A stretch of DNA of 64,000 nt from Caulobacter sp. 602-1 (GTDB taxonomy: Bacteria; Pseudomonadota; Alphaproteobacteria; Caulobacterales; Caulobacteraceae), in the NCBI RefSeq assembly GCF_003931565.1, contig NZ_RRYI01000006.1, positions 248,001 to 312,000 of the forward strand, written 5' to 3'. Under the pieces are notes generated by a model that saw only the letters and a list, made by a program, of their open reading frames with translations, did not search any database and had not been told where the DNA came from. The translations under genes and the position numbers were made by a program. Shown here piece after piece: positions 1 through 64,000 of the stretch (positions within the stretch are counted from its first letter, which is position 1; every line of letters begins with the position of its first letter).

Positions 1-1
1 C

Positions 2-1225
2 GGCCTCTACATTCTCAACGAAAAGCGCGACTACCTGCAGCGCCTGCAACAGACGCACGGCCTGCACGTCACCGTCGTGGTCGACGACAGCCTGCACGCC
101 GGCGACCAGGAAATCGAGCGCACGGAACTGGGCGAGCGCATCGCCATCGCCCCGGCTCCATATGTCGACGAAGACGACGACTTCGATCCCACGGCCTTCG
201 AGGACGAGGACGAGGAAGAAGAAGAGATCATCGACGACGAGGACGAAGACGGCCTCGAGCGCGAAGATACCGACGACGACGACGCCTCGGCCCGCAAGCA
301 GGTTCGCGACGAGGATCGCGGCGACCGCAAGGGTCGTCGGGGCCGTCGTGATCGCGGCCGTGGCCGGGGTCGTCGCGACGAACGCGAGACCGAAGGCGAG
401 GCTCCCGCCGAAGCCGAGGGCGACGAAGACGAGCTGGAACTCGACGCCGACGATCGCGCCGAGTTCGCCGATGATGATGACGGCGCCCGCCGCCGTCGCC
501 GCCGTGGTCGTCGTGGCGGTCGTCGTGGCGGTCGCGAGGACGGCGATCGTCCGACCGACGCCTTCGTCTGGATCCGTCCGCGTGTCCCGTTCGGCGAGAA
601 CGTCTTCACCTGGCACGACCCGGCCGCCCTGGTCGGCGGCGCCAGCGAGCCGCGCCGCCCTGCGCCGGAAGCCCGCGCCGAGTCGTCGGAGGCCGTCGAG
701 CGTCCCGAGCGCGAGGAACGTCCGTCTCGCGAACGCGGCCGTCGCGGCCGTGACCGCGGTCGCCGTGACCGCGACGAAGCCGCGGTCGCCGTGGCCGACG
801 CCTCGCCCGTCGAGGCCGTGAGCCCCGCCGAGTCCGCAGAGCCGTTCGAAGCCCCGGTCCTGGCGCCGCCGGTGATCTCGGGCCCGCCCGCCGACGTCTG
901 GGTCGAACTGCCCGAGGCCGAGGAAGCGCCCAAGAAGCCCAAGCGCGTCCGCTCGCGCGGCAAGAAGGCCGTCGCCGAGGACGCCGCCCCCGAGGCGGCT
1001 GTCGAAGCTGTCGCCGAAGCCGTGACCGAGAGCGTCGCGGTGGTCCCGCCGGAACCGACTCCGGAGCCCGCTCCGGAACCGGTCGTCGAGGCCGCGCCCG
1101 CGCCGGTCGTGGAAGCGCCGCCGGAACCCGTCGTCGAAACGACCCCGGCCGCTCCGGCCGAGCCGGATCCGGCCGAGATCACCACCCCGCCCGAAAAGCC
1201 TCGCAAGGGCTGGTGGCGCCGGTAG
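2..1225 (+). CDS. rne: Ribonuclease E, C-terminal part (5' end outside window)
   Basis: RNase E is the main endoribonuclease of mRNA decay and rRNA processing and the scaffold of the RNA degradosome. The reading frame is open from base 2, so the gene begins before the window. The first 25 or so residues look like the end of the catalytic half. The rest is a low-complexity scaffold: acidic runs (DED/EEE, about residues 50-85), arginine-rich blocks (RRGRRGGRRGG type) that should bind RNA, then an Ala/Pro/Glu/Val-rich linker. It ends in KPRKGWWRR. In Caulobacter crescentus the extreme C-terminal GWW segment of RNase E is the docking site for PNPase, and that motif is present here. The very long open frames on the opposite strand are by-products of the biased codon use. 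Confidence 0.93.
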   Translation, partial: GLYILNEKRDYLQRLQQTHGLHVTVVVDDSLHAGDQEIERTELGERIAIAPAPYVDEDDDFDPTAFEDEDEEEEEIIDDEDEDGLEREDTDDDDASARKQVRDEDRGDRKGRRGRRDRGRGRGRRDERETEGEAPAEAEGDEDELELDADDRAEFADDDDGARRRRRRGRRGGRRGGREDGDRPTDAFVWIRPRVPFGENVFTWHDPAALVGGASEPRRPAPEARAESSEAVERPEREERPSRERGRRGRDRGRRDRDEAAVAVADASPVEAVSPAESAEPFEAPVLAPPVISGPPADVWVELPEAEEAPKKPKRVRSRGKKAVAEDAAPEAAVEAVAEAVTESVAVVPPEPTPEPAPEPVVEAAPAPVVEAPPEPVVETTPAAPAEPDPAEITTPPEKPRKGWWRR

Positions 1226-1239
1226 GCTGACCTGATGGC

Positions 1240-1267
1240 GGCCCGCGCATCCCAGGATGCGCGGGCC
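1240..1267 (+). terminator. Hairpin after rne
   Basis: A perfect 13-bp inverted repeat (arms 1240-1252 and 1255-1267) with a 2-base loop lies 15 bases after the rne stop codon. No T-run follows, so it may act as a 3'-end stabiliser or a weak terminator. The role is inferred from position. Confidence 0.55.
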
Positions 1268-1367
1268 GAAATCGTCATGAAGCGGAAGCGAGACCCTTGT
1301 TCCCTCGCCTCCAGCTTCCAAGTTAGACTGGTCGTGGTTCGCGGGGGCGCGATCTGGAGATCACTCA

Positions 1368-2783
1368 ATGACCTCGCGTAGCGGGCAAGCTGGGAGGCGC
1401 CTTGGCGTGGCTTTGTCCGCGCTGGCCGTGCTCGCGTCCAGCGTCCCCCAGGTCGCCCTGGCCCAGGACGACGGTCCCTCCCTGATCCGGGACACCGAGA
1501 TCGAGGAAATCCTCCATCACGACGCCGACCCGATCTATGCGGCGGCGGGCCTGGATCCCAAGACGGTTCGCATCCTGATCGTCGGCGACAAGTCGCTGAA
1601 CGCCTTCGCGACCCAGGGCCTGCAGATGGGCCTCAATACCGGCCTGATCCTGCAGACCGAAAATCCCAACCAGCTGCGCGGCGTCATCGCCCACGAAACC
1701 GGACACCTGGCCGGCGGCCACCCGATCCGGTCGGGCGAGATGACCCGCGCGGGCCTCAAGCCGATGATCCTGACCATGGGACTGGGCGTGCTGGCGGCTC
1801 TGGCCGGGTCCGCGGACGGCGCCGCCGTGCTGCTAGGCAACGCCCAATACGCCGGGGCGCTAGGCGCGCTGGGCTACAGCCGTGAGCAGGAATCGCGCGC
1901 CGACCAGGCCGGCGCCGGTTTCCTGGAGGCCACGGGCCAGTCGGGACGCGGTCTCGTCGAGTTCTTCGACAACTTCCGCTACCAGGAAGTCTTCGATCAG
2001 GCCCGACGCTACGAATATTTCCGCAGCCACCCGCTGTCGTCCGAACGGATCGAGGTGCTGCGCAGCCGTGTCGAACGCCAGCCGCACTACAGCGCCGTCG
2101 ACACGCCCGAAGACCTTGCCCAGCACGAGATCATGAAAGCCAAGCTGGAAGGATTCCTGAACCCTCAGGTCGCCTTGATGAAGTACAAGGAGACCGACAC
2201 CGGCTTTCCCGCCCGCTACGCCCGCGCCATCGCCTATTATCAGATGAAGGAGCCCGACCGGGCGCTTCAACTGCTCGACCCGCTGATCGCCGACCACCCC
2301 GACAATCCCTACCTCTGGGAGCTGAAGGGGCAGATCCTGTTCGAGTTCAACCGCGTGGCCCAGGCCGAGGAACCTCAGCGCAAGTCGGTGCAGCTGAAGC
2401 CCGACGCTGCCCTGCTGCGGGTCAATCTCGGCCAGACTCTGATCAACCTGAACGACCCCAAGAAAGTCGAGGAAGGCGTCCAGGAGCTGAAGCGCAGCCT
2501 GCTGAACGACCCGGACAATTCGGTGACCTGGCGCCTGCTGGCCCAGGCCTACGACACCCAGAAGAAGGACGGCGAGGCGCGTCTGGCCACCGCCGAACAG
2601 TACTACTCGCTCGGCGCGGTGCGCGAGGCCCGGGTCTTCGCCATGCGGGCCCGCGAGCTGTTGACCAAGAACACCCCCGACTGGCGCCGCGCCACCGACA
2701 TCGTCCTGGCCTCGCGCCCGTCCAACCAGGACCTGAAGGACCTGGCCAAGGACAGCGTGGGGCCATCCAACCCCAGCCCCTAG
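1368..2783 (+). CDS. M48 family metalloprotease with TPR region (BepA/YfgC-like)
   Basis: Probable periplasmic zinc protease that controls outer-membrane protein quality, as BepA does in E. coli. An N-terminal signal sequence (hydrophobic stretch about residues 12-32, ending ALA-QDD) is followed by the M48 domain with HETGH at residues 109-113. The likely third zinc ligand is Glu175 in the QESRAD segment. The C-terminal half (about 280-440) has helical TPR-like repeats (ARAIAYYQMKEPDRALQLLD and similar). GGAG sits 8 bases before the ATG. The next gene, a DsbA-like lipoprotein, starts 48 bases downstream on the same strand, so both may serve envelope protein folding. Length (471 aa) fits the BepA group. 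The family is clear; the exact substrate is inferred. Confidence 0.88.
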   Translation: MTSRSGQAGRRLGVALSALAVLASSVPQVALAQDDGPSLIRDTEIEEILHHDADPIYAAAGLDPKTVRILIVGDKSLNAFATQGLQMGLNTGLILQTENPNQLRGVIAHETGHLAGGHPIRSGEMTRAGLKPMILTMGLGVLAALAGSADGAAVLLGNAQYAGALGALGYSREQESRADQAGAGFLEATGQSGRGLVEFFDNFRYQEVFDQARRYEYFRSHPLSSERIEVLRSRVERQPHYSAVDTPEDLAQHEIMKAKLEGFLNPQVALMKYKETDTGFPARYARAIAYYQMKEPDRALQLLDPLIADHPDNPYLWELKGQILFEFNRVAQAEEPQRKSVQLKPDAALLRVNLGQTLINLNDPKKVEEGVQELKRSLLNDPDNSVTWRLLAQAYDTQKKDGEARLATAEQYYSLGAVREARVFAMRARELLTKNTPDWRRATDIVLASRPSNQDLKDLAKDSVGPSNPSP

Positions 2784-2831
2784 GCCAACCTCGGCCGTCA
2801 GATCCTTTTTCTTCCACATTTCGAGATCTTC

Positions 2832-3575
2832 ATGACCCTGCTTCGTCGCGCCGCGACTCTCGCTGTTCCGCTGGCCGTCGCCGGCTTGGCCCTCGCCGGC
2901 TGCGAACGCCCCGCGCCCAAGCCCAGCGACCGGTTCGGCGAAAAGGTCCGCGCCTATCTGCTGGAGCACCCCGAAGTGCTGATGGAGGCCAGCCAGAAGC
3001 TGCAGGAAAAGCAGGCCTCGCAACAGGCCGCCTCGGCCCAGAAGGCCATCGGCCAGTACCGTCAGGCCATCGAGCGCGACCCCCGCGACATCGTCATCAA
3101 CCCGAACGGCTCGGTCACCGTCACCGAGTTCTTCGACTATCGCTGCGGCTATTGCCGCCACGCCGCGCCGGAGATCGTCGATCTGGTCCAGAAGAACCCG
3201 GATATCCGCCTGGTGCTGAAGGATTTCGTGATCTTCGGCCACGACAGCGAGGCCGCCGCCCGCCTGGCGCTGGGCGCCAAGGACCAGGGCAAGAGCCTGG
3301 AGCTCTACAAGGCGCTGATGGCCGAGAACGCGCTCGACGCCGCCGCCGCCCTGCGGATCGCGGCCGGCCTGGGCATCGACATGACCAGGGCCAAGGCCGC
3401 CGGCGAGAGCGAAACGGTCACCCAGCACCTGGCCGACACCGACACCCTGGCCAAGACCCTGCAACTGTCGGGCACCCCGGCCTTCATCGTCGGCGACACC
3501 CTGGTGCCCGGCGCGGACATCAACGCCCTGAAGCTGGCCATCGACCAGACCCGGGCGGCCAAGGCGAAGGGCTGA
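2832..3575 (+). CDS. DsbA-family thiol:disulfide oxidoreductase, lipoprotein
   Basis: Periplasmic thioredoxin-fold oxidoreductase predicted to make or rearrange disulfides in exported proteins. The signal peptide ends in a lipobox (LAGC, lipidated Cys24), so it should be membrane-tethered. A charged helical segment (about 35-80) of the kind found at the N-terminus of Com1/ScsC-like DsbA proteins precedes the catalytic domain. The active site is CGYC (Cys105/Cys108) after EFFDYR, and the cis-Pro loop is SGTPAF near the C-terminus. It follows the M48 protease on the same strand. Length 247 aa is normal for the group. I cannot tell from sequence whether it is an oxidase or an isomerase. Confidence 0.9.
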   Translation: MTLLRRAATLAVPLAVAGLALAGCERPAPKPSDRFGEKVRAYLLEHPEVLMEASQKLQEKQASQQAASAQKAIGQYRQAIERDPRDIVINPNGSVTVTEFFDYRCGYCRHAAPEIVDLVQKNPDIRLVLKDFVIFGHDSEAAARLALGAKDQGKSLELYKALMAENALDAAAALRIAAGLGIDMTRAKAAGESETVTQHLADTDTLAKTLQLSGTPAFIVGDTLVPGADINALKLAIDQTRAAKAKG

Positions 3576-3588
3576 GGAAGCTGAAATT

Positions 3589-3634
3589 CCTTGTCACCCC
3601 GGCTGTCCGCTTCGCTGCGGCCGGGATGACAAGG
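3589..3634. repeat. Palindromic intergenic element / bidirectional terminator
   Basis: Two 15-base arms (3589-3603 and 3620-3634) pair with one mismatch around a 16-base loop, and the core arm is TCATCCCGGC/GCCGGGATGA. It lies between two convergent genes, so it may terminate both. Sequences of this type (ATGACAAGG ends, CCCGG core) are commonly dispersed repeats in Caulobacter-like genomes; that point is from memory. Confidence 0.6.
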
Positions 3635-3656
3635 GCTAGAGCGCAAAAACGGCGCT

Positions 3657-4466
3657 TCAGATCAGCCCCGCCAACGGCGAGCTCGGATCCGCGTACAGCC
3701 GCTTCTGCATCCGCCCGGCCAGATAGGCCTCACGCCCGGCGATGACTGCGTGCTTCATGGCCTTGGCCATGCGGATGGGGTCCTTGGCCTCGGCGATGGC
3801 GGTGTTCATCAGGATGGCGTCGCAGCCCAGCTCCATGCCGATGGCGGCGTCCGAGGCCGTGCCGACGCCGGCGTCGACCAGAACCGGCACCTTGGCGTTC
3901 TCGACGATGATCCGCAGGTTCACCCGGTTCTGGATGCCCAGGCCCGAGCCGATCGGCGCGCCCAGCGGCATGATCGCCACCGCGCCCGCTTCTTCCAGCT
4001 TGCGGGCATAGACCGGGTCGTCCGAGCAGTAGACCATGACCTGGAAGCCGTCGGCGACCAGCAGCTTCAGCGAGCGCAGGGTCTCTTCCATGTCCGGGAA
4101 CAGGGTCTTGGGATCGCTGAGAACCTCCAGCTTGACCAGGTCCCAGCCGCCAGCCTCGCGGGCGAGACGCAGGGTGCGCACGGCGTCCTCGCCGGTGAAG
4201 CAGCCCGCGGTGTTGGGCAGATAGGTGAATTCGCTGGGCTTGACGTAGTCGACCAGCAGCGGCTGGGTCGGGTCGGTCAGGTTCACCCGGCGCACGGCCA
4301 CGGTGACGATCTCGGCCCCAGCCGCGCGCGCGGCTGCGGCGTTGGTCGCATAGTCCTTGTACTTGCCCGTGCCGACGATCAGCCGCGAGCGGAAGGTGCG
4401 ACCGGCGACGGTCCAGGTTTCCTCGGTGTCAGCCGAGACGGAGTCGGGGGAAACGTGCGCGTTCAT
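3657..4466 (-). CDS. thiG: Thiazole synthase ThiG
   Basis: Makes the thiazole phosphate half of thiamine from deoxyxylulose 5-phosphate, dehydroglycine and the thiocarboxylate sulfur on ThiS. The TIM-barrel features are visible: the early [10 protein letters not shown] segment; [10 protein letters not shown], which holds the likely Schiff-base lysine; the [10 protein letters not shown] strand; the phosphate-binding [12 protein letters not shown]; and [14 protein letters not shown] followed by the [14 protein letters not shown] strand. Length 269 aa is typical (about 255-270). It lies just downstream of thiS on the same strand (45-base gap), so the sulfur carrier and synthase are made together. 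No THI-box riboswitch was seen directly upstream of thiS. Confidence 0.96.
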
Positions 4467-4511
4467 GGGGTCGGTTTACGCCCCGTCAGCCGGCGTTTCA
4501 AATGCGGAGGA

Positions 4512-4712
4512 TCAACCGCCGCCGATAAACGTCACGATCTCGATGCGGTCGCCGTCGGCCAATCGGGTGTCGGCATAGGTCGAGCGTGGGGCGATCTCGA
4601 GGTTGCGCTCGACCGCCACCTTGCGGGCGTCCAGACCCAGGGCGCCCACCAGATCGGCGATCGTGACGACGTCGGCCACATCCCGCTCTTCCCCGTTCAG
4701 CAAAAGCCTCAT
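4512..4712 (-). CDS. thiS: Sulfur carrier protein ThiS
   Basis: Small ubiquitin-like protein (66 aa) whose C-terminal Gly-Gly is converted to a thiocarboxylate that supplies sulfur to ThiG. The start was placed at MRLLLNGEER because a strong GGAGGTGAG precedes that ATG; the open frame continues 32 codons upstream but has no ribosome site there and would run into the aroQ start. The sequence has the beta-grasp pattern (VTIADLV, KVAVERN, IEIVTFIGGG) and ends in the required GG. It is divergent from aroQ, 78 bases away. Confidence 0.95.
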   Translation of the reverse strand: MRLLLNGEERDVADVVTIADLVGALGLDARKVAVERNLEIAPRSTYADTRLADGDRIEIVTFIGGG

Positions 4713-4790
4713 CTCACCTCCTAAGCGAGCCGTGCTTGTGACCCGGCGGAACCGGCTATACAAGACCCTCGGAATCGACGGCGGAGCCGC

Positions 4791-5231
4791 ATGGTAAAAC
4801 CGATCCACGTGCTGAGCGGGCCCAACCTCAACCTGTTGGGGACCCGCGAGCCCGAGATTTACGGCAGGGACACGCTCGAGGATGTCCGGACGCGCTGTGA
4901 GGCGCGGGCGGCTTCACGCGGCGTTTCGGTGGTTTTCCGCCAGTCCAACCATGAGGGGGTGCTGATCGATTGGGTGCACGAGGCGCGTGAGTCGGCCTCG
5001 GCGCTGATCATCAATCCGGCCGGCTATGGCCACACCTCGATCGCGCTGCTCGATGCGCTCAAGGCCTTGAGCATTCCGGTGATCGAGTGCCACCTGTCCA
5101 ACCCGGCGGCGAGGGAGGAATTCCGCCGCCACACCTTCGTTTCGCTGGCCGCCACCGGGATCGTCTCGGGCTTCGGCGCGGCGAGTTATGAACTGGCGAT
5201 CGAGGCCGCTTTCGGCCTGATCCGCGTTTAA
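4791..5231 (+). CDS. aroQ: Type II 3-dehydroquinate dehydratase
   Basis: Third step of the shikimate pathway: 3-dehydroquinate to 3-dehydroshikimate in the cytoplasm. It has all the type II landmarks: [16 protein letters not shown] with the flexible-lid region, [24 protein letters not shown] with the catalytic His, and [20 protein letters not shown]. Length 146 aa is standard; type II enzymes form dodecamers. It is the first gene of a same-strand run aroQ-accB-accC-aat, the arrangement common in proteobacteria (aroQ-accB-accC). Confidence 0.96.
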
Positions 5232-5291
5232 CAACGATAACGCCCGGCGTTTTCCGCCGCCGAGGCGCTCAAGAGAACAAGGTAAGCTTCC

Positions 5292-5798
5292 ATGTCGAAC
5301 CCCAAGGCCCCCGCCGATCCGGTCGAAGCTCCGGCCATCGACGCCCGTCTGGTCCGCAAGCTGGCGGACATTCTGAAGGACACGGGCCTGTCCGAGATCG
5401 AAGTCGAGCACGCCGGCCTGAAGATCCGCGTGGCGCGCGAACTGACCGCCGCGCCGGTCAACTACGTGCAGGCCGCCGCGCCGGCCTACGCCCCGGCTCC
5501 GGTCGCCGCCCCGGCCGCCGCCGCGCCCGCGCCCGCCGTTGAAGCCGCTCCGGCCGCCGCCCGCGGCGACGCCGTGAAGTCGCCGATGGTCGGCACCGCC
5601 TATCTCTCGCCGCAACCCGGCGCCGACGCCTTCATCAAGGTGGGCGACACCGTCTCGGCCGGTCAGACCCTGCTGATCGTCGAAGCCATGAAGACCATGA
5701 ACCCGATCGCGGCCCCGAAGGCCGGCAAGGTCGTCGAGATTCTGGTCGCCGACGCCCAGCCCGTCGAGTTCGGCGAGCCGCTCGTCGTCATCGAGTAA
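5292..5798 (+). CDS. accB: Biotin carboxyl carrier protein of acetyl-CoA carboxylase
   Basis: Carries the biotin that shuttles CO2 between AccC and the carboxyltransferase in malonyl-CoA synthesis, the committing step of fatty-acid synthesis. An N-terminal helical region (about 15-55) is followed by an Ala/Pro linker (about 58-92) and the C-terminal biotinyl domain. Biotin should attach to Lys134 in EAMKTMN. The variant T for the usual L/M after the lysine occurs in other alphaproteobacterial AccB as far as I recall. It is five bases upstream of accC. Confidence 0.95.
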
Positions 5799-5803
5799 CG
5801 CTC

Positions 5804-7150
5804 ATGTTCGACAAGATTCTCATCGCGAACCGGGGCGAGATCGCGCTCCGGGTTCACCGCGCCTGCAAGGAAATGGGCATCGCCACCGTGGCGGTTCACT
5901 CCGAAGCGGATCGCAATTCCATGTGGGTGCGCCTGGCGGACGAGAGCGTCTGCATCGGCCCCGCTCCGGCCGCCAAGAGCTACCTGAACATCCCGTCGAT
6001 CATCGCGGCGGCCGAGATCACCGGCGCTCAGGGCATCCACCCGGGCTACGGCTTCTTGTCGGAAAACGCCCGCTTCGCCGAGATCGTCAACGCGCACGGC
6101 TTCACCTTCATCGGTCCCAAGCCCGAGCACATCCGGATGATGGGCGACAAGATCACCGCCAAGCAGGCCGTGAAGGACGCCGGCATCCCGGTCGTTCCCG
6201 GCTCTGACGGCGGCGTCTCGACCGAGGAAGAGGCCTTCGAGGCCGCCGAGAAGATCGGCTTCCCCGTGCTGATCAAGGCCGCCGCCGGCGGCGGCGGGCG
6301 CGGCATGAAGGTCGCCCAGACGCGTGAAGACCTGGCCGAGGCCGTCTCGACGGCGCGCGCCGAGGCCCGCGCCGCGTTCGGCGACGATACGGTCTATATG
6401 GAGCGCTATCTCCAGAAACCGCGCCACATCGAGCTGCAGGTCATCGCCGACAGCCACGGCAACGTGGTGCACCTGGGCGAACGCGACTGCTCGCTGCAGC
6501 GCCGCCACCAGAAGGTGCTGGAGGAAGCCCCCTCGCCGGCCCTGTCGGCCGAAGGCCGCGCCAAGATCGGCAAGGTCGTCGTCGACGCCGTCAAGGCCAT
6601 CGGCTACCTCGGCGTCGGAACCATCGAGTTCCTGTGGGAGAACGACGAGTTCTTCTTCATCGAGATGAACACCCGCCTGCAGGTCGAGCATCCGGTCACC
6701 GAAGCCATCACCGGCATCGACCTGGTGCGGGAACAGATCCGTATCGCCGCCGGCCTGCCGCTGTCGTTCACCCAGGAAGACGTCGTCTTCGAGGGCCACG
6801 CCATCGAGTGCCGGATCAACGCCGAGAACGCGCGGACCTTCACGCCCTCGCCCGGCACGATCACCGACTTCCACGCCCCCGGCGGTCTGGGCGTTCGCCT
6901 GGATTCGGCGATCTATACCGGCTACGCGATCCCGCCCTACTACGACAGCCTGATCGGCAAGCTGATCGTGCACGGCCGCGACCGCGCCGAGTGCATCGCC
7001 CGTCTGAAGCGCTGCCTGGGCGAGATGGTCGTCGGCGGCATCGAAACCACGATCCCGCTGTTCCAGGATCTCCTGGTGCAGCCCGACATCCTGGCCGGCG
7101 ACTACGACATCCACTGGCTGGAACGCTGGATAAAAGCTCAAGAGAGCTGA
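5804..7150 (+). CDS. accC: Biotin carboxylase subunit of acetyl-CoA carboxylase
   Basis: ATP-grasp enzyme that carboxylates the biotin of AccB using bicarbonate and ATP. It has the start [18 protein letters not shown], the glycine-rich ATP loop [11 protein letters not shown], the [16 protein letters not shown] catalytic segment, and the C-terminal biotin-carboxylase domain (ECRINAEN, then the [10 protein letters not shown] segment). Length 448 aa matches the family (about 447). It is directly downstream of accB (5-base gap) and 13 bases upstream of aat. Confidence 0.97.
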
Positions 7151-7163
7151 TCTGGAGCCGGCG

Positions 7164-7817
7164 ATGGACGACGCCTTCACGGTCGACGATCTGATCGCCT
7201 GCTACGCGCGCGGCGTCTTCCCCATGGCGGACGCCCGCGAGGACGAAAGCCTCTTCCTGATCGATCCCGAGCGGCGGGGCGTCCTGCCGCTCGGGGACTT
7301 TCACATCCCCAAGCGCTTGGCGCGCACCGTCCGCAACGGGCCCTACGAGATCCGGGTCGACACCGCCTTCAACATGGTCGTCGAGAATTGCGCGGCGTCC
7401 CGGCCCGGCCGGGTCGAGACCTGGATCAACCACCCCATCCAACGTCTCTACGGCCAGCTCCACGCGCGCGGCATGGCCCATAGCGTCGAGACCTGGCTGG
7501 GCGACCAGTTGGTCGGCGGCCTCTATGGCGTGTCACTGGGCGGGGCGTTCTTCGGCGAGAGCATGTTCTCGACGGCGCGGGACGCCAGCAAGGTGGCTCT
7601 GGTCCACCTGGTGGCGCGGTTGCTGACCGGCGGCTACCAGCTCCTGGACACCCAGTTCCTGACCGAGCACCTGACGCAGTTCGGGACGATCGAGATCAGC
7701 CGCGCGGACTATCGCCGGCGACTGGCCAAGGCCCTGAAGGTCCAGGGCGACTTCTACGGCTTGGCGGGCGGCGCGACCGGGGCGGCCTGCTTGCAGGCGA
7801 TCAGCCAGGCGTCATAG
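7164..7817 (+). CDS. aat: Leucyl/phenylalanyl-tRNA--protein transferase
   Basis: Adds Leu or Phe to proteins with N-terminal Arg or Lys, marking them for ClpS/ClpAP degradation (N-degron pathway). The family pattern is visible: [54 protein letters not shown], and [15 protein letters not shown]. Length 217 aa is at the short end of the family. It closes the aroQ-accBC run. Its last 64 bases overlap the end of the convergent DUF2155 gene. Confidence 0.95.
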
Positions 7818-8431
7818 ACCGGGTGCTGCAGCGGGTTCAGGCCCGGCGAGCTGGCGTACATCCACCCCTTGTAGACCTGGCGTCCGGGCGGGGCGGGACG
7901 ACCGGCCTGGGCCTTGGGCTGGGTGTCGACCACGACATAGGCGGCCGTCTCCGGCGCCACCTCGTCTGCGGCGGCGGTCTCGCAGGCGCGGACGGTGAAG
8001 ACGAGGGTCTTGTAGCGGATCGGCTGGCCGACCGGGACCTCGAACCGCATGGTCTCGGTCGTGACCTTGTCCAGGGCCTGAAGGATGGCGATCGTGTAGC
8101 GCTGGCGCTTGGCGGGCTCGGGCGGCTTGGCCGGGGTCGTGGCGGCCGTCTTAGGCGCGGCGATGACGGCGCGCGGCGGCGAGGCCGGCGGATTGGGATT
8201 GGCGATCGCGGGCGTGACCGTGGTTGGCTGGGCCGACCGCGGCTCGCCCGGCGTCGGCGCCGGGGTCACGGGGCGCGGCGTCGGCGGCGCGGGGGCCTGG
8301 GTCGCCGCCGGCGGAGTCACCGCCTGCGGGGCGCTGTTCTGCCGCGCCAGGGCGGCGCCCGTCACGGTCACACCGGACAGGATCGCGCCGAGGACCATGA
8401 CCTTGGCGACCAGGGACGCCCGGCGGACCAT
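7754..8431 (-). CDS. DUF2155 domain protein, exported
   Basis: Exported protein of unknown function. The start at [13 protein letters not shown] gives a signal peptide (hydrophobic to about residue 28, ALA-RQN) and 225 aa; the frame continues upstream only as an overlap with the previous gene. Residues about 30-110 are a Pro/Ala/Thr-rich linker. The C-terminal part (about 115-215) has the DUF2155 pattern: ILQALDKVT, a [17 protein letters not shown] strand with Cys, then [28 protein letters not shown]. The two Cys may form a disulfide. It starts 5 bases after the NDUFA12-like gene on the same strand, a pairing common in alphaproteobacteria. A role in envelope or respiratory-complex assembly is only a guess. 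Confidence 0.85.
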
Positions 8432-8436
8432 CGAGA

Positions 8437-8832
8437 CTATTCCGGCTTCCAGGCTTCGTAGTCGCTGGTGGCCGCCGCGCGCTCGCCGCCACGGGCCAGC
8501 GAGCCCTTCGGGCGCCAGGCGTGCACCGTGCCGGTCAGGTTCGGGATGTGATCCTTCTCCCAGTCGCGACGGTTCAGCGGCGTCTGGGTGGGGACCTCGT
8601 CGAACGTGTAGTGCAGCCAACCGCTCCAGTCCGGCGGGACCTTGGAGGCTTCGGCGTAGCCGCTGTAGATCACCCAACGGCGTTTGCGGGCGTCATAGCT
8701 GTCGCTGTTGTCGCGGGCCTCGAAGTAGCGGTTGCCGTAGTCGTCCTTGCCCACAAACACGCCGCGGCGGCCGATATGGAAGCGCTGACCCAGGGTCGCG
8801 CCGTTCCACCACGTGAAGATCGCTTTCAGCAC
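8437..8832 (-). CDS. NDUFA12 / B17.2-like subunit of NADH:quinone oxidoreductase (complex I)
   Basis: Homologue of the mitochondrial complex I accessory subunit NDUFA12, which alphaproteobacteria share with mitochondria. The family pattern is clear: TWWNGATLGQRF near the start, FVGKDDYGNRYFE, RKRRWVIYSG, and EASKVPPDWSGWLHYTFDEVPT. Length 131 aa fits. It sits on the cytoplasmic side of complex I in structures of related bacteria. It lies apart from any nuo genes in this window, as is usual for the bacterial homologue. Confidence 0.93.
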   Translation of the reverse strand: MLKAIFTWWNGATLGQRFHIGRRGVFVGKDDYGNRYFEARDNSDSYDARKRRWVIYSGYAEASKVPPDWSGWLHYTFDEVPTQTPLNRRDWEKDHIPNLTGTVHAWRPKGSLARGGERAAATSDYEAWKPE

Positions 8833-9110
8833 TACGTTCGCACCTGAATTTATAAGGCTTTGCAGGCCGCGACACGCACGGCGAAGCGGCCGGACTATAG
8901 GGTTTCACGCCCTCAGCGTCCAGCGCCGCTCCGCGAGAGAAGACTTCAACATCTTGTGGATTAGACCCACCACACCCGCAACATCTATTGAGGCTCAGCG
9001 ATCGAGGTTCTAGCTTGGGGTGCGACCTTACGCGCGTCCCGCCGGCGCGGAATCACGCGTTAGGAATTTGATAAGATATCGCGATCGCCAGACGAACCCG
9101 GAACTCGCCC
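8833..9110. other. Divergent intergenic region, no gene seen
   Basis: 278 bases between the NDUFA12-like gene (reverse) and the NrdJ-derived gene (forward). It must hold the promoters of both. I see no hairpin, operator or small gene that I can support. Confidence 0.5.
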
Positions 9111-11828
9111 ATGCGCACGCCCGCCAAAGCCGCCGGAGTTGTTCCCGCCATGGAATGGCGCGACCTCGAACGCAGCGACAGTATCGTGGTGGTCTCGGCC
9201 CCGGCCGCCTGGAGCGACGCTCGCGTCGAGGCCTGGCTGGACTGGGCCGGCGAGATCGAGCCCAAGGCCGCGCTGGGCGGCGGTCCCGCGCGCTACGCCG
9301 AGCGTGTGGCCGAGGCGGGCTTGGCCCGGGGCCTCTTCGGCGACAAGGCCGACGCCAGCGCCTTCCGCGACGCCCTGCTGGCCACCATGCTGTCGGGGAT
9401 CGCCACCCCGGCTGGCGGCCAAGCCGGCCTGAGCCTGCTGCCCGACATCGCCGAGTTCGAGTTCCAGACCATCGTCAAGGACAGCCTCGGCCGCCGCCGC
9501 GGCCGCGCGCTCGCCGCCCAGGCCGCCGCGCGGCTGGACGCCGCTCTGGCCCAGGTGGCCGACGCCGTCCGCCGCTGCTCGGGCGACCCGCGCGCCTGCG
9601 CTGACGTCCGCAAGAACCCGGCCCTGGCCCGCGCCGCCCGCAAGGCCCGCGAGCTGGGCGCCGACGACCGCACCCTTCTCGACGCCATCGCCACGGCCGA
9701 TGCGCCGCGCATGGCGCTGGCCGACGTATCGGCCGAGCGGGAATCGGCCATGGTTTCCTCGGCCTCGCGCCAGGCCGTGGCGGCCGGCGATGAGGCCGCC
9801 GCCTTCGCCGCCCAGGTCGGCTGGGAAACGAGCGCCCTCACCCTGGCCCTGTCGCCGACGGACGCCGAGATCCTGGCGCGCGGCGTGGGGGTCGGCGCGG
9901 CCATCGACGCCAGCGCCTTTCTCGACGCCGACGGCTTCGACGTCGAGCGGTTCACCTATGTCTGCCACCTGTGGGGCACGGCCCTGGAACTGGAGCGCGG
10001 CGAGCGCCCCGCCCGTCTGAGTCTAGCCGGCGTCGGCGACTGCCTGCTCAGCCAGGGCTGGGCCCAGACCGGCGTCGAGGGCCGCGACGGCGCGGCCGCC
10101 CTCTGGGCGCTGGCCGTCGGCGCGGCGCTGTCGGCCAGCGCAGAGGCCGCCGCGGTGATGGGTCCGGATTCCGCCTTCGCCCAGGACAAGCAGAGCGTGC
10201 TCAAGACCCTGGCCGAGCGTCGGGTCCGCGCCGCCGCCCTGCGCTCGGCCCTGGCCACCGAGGCCGCCGCCGCCCTGGCGACCGCCCATGCCCTGGCGCG
10301 CAAGCACGGTCTGCGTTCGGCCGCCCTGGTGGGGCCTTTCGAGGATCCGGAAGCGACCTTGCGACTCGGCGGCGCGCCGGTGGGCCCGGCCGGCGCCATG
10401 TCGCCGGTGTCGGCGGCCCAGACCGCCGACGGTTTCCTGCTGCCGACCTTCAGCGCCGCCGCCTTCGAGGCCCTTTCGAGCGAGGGCGTCGACCTGGACG
10501 CCGCCCGCCGTCACGCCCTGGGCCACGGCTCGCTGGCCGAGAGCCCGGCGATCGACCACGCCATGCTGCAGGCGCGGGGCTTCACCGCCCACGAGATCGA
10601 GAAGGCCGAGCACGCCCTGCGCGAGAACCACGGCCTGCGCGCCGCCTTCGCCCCGGCCGTGGTCGGCGCGGGCTTCCTGCGCGACGTGCTGGGGGCTTCG
10701 GCCGAGGACGTGGCCCGTCGCGACTTCGACACCCTGGCCTTCGCCGACTTTTCGATCTCCGAGATCGCCGCCGCCCAGCGCCATGCCCTGGGGGCGGGAA
10801 CCCTGGGTGACTGCGAGGCGCTGAACCCGGAGCTGCGCGAGGCTTTCAAATCGGTCGAGGCCCCGACCTTCGCCGATCGCCTCGCCATGCTGGCCGCCGT
10901 CGAGGCCTTCGCCTGCCTGCCGACGCCGGTGGCCATCCCGGTGGCCTTCGACAGCCGTCCCGCCGACGCCGTCCGCGCCCAGGCCGCCGCGGCCCGCTCG
11001 GGGATCCGGGCGCTGCGCCTGCAACGCGCCAGCGCGCCGGTCGACTTCAAGCTGGACCTGCCCGAAGAGCCCGCCGCCGAGGCCCCGCGCGCGACCGCGC
11101 CGGTCCGCGAACCGCTCGTCACCGAGCGCGTGGTCGAGAAGATCGTCGAGCGCGACCGCTCGCGCCGCCGCCTGCCCGATCGCCGCAAGGGCTATATCCA
11201 GAAGGCGGCCGTCGGCGGCCACAAGGTCTATCTGCACACTGGCGAATACGAGGACGGCGAGCTGGGCGAGCTGTTCATCGACATGCACAAGGAAGGCGCG
11301 GCCTTCCGCAGCCTGATGAACAACTTCGCCATCGCCGTGTCGCTGGGCTTGCAGCACGGCGTGCCGCTGCACGAATTCGTCGACGCCTTCGTCTACACCA
11401 AGTTCGAGCCGGCGGGTCCGGTGACCGGCAACGACTCGATCAAGTCGGCGACCTCGATCCTGGACTATGTCTTCCGCGAGCTGGGCGTTTCGTACCTGGG
11501 GCGAGACGACCTGGCCAATGGCGACCCGGGCGAGTTCAACGCCGATGGCCTGGGCGCGGGCAAGACCCTCGAGATCGAGGATGGCGAGCCCGAACCTGTC
11601 CCGGCCAGCCTGTTCATTTCCAAGGGCTTTTCGCGCGGCGCCGCGCACGACAACCTGGTCTTCGCCTCGTTCGGCCGCCGCCGCGTGGAAGGCCAGGACC
11701 GTCCGGGCGCCGAGGGCGAAATGTGCCCGGCCTGCGGAGACCTCTCGCTGACCAGGCGCGGCGGCATGACGGTCTGCGACACCTGCGGGGCGCAGTCGGA
11801 CCGCCCGGGACCGATGGCCTCGTCCTGA
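9111..11828 (+). CDS. Degenerate class II ribonucleotide reductase (NrdJ)-derived protein, catalytic motifs absent
   Basis: 905-aa protein related to B12-dependent ribonucleotide reductase but without its catalytic signatures. Residues about 25-60 ([20 protein letters not shown]) align by eye with the NrdJ barrel segment VVVDADHPDIEAYIDW. A later stretch keeps the [12 protein letters not shown] pattern, and about 465-600 keeps the [11 protein letters not shown]...[11 protein letters not shown] and [11 protein letters not shown] repeats of the NrdJ post-barrel region. The TSCPD-like domain (about 693-800, [57 protein letters not shown]) is well conserved. The C-terminal two-CxxC zinc ribbon (about 870-893) is also present. 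Missing are the N-terminal ATP/effector part, the GSGTGSN segment and the NPCSE motif. NrdJ is usually about 1200 aa. A non-catalytic role is inferred; what it does is unknown. Confidence 0.75.
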
Positions 11829-11899
11829 GCGTGTTTGGTTGGCGTTAAGCTTGCTACGGCAGGGTGAGAACGCCCTTTTCGCGTAGGACCTGCGCCAGA

Positions 11900-12391
11900 A
11901 TGAAACCGATCGCTCTTCTCTCGGCCCTCGCCGTGCTGGTCTTCGCCAGCTCGGCTGGAGCGCAGAACGCCAGCCAGATCTCGGCCGTCCGCAATGGCGC
12001 GAGCTGCCCGCGCTGCAACCTGTTCCAGGCAGACCTGTCGAACCTGACGTTGAAGAACAAGAACCTGGCGGGCGCGCGGCTGCGTCAGGCTGACTTTTCG
12101 ACGGCGATCATGAACCGCACGCGCTTCACGGGCGGCGACCTGCGCGATGTCAACGCCTATGGCGCGGTCCTGACCGGCGCCAGCTTTGCTCGCGCGGACC
12201 TGACCAACGCCAGCTTCGTCGGCGCCTATCTGCAGGGCGCGAATTTCTCCGGGGCAAGACTATCTGGCGCCAACTTCTCGGGCGCCGAAATGGACCGCGC
12301 CGTCGGTCTCACCCAGGCCCAGCTGGACCAGGCCTGCGGCGATGGATCCACCTACCTGCCCGGCAATCTGCGTATCCCGCTCTGCCGTTAA
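11900..12391 (+). CDS. Secreted pentapeptide-repeat protein (1 of 2)
   Basis: 163-aa exported protein. I chose the ATG at MKPIALLSALAVLVF because it gives a clean signal peptide ending SAGA-QNA; an in-frame start 12 codons upstream would add a charged leader. After a CPRC pair (about residues 35-38) come tandem A(D/N)LxX pentapeptides (QADLSNLTLKNKNLAGARL onward), which should fold as a right-handed quadrilateral beta-helix. It ends with the motif LDQACGDGSTYLPGNL and a final Cys. The downstream neighbour has the same design, so the two look like tandem duplicates. The function is unknown. Confidence 0.85.
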   Translation: MKPIALLSALAVLVFASSAGAQNASQISAVRNGASCPRCNLFQADLSNLTLKNKNLAGARLRQADFSTAIMNRTRFTGGDLRDVNAYGAVLTGASFARADLTNASFVGAYLQGANFSGARLSGANFSGAEMDRAVGLTQAQLDQACGDGSTYLPGNLRIPLCR

Positions 12392-12485
12392 ATCCCCGTC
12401 ATTACCGCAATTTAAGTGGCTTCTAGGCGCCCGCCGGTTCAAACCGTAACTCACACAGTCGCGTATGGACTGAACGGAGAACTTG

Positions 12486-13358
12486 ATGTCCCGCCTGGGC
12501 GCTTCCATCGCCGCCTTGACCCTGAGCTTCCTGGCCATGACCGGCCAGGCTCAGGCCTCTATCGAAGACAAGGACGTCGCCAAGCTGACCTCCTTCGGCG
12601 GGATGTGCGCCAACTGTGATCTCGCCGGCCGCAAGCTGATGAACGCCAAGTTCGCCGGCGCCACGTTCGTCAAGGCCATCTTGATCGGCTCCGACCTGCG
12701 CGGCGCGATGTTCTACGGCTCGAACTTCGGCTGGGCCGATCTGAGCCGCGCCGACCTGCGCGGCGCCGAGATGCGCGGCGCCAACTTCACCGGCGCCAAC
12801 TTCACCGACGCCCGCATGTCCGGCATCGAGAGCAGCGGCGCCAACTTCAACCAAGCCACCCTGACCCGTGTCGACCTGTCTTCGGCCGAGTTGCACGCCG
12901 CCCAGATGACGGGCGCCAATCTGCAGAAAGCGCGTTTTTCCAACGCCGAGCTGATCGCCGCCAACCTGTCGGGCGCCAACGCCCGCGACGCCGATTTTTC
13001 GAACGCCGACATCAACCACGCCAACTTCCAGGGCGGCCGGTTCGACGGCGCCCGCTTCCGCAACGCGGACATGACGGGCTCGAACCTGCGCGGCGCCATC
13101 TTCAACGGCGCGGACTTCCGCAACGCCGATCTGACGATGGTCAATCTCAGCGCCGCCGATCTGTCGAACGCCCGGGGCCTGGAACAGGACCAACTGGACG
13201 AGGCCTGCGGCGACGGCTCCACTCGCCTGCCGTCGGGCCTGAGCGTTCGGTCTTGCTCCGGGATCAAGGGCGGGCGCTTCCTGCTCCTGCGCGAGATCCC
13301 CAAGGCCCCGCCGGCCCCGCCCGCGCCCCCTGCCCCGCCTTCGCCCAAGAAGTGGTGA
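12486..13358 (+). CDS. Secreted pentapeptide-repeat protein (2 of 2)
   Basis: 290-aa exported protein. The start is the ATG at 12486, preceded by GGAGA; a TTG three bases upstream is less likely. The signal peptide ends QAQA-SIE. A CANC pair precedes about 30 pentapeptides (ADLSRADLRGAEMRGANFTG type) that should form a long beta-helix. The repeats end in the same LDEACGDGSTRLPSGL motif as the upstream gene. A Pro/Ala-rich tail (PPAPPAPPAPP) closes it. The function is unknown; the shared CxxC and CGDGST motifs mark a Caulobacter-type subfamily. Confidence 0.87.
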   Translation: MSRLGASIAALTLSFLAMTGQAQASIEDKDVAKLTSFGGMCANCDLAGRKLMNAKFAGATFVKAILIGSDLRGAMFYGSNFGWADLSRADLRGAEMRGANFTGANFTDARMSGIESSGANFNQATLTRVDLSSAELHAAQMTGANLQKARFSNAELIAANLSGANARDADFSNADINHANFQGGRFDGARFRNADMTGSNLRGAIFNGADFRNADLTMVNLSAADLSNARGLEQDQLDEACGDGSTRLPSGLSVRSCSGIKGGRFLLLREIPKAPPAPPAPPAPPSPKKW

Positions 13359-13384
13359 CCGGCGCTTAAGCCACCAATCAAGAA

Positions 13385-13416
13385 AAAGCCCTCCGATCGC
13401 GAGACCGGAGGGCTTT
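13385..13416. terminator. Bidirectional intrinsic terminator
   Basis: Perfect 11-bp stem (13385-13395 and 13406-13416) with a 10-base loop between two convergent genes. T-runs flank it on both strands, and the longer one (five T) is on the reverse strand, so it fits aspS termination best. Confidence 0.88.
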
Positions 13417-13445
13417 CTTGTATCTGTCGCCTGGACCTAGATCGC

Positions 13446-15275
13446 CTAGACCTTGATGGGCGGCGCGGTGCGGATGTGCAGCTCCTTGAGCTGCTTGTCG
13501 AGCACGTTGGCCGGAGCGTTCATCAGCAGGTCCTGGCCCTGCTGGTTCAGCGGGAAGGCGATGACCTCGCGGATGGCCACCTGGTCGGCCAGCAGCATGA
13601 CGATGCGATCGATGCCCGGCGCCAGGCCGCCGTGCGGCGGCGCGCCGTAGCGGAAGGCGTTCAGCATGCCGCCGAACTGCTCCTCGACCACTTCCGGACC
13701 GTAGCCGGCGGTGGCGAAGGCCTTGAGCATGATCTCGGGCTTGTGGTTCCGGATCGCGCCCGAGCACAGTTCGTAGCCGTTGCAGACGATGTCGTACTGG
13801 TAGGCGCGGATGGTCAGCGGATCCTGGGTCTCCAGGGCCTCCAGACCGCCTTGCGGCATCGAGAACGGGTTGTGCGAGAAGTCGACCTTCTTCTCGTCCT
13901 CGTTCCACTCGAACATCGGGAAGTCGACGATCCAGCAGAACTTGAACTGGTTCTCGTCGACCAGCTTCAGCTCCGTGCCGACGCGAGTGCGCGCCAGGCC
14001 CGCGAACTTGGCGAACACGGCCGGATCGCCGGCCACGAAGAACGCGGCGTCGCCGGCGCCAAGGCCCAGCGATTCCATCAGGGCTTGCGTCGGTTCGCCA
14101 AGGTTCTTGGCGATCGGGCCGCCCCAGCCGCCCTGGTCTTCCGACCAGAAGACATAGCCCAGGCCAGGCTGGCCTTCGCCCTGCGCCCAGCTGTTCATGC
14201 GGTCGCAGAAGGCGCGGCTGCCGCCGGTCGGCGCGGGGATGGCCCACACCTGGTTCTTGGCGTCCGCGCCCAGGATCTTGGCGAACAGACCAAAGCCGCC
14301 ATCGCGGAAGTGCTCCGAGACGTCGGCCATCTTGATCGGGTTGCGCAGGTCCGGCTTGTCGCTGCCGTACCAGGCCATCGACTGGGCGTAGGTCAGGCGC
14401 TCGAAACCCTTGTGCTCGAACGATTGGCCGAAGTCGTTGGTGAAGGTATGGGTTCCGTCGATCGGCGAGACCGGCTTGCCGTTCGAGAACTCCTCGAACA
14501 CGCCGTGCATCACCGGCTCGATGGCCGCGAAAACGTCTTCCTGGGTGACGAAGCTCATCTCGACGTCGAGCTGGTAGAATTCCAGCGAGCGGTCGGCGCG
14601 CAGGTCCTCGTCGCGGAAGCACGGGGCGATCTGGAAGTAGCGGTCGAAGCCCGAGACCATCAGCAGCTGCTTGAACTGCTGGGGCGCCTGCGGCAGGGCG
14701 TAGAACTTCTCGGGGTGCAGGCGCGAGGGCACCAGGAAGTCGCGCGCGCCTTCCGGCGAGCTGGCCGTCAGGATCGGCGTCTGGAACTCGTTGAAGCCTT
14801 GCGCGAACATCCGGTTGCGGATCGACTGGATCACGCGCGAACGCAGGACGATGTTCTTGTGCAGCGTCTCGCGACGCAGGTCGAGATAGCGGTGCTTGAG
14901 GCGGATCTCTTCCGGGTAGTCCGGCTCGCCGAAGACCGGCAGCGGCAGTTCGGCGGCTTCGCTCAGCACCTCGACGGCCGAGACGCGGATCTCGATCTCG
15001 CCGGTCGGCAGGTTGGGGTTCACCACGCTGGCGTCGCGGGCGACCACCTCGCCGTCGACGCGGATCACGCTCTCGGCGCGCAGGCGCTCGACGATCGCGA
15101 AGCCCGGGGTCTCCGGGTGCAGGACCAGCTGGGTCAGCCCGTGGTGGTCGCGCAGGTCGATGAAGACCAGGCCGCCATGGTCGCGCTTGCGGTGGATCCA
15201 GCCCGACAGGCGCACCGAGGAACCGGTGTCGGAGGCGCGCAGAGCGCCGCAGTTGTGGGTGCGATAGGCGTGCAT
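13446..15275 (-). CDS. aspS: Aspartyl-tRNA synthetase
   Basis: Charges tRNA-Asp. It has the bacterial-type domain order: N-terminal OB anticodon-binding domain ([13 protein letters not shown]..., [20 protein letters not shown]), class II catalytic core ([41 protein letters not shown]-type loop [27 protein letters not shown]), the GAD insertion, and motif 3 ([18 protein letters not shown]). I placed the start at MHAYRTHNC (609 aa); the open frame extends 40 codons further but those lack family similarity. An alternative ATG lies three codons earlier. Neither start has a clear ribosome site, so the mRNA may be leaderless. Whether it also charges tRNA-Asn cannot be read from this window. Confidence 0.95.
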
Positions 15276-15416
15276 GGAGGTCATGAAAGTCTTGAATACG
15301 CGGTGATTTGCAAGGCGCGGTAAGGCGCACGTGGGCGCCGGGATGTCAAGGATTCTGGGATGGCCAATGGGATGGATCGCGCGCTCGCGCGACACATCCG
15401 CGGAAGCTTTTCAGCG

Positions 15417-16178
15417 TTAGGCGGCCTCGATGATGGCCAGGAAGTCCTTGGCCTTCAGCGAGGCGCCGCCGACCAGAGCTCCGCCAACCTCCGGCGCGGC
15501 CAGGATCTCGCGAGCGTTCTCGGGCTTCACCGAGCCGCCGTAGAGGATCTGGACGGCGCGGCCGTCCTCGCCGAACAGCGCGATCAGCTCGGCCCGGATC
15601 GCCGCGTGCATCTCGACGATGTTGTCGACCGAGGCCACGTGGCCCGTGCCGATGGCCCACAGCGGCTCGTAGGCGACGTTGAAGGCCTTGCCGGACAGGC
15701 TGACCGGCAGGGAATTGCGCAACTGGCCGACGACGAAGGCCACCGCCTCTCCAGCCTCCCGTTGCGCCAGGCTCTCGCCGACGCAGACGATGGGTTCCAG
15801 TCCCGCCGCGATGGCCGCTTCGGCCTTGGCCGCGACGTGCTGGCAGGTCTCGCCGTGGTCGGTGCGCCGCTCGGAGTGGCCGACGATCACCAGGGTTCCG
15901 CCGGCGTCGGCGATCATCTCCGCCGAAATATCGCCGGTATGCGCCCCGGAGCGTTTATCGTGGCAATCCTGTCCGCCAGTCAGGACGAACGACCCCTCGA
16001 CGGCCTCGGCGAGGCGGTGCAGCAGGGTGGCGGGCGGAAAGATGGCCACGCGGGCGCCGGCGGGCTGGCGATCCAGTTCCGCGGCGACGGCGCGCGCCTC
16101 GTCCAGAGCGGCCGAAAGACCGTTCATCTTCCAGTTTCCGGCGATCAGCGGCCGGGGAGTCGTGTTCGATAGGGTCAT
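15417..16178 (-). CDS. tpiA: Triosephosphate isomerase
   Basis: Interconverts dihydroxyacetone phosphate and glyceraldehyde 3-phosphate. Catalytic and phosphate-binding segments are present: GNWKMNG near the start (Lys), VIVGHSERR (His), VAYEPLWAIGTG (Glu plus loop 6), and LYGGSVKPEN. The start at MTLSNTTPRPLIAGNWKMN follows an AAGAAGG ribosome site; the open frame extends upstream by 21 non-conserved codons. Length 253 aa is standard. It is divergent from the ppiD-like gene 140 bases away. Confidence 0.96.
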   Translation of the reverse strand: MTLSNTTPRPLIAGNWKMNGLSAALDEARAVAAELDRQPAGARVAIFPPATLLHRLAEAVEGSFVLTGGQDCHDKRSGAHTGDISAEMIADAGGTLVIVGHSERRTDHGETCQHVAAKAEAAIAAGLEPIVCVGESLAQREAGEAVAFVVGQLRNSLPVSLSGKAFNVAYEPLWAIGTGHVASVDNIVEMHAAIRAELIALFGEDGRAVQILYGGSVKPENAREILAAPEVGGALVGGASLKAKDFLAIIEAA

Positions 16179-16317
16179 AAAGGCCTTCTTGGGGTCACGC
16201 TCCCTTGGGAAGTCAAGCCCACGCCGCTTGCCCACGCGCACGCGGCTCTACTATACCCGCTGCTCTCGACCGCTGTGCTCATTCGCGCGGCGATCCGCCT
16301 GGAAGGTTTTCGAACGC

Positions 16318-18279
16318 ATGCTCGCCGGTTTCCGCTCCTTCGCCAAATCGCCCTTCGCGGTGCTGCTGTTTGGCTTGCTGATCGTCAGCTTCGCCATCTT
16401 CGGCATCAGCGACGTCTTCAAGGGCCCCAAGGGCTCGGGCGTGATCACCGCGGGCTCGCGCACCTTGTCCGCCCAGGACTTCAAGCTGCGCTTCGACAAC
16501 TACCGCAAGGGCATGGAGGAGCGCAGCGGCCAGACCTTGACGCCCGACCAGGCCGTCGAGCAAGGCGTCGACCGTCAGATCGTCCAGGAGCTGGCCCTGC
16601 AGGAATCGATCGCGGCCGCCATCCAGCGCATGGGCGTCAAGCCGTCCGACAAGCTGGTCGGCGAGGTTGTGCACCAGCAGATGAGCCAGTTGCCGCCCAC
16701 CCAGCGGCCGTTCAACCCGATCACCGGCAAGTTCGACCCGCAGATGTACGCCGCCCTCCTGGCTCAGAACAACCTGACGCCGGCGAACTACGAGGCTTCG
16801 CTGCGCGACGAGATCGCCAACGCCCACTTCTTTTCGGCGGTCGCCGGCGGCCTGAAGGCCCCGCGCATCTACGCCGCCCTGCAAGGCGCCTACGTCCTGG
16901 AAGAGCGCGACGTCGCCGCCTTCGCCGTGAACCCGGCCTCGGTCACCCGTCCGGCTCCGCCGACCGACGCGCAGCTGACCGCCTTCATGAAGGAAAACGC
17001 CGAGCGCCTGACGCGTCCGGAAACCCGGGTGCTGTCGATCATGCGTGTCAGCGCCAAGGCCCTGGAGCCGACCGTCGCCATCGACCCGGCCGCCGTGCAG
17101 AAGGCCTACGACTTCCGCAAGGACAGCCTGGCCAAGCCCGAGACTCGCACGATCGTCCAGATCGTCGCTCCGGACGCCAAGGCGGCCGCCACGATTTCGC
17201 AGCGCCTGGCCAAGGGCGAGGATCCCGCCGCCGTCGCCAAGGCGTTCGGCAAGACTCCACTCGTCCTGACCGACAAGCCCAAGACCGCTGTTCCGGATCG
17301 CAAGGTCGCCGACGCCGCCTTCAGCCTGGCCGCCGGCCAGGTCAGCGGCCCGATTACGGGCGAACTGGGCGTTTCGGTCATCAAGATCGTCAAGGTCACG
17401 CCGGGCTCGACCGCCTCGCTGGAGAGCGTGCGTCCGCAGATCGAGGCCGAGGTCCGCGCCCAGGCGGCCCAGACCAAGGCCTATGACCAGACCCAGACCT
17501 ATCAGGACGCCCATGACGGCGGCGCCGATCTGGTCGCCGCGGCCAGCAAGGCCGGCGCCCTGGTGCTGACGACCGCCCCGGTCACCGCCCAAGGCGCGGA
17601 CGAGACGGGGCAGCCCGTCGCCGGCCTGACGCCGGACATCGTCAAGACCGCCTTTGGCCTGTCGCAAGGCGGCGAAAGCGATCTGATCGAGGCTGGCAAG
17701 GGCGAATACTACGCCGTCAAGGTCGAGAAGGTGATCCCGGCCGCCATGCCGCCGCTGGCCGAGATCAAGCCGCAGCTGACCGCCGTGTGGATGGGTCAGG
17801 AAATGAGCAAGCGCCTGAAGGCCAAGGCCGACGAACTGGTCGCCCGCGTCAAGAAGGGTGAGCCGATCGAGGCCGTCGCCGCCTCGGTGCAGTCCAAGGT
17901 CCAGAAGGTCCCGGGTCTGTCGCGCCAGAACGCTCAAGCGCACATGGGCCTGGGCCGCGAGTTCCTGAGCGCCGCCTTCCAGGCCAAGAACAACGAGGCC
18001 TTCGCCACCCGCGCCGGCCCCCAGGGCGAGGCCTATGTCGTCGCCAAGCTGGAAGCCATCCGTTCGGCTCCGACCGCCGCCATCGCCCAGATCACCGCCA
18101 TGGCGGGCGCCCAGGCCGGCGAAGGCCTGATGCGCGACCTCGGCGAAGCCTCGCGCAACGCCGCCAAGGTTCTGCTGAAGACCAAGAGCAACCTGACCCT
18201 GGCCCGTCAGGCCATCGGCGTCGACACCGAGGCCCTGGCCAAGGCCGAGGCCACGAAGGCCGGAAAGAAAGCCGAGTAA
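16318..18279 (+). CDS. SurA/PpiD-type periplasmic peptidyl-prolyl isomerase, membrane-anchored
   Basis: Foldase predicted to help exported proteins fold near the inner membrane. One N-terminal transmembrane helix (about residues 12-32, FAVLLFGLLIVSFAIFGI) anchors it. A SurA_N-like chaperone region follows (about 40-200, QDFKLRFDNYRKGME...VDRQIVQELALQESI), then a parvulin-type domain (about 270-365) and a long C-terminal helical part. Length 653 aa matches PpiD. The start ATG has GGAAGG 11 bases upstream. Its TAA overlaps the ATG of trpE (TAATG), so trpE translation is probably coupled to it. The parvulin domain is divergent, so isomerase activity is uncertain. Confidence 0.88.
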   Translation: MLAGFRSFAKSPFAVLLFGLLIVSFAIFGISDVFKGPKGSGVITAGSRTLSAQDFKLRFDNYRKGMEERSGQTLTPDQAVEQGVDRQIVQELALQESIAAAIQRMGVKPSDKLVGEVVHQQMSQLPPTQRPFNPITGKFDPQMYAALLAQNNLTPANYEASLRDEIANAHFFSAVAGGLKAPRIYAALQGAYVLEERDVAAFAVNPASVTRPAPPTDAQLTAFMKENAERLTRPETRVLSIMRVSAKALEPTVAIDPAAVQKAYDFRKDSLAKPETRTIVQIVAPDAKAAATISQRLAKGEDPAAVAKAFGKTPLVLTDKPKTAVPDRKVADAAFSLAAGQVSGPITGELGVSVIKIVKVTPGSTASLESVRPQIEAEVRAQAAQTKAYDQTQTYQDAHDGGADLVAAASKAGALVLTTAPVTAQGADETGQPVAGLTPDIVKTAFGLSQGGESDLIEAGKGEYYAVKVEKVIPAAMPPLAEIKPQLTAVWMGQEMSKRLKAKADELVARVKKGEPIEAVAASVQSKVQKVPGLSRQNAQAHMGLGREFLSAAFQAKNNEAFATRAGPQGEAYVVAKLEAIRSAPTAAIAQITAMAGAQAGEGLMRDLGEASRNAAKVLLKTKSNLTLARQAIGVDTEALAKAEATKAGKKAE

Positions 18280-19814
18280 TGAGTCTGGAGCCCGCGTTCG
18301 ACGCCTTTTCGGAAATCTACGATTCCGGACGGCAGCAGGTCGTCTGGACCCGCCTGATCGACGACCTCGAGACTCCGGTCTCGGCCTATCTGAAGATCGC
18401 CCAGGCGCGTCCCTACAGCTTCCTGTTCGAGAGCGTCGAAGGCGGGGCCTGGCGCGGTCGCTACTCGATCGTGACCATGAACCCGGATCTGGTGTGGCGC
18501 TGCCGCGGCGATCAGGCCGAGATCGCCGAGGGCGACGACATCGCCGCCGGCCGGTACACGCCCCAGCCCGGCGGCGCGCTGGACAGCCTGCGCGATCTGG
18601 TCGCCCGCTCGCGCATGGAGCTGCCCAAGGGTCTGCCGCCCATGGCCGCCGGCGTGTTCGGGGCTCTGGGCTATGATCTGGTGCGCCTGGTCGAGCGTCT
18701 GCCCGATATCAACGAGGATACGCTGGGCCTGCCGGACGGGATCATGACCCGGCCGTCGATCGTCGCCGTTTTCGACGCCATCGCCCAGGAGATCATCCTG
18801 ACCACGGCCGTGCGCCCGAAGGCCGGCGTCTCCGCCCAGGACGCCTATGCCGCCGCGCGGTCGCGGATCGAGACCGTGATGGCCGACCTGCATCGTCCGC
18901 TGGCCCACGACGCGCCGCGCGCGCCGCGGGAACCTATGGAGTTCACCACACCGGTCAGCCGCGCTGACTACGCCGACGTCGTCGCCAAGGCCAAGGACTA
19001 CATCGCCGCCGGCGACATCTTCCAGGTCGTGGCCAGCCACCGCTTCCGCGCGCCTTTCGACCTGCCGCCGTTCGCCCTCTACCGCTCGCTGCGCCGGACC
19101 AATCCATCGCCGTTCCTGTTCTTCCTGAACCTCGACGGCTTCAATCTTGTGGGTTCCAGCCCCGAGATCCTGGTCCGCCTGCGCGACAACAAGATCACCA
19201 TCCGGCCGATCGCCGGCACCCGTCCGCGCGGCGCCACGCCCGAGCAGGACGCGGCGCTGGAGGCCGAGCTGCTGGCCGATCCCAAGGAACGCGCCGAGCA
19301 CCTGATGCTGCTGGATCTCGGCCGCAACGACGTCGGCCGCGTGGCCATGCTCAATCACCAGGGTCGAAACACCCCGGCCGAGCGTCCCAAAGGTCCGAAC
19401 GTCCGGGTGACCGAGAGCTTCAAGATCGAGCGCTACAGCCACGTGATGCATATCGTCTCGAACGTCGAGGGCACGGCGCCGGAAGGCGTGGATCCGGTCG
19501 ACGTGCTGATGGCCGCCCTGCCCGCCGGCACCCTCTCGGGCGCGCCCAAGGTGCGGGCCATGGAGATCATCGACGAGCTGGAAGTCGAAAAGCGCGGCAT
19601 CGGCTATGCCGGCGCCGTGGGCTATTTCGGCGCCGATGGCTCGGTCGACACCTGCATCGTGCTGCGCACGGCGCTGGTCAAGGACGGCATGATGTACGTT
19701 CAGGCCGGCGGCGGCATCGTGGCCGACAGCGATCCCGACGCCGAGTATGACGAGACCCTGCACAAGTCCCGCGCTCTCAAGCGCGCGGCAGAGGAAGCCT
19801 GGCGATTCAGCTGA
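18279..19814 (+). CDS. trpE: Anthranilate synthase component I
   Basis: First step of tryptophan synthesis: chorismate plus ammonia or glutamine to anthranilate, with TrpG as glutaminase partner. The N-terminal region (PVSAYLKIAQARPYSFLFES, with the conserved LLES-like feedback element replaced by FLFES) precedes the chorismate-binding core: GDIFQVVASHRF, SPEILVRL, PIAGTRPRG, DLGRNDVGRV, VEGTAPEGVDPVDVL, LPAGTLSGAPKVRAMEIID and the C-terminal VQAGGGIVADSDPDAEY. Length 511 aa is typical. The start overlaps the stop of the ppiD-like gene. trpG is 350 bases further on, beyond a small reverse-strand ORF. Confidence 0.96.
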   Translation: MSLEPAFDAFSEIYDSGRQQVVWTRLIDDLETPVSAYLKIAQARPYSFLFESVEGGAWRGRYSIVTMNPDLVWRCRGDQAEIAEGDDIAAGRYTPQPGGALDSLRDLVARSRMELPKGLPPMAAGVFGALGYDLVRLVERLPDINEDTLGLPDGIMTRPSIVAVFDAIAQEIILTTAVRPKAGVSAQDAYAAARSRIETVMADLHRPLAHDAPRAPREPMEFTTPVSRADYADVVAKAKDYIAAGDIFQVVASHRFRAPFDLPPFALYRSLRRTNPSPFLFFLNLDGFNLVGSSPEILVRLRDNKITIRPIAGTRPRGATPEQDAALEAELLADPKERAEHLMLLDLGRNDVGRVAMLNHQGRNTPAERPKGPNVRVTESFKIERYSHVMHIVSNVEGTAPEGVDPVDVLMAALPAGTLSGAPKVRAMEIIDELEVEKRGIGYAGAVGYFGADGSVDTCIVLRTALVKDGMMYVQAGGGIVADSDPDAEYDETLHKSRALKRAAEEAWRFS

Positions 19815-19838
19815 GCCTTAGGGCTGTTTCTTCCGCGC

Positions 19839-20054
19839 CTACGGACCGCCTAGCCGGTCCTCCGGCAGGTGTTGGGTGACCGCCGGCGGCGCCAGCACCA
19901 TCACCGTGGCGAAGGCCAGCGCGCAAAGCGCGGCGAAGGCCGCGGCGGCCAGCACCGGCGCCATCTTCTGGGGGCGCGTCTTGGGCCGCAGCAGCGCGCG
20001 GACATAGGCGACGGCGACAGGGTCCAGGGCGGAATCACGCGGGTCCATTCCCAT
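19839..20054 (-). CDS. Small predicted membrane protein, 71 aa
   Basis: Reverse-strand ORF between trpE and trpG. The first start has GGAG seven bases upstream (CTGGAGCATCAT-ATG). Residues about 30-53 (MAPVLAAAAFAALCALAFATV) form one convincing transmembrane helix, preceded by an Arg/Lys-rich segment, which predicts a cytoplasmic N-terminus. I do not recognise a family. It does not overlap the two forward genes, which supports it being real, but high-GC DNA makes such ORFs common. Treat as a probable small membrane protein of unknown function. Confidence 0.5.
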   Translation of the reverse strand: MGMDPRDSALDPVAVAYVRALLRPKTRPQKMAPVLAAAAFAALCALAFATVMVLAPPAVTQHLPEDRLGGP

Positions 20055-20096
20055 ATGATGCTCCAGACCGCTTCCGCTGTAACCGTAACTGAAAGC

Positions 20097-20135
20097 CGCG
20101 GGCGAAAATGCCGCTACACAAAGGCTTCGCCCGCG
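20097..20135. other. Hairpin upstream of trpG
   Basis: Perfect 10-bp inverted repeat (arms 20097-20106 and 20126-20135) with a 19-base loop, 28 bases before the trpG ATG. It could fold in a trpG leader transcript or mark a protein-binding site. No leader peptide with tandem Trp codons was seen, so classical attenuation is not supported. Confidence 0.4.
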
Positions 20136-20163
20136 CTAGAACCGCACTTCGAAAGGCGGCGTC

Positions 20164-20760
20164 ATGATCCTCGTCATCGATAACTACGACAGCTTCACCT
20201 ACAACCTCGTTCACTATCTGAACGAGTTGGGCGCCGAGACGGTCGTCTACCGTAACGACGCCCTAACGGTGCAGGAGGCCCTGGGCCTGCATCCGGCCGC
20301 CGTGTTGCTGTCGCCTGGACCAAAGGCTCCGGACCAGGCCGGCATCTGCCTGCCGCTGCTGCGCGCCGCGCCGGCAGACCTGCCGATCCTGGGCGTTTGC
20401 CTCGGCCACCAGGCCATAGGTCAGGCCTATGGCGGCGAGGTGATCCGCGCCAAGCAGGTCATGCACGGCAAGGTCAGCAAGGTGCGCCACAACGACAAGG
20501 GCATCTTCAAGGGACTGCCCAACCCCTTCACCGCCACCCGGTATCACAGCCTGGCCGTCCGCAAGGAGGACCTGCCGCCCGAGTTGGAGGTCACCGCCTG
20601 GACCGACGACGGCGAGATCATGGGCGTCCAGCACAAGACCCGGCCCGTGTTCGGCGTCCAGTTCCATCCGGAATCGATCGCCACCGAGGGCGGCCATCAG
20701 ATGCTGGCCAATTTCATGGACCTGGCGGGCGTCAAGCGCGACGCGGCGGTCTGGGTCTAG
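20164..20760 (+). CDS. trpG: Anthranilate synthase component II (glutamine amidotransferase)
   Basis: Supplies ammonia from glutamine to TrpE. Class I amidotransferase triad: nucleophile Cys in [10 protein letters not shown], and His/Glu in [12 protein letters not shown]. It begins with the diagnostic [17 protein letters not shown]. Length 198 aa is standard. It is a separate gene, unlike the fused trpEG of many Rhizobiales. It is followed after 10 bases by trpD. Confidence 0.96.
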
Positions 20761-20770
20761 GACGGTCAAC

Positions 20771-21796
20771 ATGTCCGATGCATTCAAGCCGCTGTTGGCT
20801 AAGCTGGCCGACGGCCAGACCCTGGGCGAAGAGGACGCCGAGGTGTTCTTCACCGCCTGCCTGCGCGGCGAACCGACGCCGGCCCAGGTCGCCGCCGCCG
20901 TCACCGCCATGCGCCTGCGGGGCGAGACCGTGGGCGAGATCGCCGCCTGCGCCCGCGCCATGCGCCGCGCGGCCGTCCAGCTGGAGCATCCCTACGAGGT
21001 CATCGACGTCTGCGGCACCGGCGGGGATGGCCTGCACACCCTGAACATCTCCACCGCCGTCGGCTTCGTGGCCGCCGGCGGAGGCCTCAAGGTCGCCAAG
21101 CACGGCAACCGCGCCATCACGTCGAAGTCCGGCACGGCCGACGTGCTGACCGCTCTGGGCGTCAATATCGACGCCACGCGCGAGCAGCAGCGGCGGGCCC
21201 TGGACGAGGCCGGCATCTGCTTCCTGTTCGCCCAGGCCCACCACGGGGCGATGAAGCATGTCTCGCCGATCCGCCAGCAGCTGGGTTTCCGAACCATCTT
21301 CAACCTGCTGGGCCCGCTGACCAATCCGGCCGGCGCCAAACGGCAGGTGGTGGGCGTCTCGGCGCCGCGCTTCGTCGAGCCGATCGCCAAGGCCCTTGGC
21401 GCCCTGGGCGCCGAACGGGCCTGGTCGGTGCACGGCGCGGGCATGGACGAACTGACCACCACGGGCGAGACCGAGGTCGCCGAATGGCGCGACGGCCGCA
21501 TGCATCTCTTCACGATCACGCCCGAGGCCGTCGGCTTGCCCCGCGCCTCGCTGTCGGACCTCACCGGCGGCGATCCAGACTTCAACGCCGCCGCCCTCAC
21601 CCGACTGCTTGACGGCGAGCAGGGCCCGTATCGCGACATCGTGCTGCTGAACGCCGCCGCCGCCTTCCTGGTCGCCGACAAGGTCGAGACCCTGGTCGAG
21701 GGCATCGCACTGGCCGCTGACGTCATCGACGACGGCCGCGCCAAGGCCGCCCTCGCCGGCCTGGTGGCCGCAACGAATACGGAAGCCGCCGCATGA
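20771..21796 (+). CDS. trpD: Anthranilate phosphoribosyltransferase
   Basis: Transfers phosphoribose from PRPP to anthranilate. Family motifs: [17 protein letters not shown] (PRPP/Mg site), [19 protein letters not shown], and [17 protein letters not shown]. Length 341 aa is typical. It lies between trpG and trpC; its stop overlaps the trpC start by four bases (ATGA), which implies translational coupling. Confidence 0.97.
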
Positions 21797-22581
21797 CCGA
21801 CATCCTCGCCAAGATCGCCGCCTACAAGCGCGACGAGGTCACCGACCGCAAGCGCCGTCGCACCCAGGCCGCCCTGGACTCCGCGGCCCGCAACGCCTCG
21901 TCGCCGCGCGGCTTCAAGCGGGCGCTCGCTCAGGGCCACGCGCCCGGCAAGCTGTCGCTGATCGCCGAGATCAAGAAGGCCTCGCCCTCCAAGGGCCTGA
22001 TCCGGGCCGACTTCGATCCGCCGGCCCTGGCCCGCAACTATGAGGCTGGCGGCGCGGCCTGTCTGTCGGTGCTGACCGACGGACCCAGCTTCCAGGGCGC
22101 CGACGCCTATCTGATCGACGCCCGGGCGGCGACCGCCCTGCCCTGCATCCGCAAGGACTTCCTGGTGGACCCCTGGCAGGTGGCCGAGAGCCGCGCCCTC
22201 GGCGCCGACGCCATCCTGGTGATCCTGGCGATGATCGACGACGTCCTGGCCGCCGAGCTGATGGCCGAGGCCAGGCGGCTGGGCATGGACGCCCTCGTTG
22301 AAGTCCACGACGAGGCCGAGATGGCTCGCGCCGGCGCCCTGGGCTCGGACCTCGTGGGGATCAACAACCGCGACCTGAAGAGTTTCGTCGTCGACCTGGC
22401 CGTCACCGAGCGGCTGTCGGCCCAAGCGCCCAAGGACGCCCTGCTGGTCACCGAGAGCGGCATCTTCACCCCTGATGACGTGGTGCGGATGGAGGCCACC
22501 GGCGCCAAGGCCATGCTGGTCGGCGAAAGCCTGATGCGTCAGGCCGACGTCACAGCCGCCACGCGCGCTCTGCTCGGCTAA
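21793..22581 (+). CDS. trpC: Indole-3-glycerol phosphate synthase
   Basis: Closes the indole ring to give indole-3-glycerol phosphate. TIM-barrel enzyme with the signature [21 protein letters not shown], the substrate loop [51 protein letters not shown] and [11 protein letters not shown]. Length 262 aa is normal. It is a single-function enzyme: no PRAI domain is fused. It ends the trpG-D-C group. In many alphaproteobacteria moaC and moeA come next; here they do not. Confidence 0.97.
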
Positions 22582-22689
22582 AGGATCGGGTACGCGCCAT
22601 CTGGCGTTTTCGGCCTCGTCCGCTCACAGTCGCCTCAACAAGAAAGCCGCCGCGCCGCGACGCCGGCGACGCCACGCGAGGAAGCGCGA

Positions 22690-23256
22690 ATGCATTGGGT
22701 CGCCCGCGTGGTGAATTGGTCCCTCGTCGCCTTTTTCAAGCGCGAGGGCTGGACGATCGAAGGCTCTGCGCCGACGACGACCCGCAAGTTCGTCATCATC
22801 GCCGCCCCGCACACCAGCAACTGGGACTTCGTCTATTTCCTGGGCGCGGCTGACGCCCTGAACTTGAAGTTGAGCTTCATGGGCAAGGCCTCGCTGTTCC
22901 GCTGGCCTTTCGAGACGCTGATGAAGGACCTTGGCGGCGTGCCGATCGACCGCTCCCAGTCACGCGATACGGTCCAGGCCATGGTCGACGAGTTCGCCCG
23001 CCGCGACGAATTCATGCTGACGATCGCGCCCGAGGGCACACGCGGCAAGGCGGGCGGCTGGAAAACAGGCTTCTACAACATCGCCCTGAAGGCTGGCGTG
23101 CCGATGGTGCCCGGCTTCATGGACTACAAGCGCAAGGTGGTGGGCCTGGGTCCGGCGATGATCCCCAGCGGCGACTACGAAAAGGACCTGGCGACGCTGG
23201 CGGCGTTCTATGCGCCCGTCACGCCCAGGCGCCCGGAACTGAAGACCGTCCCCTAG
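22690..23256 (+). CDS. Lysophospholipid / 1-acylglycerol-3-phosphate acyltransferase family protein
   Basis: PlsC-family acyltransferase, 188 aa, predicted to acylate a lipid acceptor at the inner membrane. It has the catalytic HTSNWD (HxxxxD) motif near residue 38 and the acceptor-binding PEGTRGKAGGWKTG motif near residue 117. The block LGGVPIDRSQS is also family-like. An N-terminal amphipathic segment may bind the membrane. AGGAAG precedes the ATG. It is shorter than housekeeping PlsC (about 240 aa) and is not placed with lipid genes, so the acceptor is unknown. Confidence 0.85.
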   Translation: MHWVARVVNWSLVAFFKREGWTIEGSAPTTTRKFVIIAAPHTSNWDFVYFLGAADALNLKLSFMGKASLFRWPFETLMKDLGGVPIDRSQSRDTVQAMVDEFARRDEFMLTIAPEGTRGKAGGWKTGFYNIALKAGVPMVPGFMDYKRKVVGLGPAMIPSGDYEKDLATLAAFYAPVTPRRPELKTVP

Positions 23257-23333
23257 GGTGGATCAACGGCCGGGTTGGCTGAAGCTTGGTCGCTCGCTAG
23301 GGTCCGCGCCGCTCTTTCGCTGAAAGGAATCGG

Positions 23334-24140
23334 ATGCGGGCCCTTCTCTCCAAGCTGCGGCGCGCCTTCTCGCCCGCGCCCCAGGCGCCGGTCGCCGACG
23401 CCGTGGCCGCCCCGCAAGAGCTGTGGCACCTGGTCGGCGCCGCCGACGCCGACTTCATTCGCGTAGGCCAGCAGTTCAAGGAGCTGTTCGTCGCCGCCGG
23501 CCTGCAACCGCACCACGCCTTCCTCGATGTCGGCTGCGGCATCGGCCGCGCCGCCGCGCCGCTGGTCGACTATCTGGATGCGTCGGGCCGCTACGCCGGC
23601 TTCGACGTGATGGCCGAGGCCATCGACTGGTGCAAAGCCAACATCGCCGTTGGCGACCCGCGCTTCGAATTCACCCACGCCGATATGCATAGCGACCGGT
23701 ACAATCCGGGCGGCTCGCAACCGGCCAGCGCCTTCGTCTTCCCCTATCCTGACGCCAGCTTCGACTATGTCTGGCTGGGTTCGGTGTTCACCCACCTGCT
23801 GGCCGCCGACCAGGCCCAGTTCGCGCGCGAGATCGCCCGGGTGCTCAAACCCGGCGGGACCAGCATCGTCTCCTGGTATCTGATCGACGAGGAGGCGCGC
23901 GCCAACACGGGCGGCGGCGAGATCGCCTTCGATTTCGTCCACGCCCTGGAGGGCTGCTGGACCGCGACGCCGGACCTGCCGGAGGCGGTGATCGGCTATG
24001 ACCTGGAGCCGATCCTGGCGCAGTACGAGACACTCGGACTCGATGTTCTGAACCAGGCCCTAGGCGTCTGGCGCCGCCAGCCGATGCAGGACCAGGACAT
24101 CATCATCGCCCGCAAGCGCGCCGAGCTCTCACGCTTTTAG
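23334..24140 (+). CDS. Class I SAM-dependent methyltransferase
   Basis: 268-aa methyltransferase with motif I FLDVGCGIGRAAAPL (about residues 64-78), the acidic post-I strand YAGFDVMAEAIDW, motif II-like FDYVWLGSVFTHL, and VLKPGGTSIVSWY as the post-motif. AAAGGAA precedes the ATG. The substrate is unknown. The gene is convergent with the S-layer-type metalloprotease and overlaps its stop by four bases. A link to surface polysaccharide or S-layer modification is only suggested by the neighbour. Confidence 0.85.
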   Translation: MRALLSKLRRAFSPAPQAPVADAVAAPQELWHLVGAADADFIRVGQQFKELFVAAGLQPHHAFLDVGCGIGRAAAPLVDYLDASGRYAGFDVMAEAIDWCKANIAVGDPRFEFTHADMHSDRYNPGGSQPASAFVFPYPDASFDYVWLGSVFTHLLAADQAQFAREIARVLKPGGTSIVSWYLIDEEARANTGGGEIAFDFVHALEGCWTATPDLPEAVIGYDLEPILAQYETLGLDVLNQALGVWRRQPMQDQDIIIARKRAELSRF

Positions 24141-25975
24141 CCGCCGAAGACGAAGTCGGTTTTCCAATAGCCGTTCGACGGATCGAGGATGTTGACCGCG
24201 AACGGCGCCGCGCCGTCCGAGAGGTCCGTCAGCCAGGCGTCGTTGGACCTGGCCAGCACGCCAACATCCTCGGTGGCCGCGGCCGCAAGCAGGAATCCGA
24301 CCATGGCCGCCTTCGTGCCGATACCGGTCGGGCCGTCGCCGCCGTAGTAGGCCAGGTAGTCCACCCGGGTGTCGATCAGCGCATGGACCTTGGCGTCGGT
24401 CGGCGTCCCGCCGAAGATGGCGCCATAGGCCTTCTTGGTCGCGTCAAAGAGGCTCAGCGATCCATAGCTGGCTGCGAAACTGTCCTTGGCCTCGCCGTTC
24501 TTGCCCAGATTGACCGCGAAGTTGATGTAGCGGTTCACGACATCGAACGTGGCGTAGTAGGCGCTGTTGAGGTTCGTGGCGTTCGGCCCCGTCGGCGAGA
24601 TCAGGAAGTCGACGCCGACCTCGCTCGGCACCTTGCCGGTGAAGAACTGATAGCTCATCGACGCGACCGAGGTCGTGGCGTCGGCGGCCTTGACCACTTC
24701 GGCGATCGCCCCCGCCGGCGTCAGGGTTCCCGCCGCGATCTTGGCGTCGAGATCCGCCGCCGTCGCGCCACCGCCGTCGCGGAGGATAGCGCTCACGGCG
24801 ATCTGGGCGGTCGTGACGGTGAGCGACACCGTCTTGTCGGAGAATTTCACGCTCTCGATATTGATCAGGGTGTCGACGCCCTCGCCGCCGCTGGGGCGCA
24901 GGTCGCGGACGGTCCAGGAACCGTCGGCGTTGCGGACCCAGGCGAAATTCGTCGAGGCGGCGGCATAGGTCATCACGTCCGCGCCGCCGCCGCCGTCGAT
25001 CCGGTCGTCGCCGACGCCGCCGGTCACCGCGTCGGCGCCGCCGCCCAGCTTGACGTCCAGCCGCTCGACATGGCGCAGGTGGACCGCCGCGAGGTTGGTC
25101 AGGCTGCTGGGGACGAAGATGTCGCCATTCAGGTCGCGCACGACCCGCAGGCTCTCGGTCCGAGCGCTATAGTCGGCCCGGAAGACGTCGACGCCGGCGC
25201 CGCCATCGATGTCGGCCAGCCAGGTCTGGTCGAAGATGTCGTCGCGGATCGTCCCCAGCCCGGCGTCGGCCACGATCGCCAGGTCTAGGTCGCCGATCGT
25301 GTACCGCGCGCCGCGATAATAGGCGACGCCGTTCATCAGCCCCGCCAGCGGATCGCCGCCGCTGGGCGGAGCCGCGACCGTGCCGTAGTGCGTGTAGTTG
25401 CCGGGCGTCAGGGGAATTTCGTGGCCGACGAGGGCGAGGACGTTCGGGCCGGAAAAGTACGGCGCGGCGCCCTCCTTGATCACGCGCAGGTCGTACGGAG
25501 AACGGAAGAGACCATCGAGCGCCTCGCCATAGCCGCTGAAGACCAGGCCATGCCCCAGTTCATGAACGATCACGCTCAGGGCGTCGGTGCGATTGTTCGG
25601 AATGTCGTCGGCGGTCTCGGGCGTCGGGTCGAACCAGAGCTCGTTGCGAAGATAGTCGATGGAGAACTGCAGCCTCAGATCATCGCCAACGGTGTTCGGA
25701 TTGCCGCCCGAGCGCAACTCGGCGCTCAGCGTCCCCTCGCCCAGAATCATGCCGCCGGCGAATCGCGCGGCGGTCGTGACCTGCGCCGGCCCGCCCTGAG
25801 CGCGGCCTGAAGCGGTCGAAGTCATGATCTCGACAATGATGTTCGCCGTCGCCGATCCGGCCAGAACATCGCTCCACCTGGACAGTCCCAAGGTGATGGC
25901 CTGGGTCAGGTTGGCGCGTTCGACGTCGGTGATGCCGACCTGGTCGTCGAAACGGATCGAAGGCGTTATCGTCAT
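24137..25975 (-). CDS. RTX-type metalloprotease with RsaA-like S-layer surface-anchor domain
   Basis: 612-aa predicted extracellular zinc protease with no N-terminal signal peptide. Residues about 1-260 form the protease domain with HELGHGLVFSG at 138-148; this is a zincin motif but not the full metzincin HExxHxxGxxH. About residues 300-340 carry a glycine/aspartate-rich RTX stretch (GGVGDDRIDGGGGADVM) that should bind calcium. The last 220 residues resemble the N-terminal cell-surface (LPS) anchor of the Caulobacter S-layer protein RsaA: YQFFTG, DFL, NRYINFAVNLG, VDYLAYYGG, NDAWLTDLSDG. The chain ends in TDFVFGG; a terminal D plus three hydrophobics is typical of type I secretion signals. 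Export by an RsaDEF-like type I system and attachment to LPS is inferred. The C. crescentus S-layer-associated protease SapA is a precedent I recall. Confidence 0.78.
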   Translation of the reverse strand: MTITPSIRFDDQVGITDVERANLTQAITLGLSRWSDVLAGSATANIIVEIMTSTASGRAQGGPAQVTTAARFAGGMILGEGTLSAELRSGGNPNTVGDDLRLQFSIDYLRNELWFDPTPETADDIPNNRTDALSVIVHELGHGLVFSGYGEALDGLFRSPYDLRVIKEGAAPYFSGPNVLALVGHEIPLTPGNYTHYGTVAAPPSGGDPLAGLMNGVAYYRGARYTIGDLDLAIVADAGLGTIRDDIFDQTWLADIDGGAGVDVFRADYSARTESLRVVRDLNGDIFVPSSLTNLAAVHLRHVERLDVKLGGGADAVTGGVGDDRIDGGGGADVMTYAAASTNFAWVRNADGSWTVRDLRPSGGEGVDTLINIESVKFSDKTVSLTVTTAQIAVSAILRDGGGATAADLDAKIAAGTLTPAGAIAEVVKAADATTSVASMSYQFFTGKVPSEVGVDFLISPTGPNATNLNSAYYATFDVVNRYINFAVNLGKNGEAKDSFAASYGSLSLFDATKKAYGAIFGGTPTDAKVHALIDTRVDYLAYYGGDGPTGIGTKAAMVGFLLAAAATEDVGVLARSNDAWLTDLSDGAAPFAVNILDPSNGYWKTDFVFGG

Positions 25976-26119
25976 AAGATCAACCCGTTATCGCGACATT
26001 CCAATTGGACCTCGAACCGATGCGCCGCGTTCGCGCCCGTCCGCGCGATCACCTTAGCAGACCCGCACGACCGTGTTTGTCGGCCAAGGCTCACATCACG
26101 CCCGTATCTCATCGTCAAC

Positions 26120-26148
26120 TTGACATTAAGGAAGAACGCCTAGAGAAC
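26120..26148 (+). promoter_or_regulatory. lexA promoter with LexA operator (SOS box)
   Basis: GAAC-N7-GAAC direct repeat at 26134-26148 (spacer GCCTAGA), which is the alphaproteobacterial LexA operator read on the opposite strand as GTTC-N7-GTTC. A TTGACA -35 lies at 26120-26125 and a CCTAGAGA -10-like element overlaps the operator, close to the Caulobacter housekeeping consensus. It is 45 bases before the lexA ATG and should give autorepression. Confidence 0.85.
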
Positions 26149-26193
26149 ATTGGCAAGGTTTGCGGTTTGTTCCGCGCTCCAGCCGAGGTCGAC

Positions 26194-26898
26194 ATGCTCA
26201 CCCGCAAGCAGCACGAACTGCTGATGTTCATCCACGAGCGGATCAAGGAGACCGGCGTCTCCCCCTCCTTCGACGAGATGAAGGAGGCTCTGGACCTGGC
26301 GTCGAAGTCGGGTATCCACCGGCTGATCACGGCCCTGGAGGAGCGCGGCTTCATCCGCCGCCTCGCGCACCGCGCTCGGGCGCTCGAGGTGGTGAAACTG
26401 CCGCAGCAGGCCACGACGGCGGCTCCGCCCAAGGGGCGTGGCGCCTTCCGGCCCCAGGTGTTCGAAGGCGGCGGCGCGCCGCCATCGACGACCGCGTCCG
26501 CCGCGCCGGCCAATGACAGCCGCGAACTGCCGATCCTGGGCAAGATCGCCGCCGGCACGCCGATCGACGCCATCCAGCACGAACGCGAGCGCCTGCCCGT
26601 GCCCGAATCCATGCTGGGCAACGGCGAGCACTATGTTCTCGAGGTGCAGGGGGACTCGATGATCGAGGCCGGCATCCTCGACGGCGACTACGTGATCATC
26701 AAGAAGGGCGACACCGCCACCTCGGGCGAGATCGTCGTCGCCCTGGTCGGCGAGGAAGCCACCCTCAAGCGCCTGCGCAAGAAGGGCGGCTCGATCGCCC
26801 TGGAAGCGGCCAACCCGAAATACGAGACCCGCATCTTCGGTCCCGACCAGGTCGAGGTGCAGGGCAAGCTGGTGGGCCTGATCCGCCGGTATCACTAG
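26194..26898 (+). CDS. lexA: LexA repressor, SOS regulator
   Basis: Represses DNA-damage genes until RecA filaments trigger self-cleavage. The start was placed at [17 protein letters not shown], the universal LexA start; the open frame continues upstream into the operator region. Residues 1-70 form the winged helix-turn-helix ([33 protein letters not shown]). A long linker (about 72-112), usual in alphaproteobacteria, follows. The cleavage site is Ala120-Gly121 in KIAAGTP. The catalytic pair is Ser155 (QGDSMIEAG) and Lys192 (EATLKRL). Length 234 aa fits. It has its own operator 45 bases upstream and a strong terminator after it. The window also holds a second operator, in front of sidA. Confidence 0.97.
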
Positions 26899-26922
26899 GC
26901 CGCGCCGGCCCGCAGAGAATAG

Positions 26923-26955
26923 GCCCTGATCCTCGGCCGAGGATCAGGGCTTTTT
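26923..26955 (+). terminator. Intrinsic terminator of lexA
   Basis: Perfect palindrome with 14-base arms (26923-26936 and 26937-26950) followed by TTTTT. It begins 24 bases after the lexA stop and faces the end of the reverse-strand aspartic protease gene. Confidence 0.92.
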
Positions 26956-26987
26956 CGTATCCGGACATCGCGGTCGGTTGCGCCGTT

Positions 26988-27902
26988 CTAGGGGCAATCG
27001 CCGTAGAAGGCCATGGTCTTGCCGCGATAGTCGAGCAGCAGTCTCAGCTTCATCGCCGCCAAGAGCTTGTTGCCGACATTGGCCACCCGCGTGTCGGTCG
27101 AGCCCGCCTCGGAGTAGGTGCTGACGATCTGTCCGGCCGGCAAGGTGAATGGCCCGAAGCCGACCGGCGCATTGAAGCTGTAGCTCTTGGACTTGGCCTC
27201 GCCTCGCGCGCCTGTCCGGGTGATCGTCCCGGCCTCGGCGAGCGCGTCTCGCGCGCCTGGCAGATCCAGCGCGCTCTGAAAGAGGCCGATGGAGCCGGTG
27301 GAGCCGGTGTCGAGACTCACAGGCGCCTTCGCGTCCCCCATCCGGAAGTCGGGAATGATCGGGAAACTGTCGACAGTCCTCAGCGGCGTGGTCCAGCGCG
27401 TGGCGCACCCCTTCGTCAGAGCCGTCGCTTCGCTGGCGCGCGACAGGATCGAAAGCTTGCTGGCCGGGTAGTCGATCAGGACCGTCTTGTCGCTGAGGAA
27501 ACTGTAGCCCAGCACGCCGTCCAGCTTGCGGCCCAGGGCGCCCGACAGGCCGCCCATCTCGGTCGCCAGGGCTTCGAACTTGCCGAAGCGGGCGCCCTTG
27601 ATCGCCAGGCCCTCGATCTCGGTCGGGAAAACCGCCGCGCCCTTGCCGTCACCGAAGCCGCTTGCCTCACCGGCGTCGCCGCGATCGATCTTCAGGCCGA
27701 GGCTCTCGGCCGTCGCGAGGTCGATGACCGAGGGGTCGACGCCGGTGTCGAGGATCATGTGCAGCGGTCTGCCCTTGACCGTGATGTCCACCCCGATCGT
27801 CGTCTTGGAAAAGTCAAAAGACGTCGTGGTCGGGCCGCGGAGGGGCGCGCTGGCGCAAACCGCTGGAAACATGACGAGGAGCAGAATGGGGGAAGACTTC
27901 AC
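26988..27902 (-). CDS. Exported retropepsin-like aspartic protease
   Basis: 304-aa protein with two retroviral-type aspartic protease lobes in one chain: MILDTGVDPSVID near residue 50 and [13 protein letters not shown] near residue 195, each with DTG followed by a hydrophobic turn. The flap-like segments ASGFGDGKGA and LDGVLGYSFLS support the fold. I chose the GTG at VKSSPILLLVMFPAVCASA because it gives a proper signal peptide; the open frame runs 20 codons further to a TTG. Bacterial relatives are periplasmic proteins of mostly unknown substrate. It is convergent with lexA. Confidence 0.8.
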   Translation of the reverse strand: MKSSPILLLVMFPAVCASAPLRGPTTTSFDFSKTTIGVDITVKGRPLHMILDTGVDPSVIDLATAESLGLKIDRGDAGEASGFGDGKGAAVFPTEIEGLAIKGARFGKFEALATEMGGLSGALGRKLDGVLGYSFLSDKTVLIDYPASKLSILSRASEATALTKGCATRWTTPLRTVDSFPIIPDFRMGDAKAPVSLDTGSTGSIGLFQSALDLPGARDALAEAGTITRTGARGEAKSKSYSFNAPVGFGPFTLPAGQIVSTYSEAGSTDTRVANVGNKLLAAMKLRLLLDYRGKTMAFYGDCP

Positions 27903-28073
27903 GGTGCGTATCTCGCGGTGAACTCGGTTGAGAAGGTGCTCGCCTTCCAGTTTCACGCACAATCACACGCGCGCGGAAGAGCATTCCTTATGCCCTGATT
28001 TCATGACGCGATATGGCGGTCAAATCGGTCGAACCTCCTCGCAAGCGGTGGCAAAATTCCGCCTGCGTGACGC

Positions 28074-28829
28074 CTACAGTCGCCCTGCCTGCGCCAGCCG
28101 CTTGGCGGCCGCGTCGAAGCCCGCCCAGGCCGCCGCCGCGAGCGAACCGCCGGTGCTGACACGGCGCACGCCCAGCGCCCCCAGGCTCTCGACCGACATC
28201 TCGGGTCCCCAGAGCAGGACATTAACCGGCTTGGGCGCCACGGCCTGGACGATGACCTTGATCTCCTGGGGATCCGTCACCGCCGGGGCGTAAAGGCAGT
28301 CGGCGCCCGCGGCCGCATAGGCCTTCAGGCGCTCCAGGGTCACGGCGAGATCGCGGACGCCGCGGAGATAGCCTTCGGTGCGCCCCACCAGGATCACGTC
28401 CTGGCCCGAGGCGTCGATCGCCGCGCGGGCGGCCTTCAGGCGCTCGACCGCGACCGGCAGATCGTAGAGCGCCGAGCCCGACCAGTCCTCGATCGAAAGG
28501 CCCGCCACGCCAGCCTCGATGGCCAGGGTCACGCTCTCGCCAACGCCCTCGGGCGTGTCAGCGAAGCCGTTCTCGAAGTCGGCGTTCACCGGCAGGTCGG
28601 TGGCGGCGCACAGCATGCACAGGTGATCGACGACGTCATCGCGGTTGACCTGGCCATCGTCCTTGCCCAACGCCCAGGCCATGCCGGCGCTGGTCGAGGC
28701 CAGGGCCTTGAACCCGAGCTTTTCCAGACGTTTGGCGCCGCCGACGTCCCACGGGTTCGGCAAGACGAAACAGCCCTCGGCGTGGAGGGCGCGGAAGGCT
28801 GCGCGACGGGCGGCGAACGGGTCCGACAT
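28074..28829 (-). CDS. Isocitrate lyase / PEP mutase family enzyme
   Basis: 251-aa cytoplasmic TIM-barrel enzyme of the group that includes oxaloacetate decarboxylase, phosphonopyruvate hydrolase and carboxy-PEP mutase. Markers: LPNPWDVGGAKRLEKLGFKALASTSAG, NADFENGFADTPEGV (Mg-binding acidic residues), GLSIEDWSG, ILVGRTEGYL, and GADCLYAPAV. The short family form lacks the KKCGH catalytic loop of true isocitrate lyase, so a glyoxylate-shunt role is unlikely. CAGGAG precedes the chosen ATG. The reaction cannot be assigned. Confidence 0.85.
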   Translation of the reverse strand: MSDPFAARRAAFRALHAEGCFVLPNPWDVGGAKRLEKLGFKALASTSAGMAWALGKDDGQVNRDDVVDHLCMLCAATDLPVNADFENGFADTPEGVGESVTLAIEAGVAGLSIEDWSGSALYDLPVAVERLKAARAAIDASGQDVILVGRTEGYLRGVRDLAVTLERLKAYAAAGADCLYAPAVTDPQEIKVIVQAVAPKPVNVLLWGPEMSVESLGALGVRRVSTGGSLAAAAWAGFDAAAKRLAQAGRL

Positions 28830-28860
28830 GTCACTGCACTCCTGGATGACGTCCCAAGGT

Positions 28861-31044
28861 TTAGCGGACGCTGGTGACATCGGCTGTCAGCAGGCGGCGC
28901 CCCGCTGGACGACTCCACGGCCGGTCGCCGCGCAGGGGCTGAGCCCAGACGATGCGCCAGCCATCGGGCCGACGATAGAGCTCCGCGGCCCCGCCCCTCG
29001 CGAAATCCTCGGCTGTCAGCAGCACGGTGTCGGCGCACAATGGCGGCATGCGCGCGGGGGCCGGGGCGCGGATCACCACGACCTCGCTGCGCACGCAGAG
29101 ACCCGCCAGCGTTTCGGCGTCGGGTGTCTTGCGACTCCACGCCAGCGACAGGCGCACGGGCGCGCCCAGTTCCGGCGCGCAGATCCGTTTGTCGCAGGCA
29201 TAAAGGCTCCAGGTCGCCGGCGTCAGGCCGCGCCGGCGCGCCCAGAGCTCGGCGCCGAACCGCTTGGCGTCGGCGCGCAGCAATACCGCCGCGTCGCCCG
29301 AGCGGACGGCGACCGTCGCGCCATCGCTGGCGATCCAGGCGTCCGGCGCGGCGGGCCTTGGCCACAGGGCGACCGCCAGGGCCAGGGGAGCCCCGATCCA
29401 CCGCAGCCGGCCGCGCCAGAGGCACAGGATCATCAGGCCTAGGAGCGCGACCACCAGGACCTGCTGCGGCGCGCTGGCCACGATCCTCTGGGCGCCGCGG
29501 GCGTCGGCGAAGCCGTTGGCGATCGCCACCATGGCGTCGACTCCCCAACCGGCCACGGCCAGAAACGGCGCGCCCATGCCGAACGGCTCCAGCAGCGTGC
29601 CGACCGCCAGGAACGGCATGATCACGAACGACGAGAGCGGCGCGACCGCCAGGTTGGCCGGCAGCCCCCAGACGGCGACGCGGTTGAAGTGCTGCATGGC
29701 GAACGGCGCGGTGGCTAGGCCCGCCACCAGGCTCGCCGCGACCGAGGCCGCCAGCCAGGTCAATCCGGCCTGCGGCCAGCGGATCCACCACGGCGTCGAG
29801 ATCTCCTTCACCGGCTGAGGCCAGCTTTCGGCCAAGGCCACCAGGGCGGCGGTGGCGGCGAACGACATCTGAAAGCCCGGCTCTCCGGCGGTCTCGGGTT
29901 TCATCGCCAGGATCAGCAGCGCCGCGACGGCCAGGCCGTGCAGGGTGATGGCGCGGCGGTCGAACAGAATGGCCAGGAAGGCGACGCTGGCCGTTATCGC
30001 CGCCCGCTCGGCCGGCGGCGGCGCGCCGGAGATGACGAGATAGCCCAGGACGGCGGCAAGGCCGGCGACAGCGGCGATCTTCTTGCCCGGCGCCCGCAAG
30101 GCCAGCCAAGGCCAAGCGGCGACGCCCAGCCGCACGGCGCCGAACACGAAACCGCCGACAATGGCCATGTGCAGGCCGGAAATGGAGAGGATATGCGCCA
30201 GGCCCGAGGCGCGCATGGCCTCGGTCTGGTCCTCGGTGATCCAGGCCTCGTGGCCGGTGACCATGGCCGCGCCGATGCCGCCGCTGCTGGGGCCCATCCG
30301 CACCAGAATCCGCTGAGCCAGAGTCCAGCGGAAGGAATTGATCGCCATGGTCAGGCGCAAGCTCATGGGCGGCGGATCGAGCCGCGCCGCCCCCAGCTCG
30401 CCGATCGTGAAGCCGACGCCGCCGATCGAGTCGAACCAGGCGTCGCGGGCGAAATCATAGGATCCCGGCGCGGCCGGCGGCGGTGGCGGTCCCAGCATGG
30501 CCCGCAGTCGAACCGCCCGCCCTGGCGCCGGCGTCTCGTTCTCTCCGATCGTGACGCGGATCCGGCGCGGCGTTCGTTCCGGCGACAAGCCCGAGACCGC
30601 CACCGGCGCGATCAGCAAGCGCGGTCCGCCCACGCCGGGACTGGCGACGTCGACGACGAAACCGTCCACCCGACGCACGACCCGCTCCCCCACCACGAGC
30701 GGCGCGGCCACGCGATCGCTCCGAACCTTGGCGGCCAGACCGCCGCCCGCCCCGAACGCCGCGAGGCTGGCCAGCACCACGAGCACGCCCGGCGCGTTCC
30801 AGCGTTGGCAGGCCCACCAGGTCGCCGCCAACGATCCTGCCGCCAGCGCCAGCATCCAGAGCGCCGGTTCGCCCCGAGCCTCCAGATAGCCCGCCGCGCC
30901 GAGACCAAACGCCACCGGCGCCCACAGGAACGCCCGATCCAGATTGACGCGACCTTCCGCCAGCAGCGCGGCCTTCACGGTGGACAACGATAGGCGGGGC
31001 GCGGACACCGACGGCGGCGCCTCGACGGCTTCAACGCCTAACAC
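28861..31044 (-). CDS. comEC: ComEC/Rec2-family DNA uptake channel protein
   Basis: Predicted inner-membrane channel that passes single-stranded DNA into the cell during natural transformation. An N-terminal soluble OB-like domain (DUF4131, about residues 50-215) follows the first membrane segments. The competence domain (about 260-540) carries the signature GLAHILSISGLHMAIVGG and about eight further helices. The C-terminal region (about 560-727) occupies the place of the metallo-beta-lactamase domain of Gram-positive ComEC but shows no HxHxDH motif. The first start codon is GTG and its position is uncertain. It lies between lexA and gltX, a position conserved in this class. Activity here is not shown by the sequence. 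Confidence 0.9.
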   Translation of the reverse strand: MLGVEAVEAPPSVSAPRLSLSTVKAALLAEGRVNLDRAFLWAPVAFGLGAAGYLEARGEPALWMLALAAGSLAATWWACQRWNAPGVLVVLASLAAFGAGGGLAAKVRSDRVAAPLVVGERVVRRVDGFVVDVASPGVGGPRLLIAPVAVSGLSPERTPRRIRVTIGENETPAPGRAVRLRAMLGPPPPPAAPGSYDFARDAWFDSIGGVGFTIGELGAARLDPPPMSLRLTMAINSFRWTLAQRILVRMGPSSGGIGAAMVTGHEAWITEDQTEAMRASGLAHILSISGLHMAIVGGFVFGAVRLGVAAWPWLALRAPGKKIAAVAGLAAVLGYLVISGAPPPAERAAITASVAFLAILFDRRAITLHGLAVAALLILAMKPETAGEPGFQMSFAATAALVALAESWPQPVKEISTPWWIRWPQAGLTWLAASVAASLVAGLATAPFAMQHFNRVAVWGLPANLAVAPLSSFVIMPFLAVGTLLEPFGMGAPFLAVAGWGVDAMVAIANGFADARGAQRIVASAPQQVLVVALLGLMILCLWRGRLRWIGAPLALAVALWPRPAAPDAWIASDGATVAVRSGDAAVLLRADAKRFGAELWARRRGLTPATWSLYACDKRICAPELGAPVRLSLAWSRKTPDAETLAGLCVRSEVVVIRAPAPARMPPLCADTVLLTAEDFARGGAAELYRRPDGWRIVWAQPLRGDRPWSRPAGRRLLTADVTSVR

Positions 31045-31206
31045 CCGGAAACCCTTGCGTTTTTGGCGAGCGTTCTCAGTTCGCCGCGATGCGGAAAACC
31101 ACTAGGTCCAGCGCGAAGCCACGTGCTAAGACGCGCCATCCAAGCCGCCTTGCGGTTCGTGCTCGTCAACGCCATTTCGGCGTCCAGCCCCACAGTTTTG
31201 AAGCCC

Positions 31207-32634
31207 ATGTCGAACTCCACCTCCACCGGCCCCGCTTCGACGGGCGTCGTCACGCGCTTCGCCCCCTCGCCCACCGGCTTCCTGCATATCGGCGGCGCCC
31301 GCACGGCGCTGTTCAACTGGTTATATGCGCGCCATACGGGAGGGAAGTTCCTTGTTCGCGTCGAAGACACCGATCGCGAGCGTTCGACCGAAGCCGCCGT
31401 CGCGGCGATCTTCGAGGGGCTGAACTGGCTGGGCCTGGAATCGGACGAGGAGGTCGTGTTCCAGCACACCCGCGCCCCGCGCCACGTCGAGGTCGTGCAC
31501 GCGTTGCTCGCCAAGGGTCGCGCCTATCGCTGCTGGATGACCGTCGAGGAACTGGAAGTCGCCCGCGAGAAAGCCCGCGCCGAAGGCAAGGCCATACGCT
31601 CGCCCTGGCGCGACGCGCCGGAAGGCGACCTGTCGGTCCCGCACGTGATCCGCTTCAAGGGCCCGCTTGACGGCGAGACCGTGGTCAACGACCTCGTGAA
31701 GGGCCCGGTGACCTTCAAGAACATCGAGCTGGACGACCTCGTTTTGCTTCGCGCTGACGGCGCCCCGACCTACAACCTGGCCGTGGTCGTCGACGACCAC
31801 GACATGGGCGTCACCCACGTGATCCGCGGCGACGACCACCTGAACAACGCCGCCCGCCAGAGCCTGATCTACCAGGCGATGGACTGGGGCGTGCCGGCCT
31901 TCGCCCACATCCCGCTGATCCATGGCCCGGACGGCGCCAAGCTCTCCAAGCGTCACGGCGCCCAGGCTGTCGGCGAGTTCGCCGATCTCGGCTATATCCC
32001 CGAAGGCATGCGCAACTACCTGGCGCGCCTGGGCTGGGGCCATGGCGACGACGAGGTGTTCAACGACGAGCAGGCGATCGCCTGGTTCGACGTGGCCGAC
32101 GTGGTCAAGGCGCCCGCGCGTCTGGATTGGGCCAAGCTGAACCACATCAACGCTCAGCACCTGCGCAAGGCCGACGACGCGCGTCTGACGGACCTGGCGC
32201 TGGACGCCGCCCGGAAGCGCGGCGAGCCCCTGCCCGCCGACGCCCGCGAGCGCATCGCCCGCACCGTTCCGGAAGTGAAGGAAGGCGCCAAGACCATCCT
32301 GGAGCTGGTCGACCACTGTGCGTTCGCACTGAAGACACGGCCCTTCGCGCTGGAAGAGAAAACCCAAAAGCAGCTCACCGAAGAAACCGTCGAGCGGCTC
32401 AAGCGCCTGCGCGATCAACTGGCGGCCGCGCCGGCCTTCGACGCCACGACCCTGGAAACCGTGTTGAAAACGTTCGCGGAATCCGAAGGCGTCGGCTTTG
32501 GCAAGTTCGGTCCGGCCCTGCGCGGGATTCTGACCGGCGGCGCCCAGGCGCCCGATCTGAACAAGACCATGGCCGCCCTCTCGCGCGAAGAGAGCTTGGG
32601 GCGCCTTGACGACGCCCTGGCGCCGCGCGCATGA
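31207..32634 (+). CDS. gltX: Glutamyl-tRNA synthetase
   Basis: Charges tRNA-Glu, and often tRNA-Gln in bacteria with GatCAB. Class I signatures: RFAPSPTGFLHIGGARTALFN (HIGH) and KLSKRHGAQAVGEF (KMSKS). The start at MSNSTSTGPASTG was chosen because the 48 upstream codons of the open frame are not conserved and cover the divergent comEC promoter region. Length 475 aa is standard. gltA follows after 67 bases. Confidence 0.96.
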   Translation: MSNSTSTGPASTGVVTRFAPSPTGFLHIGGARTALFNWLYARHTGGKFLVRVEDTDRERSTEAAVAAIFEGLNWLGLESDEEVVFQHTRAPRHVEVVHALLAKGRAYRCWMTVEELEVAREKARAEGKAIRSPWRDAPEGDLSVPHVIRFKGPLDGETVVNDLVKGPVTFKNIELDDLVLLRADGAPTYNLAVVVDDHDMGVTHVIRGDDHLNNAARQSLIYQAMDWGVPAFAHIPLIHGPDGAKLSKRHGAQAVGEFADLGYIPEGMRNYLARLGWGHGDDEVFNDEQAIAWFDVADVVKAPARLDWAKLNHINAQHLRKADDARLTDLALDAARKRGEPLPADARERIARTVPEVKEGAKTILELVDHCAFALKTRPFALEEKTQKQLTEETVERLKRLRDQLAAAPAFDATTLETVLKTFAESEGVGFGKFGPALRGILTGGAQAPDLNKTMAALSREESLGRLDDALAPRA

Positions 32635-32701
32635 GGCGCTATAACGCACCTGCGAAAACGAAAGTTGGACTGCTCGTTCCAATTTATGGAGGGGTCTAAG
32701 T

Positions 32702-33982
<1,281 letters not shown>

Positions 33983-34009
33983 ACGCTTCTCCCTCGGAGA
34001 CACGGATCA

Positions 34010-34034
34010 GGCCCCGCTTCGGCGGGGCCTTTTT
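34010..34034 (+). terminator. Intrinsic terminator of gltA
   Basis: Perfect 8-bp GC stem (34010-34017 and 34022-34029) with a TTCG tetraloop and a five-T run, 27 bases after the gltA stop. It ends just before the reverse-strand FlhB-like gene. Confidence 0.93.
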
Positions 34035-34039
34035 CGTTT

Positions 34040-34303
34040 CTAGCGTTTTAGCAGGAAGCTCAGGACCTCTGCGACGGCGCGGTAGAGGGCCTCGGGGATC
34101 TCCTCGTCGATCTCCAGGGTCGAGAGGGCCTGGGCCAGGACGGGATCTTCCTCGATCGGCACGCCGTGTTCGCGAGCGGTCTCAATGATTTTTTCGCCCA
34201 GCCAGCCCTGACCGGAGGCCACGACCTTGGGCGCGTTGGGGTCTTCGTAGAGCAGCGCGACGGCGATGCGCGGCCGAGCCGAGGGTCCGGTGATCCCGCT
34301 CAT
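34040..34303 (-). CDS. FlhB C-terminal-domain-like protein (export switch domain only)
   Basis: 87-aa protein that matches only the cytoplasmic C-terminal domain of FlhB, the flagellar type III export switch: IAVALLYED, APKVVASGQGWLGEKIIETAREHGVPI, EDPVLAQALSTLEIDEEIPEALYRAVAEVLSFL. The membrane part is absent, and at the place of the self-cleaving NPTH there is SARPR, so it begins where cleaved FlhB-C would begin. Its ATG overlaps the stop of the FliK-like gene (ATGA), so the two are coupled. Short FlhB-like proteins occur in several flagellated bacteria. A role in hook-length or export-switch control is inferred. Confidence 0.87.
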   Translation of the reverse strand: MSGITGPSARPRIAVALLYEDPNAPKVVASGQGWLGEKIIETAREHGVPIEEDPVLAQALSTLEIDEEIPEALYRAVAEVLSFLLKR

Positions 34304-36045
34304 GAGGCCTGATCCACGAAATGGCCCAGCGGACTGCCGGCGCTCGGACTGGACGGAGCGCCGGAATGGACGGCGACCTCGGGCGACAACTCGGCCCGGC
34401 GCAAGGCCGCGCCCAGGGTCTCCTCGCCAGCGCGAAGGCGCGCGATGGTCTCGGCCCGCTCGGCCCACAGCGACACGCGCGTGTGCGAGCCGGTCAGAGT
34501 GATCAGGGCGTGGACAGGGCCCAGCGGCTCGAGGTCTAGCGAGAAGCGCGCCTTGTAGGTGCGTTCGGCCGGACCGACCGCGCCGCCCCCCGAGCCCCCG
34601 CCGTCGTGGCTGATCTCGAACTGAGCGACAGCCACGCCCTGTGGCGTCATGAACGGCAGGTCGAGGTTCAGGCGGCCGGCCTGCTGCGGCCGGGCCTCGG
34701 CGGTCTCGGGTTCGTGCGCCTCCGGCAGCGACGCGATCTGCATCAGATCCTGGCGGGCCAGGGCGCCGTTGGTTCCCTTCAGCAGGCGCCGCACCAGATC
34801 GGCCGGCGACGGGTCAGCGGGCAGTTCGGGCGTGGCCGGCTTCTGACCGACCATCGGGCCGCCGGCGTAGGGCGGGGGCGGCGTCTTCGAGCGCGAAGCC
34901 TCGGCTGGCGCCGCGCCGTAGCCCCCTGGCGTCAGCGGTCTAGGCTCGGCGGCCGCCCCGGCGACGGGCGCTTCGGCGAGAGCTTCCTCGGCGATCAGGC
35001 CCAACTGAACCAGCGCCGACATCGCCGCCCGGACGGGCGTCTGGACGGTCGCGGACGGCTTGGGCGCGGCCACGAAGGCGCCGAAGCGCGCCGCGAGGCC
35101 ATCGTCCTCGGGCGGCGGCTCCGGAGCCTTGGCGCTCGCCGGAAGAGCCGCCGGCGCGATATCGGGGACCTCGCTTGAATGGATCGGCGGCGCGTGGGTT
35201 GGCGGCCTGGGCGCGGCCTCAAGACCGGGTTGGATGGCTGCGGAATTGGCGGCGGTCGGGGTGCGCTGGGTTATCGCCGGCGGCGTCGGAACGGATCGAA
35301 CGGCGCGAAGCGACGCTGGCGATGGGGCCTCGGTTCTTTCGCCGGCCGCAGGGATCGAGACCGGCCCGTCGATTGGCGCTTCCAAGGTCTGACGCGGCGG
35401 CGCCTTGGCCAGCCAGCCCGACAGCGCGCCCCGGAAGACCAGCAACGCGGCCTTCATGTCGCCAGCCTCTTGAAGACGCGGAGAGCCCTCCAGGGCCGGC
35501 GTGGTGGCGGCGCGGGCCATACTGGCCTCCAGGAAGACGCCGGACCGCTCGATAGCCTGACGCAGGCCCTGGGGCGTGGCGATCTGAGCGGCCGAAGGCG
35601 CCTTGGCAAGCAGCGCCCTGCCCGCCTCGCGCACCTCGGCCGGCGTGTCGGGGCGTTCGACGACGGCGCGGATATTGGCCATCAGCGGAGCCAAGCCCGT
35701 CTGACGCGGCACGGCCTCGGCGGCCGCGATGCGCACGGCGCGCGCCAGCCGAGTCTCGGGCTTGGCCAGAGCCGCCTGCTGAAGCGCTGGTGGCGCGACC
35801 TTGGCGCCGTGCGCGTCAGCGGCGTGGCTGGTGTCGTGGGCGCCGGCCTGCCCCGCCTGCTCGACGGACGCGCCGGGCCTGGATTGAACGGCGGGCGGAC
35901 GACCGACGATCTCGCCGAGCTGAGCGGTCGAATTGGCGAGCGCCTGGCGCGCCATGGCCTGAAGGGTCGCGACAGAATCGGCCGGCGTCCCAGCTGCGGG
36001 GGCTGGAAGGATCGGGGTCACGGGCGTGGTCGGGTCTATGGCCAC
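34300..36045 (-). CDS. FliK-like flagellar hook-length control protein
   Basis: 581-aa protein, Pro/Ala-rich and low in conservation over most of its length, as FliK rulers are. The C-terminal 130 residues form a Flg_hook-type domain: LNLDLPFMTPQGVAVAQFEI, RTYKARFSLDLEPLGPVHALI, and SLWAERAETIARLRAGEETL. FliK measures the hook and contacts FlhB-C to switch export from hook to filament. It starts with GTG, with GGAG eight bases upstream. It overlaps the FlhB-C-like gene, which fits the FliK-FlhB interaction. It could be the main FliK or a paralogue; no other flagellar genes lie in the window. Confidence 0.78.
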   Translation of the reverse strand: MAIDPTTPVTPILPAPAAGTPADSVATLQAMARQALANSTAQLGEIVGRPPAVQSRPGASVEQAGQAGAHDTSHAADAHGAKVAPPALQQAALAKPETRLARAVRIAAAEAVPRQTGLAPLMANIRAVVERPDTPAEVREAGRALLAKAPSAAQIATPQGLRQAIERSGVFLEASMARAATTPALEGSPRLQEAGDMKAALLVFRGALSGWLAKAPPRQTLEAPIDGPVSIPAAGERTEAPSPASLRAVRSVPTPPAITQRTPTAANSAAIQPGLEAAPRPPTHAPPIHSSEVPDIAPAALPASAKAPEPPPEDDGLAARFGAFVAAPKPSATVQTPVRAAMSALVQLGLIAEEALAEAPVAGAAAEPRPLTPGGYGAAPAEASRSKTPPPPYAGGPMVGQKPATPELPADPSPADLVRRLLKGTNGALARQDLMQIASLPEAHEPETAEARPQQAGRLNLDLPFMTPQGVAVAQFEISHDGGGSGGGAVGPAERTYKARFSLDLEPLGPVHALITLTGSHTRVSLWAERAETIARLRAGEETLGAALRRAELSPEVAVHSGAPSSPSAGSPLGHFVDQAS

Positions 36046-36092
36046 GACAACGGCTCCACGGCGACAGTTATGAAGACGTTAGCCCCCGGACG

Positions 36093-36107
36093 TAAATCGC
36101 TGGTTAA
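36093..36107 (-). promoter_or_regulatory. Possible CtrA-binding site upstream of FliK-like gene
   Basis: On the reverse strand TTAA-N7-TTTA, one base off the CtrA consensus TTAA-N7-TTAA, inside a GGTTAACC palindrome. It lies 48-62 bases before the GTG of the FliK-like gene, and CtrA drives many Caulobacter flagellar genes. One short site is weak evidence. Confidence 0.3.
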
Positions 36108-36176
36108 CCTTCGAAGTATGAACATCGCGATGTCTCGCCTCTAAGGTGAGTATGGTTCCGGCGTAAGAGGTGCGTT

Positions 36177-37907
<1,731 letters not shown>

Positions 37908-39055
37908 GGCGTCGGCCGCGGCTGTCGACGGGTCGGGCATGCCTCGGCCCATCTTGTCCAGCGCGGCGTTCTGCGCGGCCGACTGCGCGGCGCGCAGCGC
38001 CGGATCGTCCAGCAGGCGCGACACTTCGCGGGCCAGGCCTCCGCCCTCGCAGGCGTCCTGAAGCAGCTCGGGCGCGATCTCCCGAGCGGCGGCGATGTTG
38101 AACAACGTGACCCAGCGCGGCTTCATCAGGCGCTTGAGGATGGCGTAGGTCAGGGGCGCTGTCTTGTAGCCGACCACCATCGGGCGGCCGGCGAGGGCCA
38201 ACTCGGTCGTCACCGTGCCGCTGCAGGCCAGCGCGACGTCGGCGGCGACAAAGGCGTCGTCCTTTAGCCGTTCGTCCTCGATCACGTGCGCCCGGAACGG
38301 CCAGCCGGCGATGCGCGCCTTCACGGCTTCGGCGACGGTGTAGGCGGCGGGGACGACGATCTCCAGCTCAGGCCATTCGGCCTTCAGACGGCGCACGGCG
38401 TCCTCGAAGGCTGGCAAAACGCGCTCGATCTCGGACGGGCGGCTGCCCGGCAGCACGAGCAGGATTTGAGCCGAGGACGAGACCCCGATCGCCGCGCGCA
38501 ATCTCGCGCCGTCGGCTTCGTCGAAACGCTTGGCCAGGGCCGAGTTGCCGACGAAGACGCTGGGCAGGTCCACGGCGTCGAAATACGGCTTGTCCATCGG
38601 CTGGATCGACAGCAACAGATCGAAGGCCTTGGCCAGGCTCCGGGCGCGGCCCGCGCGATAGGCCCAGACCTGCGGCGCGACGTACTTCACCAGCGGCAAC
38701 CTGGAATCCAGCTTCCGCAGAGCGTGAGCCAGGCGGATGTTGAAGCCCCAGCTATCGATCAGGATGGCCACGTCGGGCTTTTCGCGAGCCGCCAGAGCCA
38801 CCGTGTCTTTAAGGCGGGCCCTGACCGTCGGATAGGCCTTCACCCCCTCCACGATGCCTAGAATCGACAACTGAGCGATGTCGAAGGGGCTATCGACGCC
38901 CAGCTCGGCCATCTTCGCCCCGCCGACGCCGACGAAAGTGACGCTGTCGCCCAGACGCGCTCGCAGCGCCTTGGCCAGGCCGGCCCCCAGCGCGTCGCCC
39001 GAGGCCTCGGCGGCGACCAGCATGACTTTCAGGGGTCTGTTTGGCGGGGCAGCCA

Positions 39056-39898
39056 TCAGGGTTGCTCCCGAGGATCGACCCCCAGCACGAACAGGCCCAG
39101 ATCGTCCGCGCAGGCCATAACGGCCTTACGGTCAACGACCAGCAGGCCGCCGGCCTCGCCAACCACTCCGGCCAGGCCGGCGCGGGCGGCGCGCTGGATG
39201 GTGGCGACGCCGATAGTCGGCAGATCGACCTTGGTCTCCTGGATCGGCTTGGGCGCCTTGGCCAGCACGCCGCGGGGACGCTCGGCCGAACCTCGGATCG
39301 CCTGGGGCAGCTCGGCCACCCGGCGCAGCATGGCGTCGGTGCCCTCCTGGGCCTCGACGGCCAGGACGAGGCCATTGCAGACAACGGCGCCCTGCCCCAC
39401 GTCCAGCCGGCCGATCTCCCGCGCCACCAGCAGGGCCTTGTCGATATCGGCCATGTGCTCGTCGCGCGGATAGAACTTGCCCAGGCGACCGCGCGGCAAG
39501 GTCATCTCGCCGACCACCTCGTGCGCGCCCTCGATCTCGAAGCCTTCCTTCTCGAACTCGTCCAGCACCCGGCGCAGCAGCGCGTCGTCGCCCTGGCGCG
39601 CCGCCTTGATCAGGCTGGGCATGATCAGCAGGCCGCGCGCATCGGGCATCAGCGCGCCGAAATCCGGACGCTTCACGTCGCCGGCGAAGCAGACGACCTC
39701 GCAGCCCTCGGCACGCAACGCCTTGAACGCCTTGCCAAACTCGCCGATGCCGACCTCGACGCCGGGATAGCGGGCCAGCGACGGTTCGGCGAAGCCGCGC
39801 AGCCGCATGACGGCGAAGGCGCGGCCAGCGGCCTCGCAATGGTCCGCCAGTTCGACGGGCAGCGACCCGCCGCCGGCGATCAGTCCCAGCTTACGCAT
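39056..39898 (-). CDS. lpxI: UDP-2,3-diacylglucosamine pyrophosphatase, LpxI type
   Basis: Hydrolyses UDP-2,3-diacylglucosamine to lipid X plus UMP. Caulobacter uses LpxI in place of LpxH, and the C. crescentus enzyme is the characterised model. Pattern: KLGLIAGGGSLPVELADHC, VCFAGDVKRPDF, VGEMTLPRGRLGKFYP, DIDKALLVAREIGRLDVGQGAVV, VDLPTIGVATIQRAA. The start is the ATG at 39898 with AGGA seven bases before it; a GTG one codon earlier is too close to that site. Length 280 aa. It sits between lpxA and lpxB, as in other LpxI organisms. Confidence 0.95.
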   Translation of the reverse strand: MRKLGLIAGGGSLPVELADHCEAAGRAFAVMRLRGFAEPSLARYPGVEVGIGEFGKAFKALRAEGCEVVCFAGDVKRPDFGALMPDARGLLIMPSLIKAARQGDDALLRRVLDEFEKEGFEIEGAHEVVGEMTLPRGRLGKFYPRDEHMADIDKALLVAREIGRLDVGQGAVVCNGLVLAVEAQEGTDAMLRRVAELPQAIRGSAERPRGVLAKAPKPIQETKVDLPTIGVATIQRAARAGLAGVVGEAGGLLVVDRKAVMACADDLGLFVLGVDPREQP

Positions 39899-39907
39899 CA
39901 CCCGGTC

Positions 39908-40699
39908 CTAGATCTCGCGCTCGGGCAGGCAGAGCGGACGATTGGCGTCGGCGCGGATGAAGTCAACGATCTCCATCACTTCCGTGATCGCCGCATGGGT
40001 TTCGGCTACGTCGTCGAGCCGCTCCTGGAACGTGCCTTCGTCGGCGAACATCAGGCGATAGGCCGCGCGCAAGGCGTTGATCGTCTCGCGCGAGAAGCCC
40101 CGGCGCTTGAGGCCGACCAGATTCAGGCCCTCGAGATGGGCGTGGTTGCCCCACACCGAGCCGTACGGAATGACGTCCTTGGTCACGGCGGCCAAACCGC
40201 CGATAAAGCTGTAACGGCCGATGCGCGAGAACTGATGCGCGGCGGCCAGGCCGCCCATGAACACGTAGTCGCCGATCGCCACGTGACCGCCGAGCGTCGC
40301 ACCCTTGGCCAGCACCACGAAGTCGCCGACGATGCAATCGTGCGCCACGTGCGAACCGACCATGTAGAGGCCGTCCGAACCGATGGTGGTCACGCCCCGG
40401 CCCGAGGCCGTGCCCGTGTGCATGGTCACGTGCTCGCGGATGATATTGCGCGGCCCGATCAGCAGTTCGGTGCGCTCGCCCTTGTGGCCCAGATGCTGGG
40501 GCGGCCCGCCGAGATTGGCGAACGGATGGACGATGCAATTCTCGCCGATCGTCGTCGCGCCCTCCACCACCACATGCGACAGCAGCCGCACGCCCGCCTC
40601 CAGGGTCACGTCAGGGCCGACGATGCTATAGGGCCCGATCTCGACGTCTGCGGCGATCTTGGCCTCGGGCGCGATGATGGCGGTGGGATGGATGGTCAT
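39908..40699 (-). CDS. lpxA: UDP-N-acetylglucosamine acyltransferase
   Basis: First step of lipid A synthesis: transfer of a 3-hydroxyacyl chain from ACP to UDP-GlcNAc. Left-handed beta-helix of hexapeptide repeats ([27 protein letters not shown] onward) with the catalytic His segment ([13 protein letters not shown]) and the C-terminal helical region ([22 protein letters not shown]). Length 263 aa is typical. Its ATG overlaps the fabZ stop by four bases. Confidence 0.97.
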
Positions 40700-41175
40700 G
40701 CCTTGGGTCCCGTCTCGACCACCATCGCGGCGAACTCGGCCTCGGCGGCCACCTTGTCGCCGACCTTGGCCACGCCCTTGAACTTGAAGATCGACGAACG
40801 CGCGCGCACCACCTCGACCTCCATCCGGATCACGTCGCCCGGGCGCACGGGATTGCGGAAGCGCACGCCGTCGATCGACATGAAGAAGATGGTCTTGCCT
40901 TCGGTGTCGACTTCCAGTGTCTTGCTCATCAGCACCGCGCCCGTCTGAGCCAGGGCCTCGATGATCAGCACGCCGGGCATCACCGGGTTGCCCGGGAAAT
41001 GGCCCTGGAAGAACGGCTCGTTGATCGTCACGCACTTGATGCCGACGATCGACTGGCCAGGCTTGTAGTCTTCGGCGCGGTCCACCAGCAGGAACGGATA
41101 ACGGTGCGGGATGCGCGCCAGGATCTCCGCGATGTCGATATCGGTCCGCACCGTTTGCTCGGTGTTCTCGCTCAT
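40696..41175 (-). CDS. fabZ: (3R)-hydroxyacyl-[ACP] dehydratase
   Basis: Dehydration step of fatty-acid elongation; the gene competes with LpxA for 3-hydroxyacyl-ACP, which is why the two are neighbours. Hot-dog fold with [16 protein letters not shown], the catalytic His in [21 protein letters not shown], and [17 protein letters not shown]. The start at [11 protein letters not shown] gives 159 aa; the 32 upstream open codons lie within lpxD. It overlaps lpxD and lpxA by four bases on each side. Confidence 0.97.
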
Positions 41176-42197
41176 GGTCTGCCCCTCGTCCCTCGACCGC
41201 CCGCCATGCGCGACAGCCACGCGGTCTCCCGAAGCCACCGCTTGAGCGGCCGCGCCGGGAATCCCGTCCAAGTTTCACCTTCCGGCACGTCCTTGAACAC
41301 CGAGGCGGCGGCCCCGATGCTCGCGCCCGAGCCGATGTTCAAATGGTCGGCGACGCCGGCCTTGCCGCCGAAAGCGACACCGTCGCCGACGATCGTGCTT
41401 CCCGACAGCCCCGTATAGGCCGCCAGAACGCAATTACGTCCTACACGGACGTTGTGCGCGACATGCACCAAGTTGTCGATCTTGGTGTTCTCGCCAATCA
41501 TGGTGTCGGCGAAGGCGCCCCGATCGACGCAGCTGTTGGCGCCGATCGTGACGTTGTCCTGGATCACCACCCGGCCCAGCTGGGGCATGTCGACCATGCC
41601 GCGCGGCCCGCCGGCGGCCCCGAAGCCCGCCTCGCCCAGCACCGCGCCGGCCGAGATCGAAACCCGGTCGCCGACGAGCGCGAAACCGATGACGGCGTTG
41701 GCGCCGATCACGCAGTCACGCCCGATCAGCACGCCCGGACCGATAACGGCCCCGGGGCCGATCCGCGTGCCGCGCCCAATTCTCGCTCCCTGGCCGATCG
41801 TCACGTTGGGCGCCAGGAGGACGCCATCTTCCAGCTCCGCCTCCGGATGAAGGGCGGCGGCGGATGGATCGTGACGGCGCGGCGCGTGAAGACGGCTCAC
41901 GGCCGCGGCCCAGGCCGCCTGGGGATGTCTGGTGATCAGCGCGGCGCAGGTCTCGGGAAGAAGATCGCCGTGCTCCGGGCGCACGAAACACGCGCCGGCC
42001 AGGGTGGCCCCGGCAGCGTCCTTGCGCTTGGCGTCCGAGAAGAAAGCGACGCCTTGCGCGTCGGCGTCATCCAGCGGCGCGGCGCGGATGATGGCCCGGT
42101 CGCCCAGGGCGGCATCCGCCAACTCGGCGGCGCCGGCCCGGGCCAACTCGGAAAGCGATGCCGGACCCAGGTTGTCGAAGAAACGGGGGTCCGGCAT
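41172..42197 (-). CDS. lpxD: UDP-3-O-(3-hydroxyacyl)glucosamine N-acyltransferase
   Basis: Third step of lipid A synthesis, adding the N-linked acyl chain. An N-terminal uridine-binding domain ([16 protein letters not shown]...[19 protein letters not shown]) is followed by a left-handed beta-helix of hexapeptides, with the catalytic His in [15 protein letters not shown]. Length 341 aa is normal. It follows skp and bamA and precedes fabZ with a four-base overlap, the standard envelope-gene order. Confidence 0.96.
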
Positions 42198-42247
42198 GGC
42201 TCCTCACGAATAAGTTCCCCTAGGTAATCCTAAAGGAGACGATTCGC

Positions 42248-42889
42248 TTACTTATTGGTCGGCTGCAGGGCCGCTGCGCCCGGGACGCCTTGGTCCAGAC
42301 GTTCGCGATCGAAGGTCAGAGTCTTGATGCGCGCGTCGAGCGCGGCGACCACGGCGCCGGTGATGTCCATCGCCGGGTTGGCCAGCATCACCGATTCACG
42401 ATCGAACAGGATGCTGCACTTCTGCGCCTGGTAGACTTGGCGGATCGGCGTATCCATCTCCTGATAGACCCGCTGCAGCGCCTTCTGCTCGGTGGTTTCG
42501 ACTTCCTTCTGACGCAGTTGGCCCTTGCGCTGCCAGGCGTTGGCCTTGACCTGCAGAGCGGCGGCCTGCTGCTCCAGGGCGTCCTGGGCCAGGGTGGCCT
42601 TCTTGGCGTCGAGGGCCTTGGCTTCGTTGTCGAGGCCGGTGCGCTCGGCGGTCAGTTCGGCGTTGACCTGCTGGATGATGGTCTTCAGGCGAGCATCGAC
42701 CGCCTTACCCACCATCGAGTTGCCGACAGCGCCCTGGCTCGAGAAGATGCAGACGCCCGGCAGAGCCGGACCGTGCGTGACAGCCGGAGCCGCGGGAGCG
42801 GCGGCGGCCGGAGCCGTCTGGGCCGAGGCGCTGGTCGCGAGGGCGAGAGCGACAACGCTGGACGCGGCCGCGGACAGGAACTTGGACAT
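42248..42889 (-). CDS. skp: OmpH/Skp-family periplasmic chaperone
   Basis: Holds unfolded outer-membrane proteins during transit to the BAM complex. Signal peptide ends SASA-QTA; an Ala/Pro-rich linker follows. The body (about residues 55-190) has the Skp pattern: a short strand (GVCIFSSQGAV), then long charged helices (VNAELTAERTGLDNEAKALDAKKATL) that form the tentacles, and the return strand KCSILFDRESVMLANPAMDITGAVV. Length 213 aa is a little above E. coli Skp. It lies directly after bamA. Confidence 0.92.
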   Translation of the reverse strand: MSKFLSAAASSVVALALATSASAQTAPAAAAPAAPAVTHGPALPGVCIFSSQGAVGNSMVGKAVDARLKTIIQQVNAELTAERTGLDNEAKALDAKKATLAQDALEQQAAALQVKANAWQRKGQLRQKEVETTEQKALQRVYQEMDTPIRQVYQAQKCSILFDRESVMLANPAMDITGAVVAALDARIKTLTFDRERLDQGVPGAAALQPTNK

Positions 42890-42891
42890 GT

Positions 42892-45243
42892 TTATTGGAA
42901 CCTTGTGGAGGTGGAGAACCGGAAGGTTTCGGTTCGGTCGTAGTCTTCCTTGGCCAAAATGCGGCTGATATCGAATCGAATGGGGCCCATGGGGGACTTC
43001 CAGTCGATCGAGATACCCGCCGAAGCACGCAGGCCGAGGTTATCCTTGATGTTGGGATCGAACACGCCGGGCGAACGCTGACGATCCACATCATCCAGCA
43101 GACCCGCCGTACCCACGTCGCTGAACAGGGCGGCCTTGATGCCGTACTGCTCGGGCAGGAAGGTCGGGACAGTCAGCTCGAAGGTGCTGATGGCGTAAAG
43201 CTTGGCGCCCATCGAGTTGTTGGTGCTCGAGATGTCACGCGGACCGATACCGGCGATCTCGAAGCCGCGGAACGAGGTGCCGCCGCGATAGAAGCGGTCG
43301 TTGATGCGGACGTTGTCGCCGCCCCAGCCCTCGATATAGCCGACCGAGCCGGTGGCGCTGAACACCAGATCCTTGTTGAAGCCCCAGTACCAGCCGGCGT
43401 CGGCTTCGGTCTTGAGGTACTTCACGTCGCCGCCGATGCCGGCCAGATCCTGGTTCAGGTCGGCGAACCAGCCGCGGGTCGGATTGATCGGATCGTTGCG
43501 CTTGTCGATGCGCAGGCCGTAGCCGATCAGCGAGGTGATGTACGCGCCGCGCTGCAGGCAGAGGATCTGCGAGACAGAACCGCTGGTGCAGAGGCTGTCG
43601 GCGACGCTGACCTCGTCCTGACGGACCGTGTAGCGCAGGCTCATCGACGAGTCGTTGGTCAGCGGGAAGCCGAAGCGGATGTCGCCGCCGACCGACTTGG
43701 TGTCGTAGGCCGCGTAGTCCGACAGGTCGTAGCGGAAGGTGTAGAGGTTGACGCCCGCAACCAGGTTACGGCCGGCGAAGCGCGGCTCGCTGAAGCCGAA
43801 ATCGACCTGCTGGCGCAGCGAACCGACCGAGGCGCGAGCCCGCAGGTTCTGGCCGCGGCCGCGGAAGTTGCGCTCGGTGATACCGACGTCGAGCACCAGC
43901 TTGTCGACCGAGCTGTAACCGGCGCTGAATGACAGTTCGCCCGTCGGCTGCTCCTCGACCTTCACCCTCAGGTTGGTGCGGTCCGGGGCCGAGCCCGGGG
44001 TGTCTTCGATATCGACTTCCTTGAAGAAGCCGAGGCGGCGGATGTTGTTCTTCGAGCGGTCGACCAGCACGCGGTTATAGGCGTCGCCCTCGGCCACTTC
44101 CAGTTCGCGGCGCAGGACGTAGTCCAGCGTGCGGGTGTTGCCGACGATGTCGATGCGGTCGACATAGACGCGCGGGCCTTCACGGACCGAGAACACCACG
44201 TCGACGGTCTTGGTCTCGCGATTGGGCACATAGCGCGGACGCACGTCCACGAAGGCAAAGCCGGCCGCGCCCGCCGCGAAGGTCAGGGCGTCGGTGGCCT
44301 GCTCGATGCGCTCGTCCTCGTACAGCTGGCCGGCGCGGATCGGCAGGATCTGGGCCAGCAGGTTGCCGTCCAGCTTCTTCAGTTCGGTTTCGACGGTGAC
44401 CTTGCCGAACTTGTACTTCGGGCCTTCGTCGAGGGTGTAGGTGACGGCGAAGCCGTTCTTGTCCGGCGCCAGTTCGGCCACCGACGAGACGACGCGGAAG
44501 TCGAAGAAGCCGCGGTTACGGTAGTGCTTGCGCAGCTGTTCGCGGTCGTACTCGATCCGGTCGGGGTCGTAATTGTCGTTGCTGGTCAGGATCTTGTACC
44601 AGCGGCTTTCCTTGGTCACGACCACGTCGCGCAGGTCGTTGTCCGAGTACTCGCTGTTGCCGAGGAAGTTGATCCCCAGCACGCCGCTCTTGGGGCCTTC
44701 GCTGATTTCGAAGACCAGGTCGACGCGCTTCTGCGGCAGCTCGACCACCTTGGGCGTCACGGTCGCCGAGATGCGACCCGAGCGGCGATACAGTTCGATG
44801 ATCCGCTGAACGTCGGCCTGGACCTTGGCGCGGGTGAAGATGCCGCGCGGGCGAATCTGCACTTCGTCCTTCAGCTTGTCTTCCTTCAGGGACGAGTTCC
44901 CCTCGAAGACCACCTGGTTGATGATCGGATTCTCGACGACCTTCACGACCAGGTCGCCGCCCTGCATCTCGATCTTCACGTCGGCGAACAGGTCGGTGCG
45001 GGCCAGGGTCTTCAGCGCCAGGTCGAGGCGCTGGGAATCGACGGTGTCGCCGGGCTGGATCGGCAGATAGGACAGAACCGTGCCCTGCTCGATGCGCTCG
45101 TTGCCCTGAACGACGATGCGCTGGACCACGCCGGTCTGAGCGGCCTGGGCGAAAGCCTGATGCGGAGCCACCAGGGCCGTCGAGCCGAGGAGCAGCGCCA
45201 TACCCGTGGCGAACGCGGCGCTTTGGGCGCGAAGTTTGTTCAT
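42892..45243 (-). CDS. bamA: Outer membrane protein assembly factor BamA
   Basis: Central barrel of the BAM complex. Signal peptide (MNKLRAQSAAFATGMALLLG...AFA-QAA), five POTRA domains (about 30-420, each with the NxxR/GNxxL pattern, e.g. RIVVQGNERIEQGTVLSYL, VVFEGNSSLKEDKL) and a 16-strand barrel with the lid-lock motif region FRGFEIAGIGPRD. The C-terminus is FSTSTRFQ, so the aromatic residue is next to last. I used the ATG at 45243 (783 aa); another ATG lies four codons upstream, and neither has a clear ribosome site. It is between rseP and skp. Confidence 0.96.
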   Translation of the reverse strand: MNKLRAQSAAFATGMALLLGSTALVAPHQAFAQAAQTGVVQRIVVQGNERIEQGTVLSYLPIQPGDTVDSQRLDLALKTLARTDLFADVKIEMQGGDLVVKVVENPIINQVVFEGNSSLKEDKLKDEVQIRPRGIFTRAKVQADVQRIIELYRRSGRISATVTPKVVELPQKRVDLVFEISEGPKSGVLGINFLGNSEYSDNDLRDVVVTKESRWYKILTSNDNYDPDRIEYDREQLRKHYRNRGFFDFRVVSSVAELAPDKNGFAVTYTLDEGPKYKFGKVTVETELKKLDGNLLAQILPIRAGQLYEDERIEQATDALTFAAGAAGFAFVDVRPRYVPNRETKTVDVVFSVREGPRVYVDRIDIVGNTRTLDYVLRRELEVAEGDAYNRVLVDRSKNNIRRLGFFKEVDIEDTPGSAPDRTNLRVKVEEQPTGELSFSAGYSSVDKLVLDVGITERNFRGRGQNLRARASVGSLRQQVDFGFSEPRFAGRNLVAGVNLYTFRYDLSDYAAYDTKSVGGDIRFGFPLTNDSSMSLRYTVRQDEVSVADSLCTSGSVSQILCLQRGAYITSLIGYGLRIDKRNDPINPTRGWFADLNQDLAGIGGDVKYLKTEADAGWYWGFNKDLVFSATGSVGYIEGWGGDNVRINDRFYRGGTSFRGFEIAGIGPRDISSTNNSMGAKLYAISTFELTVPTFLPEQYGIKAALFSDVGTAGLLDDVDRQRSPGVFDPNIKDNLGLRASAGISIDWKSPMGPIRFDISRILAKEDYDRTETFRFSTSTRFQ

Positions 45244-45272
45244 GGGACCAATCATGGACGAAGAGCGGGCGT

Positions 45273-46469
45273 TCACGTGAACAGGCCGCCGATGAATTTG
45301 AACACGTCGTAGCGGTTGAGGTCGTTCCACGCCGCGAACAGCATGAAACCCAGGATCAAGGCAAGCCCCGCGCGGAAGCCGGCCGCCTGGAAATCCGCCC
45401 GTAGAGGCCGCTTGGCCACGGCCTCATAGGCGTACATCAGCAGATGCCCGCCATCGAGGACCGGGATCGGCAGCAGATTCATGAAGCCGATGCTGACCGA
45501 CAGGCTGGCGATCAGCAGCATGGACGAGATGAAGACGCGCAGGGCCATGGTGCCCACATCGGGCGCGCCGGCGGCGCTGGCCTTGGTCACCGCGCCGGCG
45601 GTATGGCCGATGCCAATCAGGCCGCTGATCTGGTCGGCAGGCAACTGACCCGTGACGAGGCGGCCCAGATAGAAGCCGATCGTCCTGATCATGCCCCACA
45701 CCTCGACCGTGGCGTCGGGAATGGCGGTCAGGATGCTGGAGCGCTTGAACTGGGTGATCCCGGCGTTCTCGATGCCCAGCTGGCCGGTCTTCATGCGCCC
45801 GCTGATCTTGTCGTTGATCTCGACCAGGCGCGGCGTGGCGGTCAGGTGGACCTGCTGCTGGCCCCGCTTGACGGTGAAGTCGATCGGCAGGTTGGCGCGC
45901 AGCGAGACATAGCCCTGCAGATCCTGGAACGTGCCGATCTTGCGGCCGTCGGCGGCGACGATGATATCGCCTTTCTTGAAGCCGGCCACGGCGGCCGCGC
46001 CGCCCGGCACGACGCCATTGACGCTGGCCACGCGCTGCGGCGAGCCCACCAGCACCAGGAAGACGGCCATGATCAGGATGGCCAGGACGAAGTTCGACAC
46101 CGGGCCGGCCACGGCGATGATCGCCCGCTGCCAGACCGGCTTGAAATGGAAGTACTTGGAGACGCCCGCCTCGCCCTCGCGCCGTACGATCGAGTCGCGC
46201 ATGGCGGCCAGATTGTCCTGGTCGGGCACGCTGGCGGCGTTCTCGTCGCCGGAGAAGCGGACATAGCCGCCCAGGGGGATCGAGGCGACGCGCCATTCGA
46301 CGCCGTGCTTGTCGGTCCACGACAGCAGCGGCGGGCCAAAGCCGATCGAGAAACAATCGATGGCCACCCCGCAAGCCCGCGCGGCCCAGTAGTGCCCGAG
46401 CTCGTGGATGGTCACCACGACGGACAGCACGAAGGCCGTGGACAGGATGAAGATCAAGACGTCAGTCAT
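45273..46469 (-). CDS. mmpA: RIP metalloprotease RseP / MmpA (site-2 protease)
   Basis: Intramembrane zinc protease of the S2P family. The Caulobacter orthologue MmpA degrades the polar organiser PodJ at cell division, and the family also releases sigma factors. HELGH at residues 22-26 in the first helix and the second zinc-ligand motif LLPIPVLDGGHLL near the C-terminus are present. A PDZ domain (GVVPGGAAAVAGFKKGDIIVAADGRKIG) lies between. Length 398 aa. It is placed between dxr and bamA as in most proteobacteria. Confidence 0.94.
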   Translation of the reverse strand: MTDVLIFILSTAFVLSVVVTIHELGHYWAARACGVAIDCFSIGFGPPLLSWTDKHGVEWRVASIPLGGYVRFSGDENAASVPDQDNLAAMRDSIVRREGEAGVSKYFHFKPVWQRAIIAVAGPVSNFVLAILIMAVFLVLVGSPQRVASVNGVVPGGAAAVAGFKKGDIIVAADGRKIGTFQDLQGYVSLRANLPIDFTVKRGQQQVHLTATPRLVEINDKISGRMKTGQLGIENAGITQFKRSSILTAIPDATVEVWGMIRTIGFYLGRLVTGQLPADQISGLIGIGHTAGAVTKASAAGAPDVGTMALRVFISSMLLIASLSVSIGFMNLLPIPVLDGGHLLMYAYEAVAKRPLRADFQAAGFRAGLALILGFMLFAAWNDLNRYDVFKFIGGLFT

Positions 46470-46490
46470 AAGGTTGGCCGGTCCCCCGGA

Positions 46491-47690
46491 TCAGAGCCGG
46501 CGATGCTTTTGCGCGACAACCTCGGCCGCAATGCGGCGAGCGCTGGCGTCGATCATCATCGCATTATCGACAGCGTCACTTTCCGTGACGACGAGACTGC
46601 CAAGACTGTTCATACGCTCGAGAGTTCCCGCCACCGCGGCGGCAATATCGAGAAAGCCAATCCGCCGGTCAAGGAAAGCGGCGACGGCGACCTCATTGGC
46701 CGCGTTCATCGCCGTCGGAGCCCCGCCGCCCAGGCGCAGAGCCTCGCGGGCGATTCCGATCGACGGGAAGCGATCCAGGTCGGGCGATTCGAAGGTCAGC
46801 TGGCCGTAGGCGGCCAGATCCAGGCGCGGCGCCGGCCAGGGCAGTCGGTCCGGCCAGGCGAAGGCGCAGGCGATCGGGGCGCGCATGTCCGGCGGGCCCA
46901 GCTGGGCCAGGGTCGAGCCATCGGCGTACTCGACCAGACTATGGATCACGGACTGGGGATGGATCACGACGTCGATGCGGCCTTCGGGCGTTCCGAACAG
47001 GTAGGAAGCCTCGATCATCTCGAGGCCCTTGTTCATCATCGTCGCGGAATCGACCGAAATCTTGGCGCCCATGCTCCAGTTCGGGTGGGCGATGGCCTGC
47101 TCCGGGGTCGCGGCGGCCATGGCGGCCCTGTCCCAGGTGCGGAAGGGGCCGCCCGAGGCGGTCAGGATCAGACGCGCCACCCGGTGTGCGCAATCGGGCT
47201 GCAGCACCTGGAAGATGGCGGAGTGCTCGGAATCGACCGGGATCACCGAGCCGCCGGCCGCCTTGGCGATGGCCAGCAGGGCCGGACCCGCGCAGACGAG
47301 GCTTTCCTTGTTGGCCAGGGCCACGATCGCGCCGGTGCGAGCCGCCGCGACGGTCGGGGGGAGGCCAGCCGCGCCGACGATGGCCGACATCACCCAGTCC
47401 GCGCCCATGGCGGCGGCCTCGGCCACGGCGGCCGCGCCAGCGGCGGCGCGCACGCCGGTTCCGGCCAAGCCGTCCCTCAGCGTCTCAAGCTTGCTCTCGT
47501 CCTCGATGACCGCGACTTTCGGCGACCAGCGCCGGGCCTGCTCGATCAGACGCTCGACATTGCGACCGGCCGTCAGGGCCAGGATTTCGACCTCTACGCC
47601 GGATTCCTCGAAAAGGCTCAAGGTCGAAAGGCCGATCGATCCGGTCGAGCCCAGCACCACCACCTTGCGGGGCAAGGTCAATGCGCCCAT
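46491..47690 (-). CDS. dxr: 1-deoxy-D-xylulose-5-phosphate reductoisomerase
   Basis: Second step of the MEP isoprenoid pathway, making 2-C-methylerythritol 4-phosphate with NADPH. It has the Rossmann start [76 protein letters not shown]. The start at [10 protein letters not shown] was chosen as the ATG overlapping the cdsA stop by 13 bases; the frame open upstream is inside cdsA. Length 399 aa is standard. Close to uppS, the isoprenoid user. Confidence 0.96.
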
Positions 47691-48505
47691 CCCACGTGGT
47701 CGACCAGCCGTACGGCGGCGATGACGATCGCCGCGAACATCAGGCCATCGACGCGATCCAGCAGGCCGCCGTGGCCCGGAATGATGTCGCCGCTGTCCTT
47801 CACGCCGAAGCGGCGCTTCAGGATCGATTCCCAGAGGTCTCCGGCCATGGTCGCCAGGCCGCCGAGCAGGCCGATCAGGGCCGCCGCGGGCCAGACCAGC
47901 TTCAAGTGGGCGAAGTAGGCCACCAGAATCGCGCCGATCGTCGCCGCCACCAGGCCACCGATGAAGCCCGACCAGGTCTTGTTGGGCGAGATCTGGGGCC
48001 ACAGCTTCGGCCCCTTCAGCAGGCTGCCGACCACATAGGCGAAGATGTCGGCGAACCAGGTCACCACGAACAGCAGCAGCGTCCACCACAGACCGTCCGG
48101 CAGGGAGCGAACCCACACCAGAGCGATGACCGCCGGGGCGATATAGACCACGCCATAGGCCGCGTCGGCCCGGCGCTCGACCGCGCCGCGCGCGATCAGG
48201 CCCGCCAGGAAGGCGCCGACCAGCACCACCGACCAGGCGATGTAGAAATTGTGCAGGAAGCCGGCGATCACGGCGATCGCGCAGAAGACGCCGACCACGG
48301 CGCCGACCGCTCGAGGAGCCTTGGGCGCGCTGATCTTCCCCCATTCGCGGGCCAGCAGAGCCACGCAAAGGAGGGCCAACGCCAGAATCCAGTAGCCCCC
48401 GAACCAGACGGCGGCCACGACCGTGGGCACGAGCACGGTGGCGGAAACCACGCGCGTCCGAAGATTGCCCCAGTTGAAACGCTTAGCCGGCGACGGCGAC
48501 GTCAT
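47678..48505 (-). CDS. cdsA: Phosphatidate cytidylyltransferase
   Basis: Makes CDP-diacylglycerol, precursor of all membrane phospholipids. Polytopic (about eight helices, 275 aa) with the C-terminal signature region [19 protein letters not shown] followed by [37 protein letters not shown]. It overlaps uppS by 23 bases upstream and dxr by 13 bases downstream. Confidence 0.96.
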
Positions 48506-49262
48506 CGGCAGCGACCCCTCCGTAGCGTCGGTCCCGACGGCGATAGTCTGCGATGGCGGCCGCCAGGGATTCGGGCCCGTAGTCCGGCCAGAGCACGTCC
48601 TGGAAGACCAGCTCGGCGTAGGCGCACTCCCAGAGGAGGAAGTTGGAGATCCGGCGCTCGCCGCTGGTGCGCACGATCAGGTCCGGCGCCGGCGCGGAAG
48701 CCGTCGACAGGAAGCGCTCGAAGGTCTCTTCGGTCAGGTCCGAGGCCTTGGCTTCGCCCCGCTCGACCTTCTCGGCGAAGGCGCGGGCCGCGTCGGTGAT
48801 GTCGGCCTGACCGCCATAGTTGAAGGCCACCTGCAGCGTGAACCGGGTGTTGCCCTCGGTGCGCTTCTCCGCCCTGTCGATCACCTCGGCGATATCCGCC
48901 GACAGTCCCGTGCGACGGCCGATGATGCGGACGCGCACACCCGCCTTGGCCAGGCGCTCGAGGTCCGATTCGACATAGGCCTTGAGCAGGTTCATCAGCT
49001 CGGAGACCTCGTGCGCCGGCCGACGCCAGTTCTCAGTCGAGAAGCCGAAGACCGTCAGAACGCCAACGTTCTGAGCCTGAGCGCCCTCGACGGTGCGCTT
49101 GAGAGCGTTGACCCCGGCGCGATGACCGAGGACGCGCGGCATCCCCCGCTGCTTCGCCCAGCGGCCGTTGCCATCCATGATAATGGCCACGTGCAGACGT
49201 TGATCGGTCGCCTCGCCCCCGGCGCGCCCCGACACGTTCTGCGGACCGGTGGTCGCCGGCAT
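48483..49262 (-). CDS. uppS: Isoprenyl transferase (undecaprenyl diphosphate synthase)
   Basis: Builds the C55 lipid carrier for peptidoglycan and O-antigen synthesis. cis-Prenyltransferase motifs: HVAIIMDGNGRWAKQRG, GHRAGV, LTVFGFSTENWRRP, TLQVAFNYGGQADI, DLIVRTSGERRISNFLLWECAYAELVF. The start is the ATG at 49262; a TTG three codons upstream touches the ribosome site. 259 aa. It follows frr in the conserved rpsB-tsf-pyrH-frr-uppS-cdsA order. Confidence 0.96.
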   Translation of the reverse strand: MPATTGPQNVSGRAGGEATDQRLHVAIIMDGNGRWAKQRGMPRVLGHRAGVNALKRTVEGAQAQNVGVLTVFGFSTENWRRPAHEVSELMNLLKAYVESDLERLAKAGVRVRIIGRRTGLSADIAEVIDRAEKRTEGNTRFTLQVAFNYGGQADITDAARAFAEKVERGEAKASDLTEETFERFLSTASAPAPDLIVRTSGERRISNFLLWECAYAELVFQDVLWPDYGPESLAAAIADYRRRDRRYGGVAADDVAVAG

Positions 49263-49313
49263 TCGCTTCAACCTTCCCTCGTCGCTCCCCCGTCAACTCG
49301 CAGGAGGGGGCGA

Positions 49314-49880
49314 TCAGACCTGCATGATCTCTTGTTCTTTGATTTTCAAGGCCTCGTCCACGCGCTTGATGGCCTCGTCGGTCATCTTCTGGACCTCGGT
49401 TTCCATCTTCTTGCGCTCGTCCTCGGCGATCGCGCCGTCCTTCTCGGCCTTCTTCAGGTCGTCGTTGGCGTCGCGGCGGACGTTGCGGACGGCGATCTTC
49501 TGCTGCTCGGCGTACTTGCCGGCGATCTTGGAGAGGTCCTTGCGGCGCTCTTCGGTCAGCGGCGGAATAGGAATGCGCAGATTCTGACCTTCAACGACCG
49601 GGTTCAGGCCCAAGCCCGAGGCGCGGATCGCCTTCTCGACCGAGACCACGACGCCCCGGTCCCAGACGCTGACATTGATCTGGCGCGGCTCGGGCACGCT
49701 GACCGAGGCCACCGCGTTCAGGGGCGTGGTCGAGCCGTAGGCCTCGACCATCACCTGATCCAGCAGGCTGGCCGACGCACGGCCGGTGCGCAGGGATCCG
49801 AACTCTTCCTTCAGAGCGGCGACGGCCTTGTCCATGCGGTCGCGGTAGCGGGCCAGGACGGGTTTCTCGGCGGCGGCCAT
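49314..49880 (-). CDS. frr: Ribosome recycling factor
   Basis: Splits the post-termination ribosome together with EF-G. Three-helix bundle plus beta-domain: [30 protein letters not shown], the strand region [44 protein letters not shown], and the long C-terminal helix. Length 188 aa is standard. GGAGAG precedes the ATG. It lies 27 bases after pyrH. Confidence 0.97.
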
Positions 49881-49907
49881 GAGGCTCTCCTCGCTTGTCT
49901 TTAAGGC

Positions 49908-50648
49908 TTAGGCGGCGCGGTCGGCGGCGACCACGGTGTGGGTCCCCTCGCCTCGCAGGACGGTCAGCAGGTTGCCGCGTCCCTTGATCGAGAAGACCAC
50001 GATCGGAATATTGCTGTCGCGCATCAGCGCGACGGCCGAGGCGTCCATGACCCGCAGGTCCTTGGCCAGCACGTCCATATAGCTCAGGCGATCATAGCGC
50101 TCGGCCTCCGGATCCTTCTTGGGATCGGCCGTATAGACGCCATCGACGCTGGTGCCCTTGAACAGCGCGTCGCACTGCATCTCGGCCGCGCGCAGGGCCG
50201 CGGCGGTGTCGGTGGTGAAGAACGGGTTGCCGGTGCCGGCGGCGAAGATCACCACGCGCCCCTTCTCCAGGTGACGCTGGGCGCGACGGCGGATGTAGGG
50301 CTCGCAGACCGTGGCCATCGGGATCGCCGACTGCACGCGGGTCTCGACGCCGATGCGCTCGAGCGCGTCCTGCATGGCCAGGGCGTTCATGACGGTGGCC
50401 AGCATGCCCATGTAGTCGGCGCTGGAGCGTTCCATGCCCTTGGCCGCGCCCGCCATGCCGCGGAAGATATTGCCGCCGCCGATCACCAGGCACAGCTCGA
50501 CGCCGGACTTGACGATCTCGGCCACGTCTTCGGCAACGGATTGTACGGTGTTGGTGTCGATACCGTAGGGCGTGTCCCCCATGAGGACCTCGCCGGACAC
50601 CTTCAGCAGGATGCGGCGGTATTTCTGGGGCGTGCTGGTATCGGACAT
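49908..50648 (-). CDS. pyrH: UMP kinase
   Basis: Phosphorylates UMP to UDP; feeds UTP/CTP and the UDP-sugars used by the lpx genes downstream. Amino-acid-kinase fold with [67 protein letters not shown], and [16 protein letters not shown]. Length 246 aa is typical. It is separated from tsf by 190 bases that include a strong terminator, so pyrH likely has its own promoter. Confidence 0.97.
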
Positions 50649-50760
50649 GGGACCGCTATTCCTGAGTCGTCGGCACGCACATTACGTGCGTTCTACAGAA
50701 GTGGGATGGGTTTTGCCAACCGCGGCCGCGCCTTTGACAGCACGGCCAAACGGCAGGCGC

Positions 50761-50798
50761 AAAAAGGGCGCGGCGCGCGTCTAGACGCGCCGCGCCCT
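50761..50798 (-). terminator. Intrinsic terminator of rpsB-tsf
   Basis: Very GC-rich imperfect palindrome around TCTAGA (50766-50797, with a two-base bulge in one arm). On the reverse strand it is followed by TTTTT. It starts about 40 bases after the tsf stop and should separate rpsB-tsf from pyrH. Confidence 0.9.
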
Positions 50799-50838
50799 GA
50801 TTGTTTGCCAGAAGCCCGAAGGCTCCCGACGGCAAGCC

Positions 50839-51777
50839 TTAGGCTTGGCCGGTCATCGAGGCGACTTCGGCGGCGAAGTCATCCTGCTTCTTTTCCACGC
50901 CTTCGCCCAGGGCCAGACGGGTGAAGCCCTTCACGGCGATCGGCGCGCCCAGCGTCTTGGCGGTCTCGGCGACCAGCTGCTCGACGGTCTGGTCCGGGTT
51001 CATGACGAAAGCCTGCTTCAGCAGCACGACTTCTTCCAGGAACTTGCGGATGCGGCCTTCGATCATCTTTTCGACGACCGCCGGCGGCTTGCCGGACTCC
51101 AGAGCCTGCTCGGTGAACACGGCCTTTTCACGCTCGATGGCGGCCGGGTCCAGATCGTCCGCCGACAGCGACAGCGGAGCGGTCGCGGCGACGTGCATGG
51201 CGATCTTGCGGCCCAGCTCGCGCAGGGCGGCCTTGTCGCCGGTCGACTCGACGGCCACCAGCACGCCGATGCGGCCAAGGTCCGGCGCGGTGGCGTTGTG
51301 GATGTACGAGGCGACGACGCCGTTCTCGACGGTGTGCTTGGCCGCGCGACGCACCATCATGTTCTCGCCGATCGTGGCGATCAGGTTCGTCAGATGGTCC
51401 TGCACGGTCTCGCCGCCGGCCAGCTTGGCCGCGGTGATGGCGTCGACCGAACCGTCGGTGGTCAGAGCCGCGCCGGCGATCTGGCGAGCGGCGCCTTGGA
51501 ACAGGTCGTTGCGCGACACGAAGTCGGTTTCGGCGTTCACTTCGACGGCGGTGGCGGTTTCACCCGCGCCTTGATCGGCCGTGGCGACGGCCACCAGGCC
51601 CTCGGCGGCGGCGCGATCGGCCTTCTTGGCGGCCTTCGAGAGGCCCTTGGCGCGCAGCCAGTCGATGGATGCTTCGATGTCGCCGTTGTTTTCCGACAGC
51701 GCCTTCTTGCAGTCCATCATGCCGACGCCGGACTTTTCGCGCAGTTCTTTGACGAGCGCGGCCGTGATCTCAGCCAT
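50839..51777 (-). CDS. tsf: Elongation factor Ts
   Basis: Guanine-nucleotide exchange factor of EF-Tu. N-terminal UBA-like domain ([42 protein letters not shown]) and the TDFV exchange motif ([13 protein letters not shown]), then two core subdomains. Length 312 aa is normal. rpsB precedes it by 111 bases, with a perfect hairpin in the gap. Confidence 0.97.
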
Positions 51778-51803
51778 GGAAAATCTCCATATTCAAACGG
51801 TTA

Positions 51804-51828
51804 GCGACCGGGCTTGTAGCCCGGTCGC
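51804..51828 (-). other. Hairpin between rpsB and tsf
   Basis: Perfect 10-bp inverted repeat (51804-51813 and 51819-51828) with a 5-base loop. It lies 26 bases before the tsf ATG on the reverse strand and has no T-run. It may partly terminate or stabilise the rpsB message and so set the S2:EF-Ts ratio. Confidence 0.6.
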
Positions 51829-51888
51829 ATGTCAGGGTCGCGACGGCCTCTCCACCCCGGCCAGGCCAGGAGAGAGGCGCGCGGGAAA

Positions 51889-52740
51889 TCAGCCCTCGGC
51901 CGACTCCGGAGCCGCTTCGGCGGCGACTTCAACCGGCGCTTCCGGAGCGGCTTCCGGGGCGACTTCAGCGATCGCTTCCGGAGCCAGAGCGCGGGCCAGG
52001 GCCGGCTCGGTCGGGTTCACGGCGGCGCCCAGGTCGACGCCCGAGCCGGCTTGGCCAGCAGCCAGGCCGTCCAGGACGGCGTCGGCGATCAGGTCGCAGT
52101 ACAGCTGCAGGGCGCGAGCGGCGTCGTCGTTACCCGGGATCGGGTAGGTGATGCCGTCCGGATCGCAGTTGGTGTCGAGAATGGCGACGACCGGGATGTT
52201 CAGCTTGCGGGCTTCCAGGATCGCGATCGCTTCCTTGTTGGTGTCGATCACGAACATGATGTCGGGGATGCCGCCCATGTCCTTGATGCCGCCCAGCGAC
52301 AGTTCCAGCTTGTCGCGCTCGCGCGTCAGCTGCAGCAGCTCCTTCTTGGAACGGCCTTGGCCTTCGCCGGCCAGGACGCCTTCCAGCTCGCGCAGACGCG
52401 CGATCGAGCCCGAAACGGTGCGCCAGTTGGTCAGCGTGCCGCCGAGCCAACGGTGGTTCACATAGTATTGGGCGCAGCGCTTGGCGGCCGTGGCGACCGG
52501 GTCGCTGGCCTGGCGCTTGGTGCCGACGAACAGCACGCGGCCGCCGGCGGCGGCGACTTCACGAACCTTCACCAGGGCTTGGTGCAGCAGCGGGATCGTC
52601 TGCGACAGGTCGATGATGTGGATGTTCGAGCGCGAGCCGAAGATGTAGCGGTCCATCTTCGGGTTCCAGCGGTGCGTCTGGTGACCGAAGTGGGCGCCGG
52701 CTTCCAGGAGCTGACGCATGGAGAATTCGGGAAGAGCCAT
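51889..52740 (-). CDS. rpsB: 30S ribosomal protein S2
   Basis: Small-subunit protein near the mRNA exit site; binds S1. Starts at the canonical [29 protein letters not shown]; the long upstream open frame is spurious. Further S2 landmarks: [80 protein letters not shown]. At 283 aa it is longer than E. coli S2 (241) because of an Ala/Glu/Pro-rich C-terminal tail (about residues 248-283), common in alphaproteobacteria. AAAGGA precedes the ATG. Confidence 0.97.
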
Positions 52741-53097
52741 CGGGCCTGTATCCTTTTTCCGGTTGAACCTCCGCGGACACCCCCGTTCCAGACCATTCTG
52801 GAGCGGGACCGGAACGGCGAAGCCGGGATGTCTCCCCGGCGCAACCGAACGTCCACGTGTGGAATGGCCGGGCAGATAGTCTCTCGGCGGAGAAAAAGCA
52901 AGCCCTCGCCGCGATGGCCGGCGCTGGCCGCACGGTTGATCCGTCGTGATCCCGCCGCCCGCAAGATCCATCCCCGAAACGGGCGAGCATGCGCCGCCCC
53001 TCCACAGGAAGACCGGAAAGCCGTCGCCGTCCCGACATAGTGATGTGGCGTAATCCCTCCGGCGTCGTCGTTCTACACGGCATAGCTGGAGGACGTC
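52741..53097. other. Divergent promoter region of rpsB and the HAD gene
   Basis: 357 bases without a supportable gene between rpsB (reverse) and the HAD hydrolase (forward). It should hold the strong rpsB promoter and leader. I could not identify an S2-binding leader structure or operator by eye. Confidence 0.5.
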
Positions 53098-53748
53098 ATG
53101 CTCGCGGTCTTCGATCTGGACGGAACCTTGCTGGACGGCGACTCCACCGGCCTCTGGCTGTGGGGACGGGTCAAGCGCTCGCCCCTGCGCGCCCTGGCGG
53201 TCCTCGTCGCGGCCCCGCTCGCCGCGCCGATGGTGATGATCCCGCGCACGCGCCGGCTCGGCGCCTCGATCCTGCTGTGGATCGCCACGGCGGGCCTGGG
53301 CGAGCGGGCCTTGCGGGACTCCTGCGCCAAGTTCGGTGAAACCTTCCGCGCCGGCGGCAACGCCCTGGCCTGGCGCCCCGGCGGCCTCGCCGCGCTGAAG
53401 GCGCATCTGGACGCCGGTGACCGCGTCATCGTGGTCACGGCCGCGCCGGCCATCCTGGCGCAGGCCCTGATCGGCCCTCTGGGCCAGCCGATCGAGGTGC
53501 TCGGCACCTCACTGAAGCGTCGCGGCGGCGGCTGGGTCGCCGATGTCCACTGCCGCCACCAGCGCAAGTGTCAGGCCCTGGCCGAGGCCGGCCACGGCGC
53601 GCACTGGACCTATGCCTATACCGACAGTCTCGACGACCTGCCCCTTTTGCGCGGCGCGGATAAGCCGGTGATCGTCAAGGGCGGCAAGAAGGCCGAGCGG
53701 CGGCTGTTCCGGGCCGGGCTGACCAACGGTCGGGCGGCGGCTTGGTGA
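53098..53748 (+). CDS. HAD-superfamily subfamily IB phosphatase
   Basis: 216-aa haloacid-dehalogenase-fold phosphatase. Motif I is [11 protein letters not shown] at the very start, motif II is IVVTAAPA, the lysine of motif III is in the GTSLKRRGG area, and motif IV is [12 protein letters not shown]. The helical cap between motifs I and II is that of the SerB-like IB subgroup (phosphoserine and phospholipid phosphatases). A hydrophobic stretch (about residues 28-65) may touch the membrane. TGGAGG precedes the ATG. The substrate is unknown. Confidence 0.85.
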
Positions 53749-53865
53749 CGTGACGCCTGGCGAGCGCTTCACGCAGAGCTTCGGTGTCGGACGATTGCGC
53801 GCCCGAGCCAGCCGAAAGCATGAGGCCGTGCGTGGCGGGCCATGGCGAAGGGGCTGGCTTGGCGA

Positions 53866-54918
53866 CTACCCGAAGATGATCCGGCTTCCAACGACAGTGC
53901 GGAAGACCTGATCGGGCATTTGGGCGATGGCGGGGGCGATGAAGGCTTCGCCCGTGCAGTGCCCCGGCAGGATGTAGTCCGGCTTGAGCGACTGCATCAG
54001 GGCCAAGGTCTCGAGCGCCTGCTGAGATGTCTGGGGCGGAACGAGATGGAAGCCTCCCATGATCGCATGGATTCGATCCACGCCTGACACCGCCTGCGCC
54101 GCCCGCACGGTGTTGATGATGCCCCGGTGGCTGCATGATCCGATCACGATCAGACCGTTGCCCTTCAGATGAAAGGCGGTTCCCAGCTCATGGACGGCGT
54201 CGTCGACGAAAAAGTCGAGGTCGCGACGATCAGGGTCAAGATCGGCTCGGCGACAGCCCTGTCCGGGCAACATGGCGGTCGGCACCTTCGGCCGTTCGGG
54301 TGAGACGAACGGGATCCTGCCCGTGGTGAAGCCTATGTCGGCGATGGTTCGCGGCGATGAGGCGACACGCAGATCGATTCCCGCCGCGACCAGATCGGCC
54401 TTTTCCAGCTGTCCGAAGCTCGGGCCGTTCGGCGCTACGCCTCGCAGCCGGGCGCAGAACGCTTCCTCGCCGCCAACATGGAGCGGGGTTCCACGCTTGA
54501 CCCGCCCGACCAGGGCGGCGAGCCCGCCGAAATGGTCATAGTGGCCGTGACTCAGCACCATGGCGTCGACCGTCCCAGGATCGACGCCCAGGAGCGCCAT
54601 GTTGGAGGCCAAGGTCTCGGGTGTGTAGCCGAAGTCGATCATCACCCGGCGGCGAGCGCCGGCGCTCATCGCGTCGGCCAAGAGCGAATAACCCCATTCG
54701 CCGCGCAGGGTGAGCTTGTAGGACGAGGCTGCGCGCTCGGGCGGAAGGATCTTCAGGCCCGGACGCTCGACCGGCGTTGCGAAACTGGAGACCGTGCTGT
54801 CGGCGAGCAGCGTCAGGGTCAGGCGATCGATCTCGGGGACCATGAGCGGCGCGGCCGCGCCAGGCAGGGGCGCCGCCATGGCCAAACCCGAGGCCAAAAT
54901 CATTCGACGCGTCAGCAT
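53866..54918 (-). CDS. Exported metallo-beta-lactamase-fold hydrolase
   Basis: 350-aa MBL-fold protein. The N-terminus MLTRRMILASGLAMAAPLPGAAA is a twin-arginine-type signal (short n-region, RR, Ala-rich), so it is probably exported folded. Metal motif HGHYDHFGG (about residues 124-132), later HRG in GSCSHRG, and PGHCTGEA near the C-terminus supply further ligands. The overall pattern (MIDFGYTPETLASNMALLGVD, MGGFHL) matches the subgroup that includes 7,8-dihydropterin-6-yl-methyl... phosphate synthase-like proteins. The reaction is unknown. Confidence 0.85.
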   Translation of the reverse strand: MLTRRMILASGLAMAAPLPGAAAPLMVPEIDRLTLTLLADSTVSSFATPVERPGLKILPPERAASSYKLTLRGEWGYSLLADAMSAGARRRVMIDFGYTPETLASNMALLGVDPGTVDAMVLSHGHYDHFGGLAALVGRVKRGTPLHVGGEEAFCARLRGVAPNGPSFGQLEKADLVAAGIDLRVASSPRTIADIGFTTGRIPFVSPERPKVPTAMLPGQGCRRADLDPDRRDLDFFVDDAVHELGTAFHLKGNGLIVIGSCSHRGIINTVRAAQAVSGVDRIHAIMGGFHLVPPQTSQQALETLALMQSLKPDYILPGHCTGEAFIAPAIAQMPDQVFRTVVGSRIIFG

Positions 54919-55144
54919 GACCGGCCCTACCGTTGGAAAGCCTATCGCTCTGATCGGCCCTTCTCAGAGATACGCGCCTCCAGGCTCCGGTGCAGCCCCA
55001 AAGCGCCTCTTGAACCGCCTCAACCGCCGCTGATCGGAATACTGGCAGGCGAGGCGTAGTGGCATCGCCAAAGCGGTAGCCAACCTCATACGCTCCGCGC
55101 GTTCTATCCGTCATGAGCGAGCCGGTCGCGTGTGTCGCGCGGGA

Positions 55145-55177
55145 GCGGCCGCGGGGCAGGCGTGGGCCCGCGGCCGC
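55145..55177 (-). terminator. GC-rich hairpin after GFA gene
   Basis: Perfect 11-bp stem (55145-55155 and 55167-55177) with an 11-base loop, starting nine bases after the stop of the reverse-strand GFA gene. No clear T-run follows, so termination is likely but not certain. Confidence 0.5.
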
Positions 55178-55185
55178 CCCGTTTG

Positions 55186-55536
55186 TCAAAACGACTTGCC
55201 GTCCACCGGCCGCGGCTTGAGAGCGAAGACGTCGACCCCGTCAAGGCAGCGAACATTGATCGCCGCCATCCTGCGACCGTCCGGCGCGGTTCCCATCCCG
55301 AACGACTGGATGCCGCAGGTTTCGCAGAACAGGTGGGAAATCTGGTGGGTGTTGAACTGGTACTCGGTCAGGGCGTCCTGACCGCTCTTCAATTCGAAGG
55401 CGCTCTCCGGCGCGAAGGCCAGGATCGCGCCAAGCTTGCCGCAGCGCGAACAGTTGCAGCTGATCACCCCGTCCAGCTCGACCTCGACCGCGTAGCGCAC
55501 GCGACCACACTGGCAACCGCCTTGGTGACTGGCCAT
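55186..55536 (-). CDS. GFA-family protein (CENP-V/GFA domain)
   Basis: 116-aa small zinc protein of the glutathione-dependent formaldehyde-activating (GFA) domain family. Cys ligands: GGCQCGRVRY near the start, CNCSRCGK (about 29-36), and FCETCGIQSFG (about 70-80). Known members include S-(hydroxymethyl)glutathione synthase-like proteins, but most are uncharacterised, so formaldehyde metabolism should not be assumed. It stands alone, 112 bases after dnaE in opposite reading order on the same strand. Confidence 0.88.
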   Translation of the reverse strand: MASHQGGCQCGRVRYAVEVELDGVISCNCSRCGKLGAILAFAPESAFELKSGQDALTEYQFNTHQISHLFCETCGIQSFGMGTAPDGRRMAAINVRCLDGVDVFALKPRPVDGKSF

Positions 55537-55647
55537 CGGCCCTCTCCTCCCCTGTCAGCCCGTTCTGAACCGCCTTGACGCCGCCAGCGGCGGCTATCCC
55601 GTCGAGGTCCGCCACCCCGGACATCGCACCGAAATAGGAATATGTTC

Positions 55648-59079
<3,432 letters not shown>

Positions 59080-59114
59080 GACCAACCTCCGCTAGACGAC
59101 CGTCGTCATACGAC

Positions 59115-59204
59115 TCAGGCCACCAGATTGGCGACCGTGCACATCATCCAGACGAAGCTGGCGACCGACACAAGGGCCAAAGACTCACGCGCGATACGGA
59201 TCAT
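59115..59204 (-). CDS. sidA: SidA, SOS-induced cell-division inhibitor (29 aa)
   Basis: Tiny inner-membrane protein. In C. crescentus, SidA is a 29-residue, LexA-controlled protein that blocks division after DNA damage by binding FtsW/FtsN. Here a 29-codon frame begins [14 protein letters not shown] and ends in TVANLVA before TGA. Residues 8-29 form a single hydrophobic helix (with FVWMMC in the middle) after a short basic N-terminus. GGAGG lies five bases before the ATG. A LexA operator overlaps a good promoter 50 bases upstream. Length, operator and position next to dnaE all fit SidA as I remember it. The frame is too short for most gene finders. It may also be co-transcribed into dnaE. Confidence 0.9.
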
Positions 59205-59232
59205 AGGAGCCTCCACAGATTTCTTGTTTTGT

Positions 59233-59268
59233 TCCATATTCCGCTTTTGTTCTGTTCACAAGATGTTC
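59233..59268 (-). promoter_or_regulatory. sidA promoter with LexA operator (SOS box)
   Basis: GTTC-N7-GTTC at 59254-59268 (spacer ACAAGAT; GAAC-N7-GAAC on the coding strand). On the reverse strand a -35-like TTGTGA (59261-59256) and a -10-like TATGGA (59238-59233) are 17 bases apart, so LexA would cover the -35. The inferred leader is about 20 bases with GGAGG before the sidA ATG. Confidence 0.87.
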
Positions 59269-59480
59269 CGGACGTTCCACCGCATTTTCCGGAGCCGCGT
59301 CACGCTAAGCCGCAGCCCCGGCGTCACAGCCGGGCGATCACGATGTCGAAATCCAAAGCGAACCGACGCGCGGGCACTCGGCGCTCTAGCGGCGGCGGCC
59401 CAACGCTAGCGCCACATAGGCCAGCGACAAAACGGGGTTGTTCGCGGCGATGAAGCGAACCTTACTCGGATCCCGCCCGA

Positions 59481-60159
<679 letters not shown>

Positions 60160-60167
<8 letters not shown>

Positions 60168-61440
60168 AGCGAAGCGCCTCCACCGGATCGAGACGCGAGG
60201 CGCGCATGGCCGGCGGCAGGGTCGCCAGGATGCTCATCAGGGCCGAGAGCGCGACGATGCCGCCGACCTCGGTCCAGTCGATCTTCGCGGGAATATGCGA
60301 GAGCATGTAGACGTCGGCGCTGAACACGGCCGTGCCCGTGACCCACTCCACGAAGGTCTGGATCGGGGTGATATACGCGCAGAACACCACGCCGAGCGCC
60401 AGGCCGCACAAGGTGCCGGCCACGCCGATCGAGGCGCCCGCCATGACGAAGATGCGCAGCACCGCGCCCTGGCTGGCGCCCATGGTGCGCAGGATGGCGA
60501 TATCCTTGCCCTTGTTCTTCACCAGCATGACGAGGCTGGAGATGATGTTCAGGGTGGCGATGGCGACGATGCAGAACAGGATCAGCCGCATCACCTTCCG
60601 CTCGACCTGCAGGGCGGTGAAGTAGCTGTGGTTCTTGTCCTGCCAGTCGGTCACCAGCGCGCCGGGGCCGGAGGCGACCTCGACATCGTGCTTATATTCC
60701 TTAGCCTTGTCGGGGTCGTCGACCTTGATCTCGACATAGTCCACGGATGTGTCACGACCGAAGAACAGCTGGGCCTGCTCCAGCGGCATATAGATGAAGG
60801 CTTCGTCGAACTGGCTCATGCCGACGCTGAACAGGCCGCCGACGATGTAGTTCTTCTCGCGGGTCGAGGTGCCAAACGCCGTGGCCGGCCCCGAGGGCGA
60901 GATCAGGGTGATCGGATCGCCAGGCTGCACGCCCAGGGTCTGGGCCATCCGGTCGCCGATCAGGACAATGTCGCCCCCGTACTCGCCCTGGCCGAAGCCT
61001 TCCAGCGAACCCTTCTTGATGTTGCTGGCGATCAGCGACATGTGGCGCAGGTCGTTGGGGGTGACACCGCGCACGATGGCACCGGTCACCTGGGTCGGGC
61101 CAATGACCATGGCCTGGGCCTCGACCATCGGCGCGGCCTGGATGACGCCTGGAGCCGCCTTGATACGGCGGATGATGGTGTCGCGGTCCGGTCCGTTGAT
61201 CAAAGGCGACTGGGCGTAGAGATGGCCGTTGAAGCCGACGATGCGGCCCAGCAGCTCAGCCCGGAAGCCGTTCATCACGCTCATCACGGTGATGAGGGCG
61301 AAGACCGCCAGCATCACCGCGCAGAACGAAATGACCGCGATCAGCGCCACGCCGCCGTTCTTGCGCTTGGCGAACAGATACCGGCGAGCGACGGAGCGCT
61401 CCCAGCGGCTGAAGGGACCGGCGGCGCGGACGTCTGGCAT
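60160..61440 (-). CDS. lolC: Lipoprotein-releasing system permease (LolC/LolE)
   Basis: Inner-membrane permease partner of LolD. MacB-type architecture: one helix near the N-terminus after [46 protein letters not shown], a large periplasmic domain (about 60-280) and three C-terminal helices. The start at [22 protein letters not shown] overlaps the proS stop by one base; the upstream open frame is within proS. Only one permease gene is present, as in many alphaproteobacteria, so it may work as a homodimer (LolF type). Confidence 0.93.
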
Positions 61441-62768
61441 CAGGCGGTCTTGCTCTCGGTCAGGCCTTCGAGGACCGAATCCAGCGAGGCGGTGTGACGT
61501 TCGCCAGTCTTGCGATTCTTGATCTCGACCACGCCCTCGGCGATGCCCTTGGGACCGACGACCAGCTGCCACGGCAGGCCGATCAGGTCCATGGTGGCGA
61601 ACTTGGCGCCGCCGCGGGCGTCGGTGTCGTCGTAGAGGACGTCCTTGCCAGCCGCCTTGAGCGCGGCATAGGCCGTCTCGCAGGCCGCGTCGCAGGCCGC
61701 GTCGCCCTGGCGCATGTTGACGATGCCGACGTGGAACGGCGCGACGCTTTCCGGCCAGATGATGCCGGCCTCGTCGTGGCTGGCCTCGATGATCGCGCCC
61801 AGCAGGCGCGAGACGCCGACGCCATAGCTGCCCATCTGCACGGGCACGTCCTTGCCGTCCGGACCGGTGACCACGGCCTTCATCGGCTCGGAATACTTCG
61901 TCCCGAACGAGAAGATGTGACCGACTTCGATGCCGCGCGCCGACAGGCGGTCACCCTCGGGCAGCGCGTTGAAGGCGGCCTCGTCGTGCATTTCCTCGGT
62001 CGCGGCATAGAGCGCCGTGCGCTTGTTCACCAGCGGCTGCAGGTCGCCATACCAGTCGACGTCCGGACCGGGGGCCGGCATCTCGACCAGATCCTTGTGG
62101 CAGAAGACGGCGCTTTCGCCGGTTTCGGCCAGGACGATGAACTCGTGGCTGAGGTCGCCGCCGATCGGGCCTGTGTCAGCGCGCATCGGCACCGCCTTCA
62201 GGCCCATGCGCCCAAACAGGTTCAGGTAGGCCACGAACATGCGGTTGTAGGCCTTGCGCGCGCCCTCGGCGTCGAGGTCGAAGCTGTAGGCGTCCTTCAT
62301 CAGGAACTCGCGGCCACGCATCACGCCGAAGCGCGGGCGGGTCTCGTCGCGGAACTTCCACTGCACATGGTAGAGATTCTTGGGCAGGTCACGGTAGCTG
62401 CGCACCGAGCCGCGGAAGATCTCGGTGATCATTTCCTCGTTGGTGGGTCCGTACAGCAGCTCGCGCTCGTGGCGGTCGGTGATGCGCAGCATCTCCGGAC
62501 CATAGGCGTCATAGCGGCCCGACTCGCGCCACAGGTCCGCCAGCTGAAGCGTCGGCATCAGCAACTCGATGGCGCCGGCGCGATCCATTTCCTCGCGGAC
62601 GATCTGCTCGATCTTCTTCAGCACGCGCAAGCCCAGTGGCAGCCAGGCATAGATGCCCGCCGCTTCCTGGCGGATCATGCCAGCGCGAAGCATCAGCTGG
62701 TGCGAGACGATCTGGGCGTCGGACGGTGCTTCCTTCAGCACCGGCAGGAAATAGCGCGACAAGCGCAT
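61440..62768 (-). CDS. proS: Prolyl-tRNA synthetase, short type
   Basis: Charges tRNA-Pro. Class IIa core: [44 protein letters not shown], the motif 2 area [34 protein letters not shown], motif 3 [17 protein letters not shown], and a C-terminal anticodon domain. Length 442 aa marks the alphaproteobacterial form that lacks the editing insertion present in the 570-aa E. coli enzyme; mis-charged Ala-tRNA-Pro would need a separate editing protein. The lol genes follow with overlaps, so the three form one operon. Confidence 0.96.
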
Positions 62769-62845
62769 GCGCGTGGAAACTCCGGGGAATTCAAGGAGGC
62801 CTGAGATAGCCTCTCGTCCGACAGCTTGGCAACGCGGTAGAGCCC

Positions 62846-62876
62846 GCCCAGTTCAGATCTTTGATCTGAACTGGGC
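62846..62876. repeat. Perfect 14-bp inverted repeat, 3-base loop
   Basis: Arms 62846-62859 and 62863-62876 with a TTT loop. Further flanking pairs (GAGCCC at 62840-62845 with GGGCTC at 62880-62885) can lengthen the stem. It lies about 80 bases upstream of proS. Not an SOS box: the GTTC/GAAC elements are inverted and spaced wrongly. Confidence 0.75.
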
Positions 62877-62905
62877 TGGTGGGCTCGTCCCTCCAAGAAA
62901 TCGAC

Positions 62906-62949
62906 GCGCGACAACCGCAGAAACCGGCATCCACTTTCTGCTGTCGCGC
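62906..62949. repeat. Palindromic element with CCGGCATCCACTTTC core
   Basis: Outer arms 62906-62913 and 62942-62949 and inner arms 62917-62923 and 62935-62941 pair, with a three-base bulge and an 11-base loop. The AAACCGG...CCACTTTC loop region resembles a palindrome family dispersed in many alphaproteobacterial genomes (from memory). Confidence 0.65.
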
Positions 62950-62987
62950 TTCGGGCTAAAGTAAGGCTCCGCAGGCGAATAAAAGAG

Positions 62988-63016
62988 AGGCCGCGCGGAT
63001 CGCCGCGCGGCCTTTC
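62988..63016. terminator. Strong hairpin, terminator-like
   Basis: Perfect 11-bp GC stem (62988-62998 and 63003-63013) with a 4-base loop. A short T-run follows on the forward strand, and AAAA precedes it, giving TTTT on the reverse strand. On the reverse strand it would end the DUF1467 transcript; on the forward strand it would end any small RNA from 62.8-62.98 kb. Confidence 0.75.
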
Positions 63017-63140
63017 AAGTCATCGTCGGGGAAGACGCCACAGAGCGAGACCGGCAAGGCCGATCTCCTGAAGTCACCTTACCAACCAAACATCTGTTGG
63101 GGCACGACCATGCGACGGAAGCGCTCACAATGAGAGCGTT

Positions 63141-63202
63141 CGCCCAAGGCTTGGGCGTTCGAGGGCAGATTGCTCACCTCACGCCCAAGGCTTGTGCATT
63201 CG
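63141..63202. repeat. Imperfect 21-base direct repeat
   Basis: Two copies (63141-63161 and 63182-63202) starting CGCCCAAGGCTTG, with two mismatches, 41 bases apart. The first copy contains the palindrome CGCCCAAGGCTTGGGCG. It lies 17-78 bases downstream of the DUF1467 stop on the reverse strand. Role unknown. Confidence 0.65.
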
Positions 63203-63218
63203 CACGTCAGCCTCGGCC

Positions 63219-63479
63219 CTACTTCCAGTCGGGCAGGTCCGGCAAGGTGATCAGGTTGAAGTGAATGGTGAGGAAGAACAGCACGAAGATGACGGCCGAG
63301 ACCCAGGTCGTGGTGATGAACTTGCGCTTCAGGTTCGGATTGATCGGCGCGCCCGGATCGCCGCCGCCCGGCGGCTTGACGCCAGCCTCGTGGTAGCTGC
63401 GCGAGCCCAGCGGCAGAACGGCGAACAGCACGGTCCACCAGATGGTCAGGTAGATCGCGAACCAGGTGATCGGGCTCAT
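63219..63479 (-). CDS. DUF1467 family membrane protein
   Basis: 86-aa protein with two transmembrane helices (about residues 5-25 and 57-77) joined by a basic loop containing SRSYHEAGV and INPNLKRKF. Family features are the MSPITWFAIYLTIWWTVLFAVLPLG start and the TTWVSAVIF segment. Such proteins are widespread in alphaproteobacteria, often next to the methylmalonyl-CoA epimerase gene, but have no assigned function. It begins two bases after the mce stop, so the two are one operon. Confidence 0.9.
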   Translation of the reverse strand: MSPITWFAIYLTIWWTVLFAVLPLGSRSYHEAGVKPPGGGDPGAPINPNLKRKFITTTWVSAVIFVLFFLTIHFNLITLPDLPDWK

Positions 63480-63480
63480 A

Positions 63481-63897
63481 TCAGTGAGCGTCCTTCGGGC
63501 TTTCCATGAGTTCGACCAGCAGGCCGCCCATGTCCTTGGGGTGGACGAAGATGATCAGCGTGCCGTGGGCGCCGATGCGGGGCTCGCCCAGCACGGTCGC
63601 GCCCTTGGCCACCAGATCGTCGCGCGCGTCGTAGATGTTCTCGACCTCGAAGCAGATGTGGTGTTGGCCGCCCTTGGGATTCTTGGCCAGGAAGCCATGG
63701 ATCGGCGAGTTCTCGCCATAGGGCTCGATCAGTTCGATCTGGCTGTTGGGCAGGTTGACGAAGCAGACCCAGACCCCCTGCTCCGGCATCGCCCACTTCT
63801 CGGTCACCGAGGTCGCGCCCAGGAGGTCGCGGTACATCTTCACCGAGTCGTCGATCGAGGGCGTCGCGACGCCGACGTGGTTCAGCTTTCCGATCAT
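63481..63897 (-). CDS. mce: Methylmalonyl-CoA epimerase
   Basis: Interconverts (S)- and (R)-methylmalonyl-CoA in the propionyl-CoA to succinyl-CoA route. Glyoxalase/VOC fold: metal ligands are visible in KLNHVGVATPSI (His), GGQHHICFEV (His) and LVELMES (Glu). The start is the ATG at 63897 because AGGAG lies eight bases before it; an ATG two codons upstream is inside that site. Length 138 aa is standard. Confidence 0.93.
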   Translation of the reverse strand: MIGKLNHVGVATPSIDDSVKMYRDLLGATSVTEKWAMPEQGVWVCFVNLPNSQIELIEPYGENSPIHGFLAKNPKGGQHHICFEVENIYDARDDLVAKGATVLGEPRIGAHGTLIIFVHPKDMGGLLVELMESPKDAH

Positions 63898-63907
63898 GGT
63901 CATTCTC

Positions 63908-64000
63908 CTAGCCGCCGAAGGTACCAATCGGATCGCTGAAAGCCGAGTGCAGATCGTTCAATTGGCTGATGGGCATATAGAAGCTGCAGCCCTTGCAGGG
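63908..64000 (-). CDS. 3' end of a further gene (last 30 codons), unidentified
   Basis: On the reverse strand a frame open from the window edge ends in TAG ten bases before the mce start. It reads PCKGCSFYMPISQLNDLHSA, then FSDPIGTFGG before the stop. The CxxC and the spacing to mce suggest a real gene in the same operon, but 30 residues are not enough to name a family. Confidence 0.5.
   Translation of the reverse strand, partial: PCKGCSFYMPISQLNDLHSAFSDPIGTFGG

What the first reader, a model, noticed from the sequence alone, without database searches (positions are those of the whole stretch)
59115..59204. 29-codon sidA gene between dnaE and lolD, easily missed by gene finders
The sequence directly shows a 29-codon reverse-strand frame with GGAGG five bases before the ATG, one hydrophobic helix, and a LexA operator upstream. 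C. crescentus SidA is a 29-residue SOS-induced protein that stops division through FtsW/FtsN. Length, topology, operator and gene neighbourhood coincide. The helix contains FVWMMC, and the N-terminus is short and basic (RIAR).
Basis: partly seen in the sequence, partly recalled or inferred. Interest (0 to 1): 0.85.

Follow-up and report, generated by a model that had tools for sequence, protein, structure and literature searches.

The report
SidA division-blocking microprotein beside dnaE
This is a 29-residue membrane protein of a known kind (SidA) that the DNA-damage response should switch on to pause cell division, and the same gene slot in many distant relatives holds similar tiny proteins that the standard models tested do not recognise.

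Summary
Confirmed. The 29-codon minus-strand frame encodes a protein that matches NCBIfam NF033228 (division inhibitor SidA) over all 29 positions, 73.4 bits against a cut-off of 35. It lies between lolD and dnaE, with GGAGG five bases before its ATG and one perfect plus two one-mismatch LexA boxes upstream. It is a SidA orthologue in an unnamed 5.4-Mb genome of the Caulobacter genus. A match occurs in 72 of 75 genomes of the genus.

The unexpected part lies outside the family. In three of four other families of the order sampled, the SidA profile finds nothing convincing, yet a LexA box followed by a 24-36-codon single-helix ORF precedes dnaE in 74 of 117 genomes (52 of 87 held out). Shuffles give at most 1 per family. 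In 60 genomes of other orders there are 8 such units, against a shuffle mean of 0.4. One group is SidA-like by profile comparison.

So the window gene is an ordinary orthologue, but the slot looks like an alphaproteobacterial, fast-diverging set of SOS-controlled membrane microproteins. That they block division is inferred.

The parts
59115..59204 (-). sidA: 29 codons plus TGA stop
   Evidence: NF033228, 73.4 bits, 29/29 positions; syn/nonsyn pattern in 46 genus loci, rate ratio 0.139
59210..59214 (-). ribosome-binding site GGAGG, five bases before the ATG
   Evidence: sequence; SD-like GGAG/GAGG/AGGA in 108 of 132 loci
59254..59268 (.). LexA box 1, perfect GTTC-N7-GTTC (GAACATCTTGTGAAC in the gene's direction, -64)
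59238..59252 (.). LexA box 2, one mismatch (GAACAAAAGCGGAAT, -48)
59220..59234 (.). LexA box 3, one mismatch (GAACAAAACAAGAAA, -30)
   Evidence: 128 of 132 loci have two or more such boxes within 100 nt, shuffles mean 1.9, max 7
59112..59116 (.). GANTC (CcrM-type methylation site) overlapping the sidA stop codon
   Evidence: present at this position in 43 of 48 genus loci
59182..59186 (.). second GANTC, in sidA codons 7-8
   Evidence: at this position in 37 of 48 genus loci
55648..59079 (-). dnaE, DNA polymerase III alpha; its ATG is 35 nt past the sidA stop
59481..60167 (-). lolD-like ABC ATPase upstream of sidA
26194..26898 (+). lexA, the presumed repressor, in the same window
26134..26148 (.). 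the only other perfect LexA box of the window, 46 nt upstream of lexA

Best explanation
The ORF is sidA. In undamaged cells LexA sits on an array of one perfect and two near-perfect boxes just upstream of the start codon and keeps it off. After DNA damage RecA-stimulated LexA cleavage releases it, and a 29-residue peptide with a short basic N-terminus and one membrane helix is made. As shown experimentally for C. crescentus SidA, it holds the late divisome complex FtsW/FtsI/FtsN inactive, so septum synthesis waits for repair. Shown here: the gene, its family, its operator array, its synteny and its conservation. Inferred: LexA binding, induction and the FtsW/FtsN mechanism in this strain. Beyond the window, the same slot in other families and orders of the class holds LexA-boxed single-helix microproteins; the best reading is that SidA is the family-specific form of a wider, fast-diverging group.
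For: NF033228 over cut-off, 29/29 positions. A match in 72 of 75 genus genomes, 60 of 60 of the good-quality ones. LexA boxes in 132 of 132 loci at <=1 mismatch. lexA in the same window carries the other perfect box. The genome's FtsW has A31, F145 and A246, the residues whose mutation suppresses SidA in C. crescentus (PMC4211646 passages). Published: sidA is induced by LexA cleavage, and deleting it relieves the filamentation of a lexA mutant (PMC4211646 passages; PMC12700426 passages). Wider slot.
Against: No expression, translation or interaction data for this strain. Inside this window the perfect box alone is no rarer than chance. The wider group is not detectably similar to SidA directly except in one family (A1 v A3: 17 and 22 of 60 shuffles reach the observed score; A1 v A4: 6 and 15 of 60).
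Confidence: 0.93

Rival explanations
1. The short frame is a leader or attenuator ORF whose translation tunes dnaE, and the LexA boxes serve dnaE rather than a microprotein.
For: dnaE follows within about 30 nt at the median. In family f3 a LexA-like box sits within 135 nt of dnaE without a qualifying ORF in 6 of 21 ORF-less loci, one of them perfect. In the window no gene lies between sidA and dnaE.
Against: The amino-acid sequence, not just the presence of an ORF, is conserved (ratio 0.139), and C. crescentus SidA has a shown protein function (PMC4211646 passages). The gap to dnaE reaches 291 nt in other families. A conserved GANTC near the dnaE start hints at a separate dnaE promoter.
Confidence: 0.05
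2. SOS induction reads through into dnaE, so sidA and dnaE form one damage-induced operon that both stops division and supplies polymerase.
For: 132 of 137 distinct loci have dnaE on the same strand within 400 nt; the 35-nt gap in the window shows no T-run of an intrinsic terminator by eye.
Against: dnaE is not mentioned in the main text of the 2025 transcriptome study of the Caulobacter SOS response (0 occurrences; its supplements were not seen). The GANTC site at the junction suggests dnaE has its own promoter.
Confidence: 0.25
3. In the other families and orders the microprotein acts on something other than the divisome, for example as an SOS-induced membrane-depolarising peptide of the TisB kind (recalled).
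For: Sequences diverge so far that only family f4 is linked to SidA directly; f5 N-termini are acidic rather than basic.
Against: Same place, same operator, same size and topology; f4 aligns with SidA in register over 23 columns and links to f5 and f3.
Confidence: 0.3
4. A chance ORF.
For: It is only 29 codons long.
Confidence: 0.005

Closest known systems
SidA of Caulobacter crescentus (NCBIfam NF033228, div_inhib_SidA)
   Same: Length 29, one helix, sequence over the equivalog cut-off, LexA box. The dnaE neighbourhood of NA1000 sidA is recalled, but is seen here in the C. vibrioides DSM 9893 record (L125).
   Different: Nothing found beyond residue substitutions; this copy comes from another, unnamed species of the genus.
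DidA of C. crescentus (CCNA_03212)
   Same: Small single-helix inhibitor that keeps FtsW/I/N inactive (PMC4211646 passages).
   Different: 71 residues, induced by DriD and not by LexA, binds FtsN (same passages).
YneA of Bacillus subtilis
   Same: SOS-induced single-helix inhibitor reported to interact with FtsW (PMC13396833; title and start of abstract in the search listing only).
   Different: Gram-positive; listed as unrelated to sidA (PMC4211646 passage); no comparison was run here.
SulA of Escherichia coli
   Same: LexA-controlled division inhibitor.
   Different: Soluble FtsZ inhibitor (recalled); no similarity was tested.

Membership tests
SidA (NF033228) - the window ORF | Scores over the curated equivalog cut-off across the model | tested here: met
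   73.4 bits v 35, positions 1-29 of 29
SidA (NF033228) - the window ORF | 29-residue single-helix protein | tested here: met
   helix read from the hydrophobic stretch, no structure predicted (29 aa is below the tool's minimum)
SidA (NF033228) - the window ORF | LexA box in the promoter region | tested here: met
SidA (NF033228) - the window ORF | Directly upstream of dnaE | tested here: met
SidA (NF033228) - the window ORF | Induced by DNA damage through RecA/LexA | not testable with these tools
   no expression data
SidA (NF033228) - the window ORF | Blocks division through FtsW/FtsN | not testable with these tools
   only indirect: FtsW A31, F145, A246 present
SidA (NF033228) - slot ORFs of other families and orders | Scores over the curated equivalog cut-off | tested here: not met
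   0 families for 8 of 8 slot ORFs tried from outside the family; 25.3 and 17.4 bits (below 35) for the two tried from divergent genera of the own family
SidA (NF033228) - slot ORFs of other families and orders | Detectable profile similarity to SidA | tested here: inconclusive
   f4: 93.4% probability, 0 of 60 and 0 of 60 column shuffles reach it; f5 and f3 not directly, only through f4
SidA-like SOS slot (works like) | LexA box, then a 24-36-codon single-helix ORF, then dnaE | tested here: met
   f4 34/34, f5 26/29, f3 14/35, f2 0/19; other orders 8/60

The most novel reading that the evidence does not exclude
SidA is the Caulobacteraceae form of a class-wide, very fast-diverging group of LexA-controlled 25-35-residue membrane microproteins encoded just upstream of dnaE. 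They would be the long-missing SOS division inhibitors of many Alphaproteobacteria, unseen because they are too short and too divergent for the family models tested.
Probability: 0.5. Interest if true: 0.82.

Novelty: new member of a known kind. Interest (0 to 1): 0.6.

Why it matters
The window gene adds a species to a known checkpoint. The slot around it matters more. Many Alphaproteobacteria have no recognised SOS division inhibitor (recalled). A positional and operator signature (LexA box, single-helix ORF of about 30 codons, dnaE) now gives a concrete list of candidates that neither Pfam nor NCBIfam recognised (0 of 8 tried, except sub-cut-off Pfam noise). Each can be tested in one experiment in laboratory C. 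crescentus. It would also show that a checkpoint protein can keep its place and control while its sequence drifts beyond recognition.

Tried and rejected
Chance ORF: rejected by conservation. The 40-codon start at 59237: rejected, since that ATG is present in 15 of 46 genus loci, all sharing the same operator sequence. Phage origin: tblastn against 50,697 phage records gave no match, and the FVWMMC DNA pattern gave 0 matches in viral contigs; both would miss divergent copies. Paralogues: G036 has a second, 37-residue SidA-like ORF away from dnaE (L058) with no LexA-like box in 220 nt; a search of 75 genus genomes found that copy only in G036, the other matches being weak or the sidA genes themselves. 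A second weak place in G037 (L056, E 0.5) was not pursued. Direct homology of f5 or f3 ORFs with SidA: not found.

Search caveats: the 30 loci L205-L234 were the discovery set on which the ORF and box limits were chosen; L235-L321 are held out. Dinucleotide shuffles do not imitate real genes; the opposite-strand control gave units in 4 of 34 f4 regions and none in the other three families, and 5 perfect boxes but 0 units in the 60 class regions. The purifying-selection ratios for f3-f5 use only pairs of equal length with at least 60% amino-acid identity, which lowers the ratio, and the pairs are not independent. In L339 the automatic pick chose a neighbouring frame; the better candidate, MSEWVKD..., is supported by three genomes. 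Two of the ten other-order regions with a perfect box (L332, L336) gave no unit under the set limits. Two of 132 SidA-family loci have no recognised start codon (ACC).

Full report
What is there. The frame at 59115-59204 (minus strand) reads [29 protein letters not shown] and a stop. It is the only feature in 64 kb, both strands, where a LexA box (up to one mismatch) is followed at 25-110 nt by a 24-36-codon ORF with a strong hydrophobic stretch. NCBIfam names it SidA: NF033228, 73.4 bits, cut-off 35, 29 of 29 positions. Pfam has no match. The window lies in a 5.44-Mb genome in 241 contigs.

Conservation in the genus and family. A match to the 29 residues occurs in 72 of 75 genus genomes, and 60 of 60 of those at least 90% complete and at most 5% contaminated. 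In the family 347 of 390 genomes match at E <= 10, but that limit is loose and two genera match only weakly. I fetched 19 loci from the weakly matching genera g4, g6, g8 and g14; all 19 carry the ORF on the same strand upstream of dnaE (a twentieth locus fetched with them, from family f2, was a chance hit). Over all loci in hand, 137 distinct SidA-profile hits had 100 nt of upstream sequence; 132 are followed by dnaE within 400 nt. The five others are two loci near contig ends (L054, L134), two away from dnaE (L056, L058) and one chance hit (L187). Substitutions are mostly synonymous (rate ratio 0.139 over 1033 pairs from 46 genus loci). In an alignment of 21 varied family members the invariant residues are M1, S13, V14, F17, W19, M20, C22 and A25; more divergent genera relax some of these.

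Control region. 96 of 132 loci have a perfect GAAC-N7-GAAC in the 100 nt upstream (shuffles: mean 1.3, max 5); 132 of 132 have one with at most one mismatch; 128 of 132 have two or more (shuffles: mean 1.9, max 7). Successive boxes are mostly 16-18 bp apart. A recent study says about 97% of Caulobacter SOS promoters carry a single LexA box (PMC12700426, passages); the definitions differ, but sidA promoters look unusual in being arrays. The other perfect box of the window stands 46 nt before lexA.

A methylation site at the junction. All 132 loci have at least one GANTC between the sidA and dnaE start codons (shuffles: mean 64.8, max 78), although GANTC is rare in the window (99, against 312 expected). 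In 43 of 48 genus loci one overlaps the sidA stop codon; the four bases after the stop carry 0.39-0.64 bits of entropy, the next twelve 1.55-1.97. Conserved GANTC upstream of a gene is taken as a sign of CcrM-dependent control, and GANTC between -10 and -35 marks one class of cell-cycle promoters (PMC3973325 and PMC4287350, passages). I infer a dnaE promoter embedded at the end of sidA. Neither paper's main text contains dnaE or sidA (same calls; supplements not seen).

How it works. For C. crescentus, published work shows that SidA is made when LexA is cleaved, interacts with FtsW and FtsN, and keeps FtsW/I/N inactive; mutations such as FtsW A31K, F145L and A246T suppress it (PMC4211646, passages). 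The window's genome encodes an FtsW over the family cut-off with A31, F145 and A246. I therefore expect the same mechanism here; it is inferred, not shown.

Beyond the family. A 21-row SidA profile run over 398 genomes of the order gave nothing convincing outside the family (best outside E 0.004, a 17-residue partial match; the list was cut). Looking instead at the place, I took the upstream regions of dnaE from 117 genomes of four other families (dnaE hits; regions from those calls and 62-64). A LexA box followed by a 24-36-codon single-helix ORF is present in f4 34 of 34, f5 26 of 29, f3 14 of 35 and f2 0 of 19. The limits were set on 30 of these regions; in the 87 held-out ones the count is 52 (f4 22/22, f5 20/23, f3 10/26, f2 0/16). 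Twenty shuffles gave means of 0.05-0.2 per family and never more than 1; the opposite strand gave 4 in f4 and 0 elsewhere. An SD-like sequence precedes 68 of the 82 picked ORFs, other orders included. Syn/nonsyn rate ratios are 0.105 (f4), 0.162 (f5) and 0.026 (f3), for pairs chosen at 60% identity or more.

Other orders. Of 148 genomes with a dnaE match in a class-wide sample of 153 I took 60, mostly better-scoring and larger ones. Ten have a perfect LexA box within 600 nt upstream of dnaE (shuffles: mean 0.25, max 2) and 8 have the full unit (shuffles: mean 0.4, max 2). Follow-up in the two families tried: one ORF recurs in 2 of 6 genomes, the other in 3 of 4, with a perfect box upstream in all five loci and dnaE encoded in each locus.

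Are they homologous? hhalign of SidA against f4 gives 93.4% over 23 columns in register, f4 against f5 93.1% and f4 against f3 91.9%. None of 60 full and 60 layout-keeping column shuffles reached these scores, nor that of f3 against f5. SidA against f5 or f3 directly is no better than shuffles. So homology is supported step by step through f4 and not shown for the other orders. Across SidA and slot ORFs 207 of 214 have an acidic residue within positions 4-12, just before the helix. NCBIfam finds nothing in the 8 outside ORFs tried and scores two divergent family members below its cut-off; Pfam gives only sub-cut-off noise.

Literature. Ten full-text searches of the held library listed no paper that, from titles and starts of abstracts, describes SidA-like proteins outside Caulobacter or a microprotein upstream of dnaE. 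The library lacks most subscription papers, including Modell et al. 2011, so this is weak evidence of novelty.

Verdict. What is new is the slot. Names for the other families (Hyphomonadaceae, Maricaulaceae and the like) would be recall; the genomes are anonymous, so I give none.

Noticed in passing
window 59112-59116 and 59182-59186: Two GANTC sites in and at the end of sidA; at least one such site is kept between the sidA and dnaE starts in 132 of 132 loci, suggesting a methylation-sensitive dnaE promoter inside or just after sidA.
   Followed up: partly
L208, L209, L211, L217-L220, L222, L223, L227 and further loci: LexA-boxed single-helix microproteins upstream of dnaE in other families and orders, not recognised by the NCBIfam SidA model in the 8 tried.
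   Followed up: yes
L207, L226, L249, L285 (family f3): A one-mismatch LexA-like box 39-59 nt before dnaE with no qualifying microprotein: dnaE itself may be under LexA there.
   Followed up: no
L058 (G036:C3, near 315,100): A second, 37-residue SidA-like ORF away from dnaE in one genus genome, without a LexA-like box in 220 nt.
   Followed up: partly
window 26134-26148 and 26194-26898: lexA with a perfect LexA box 46 nt upstream, about 33 kb from sidA.
   Followed up: yes
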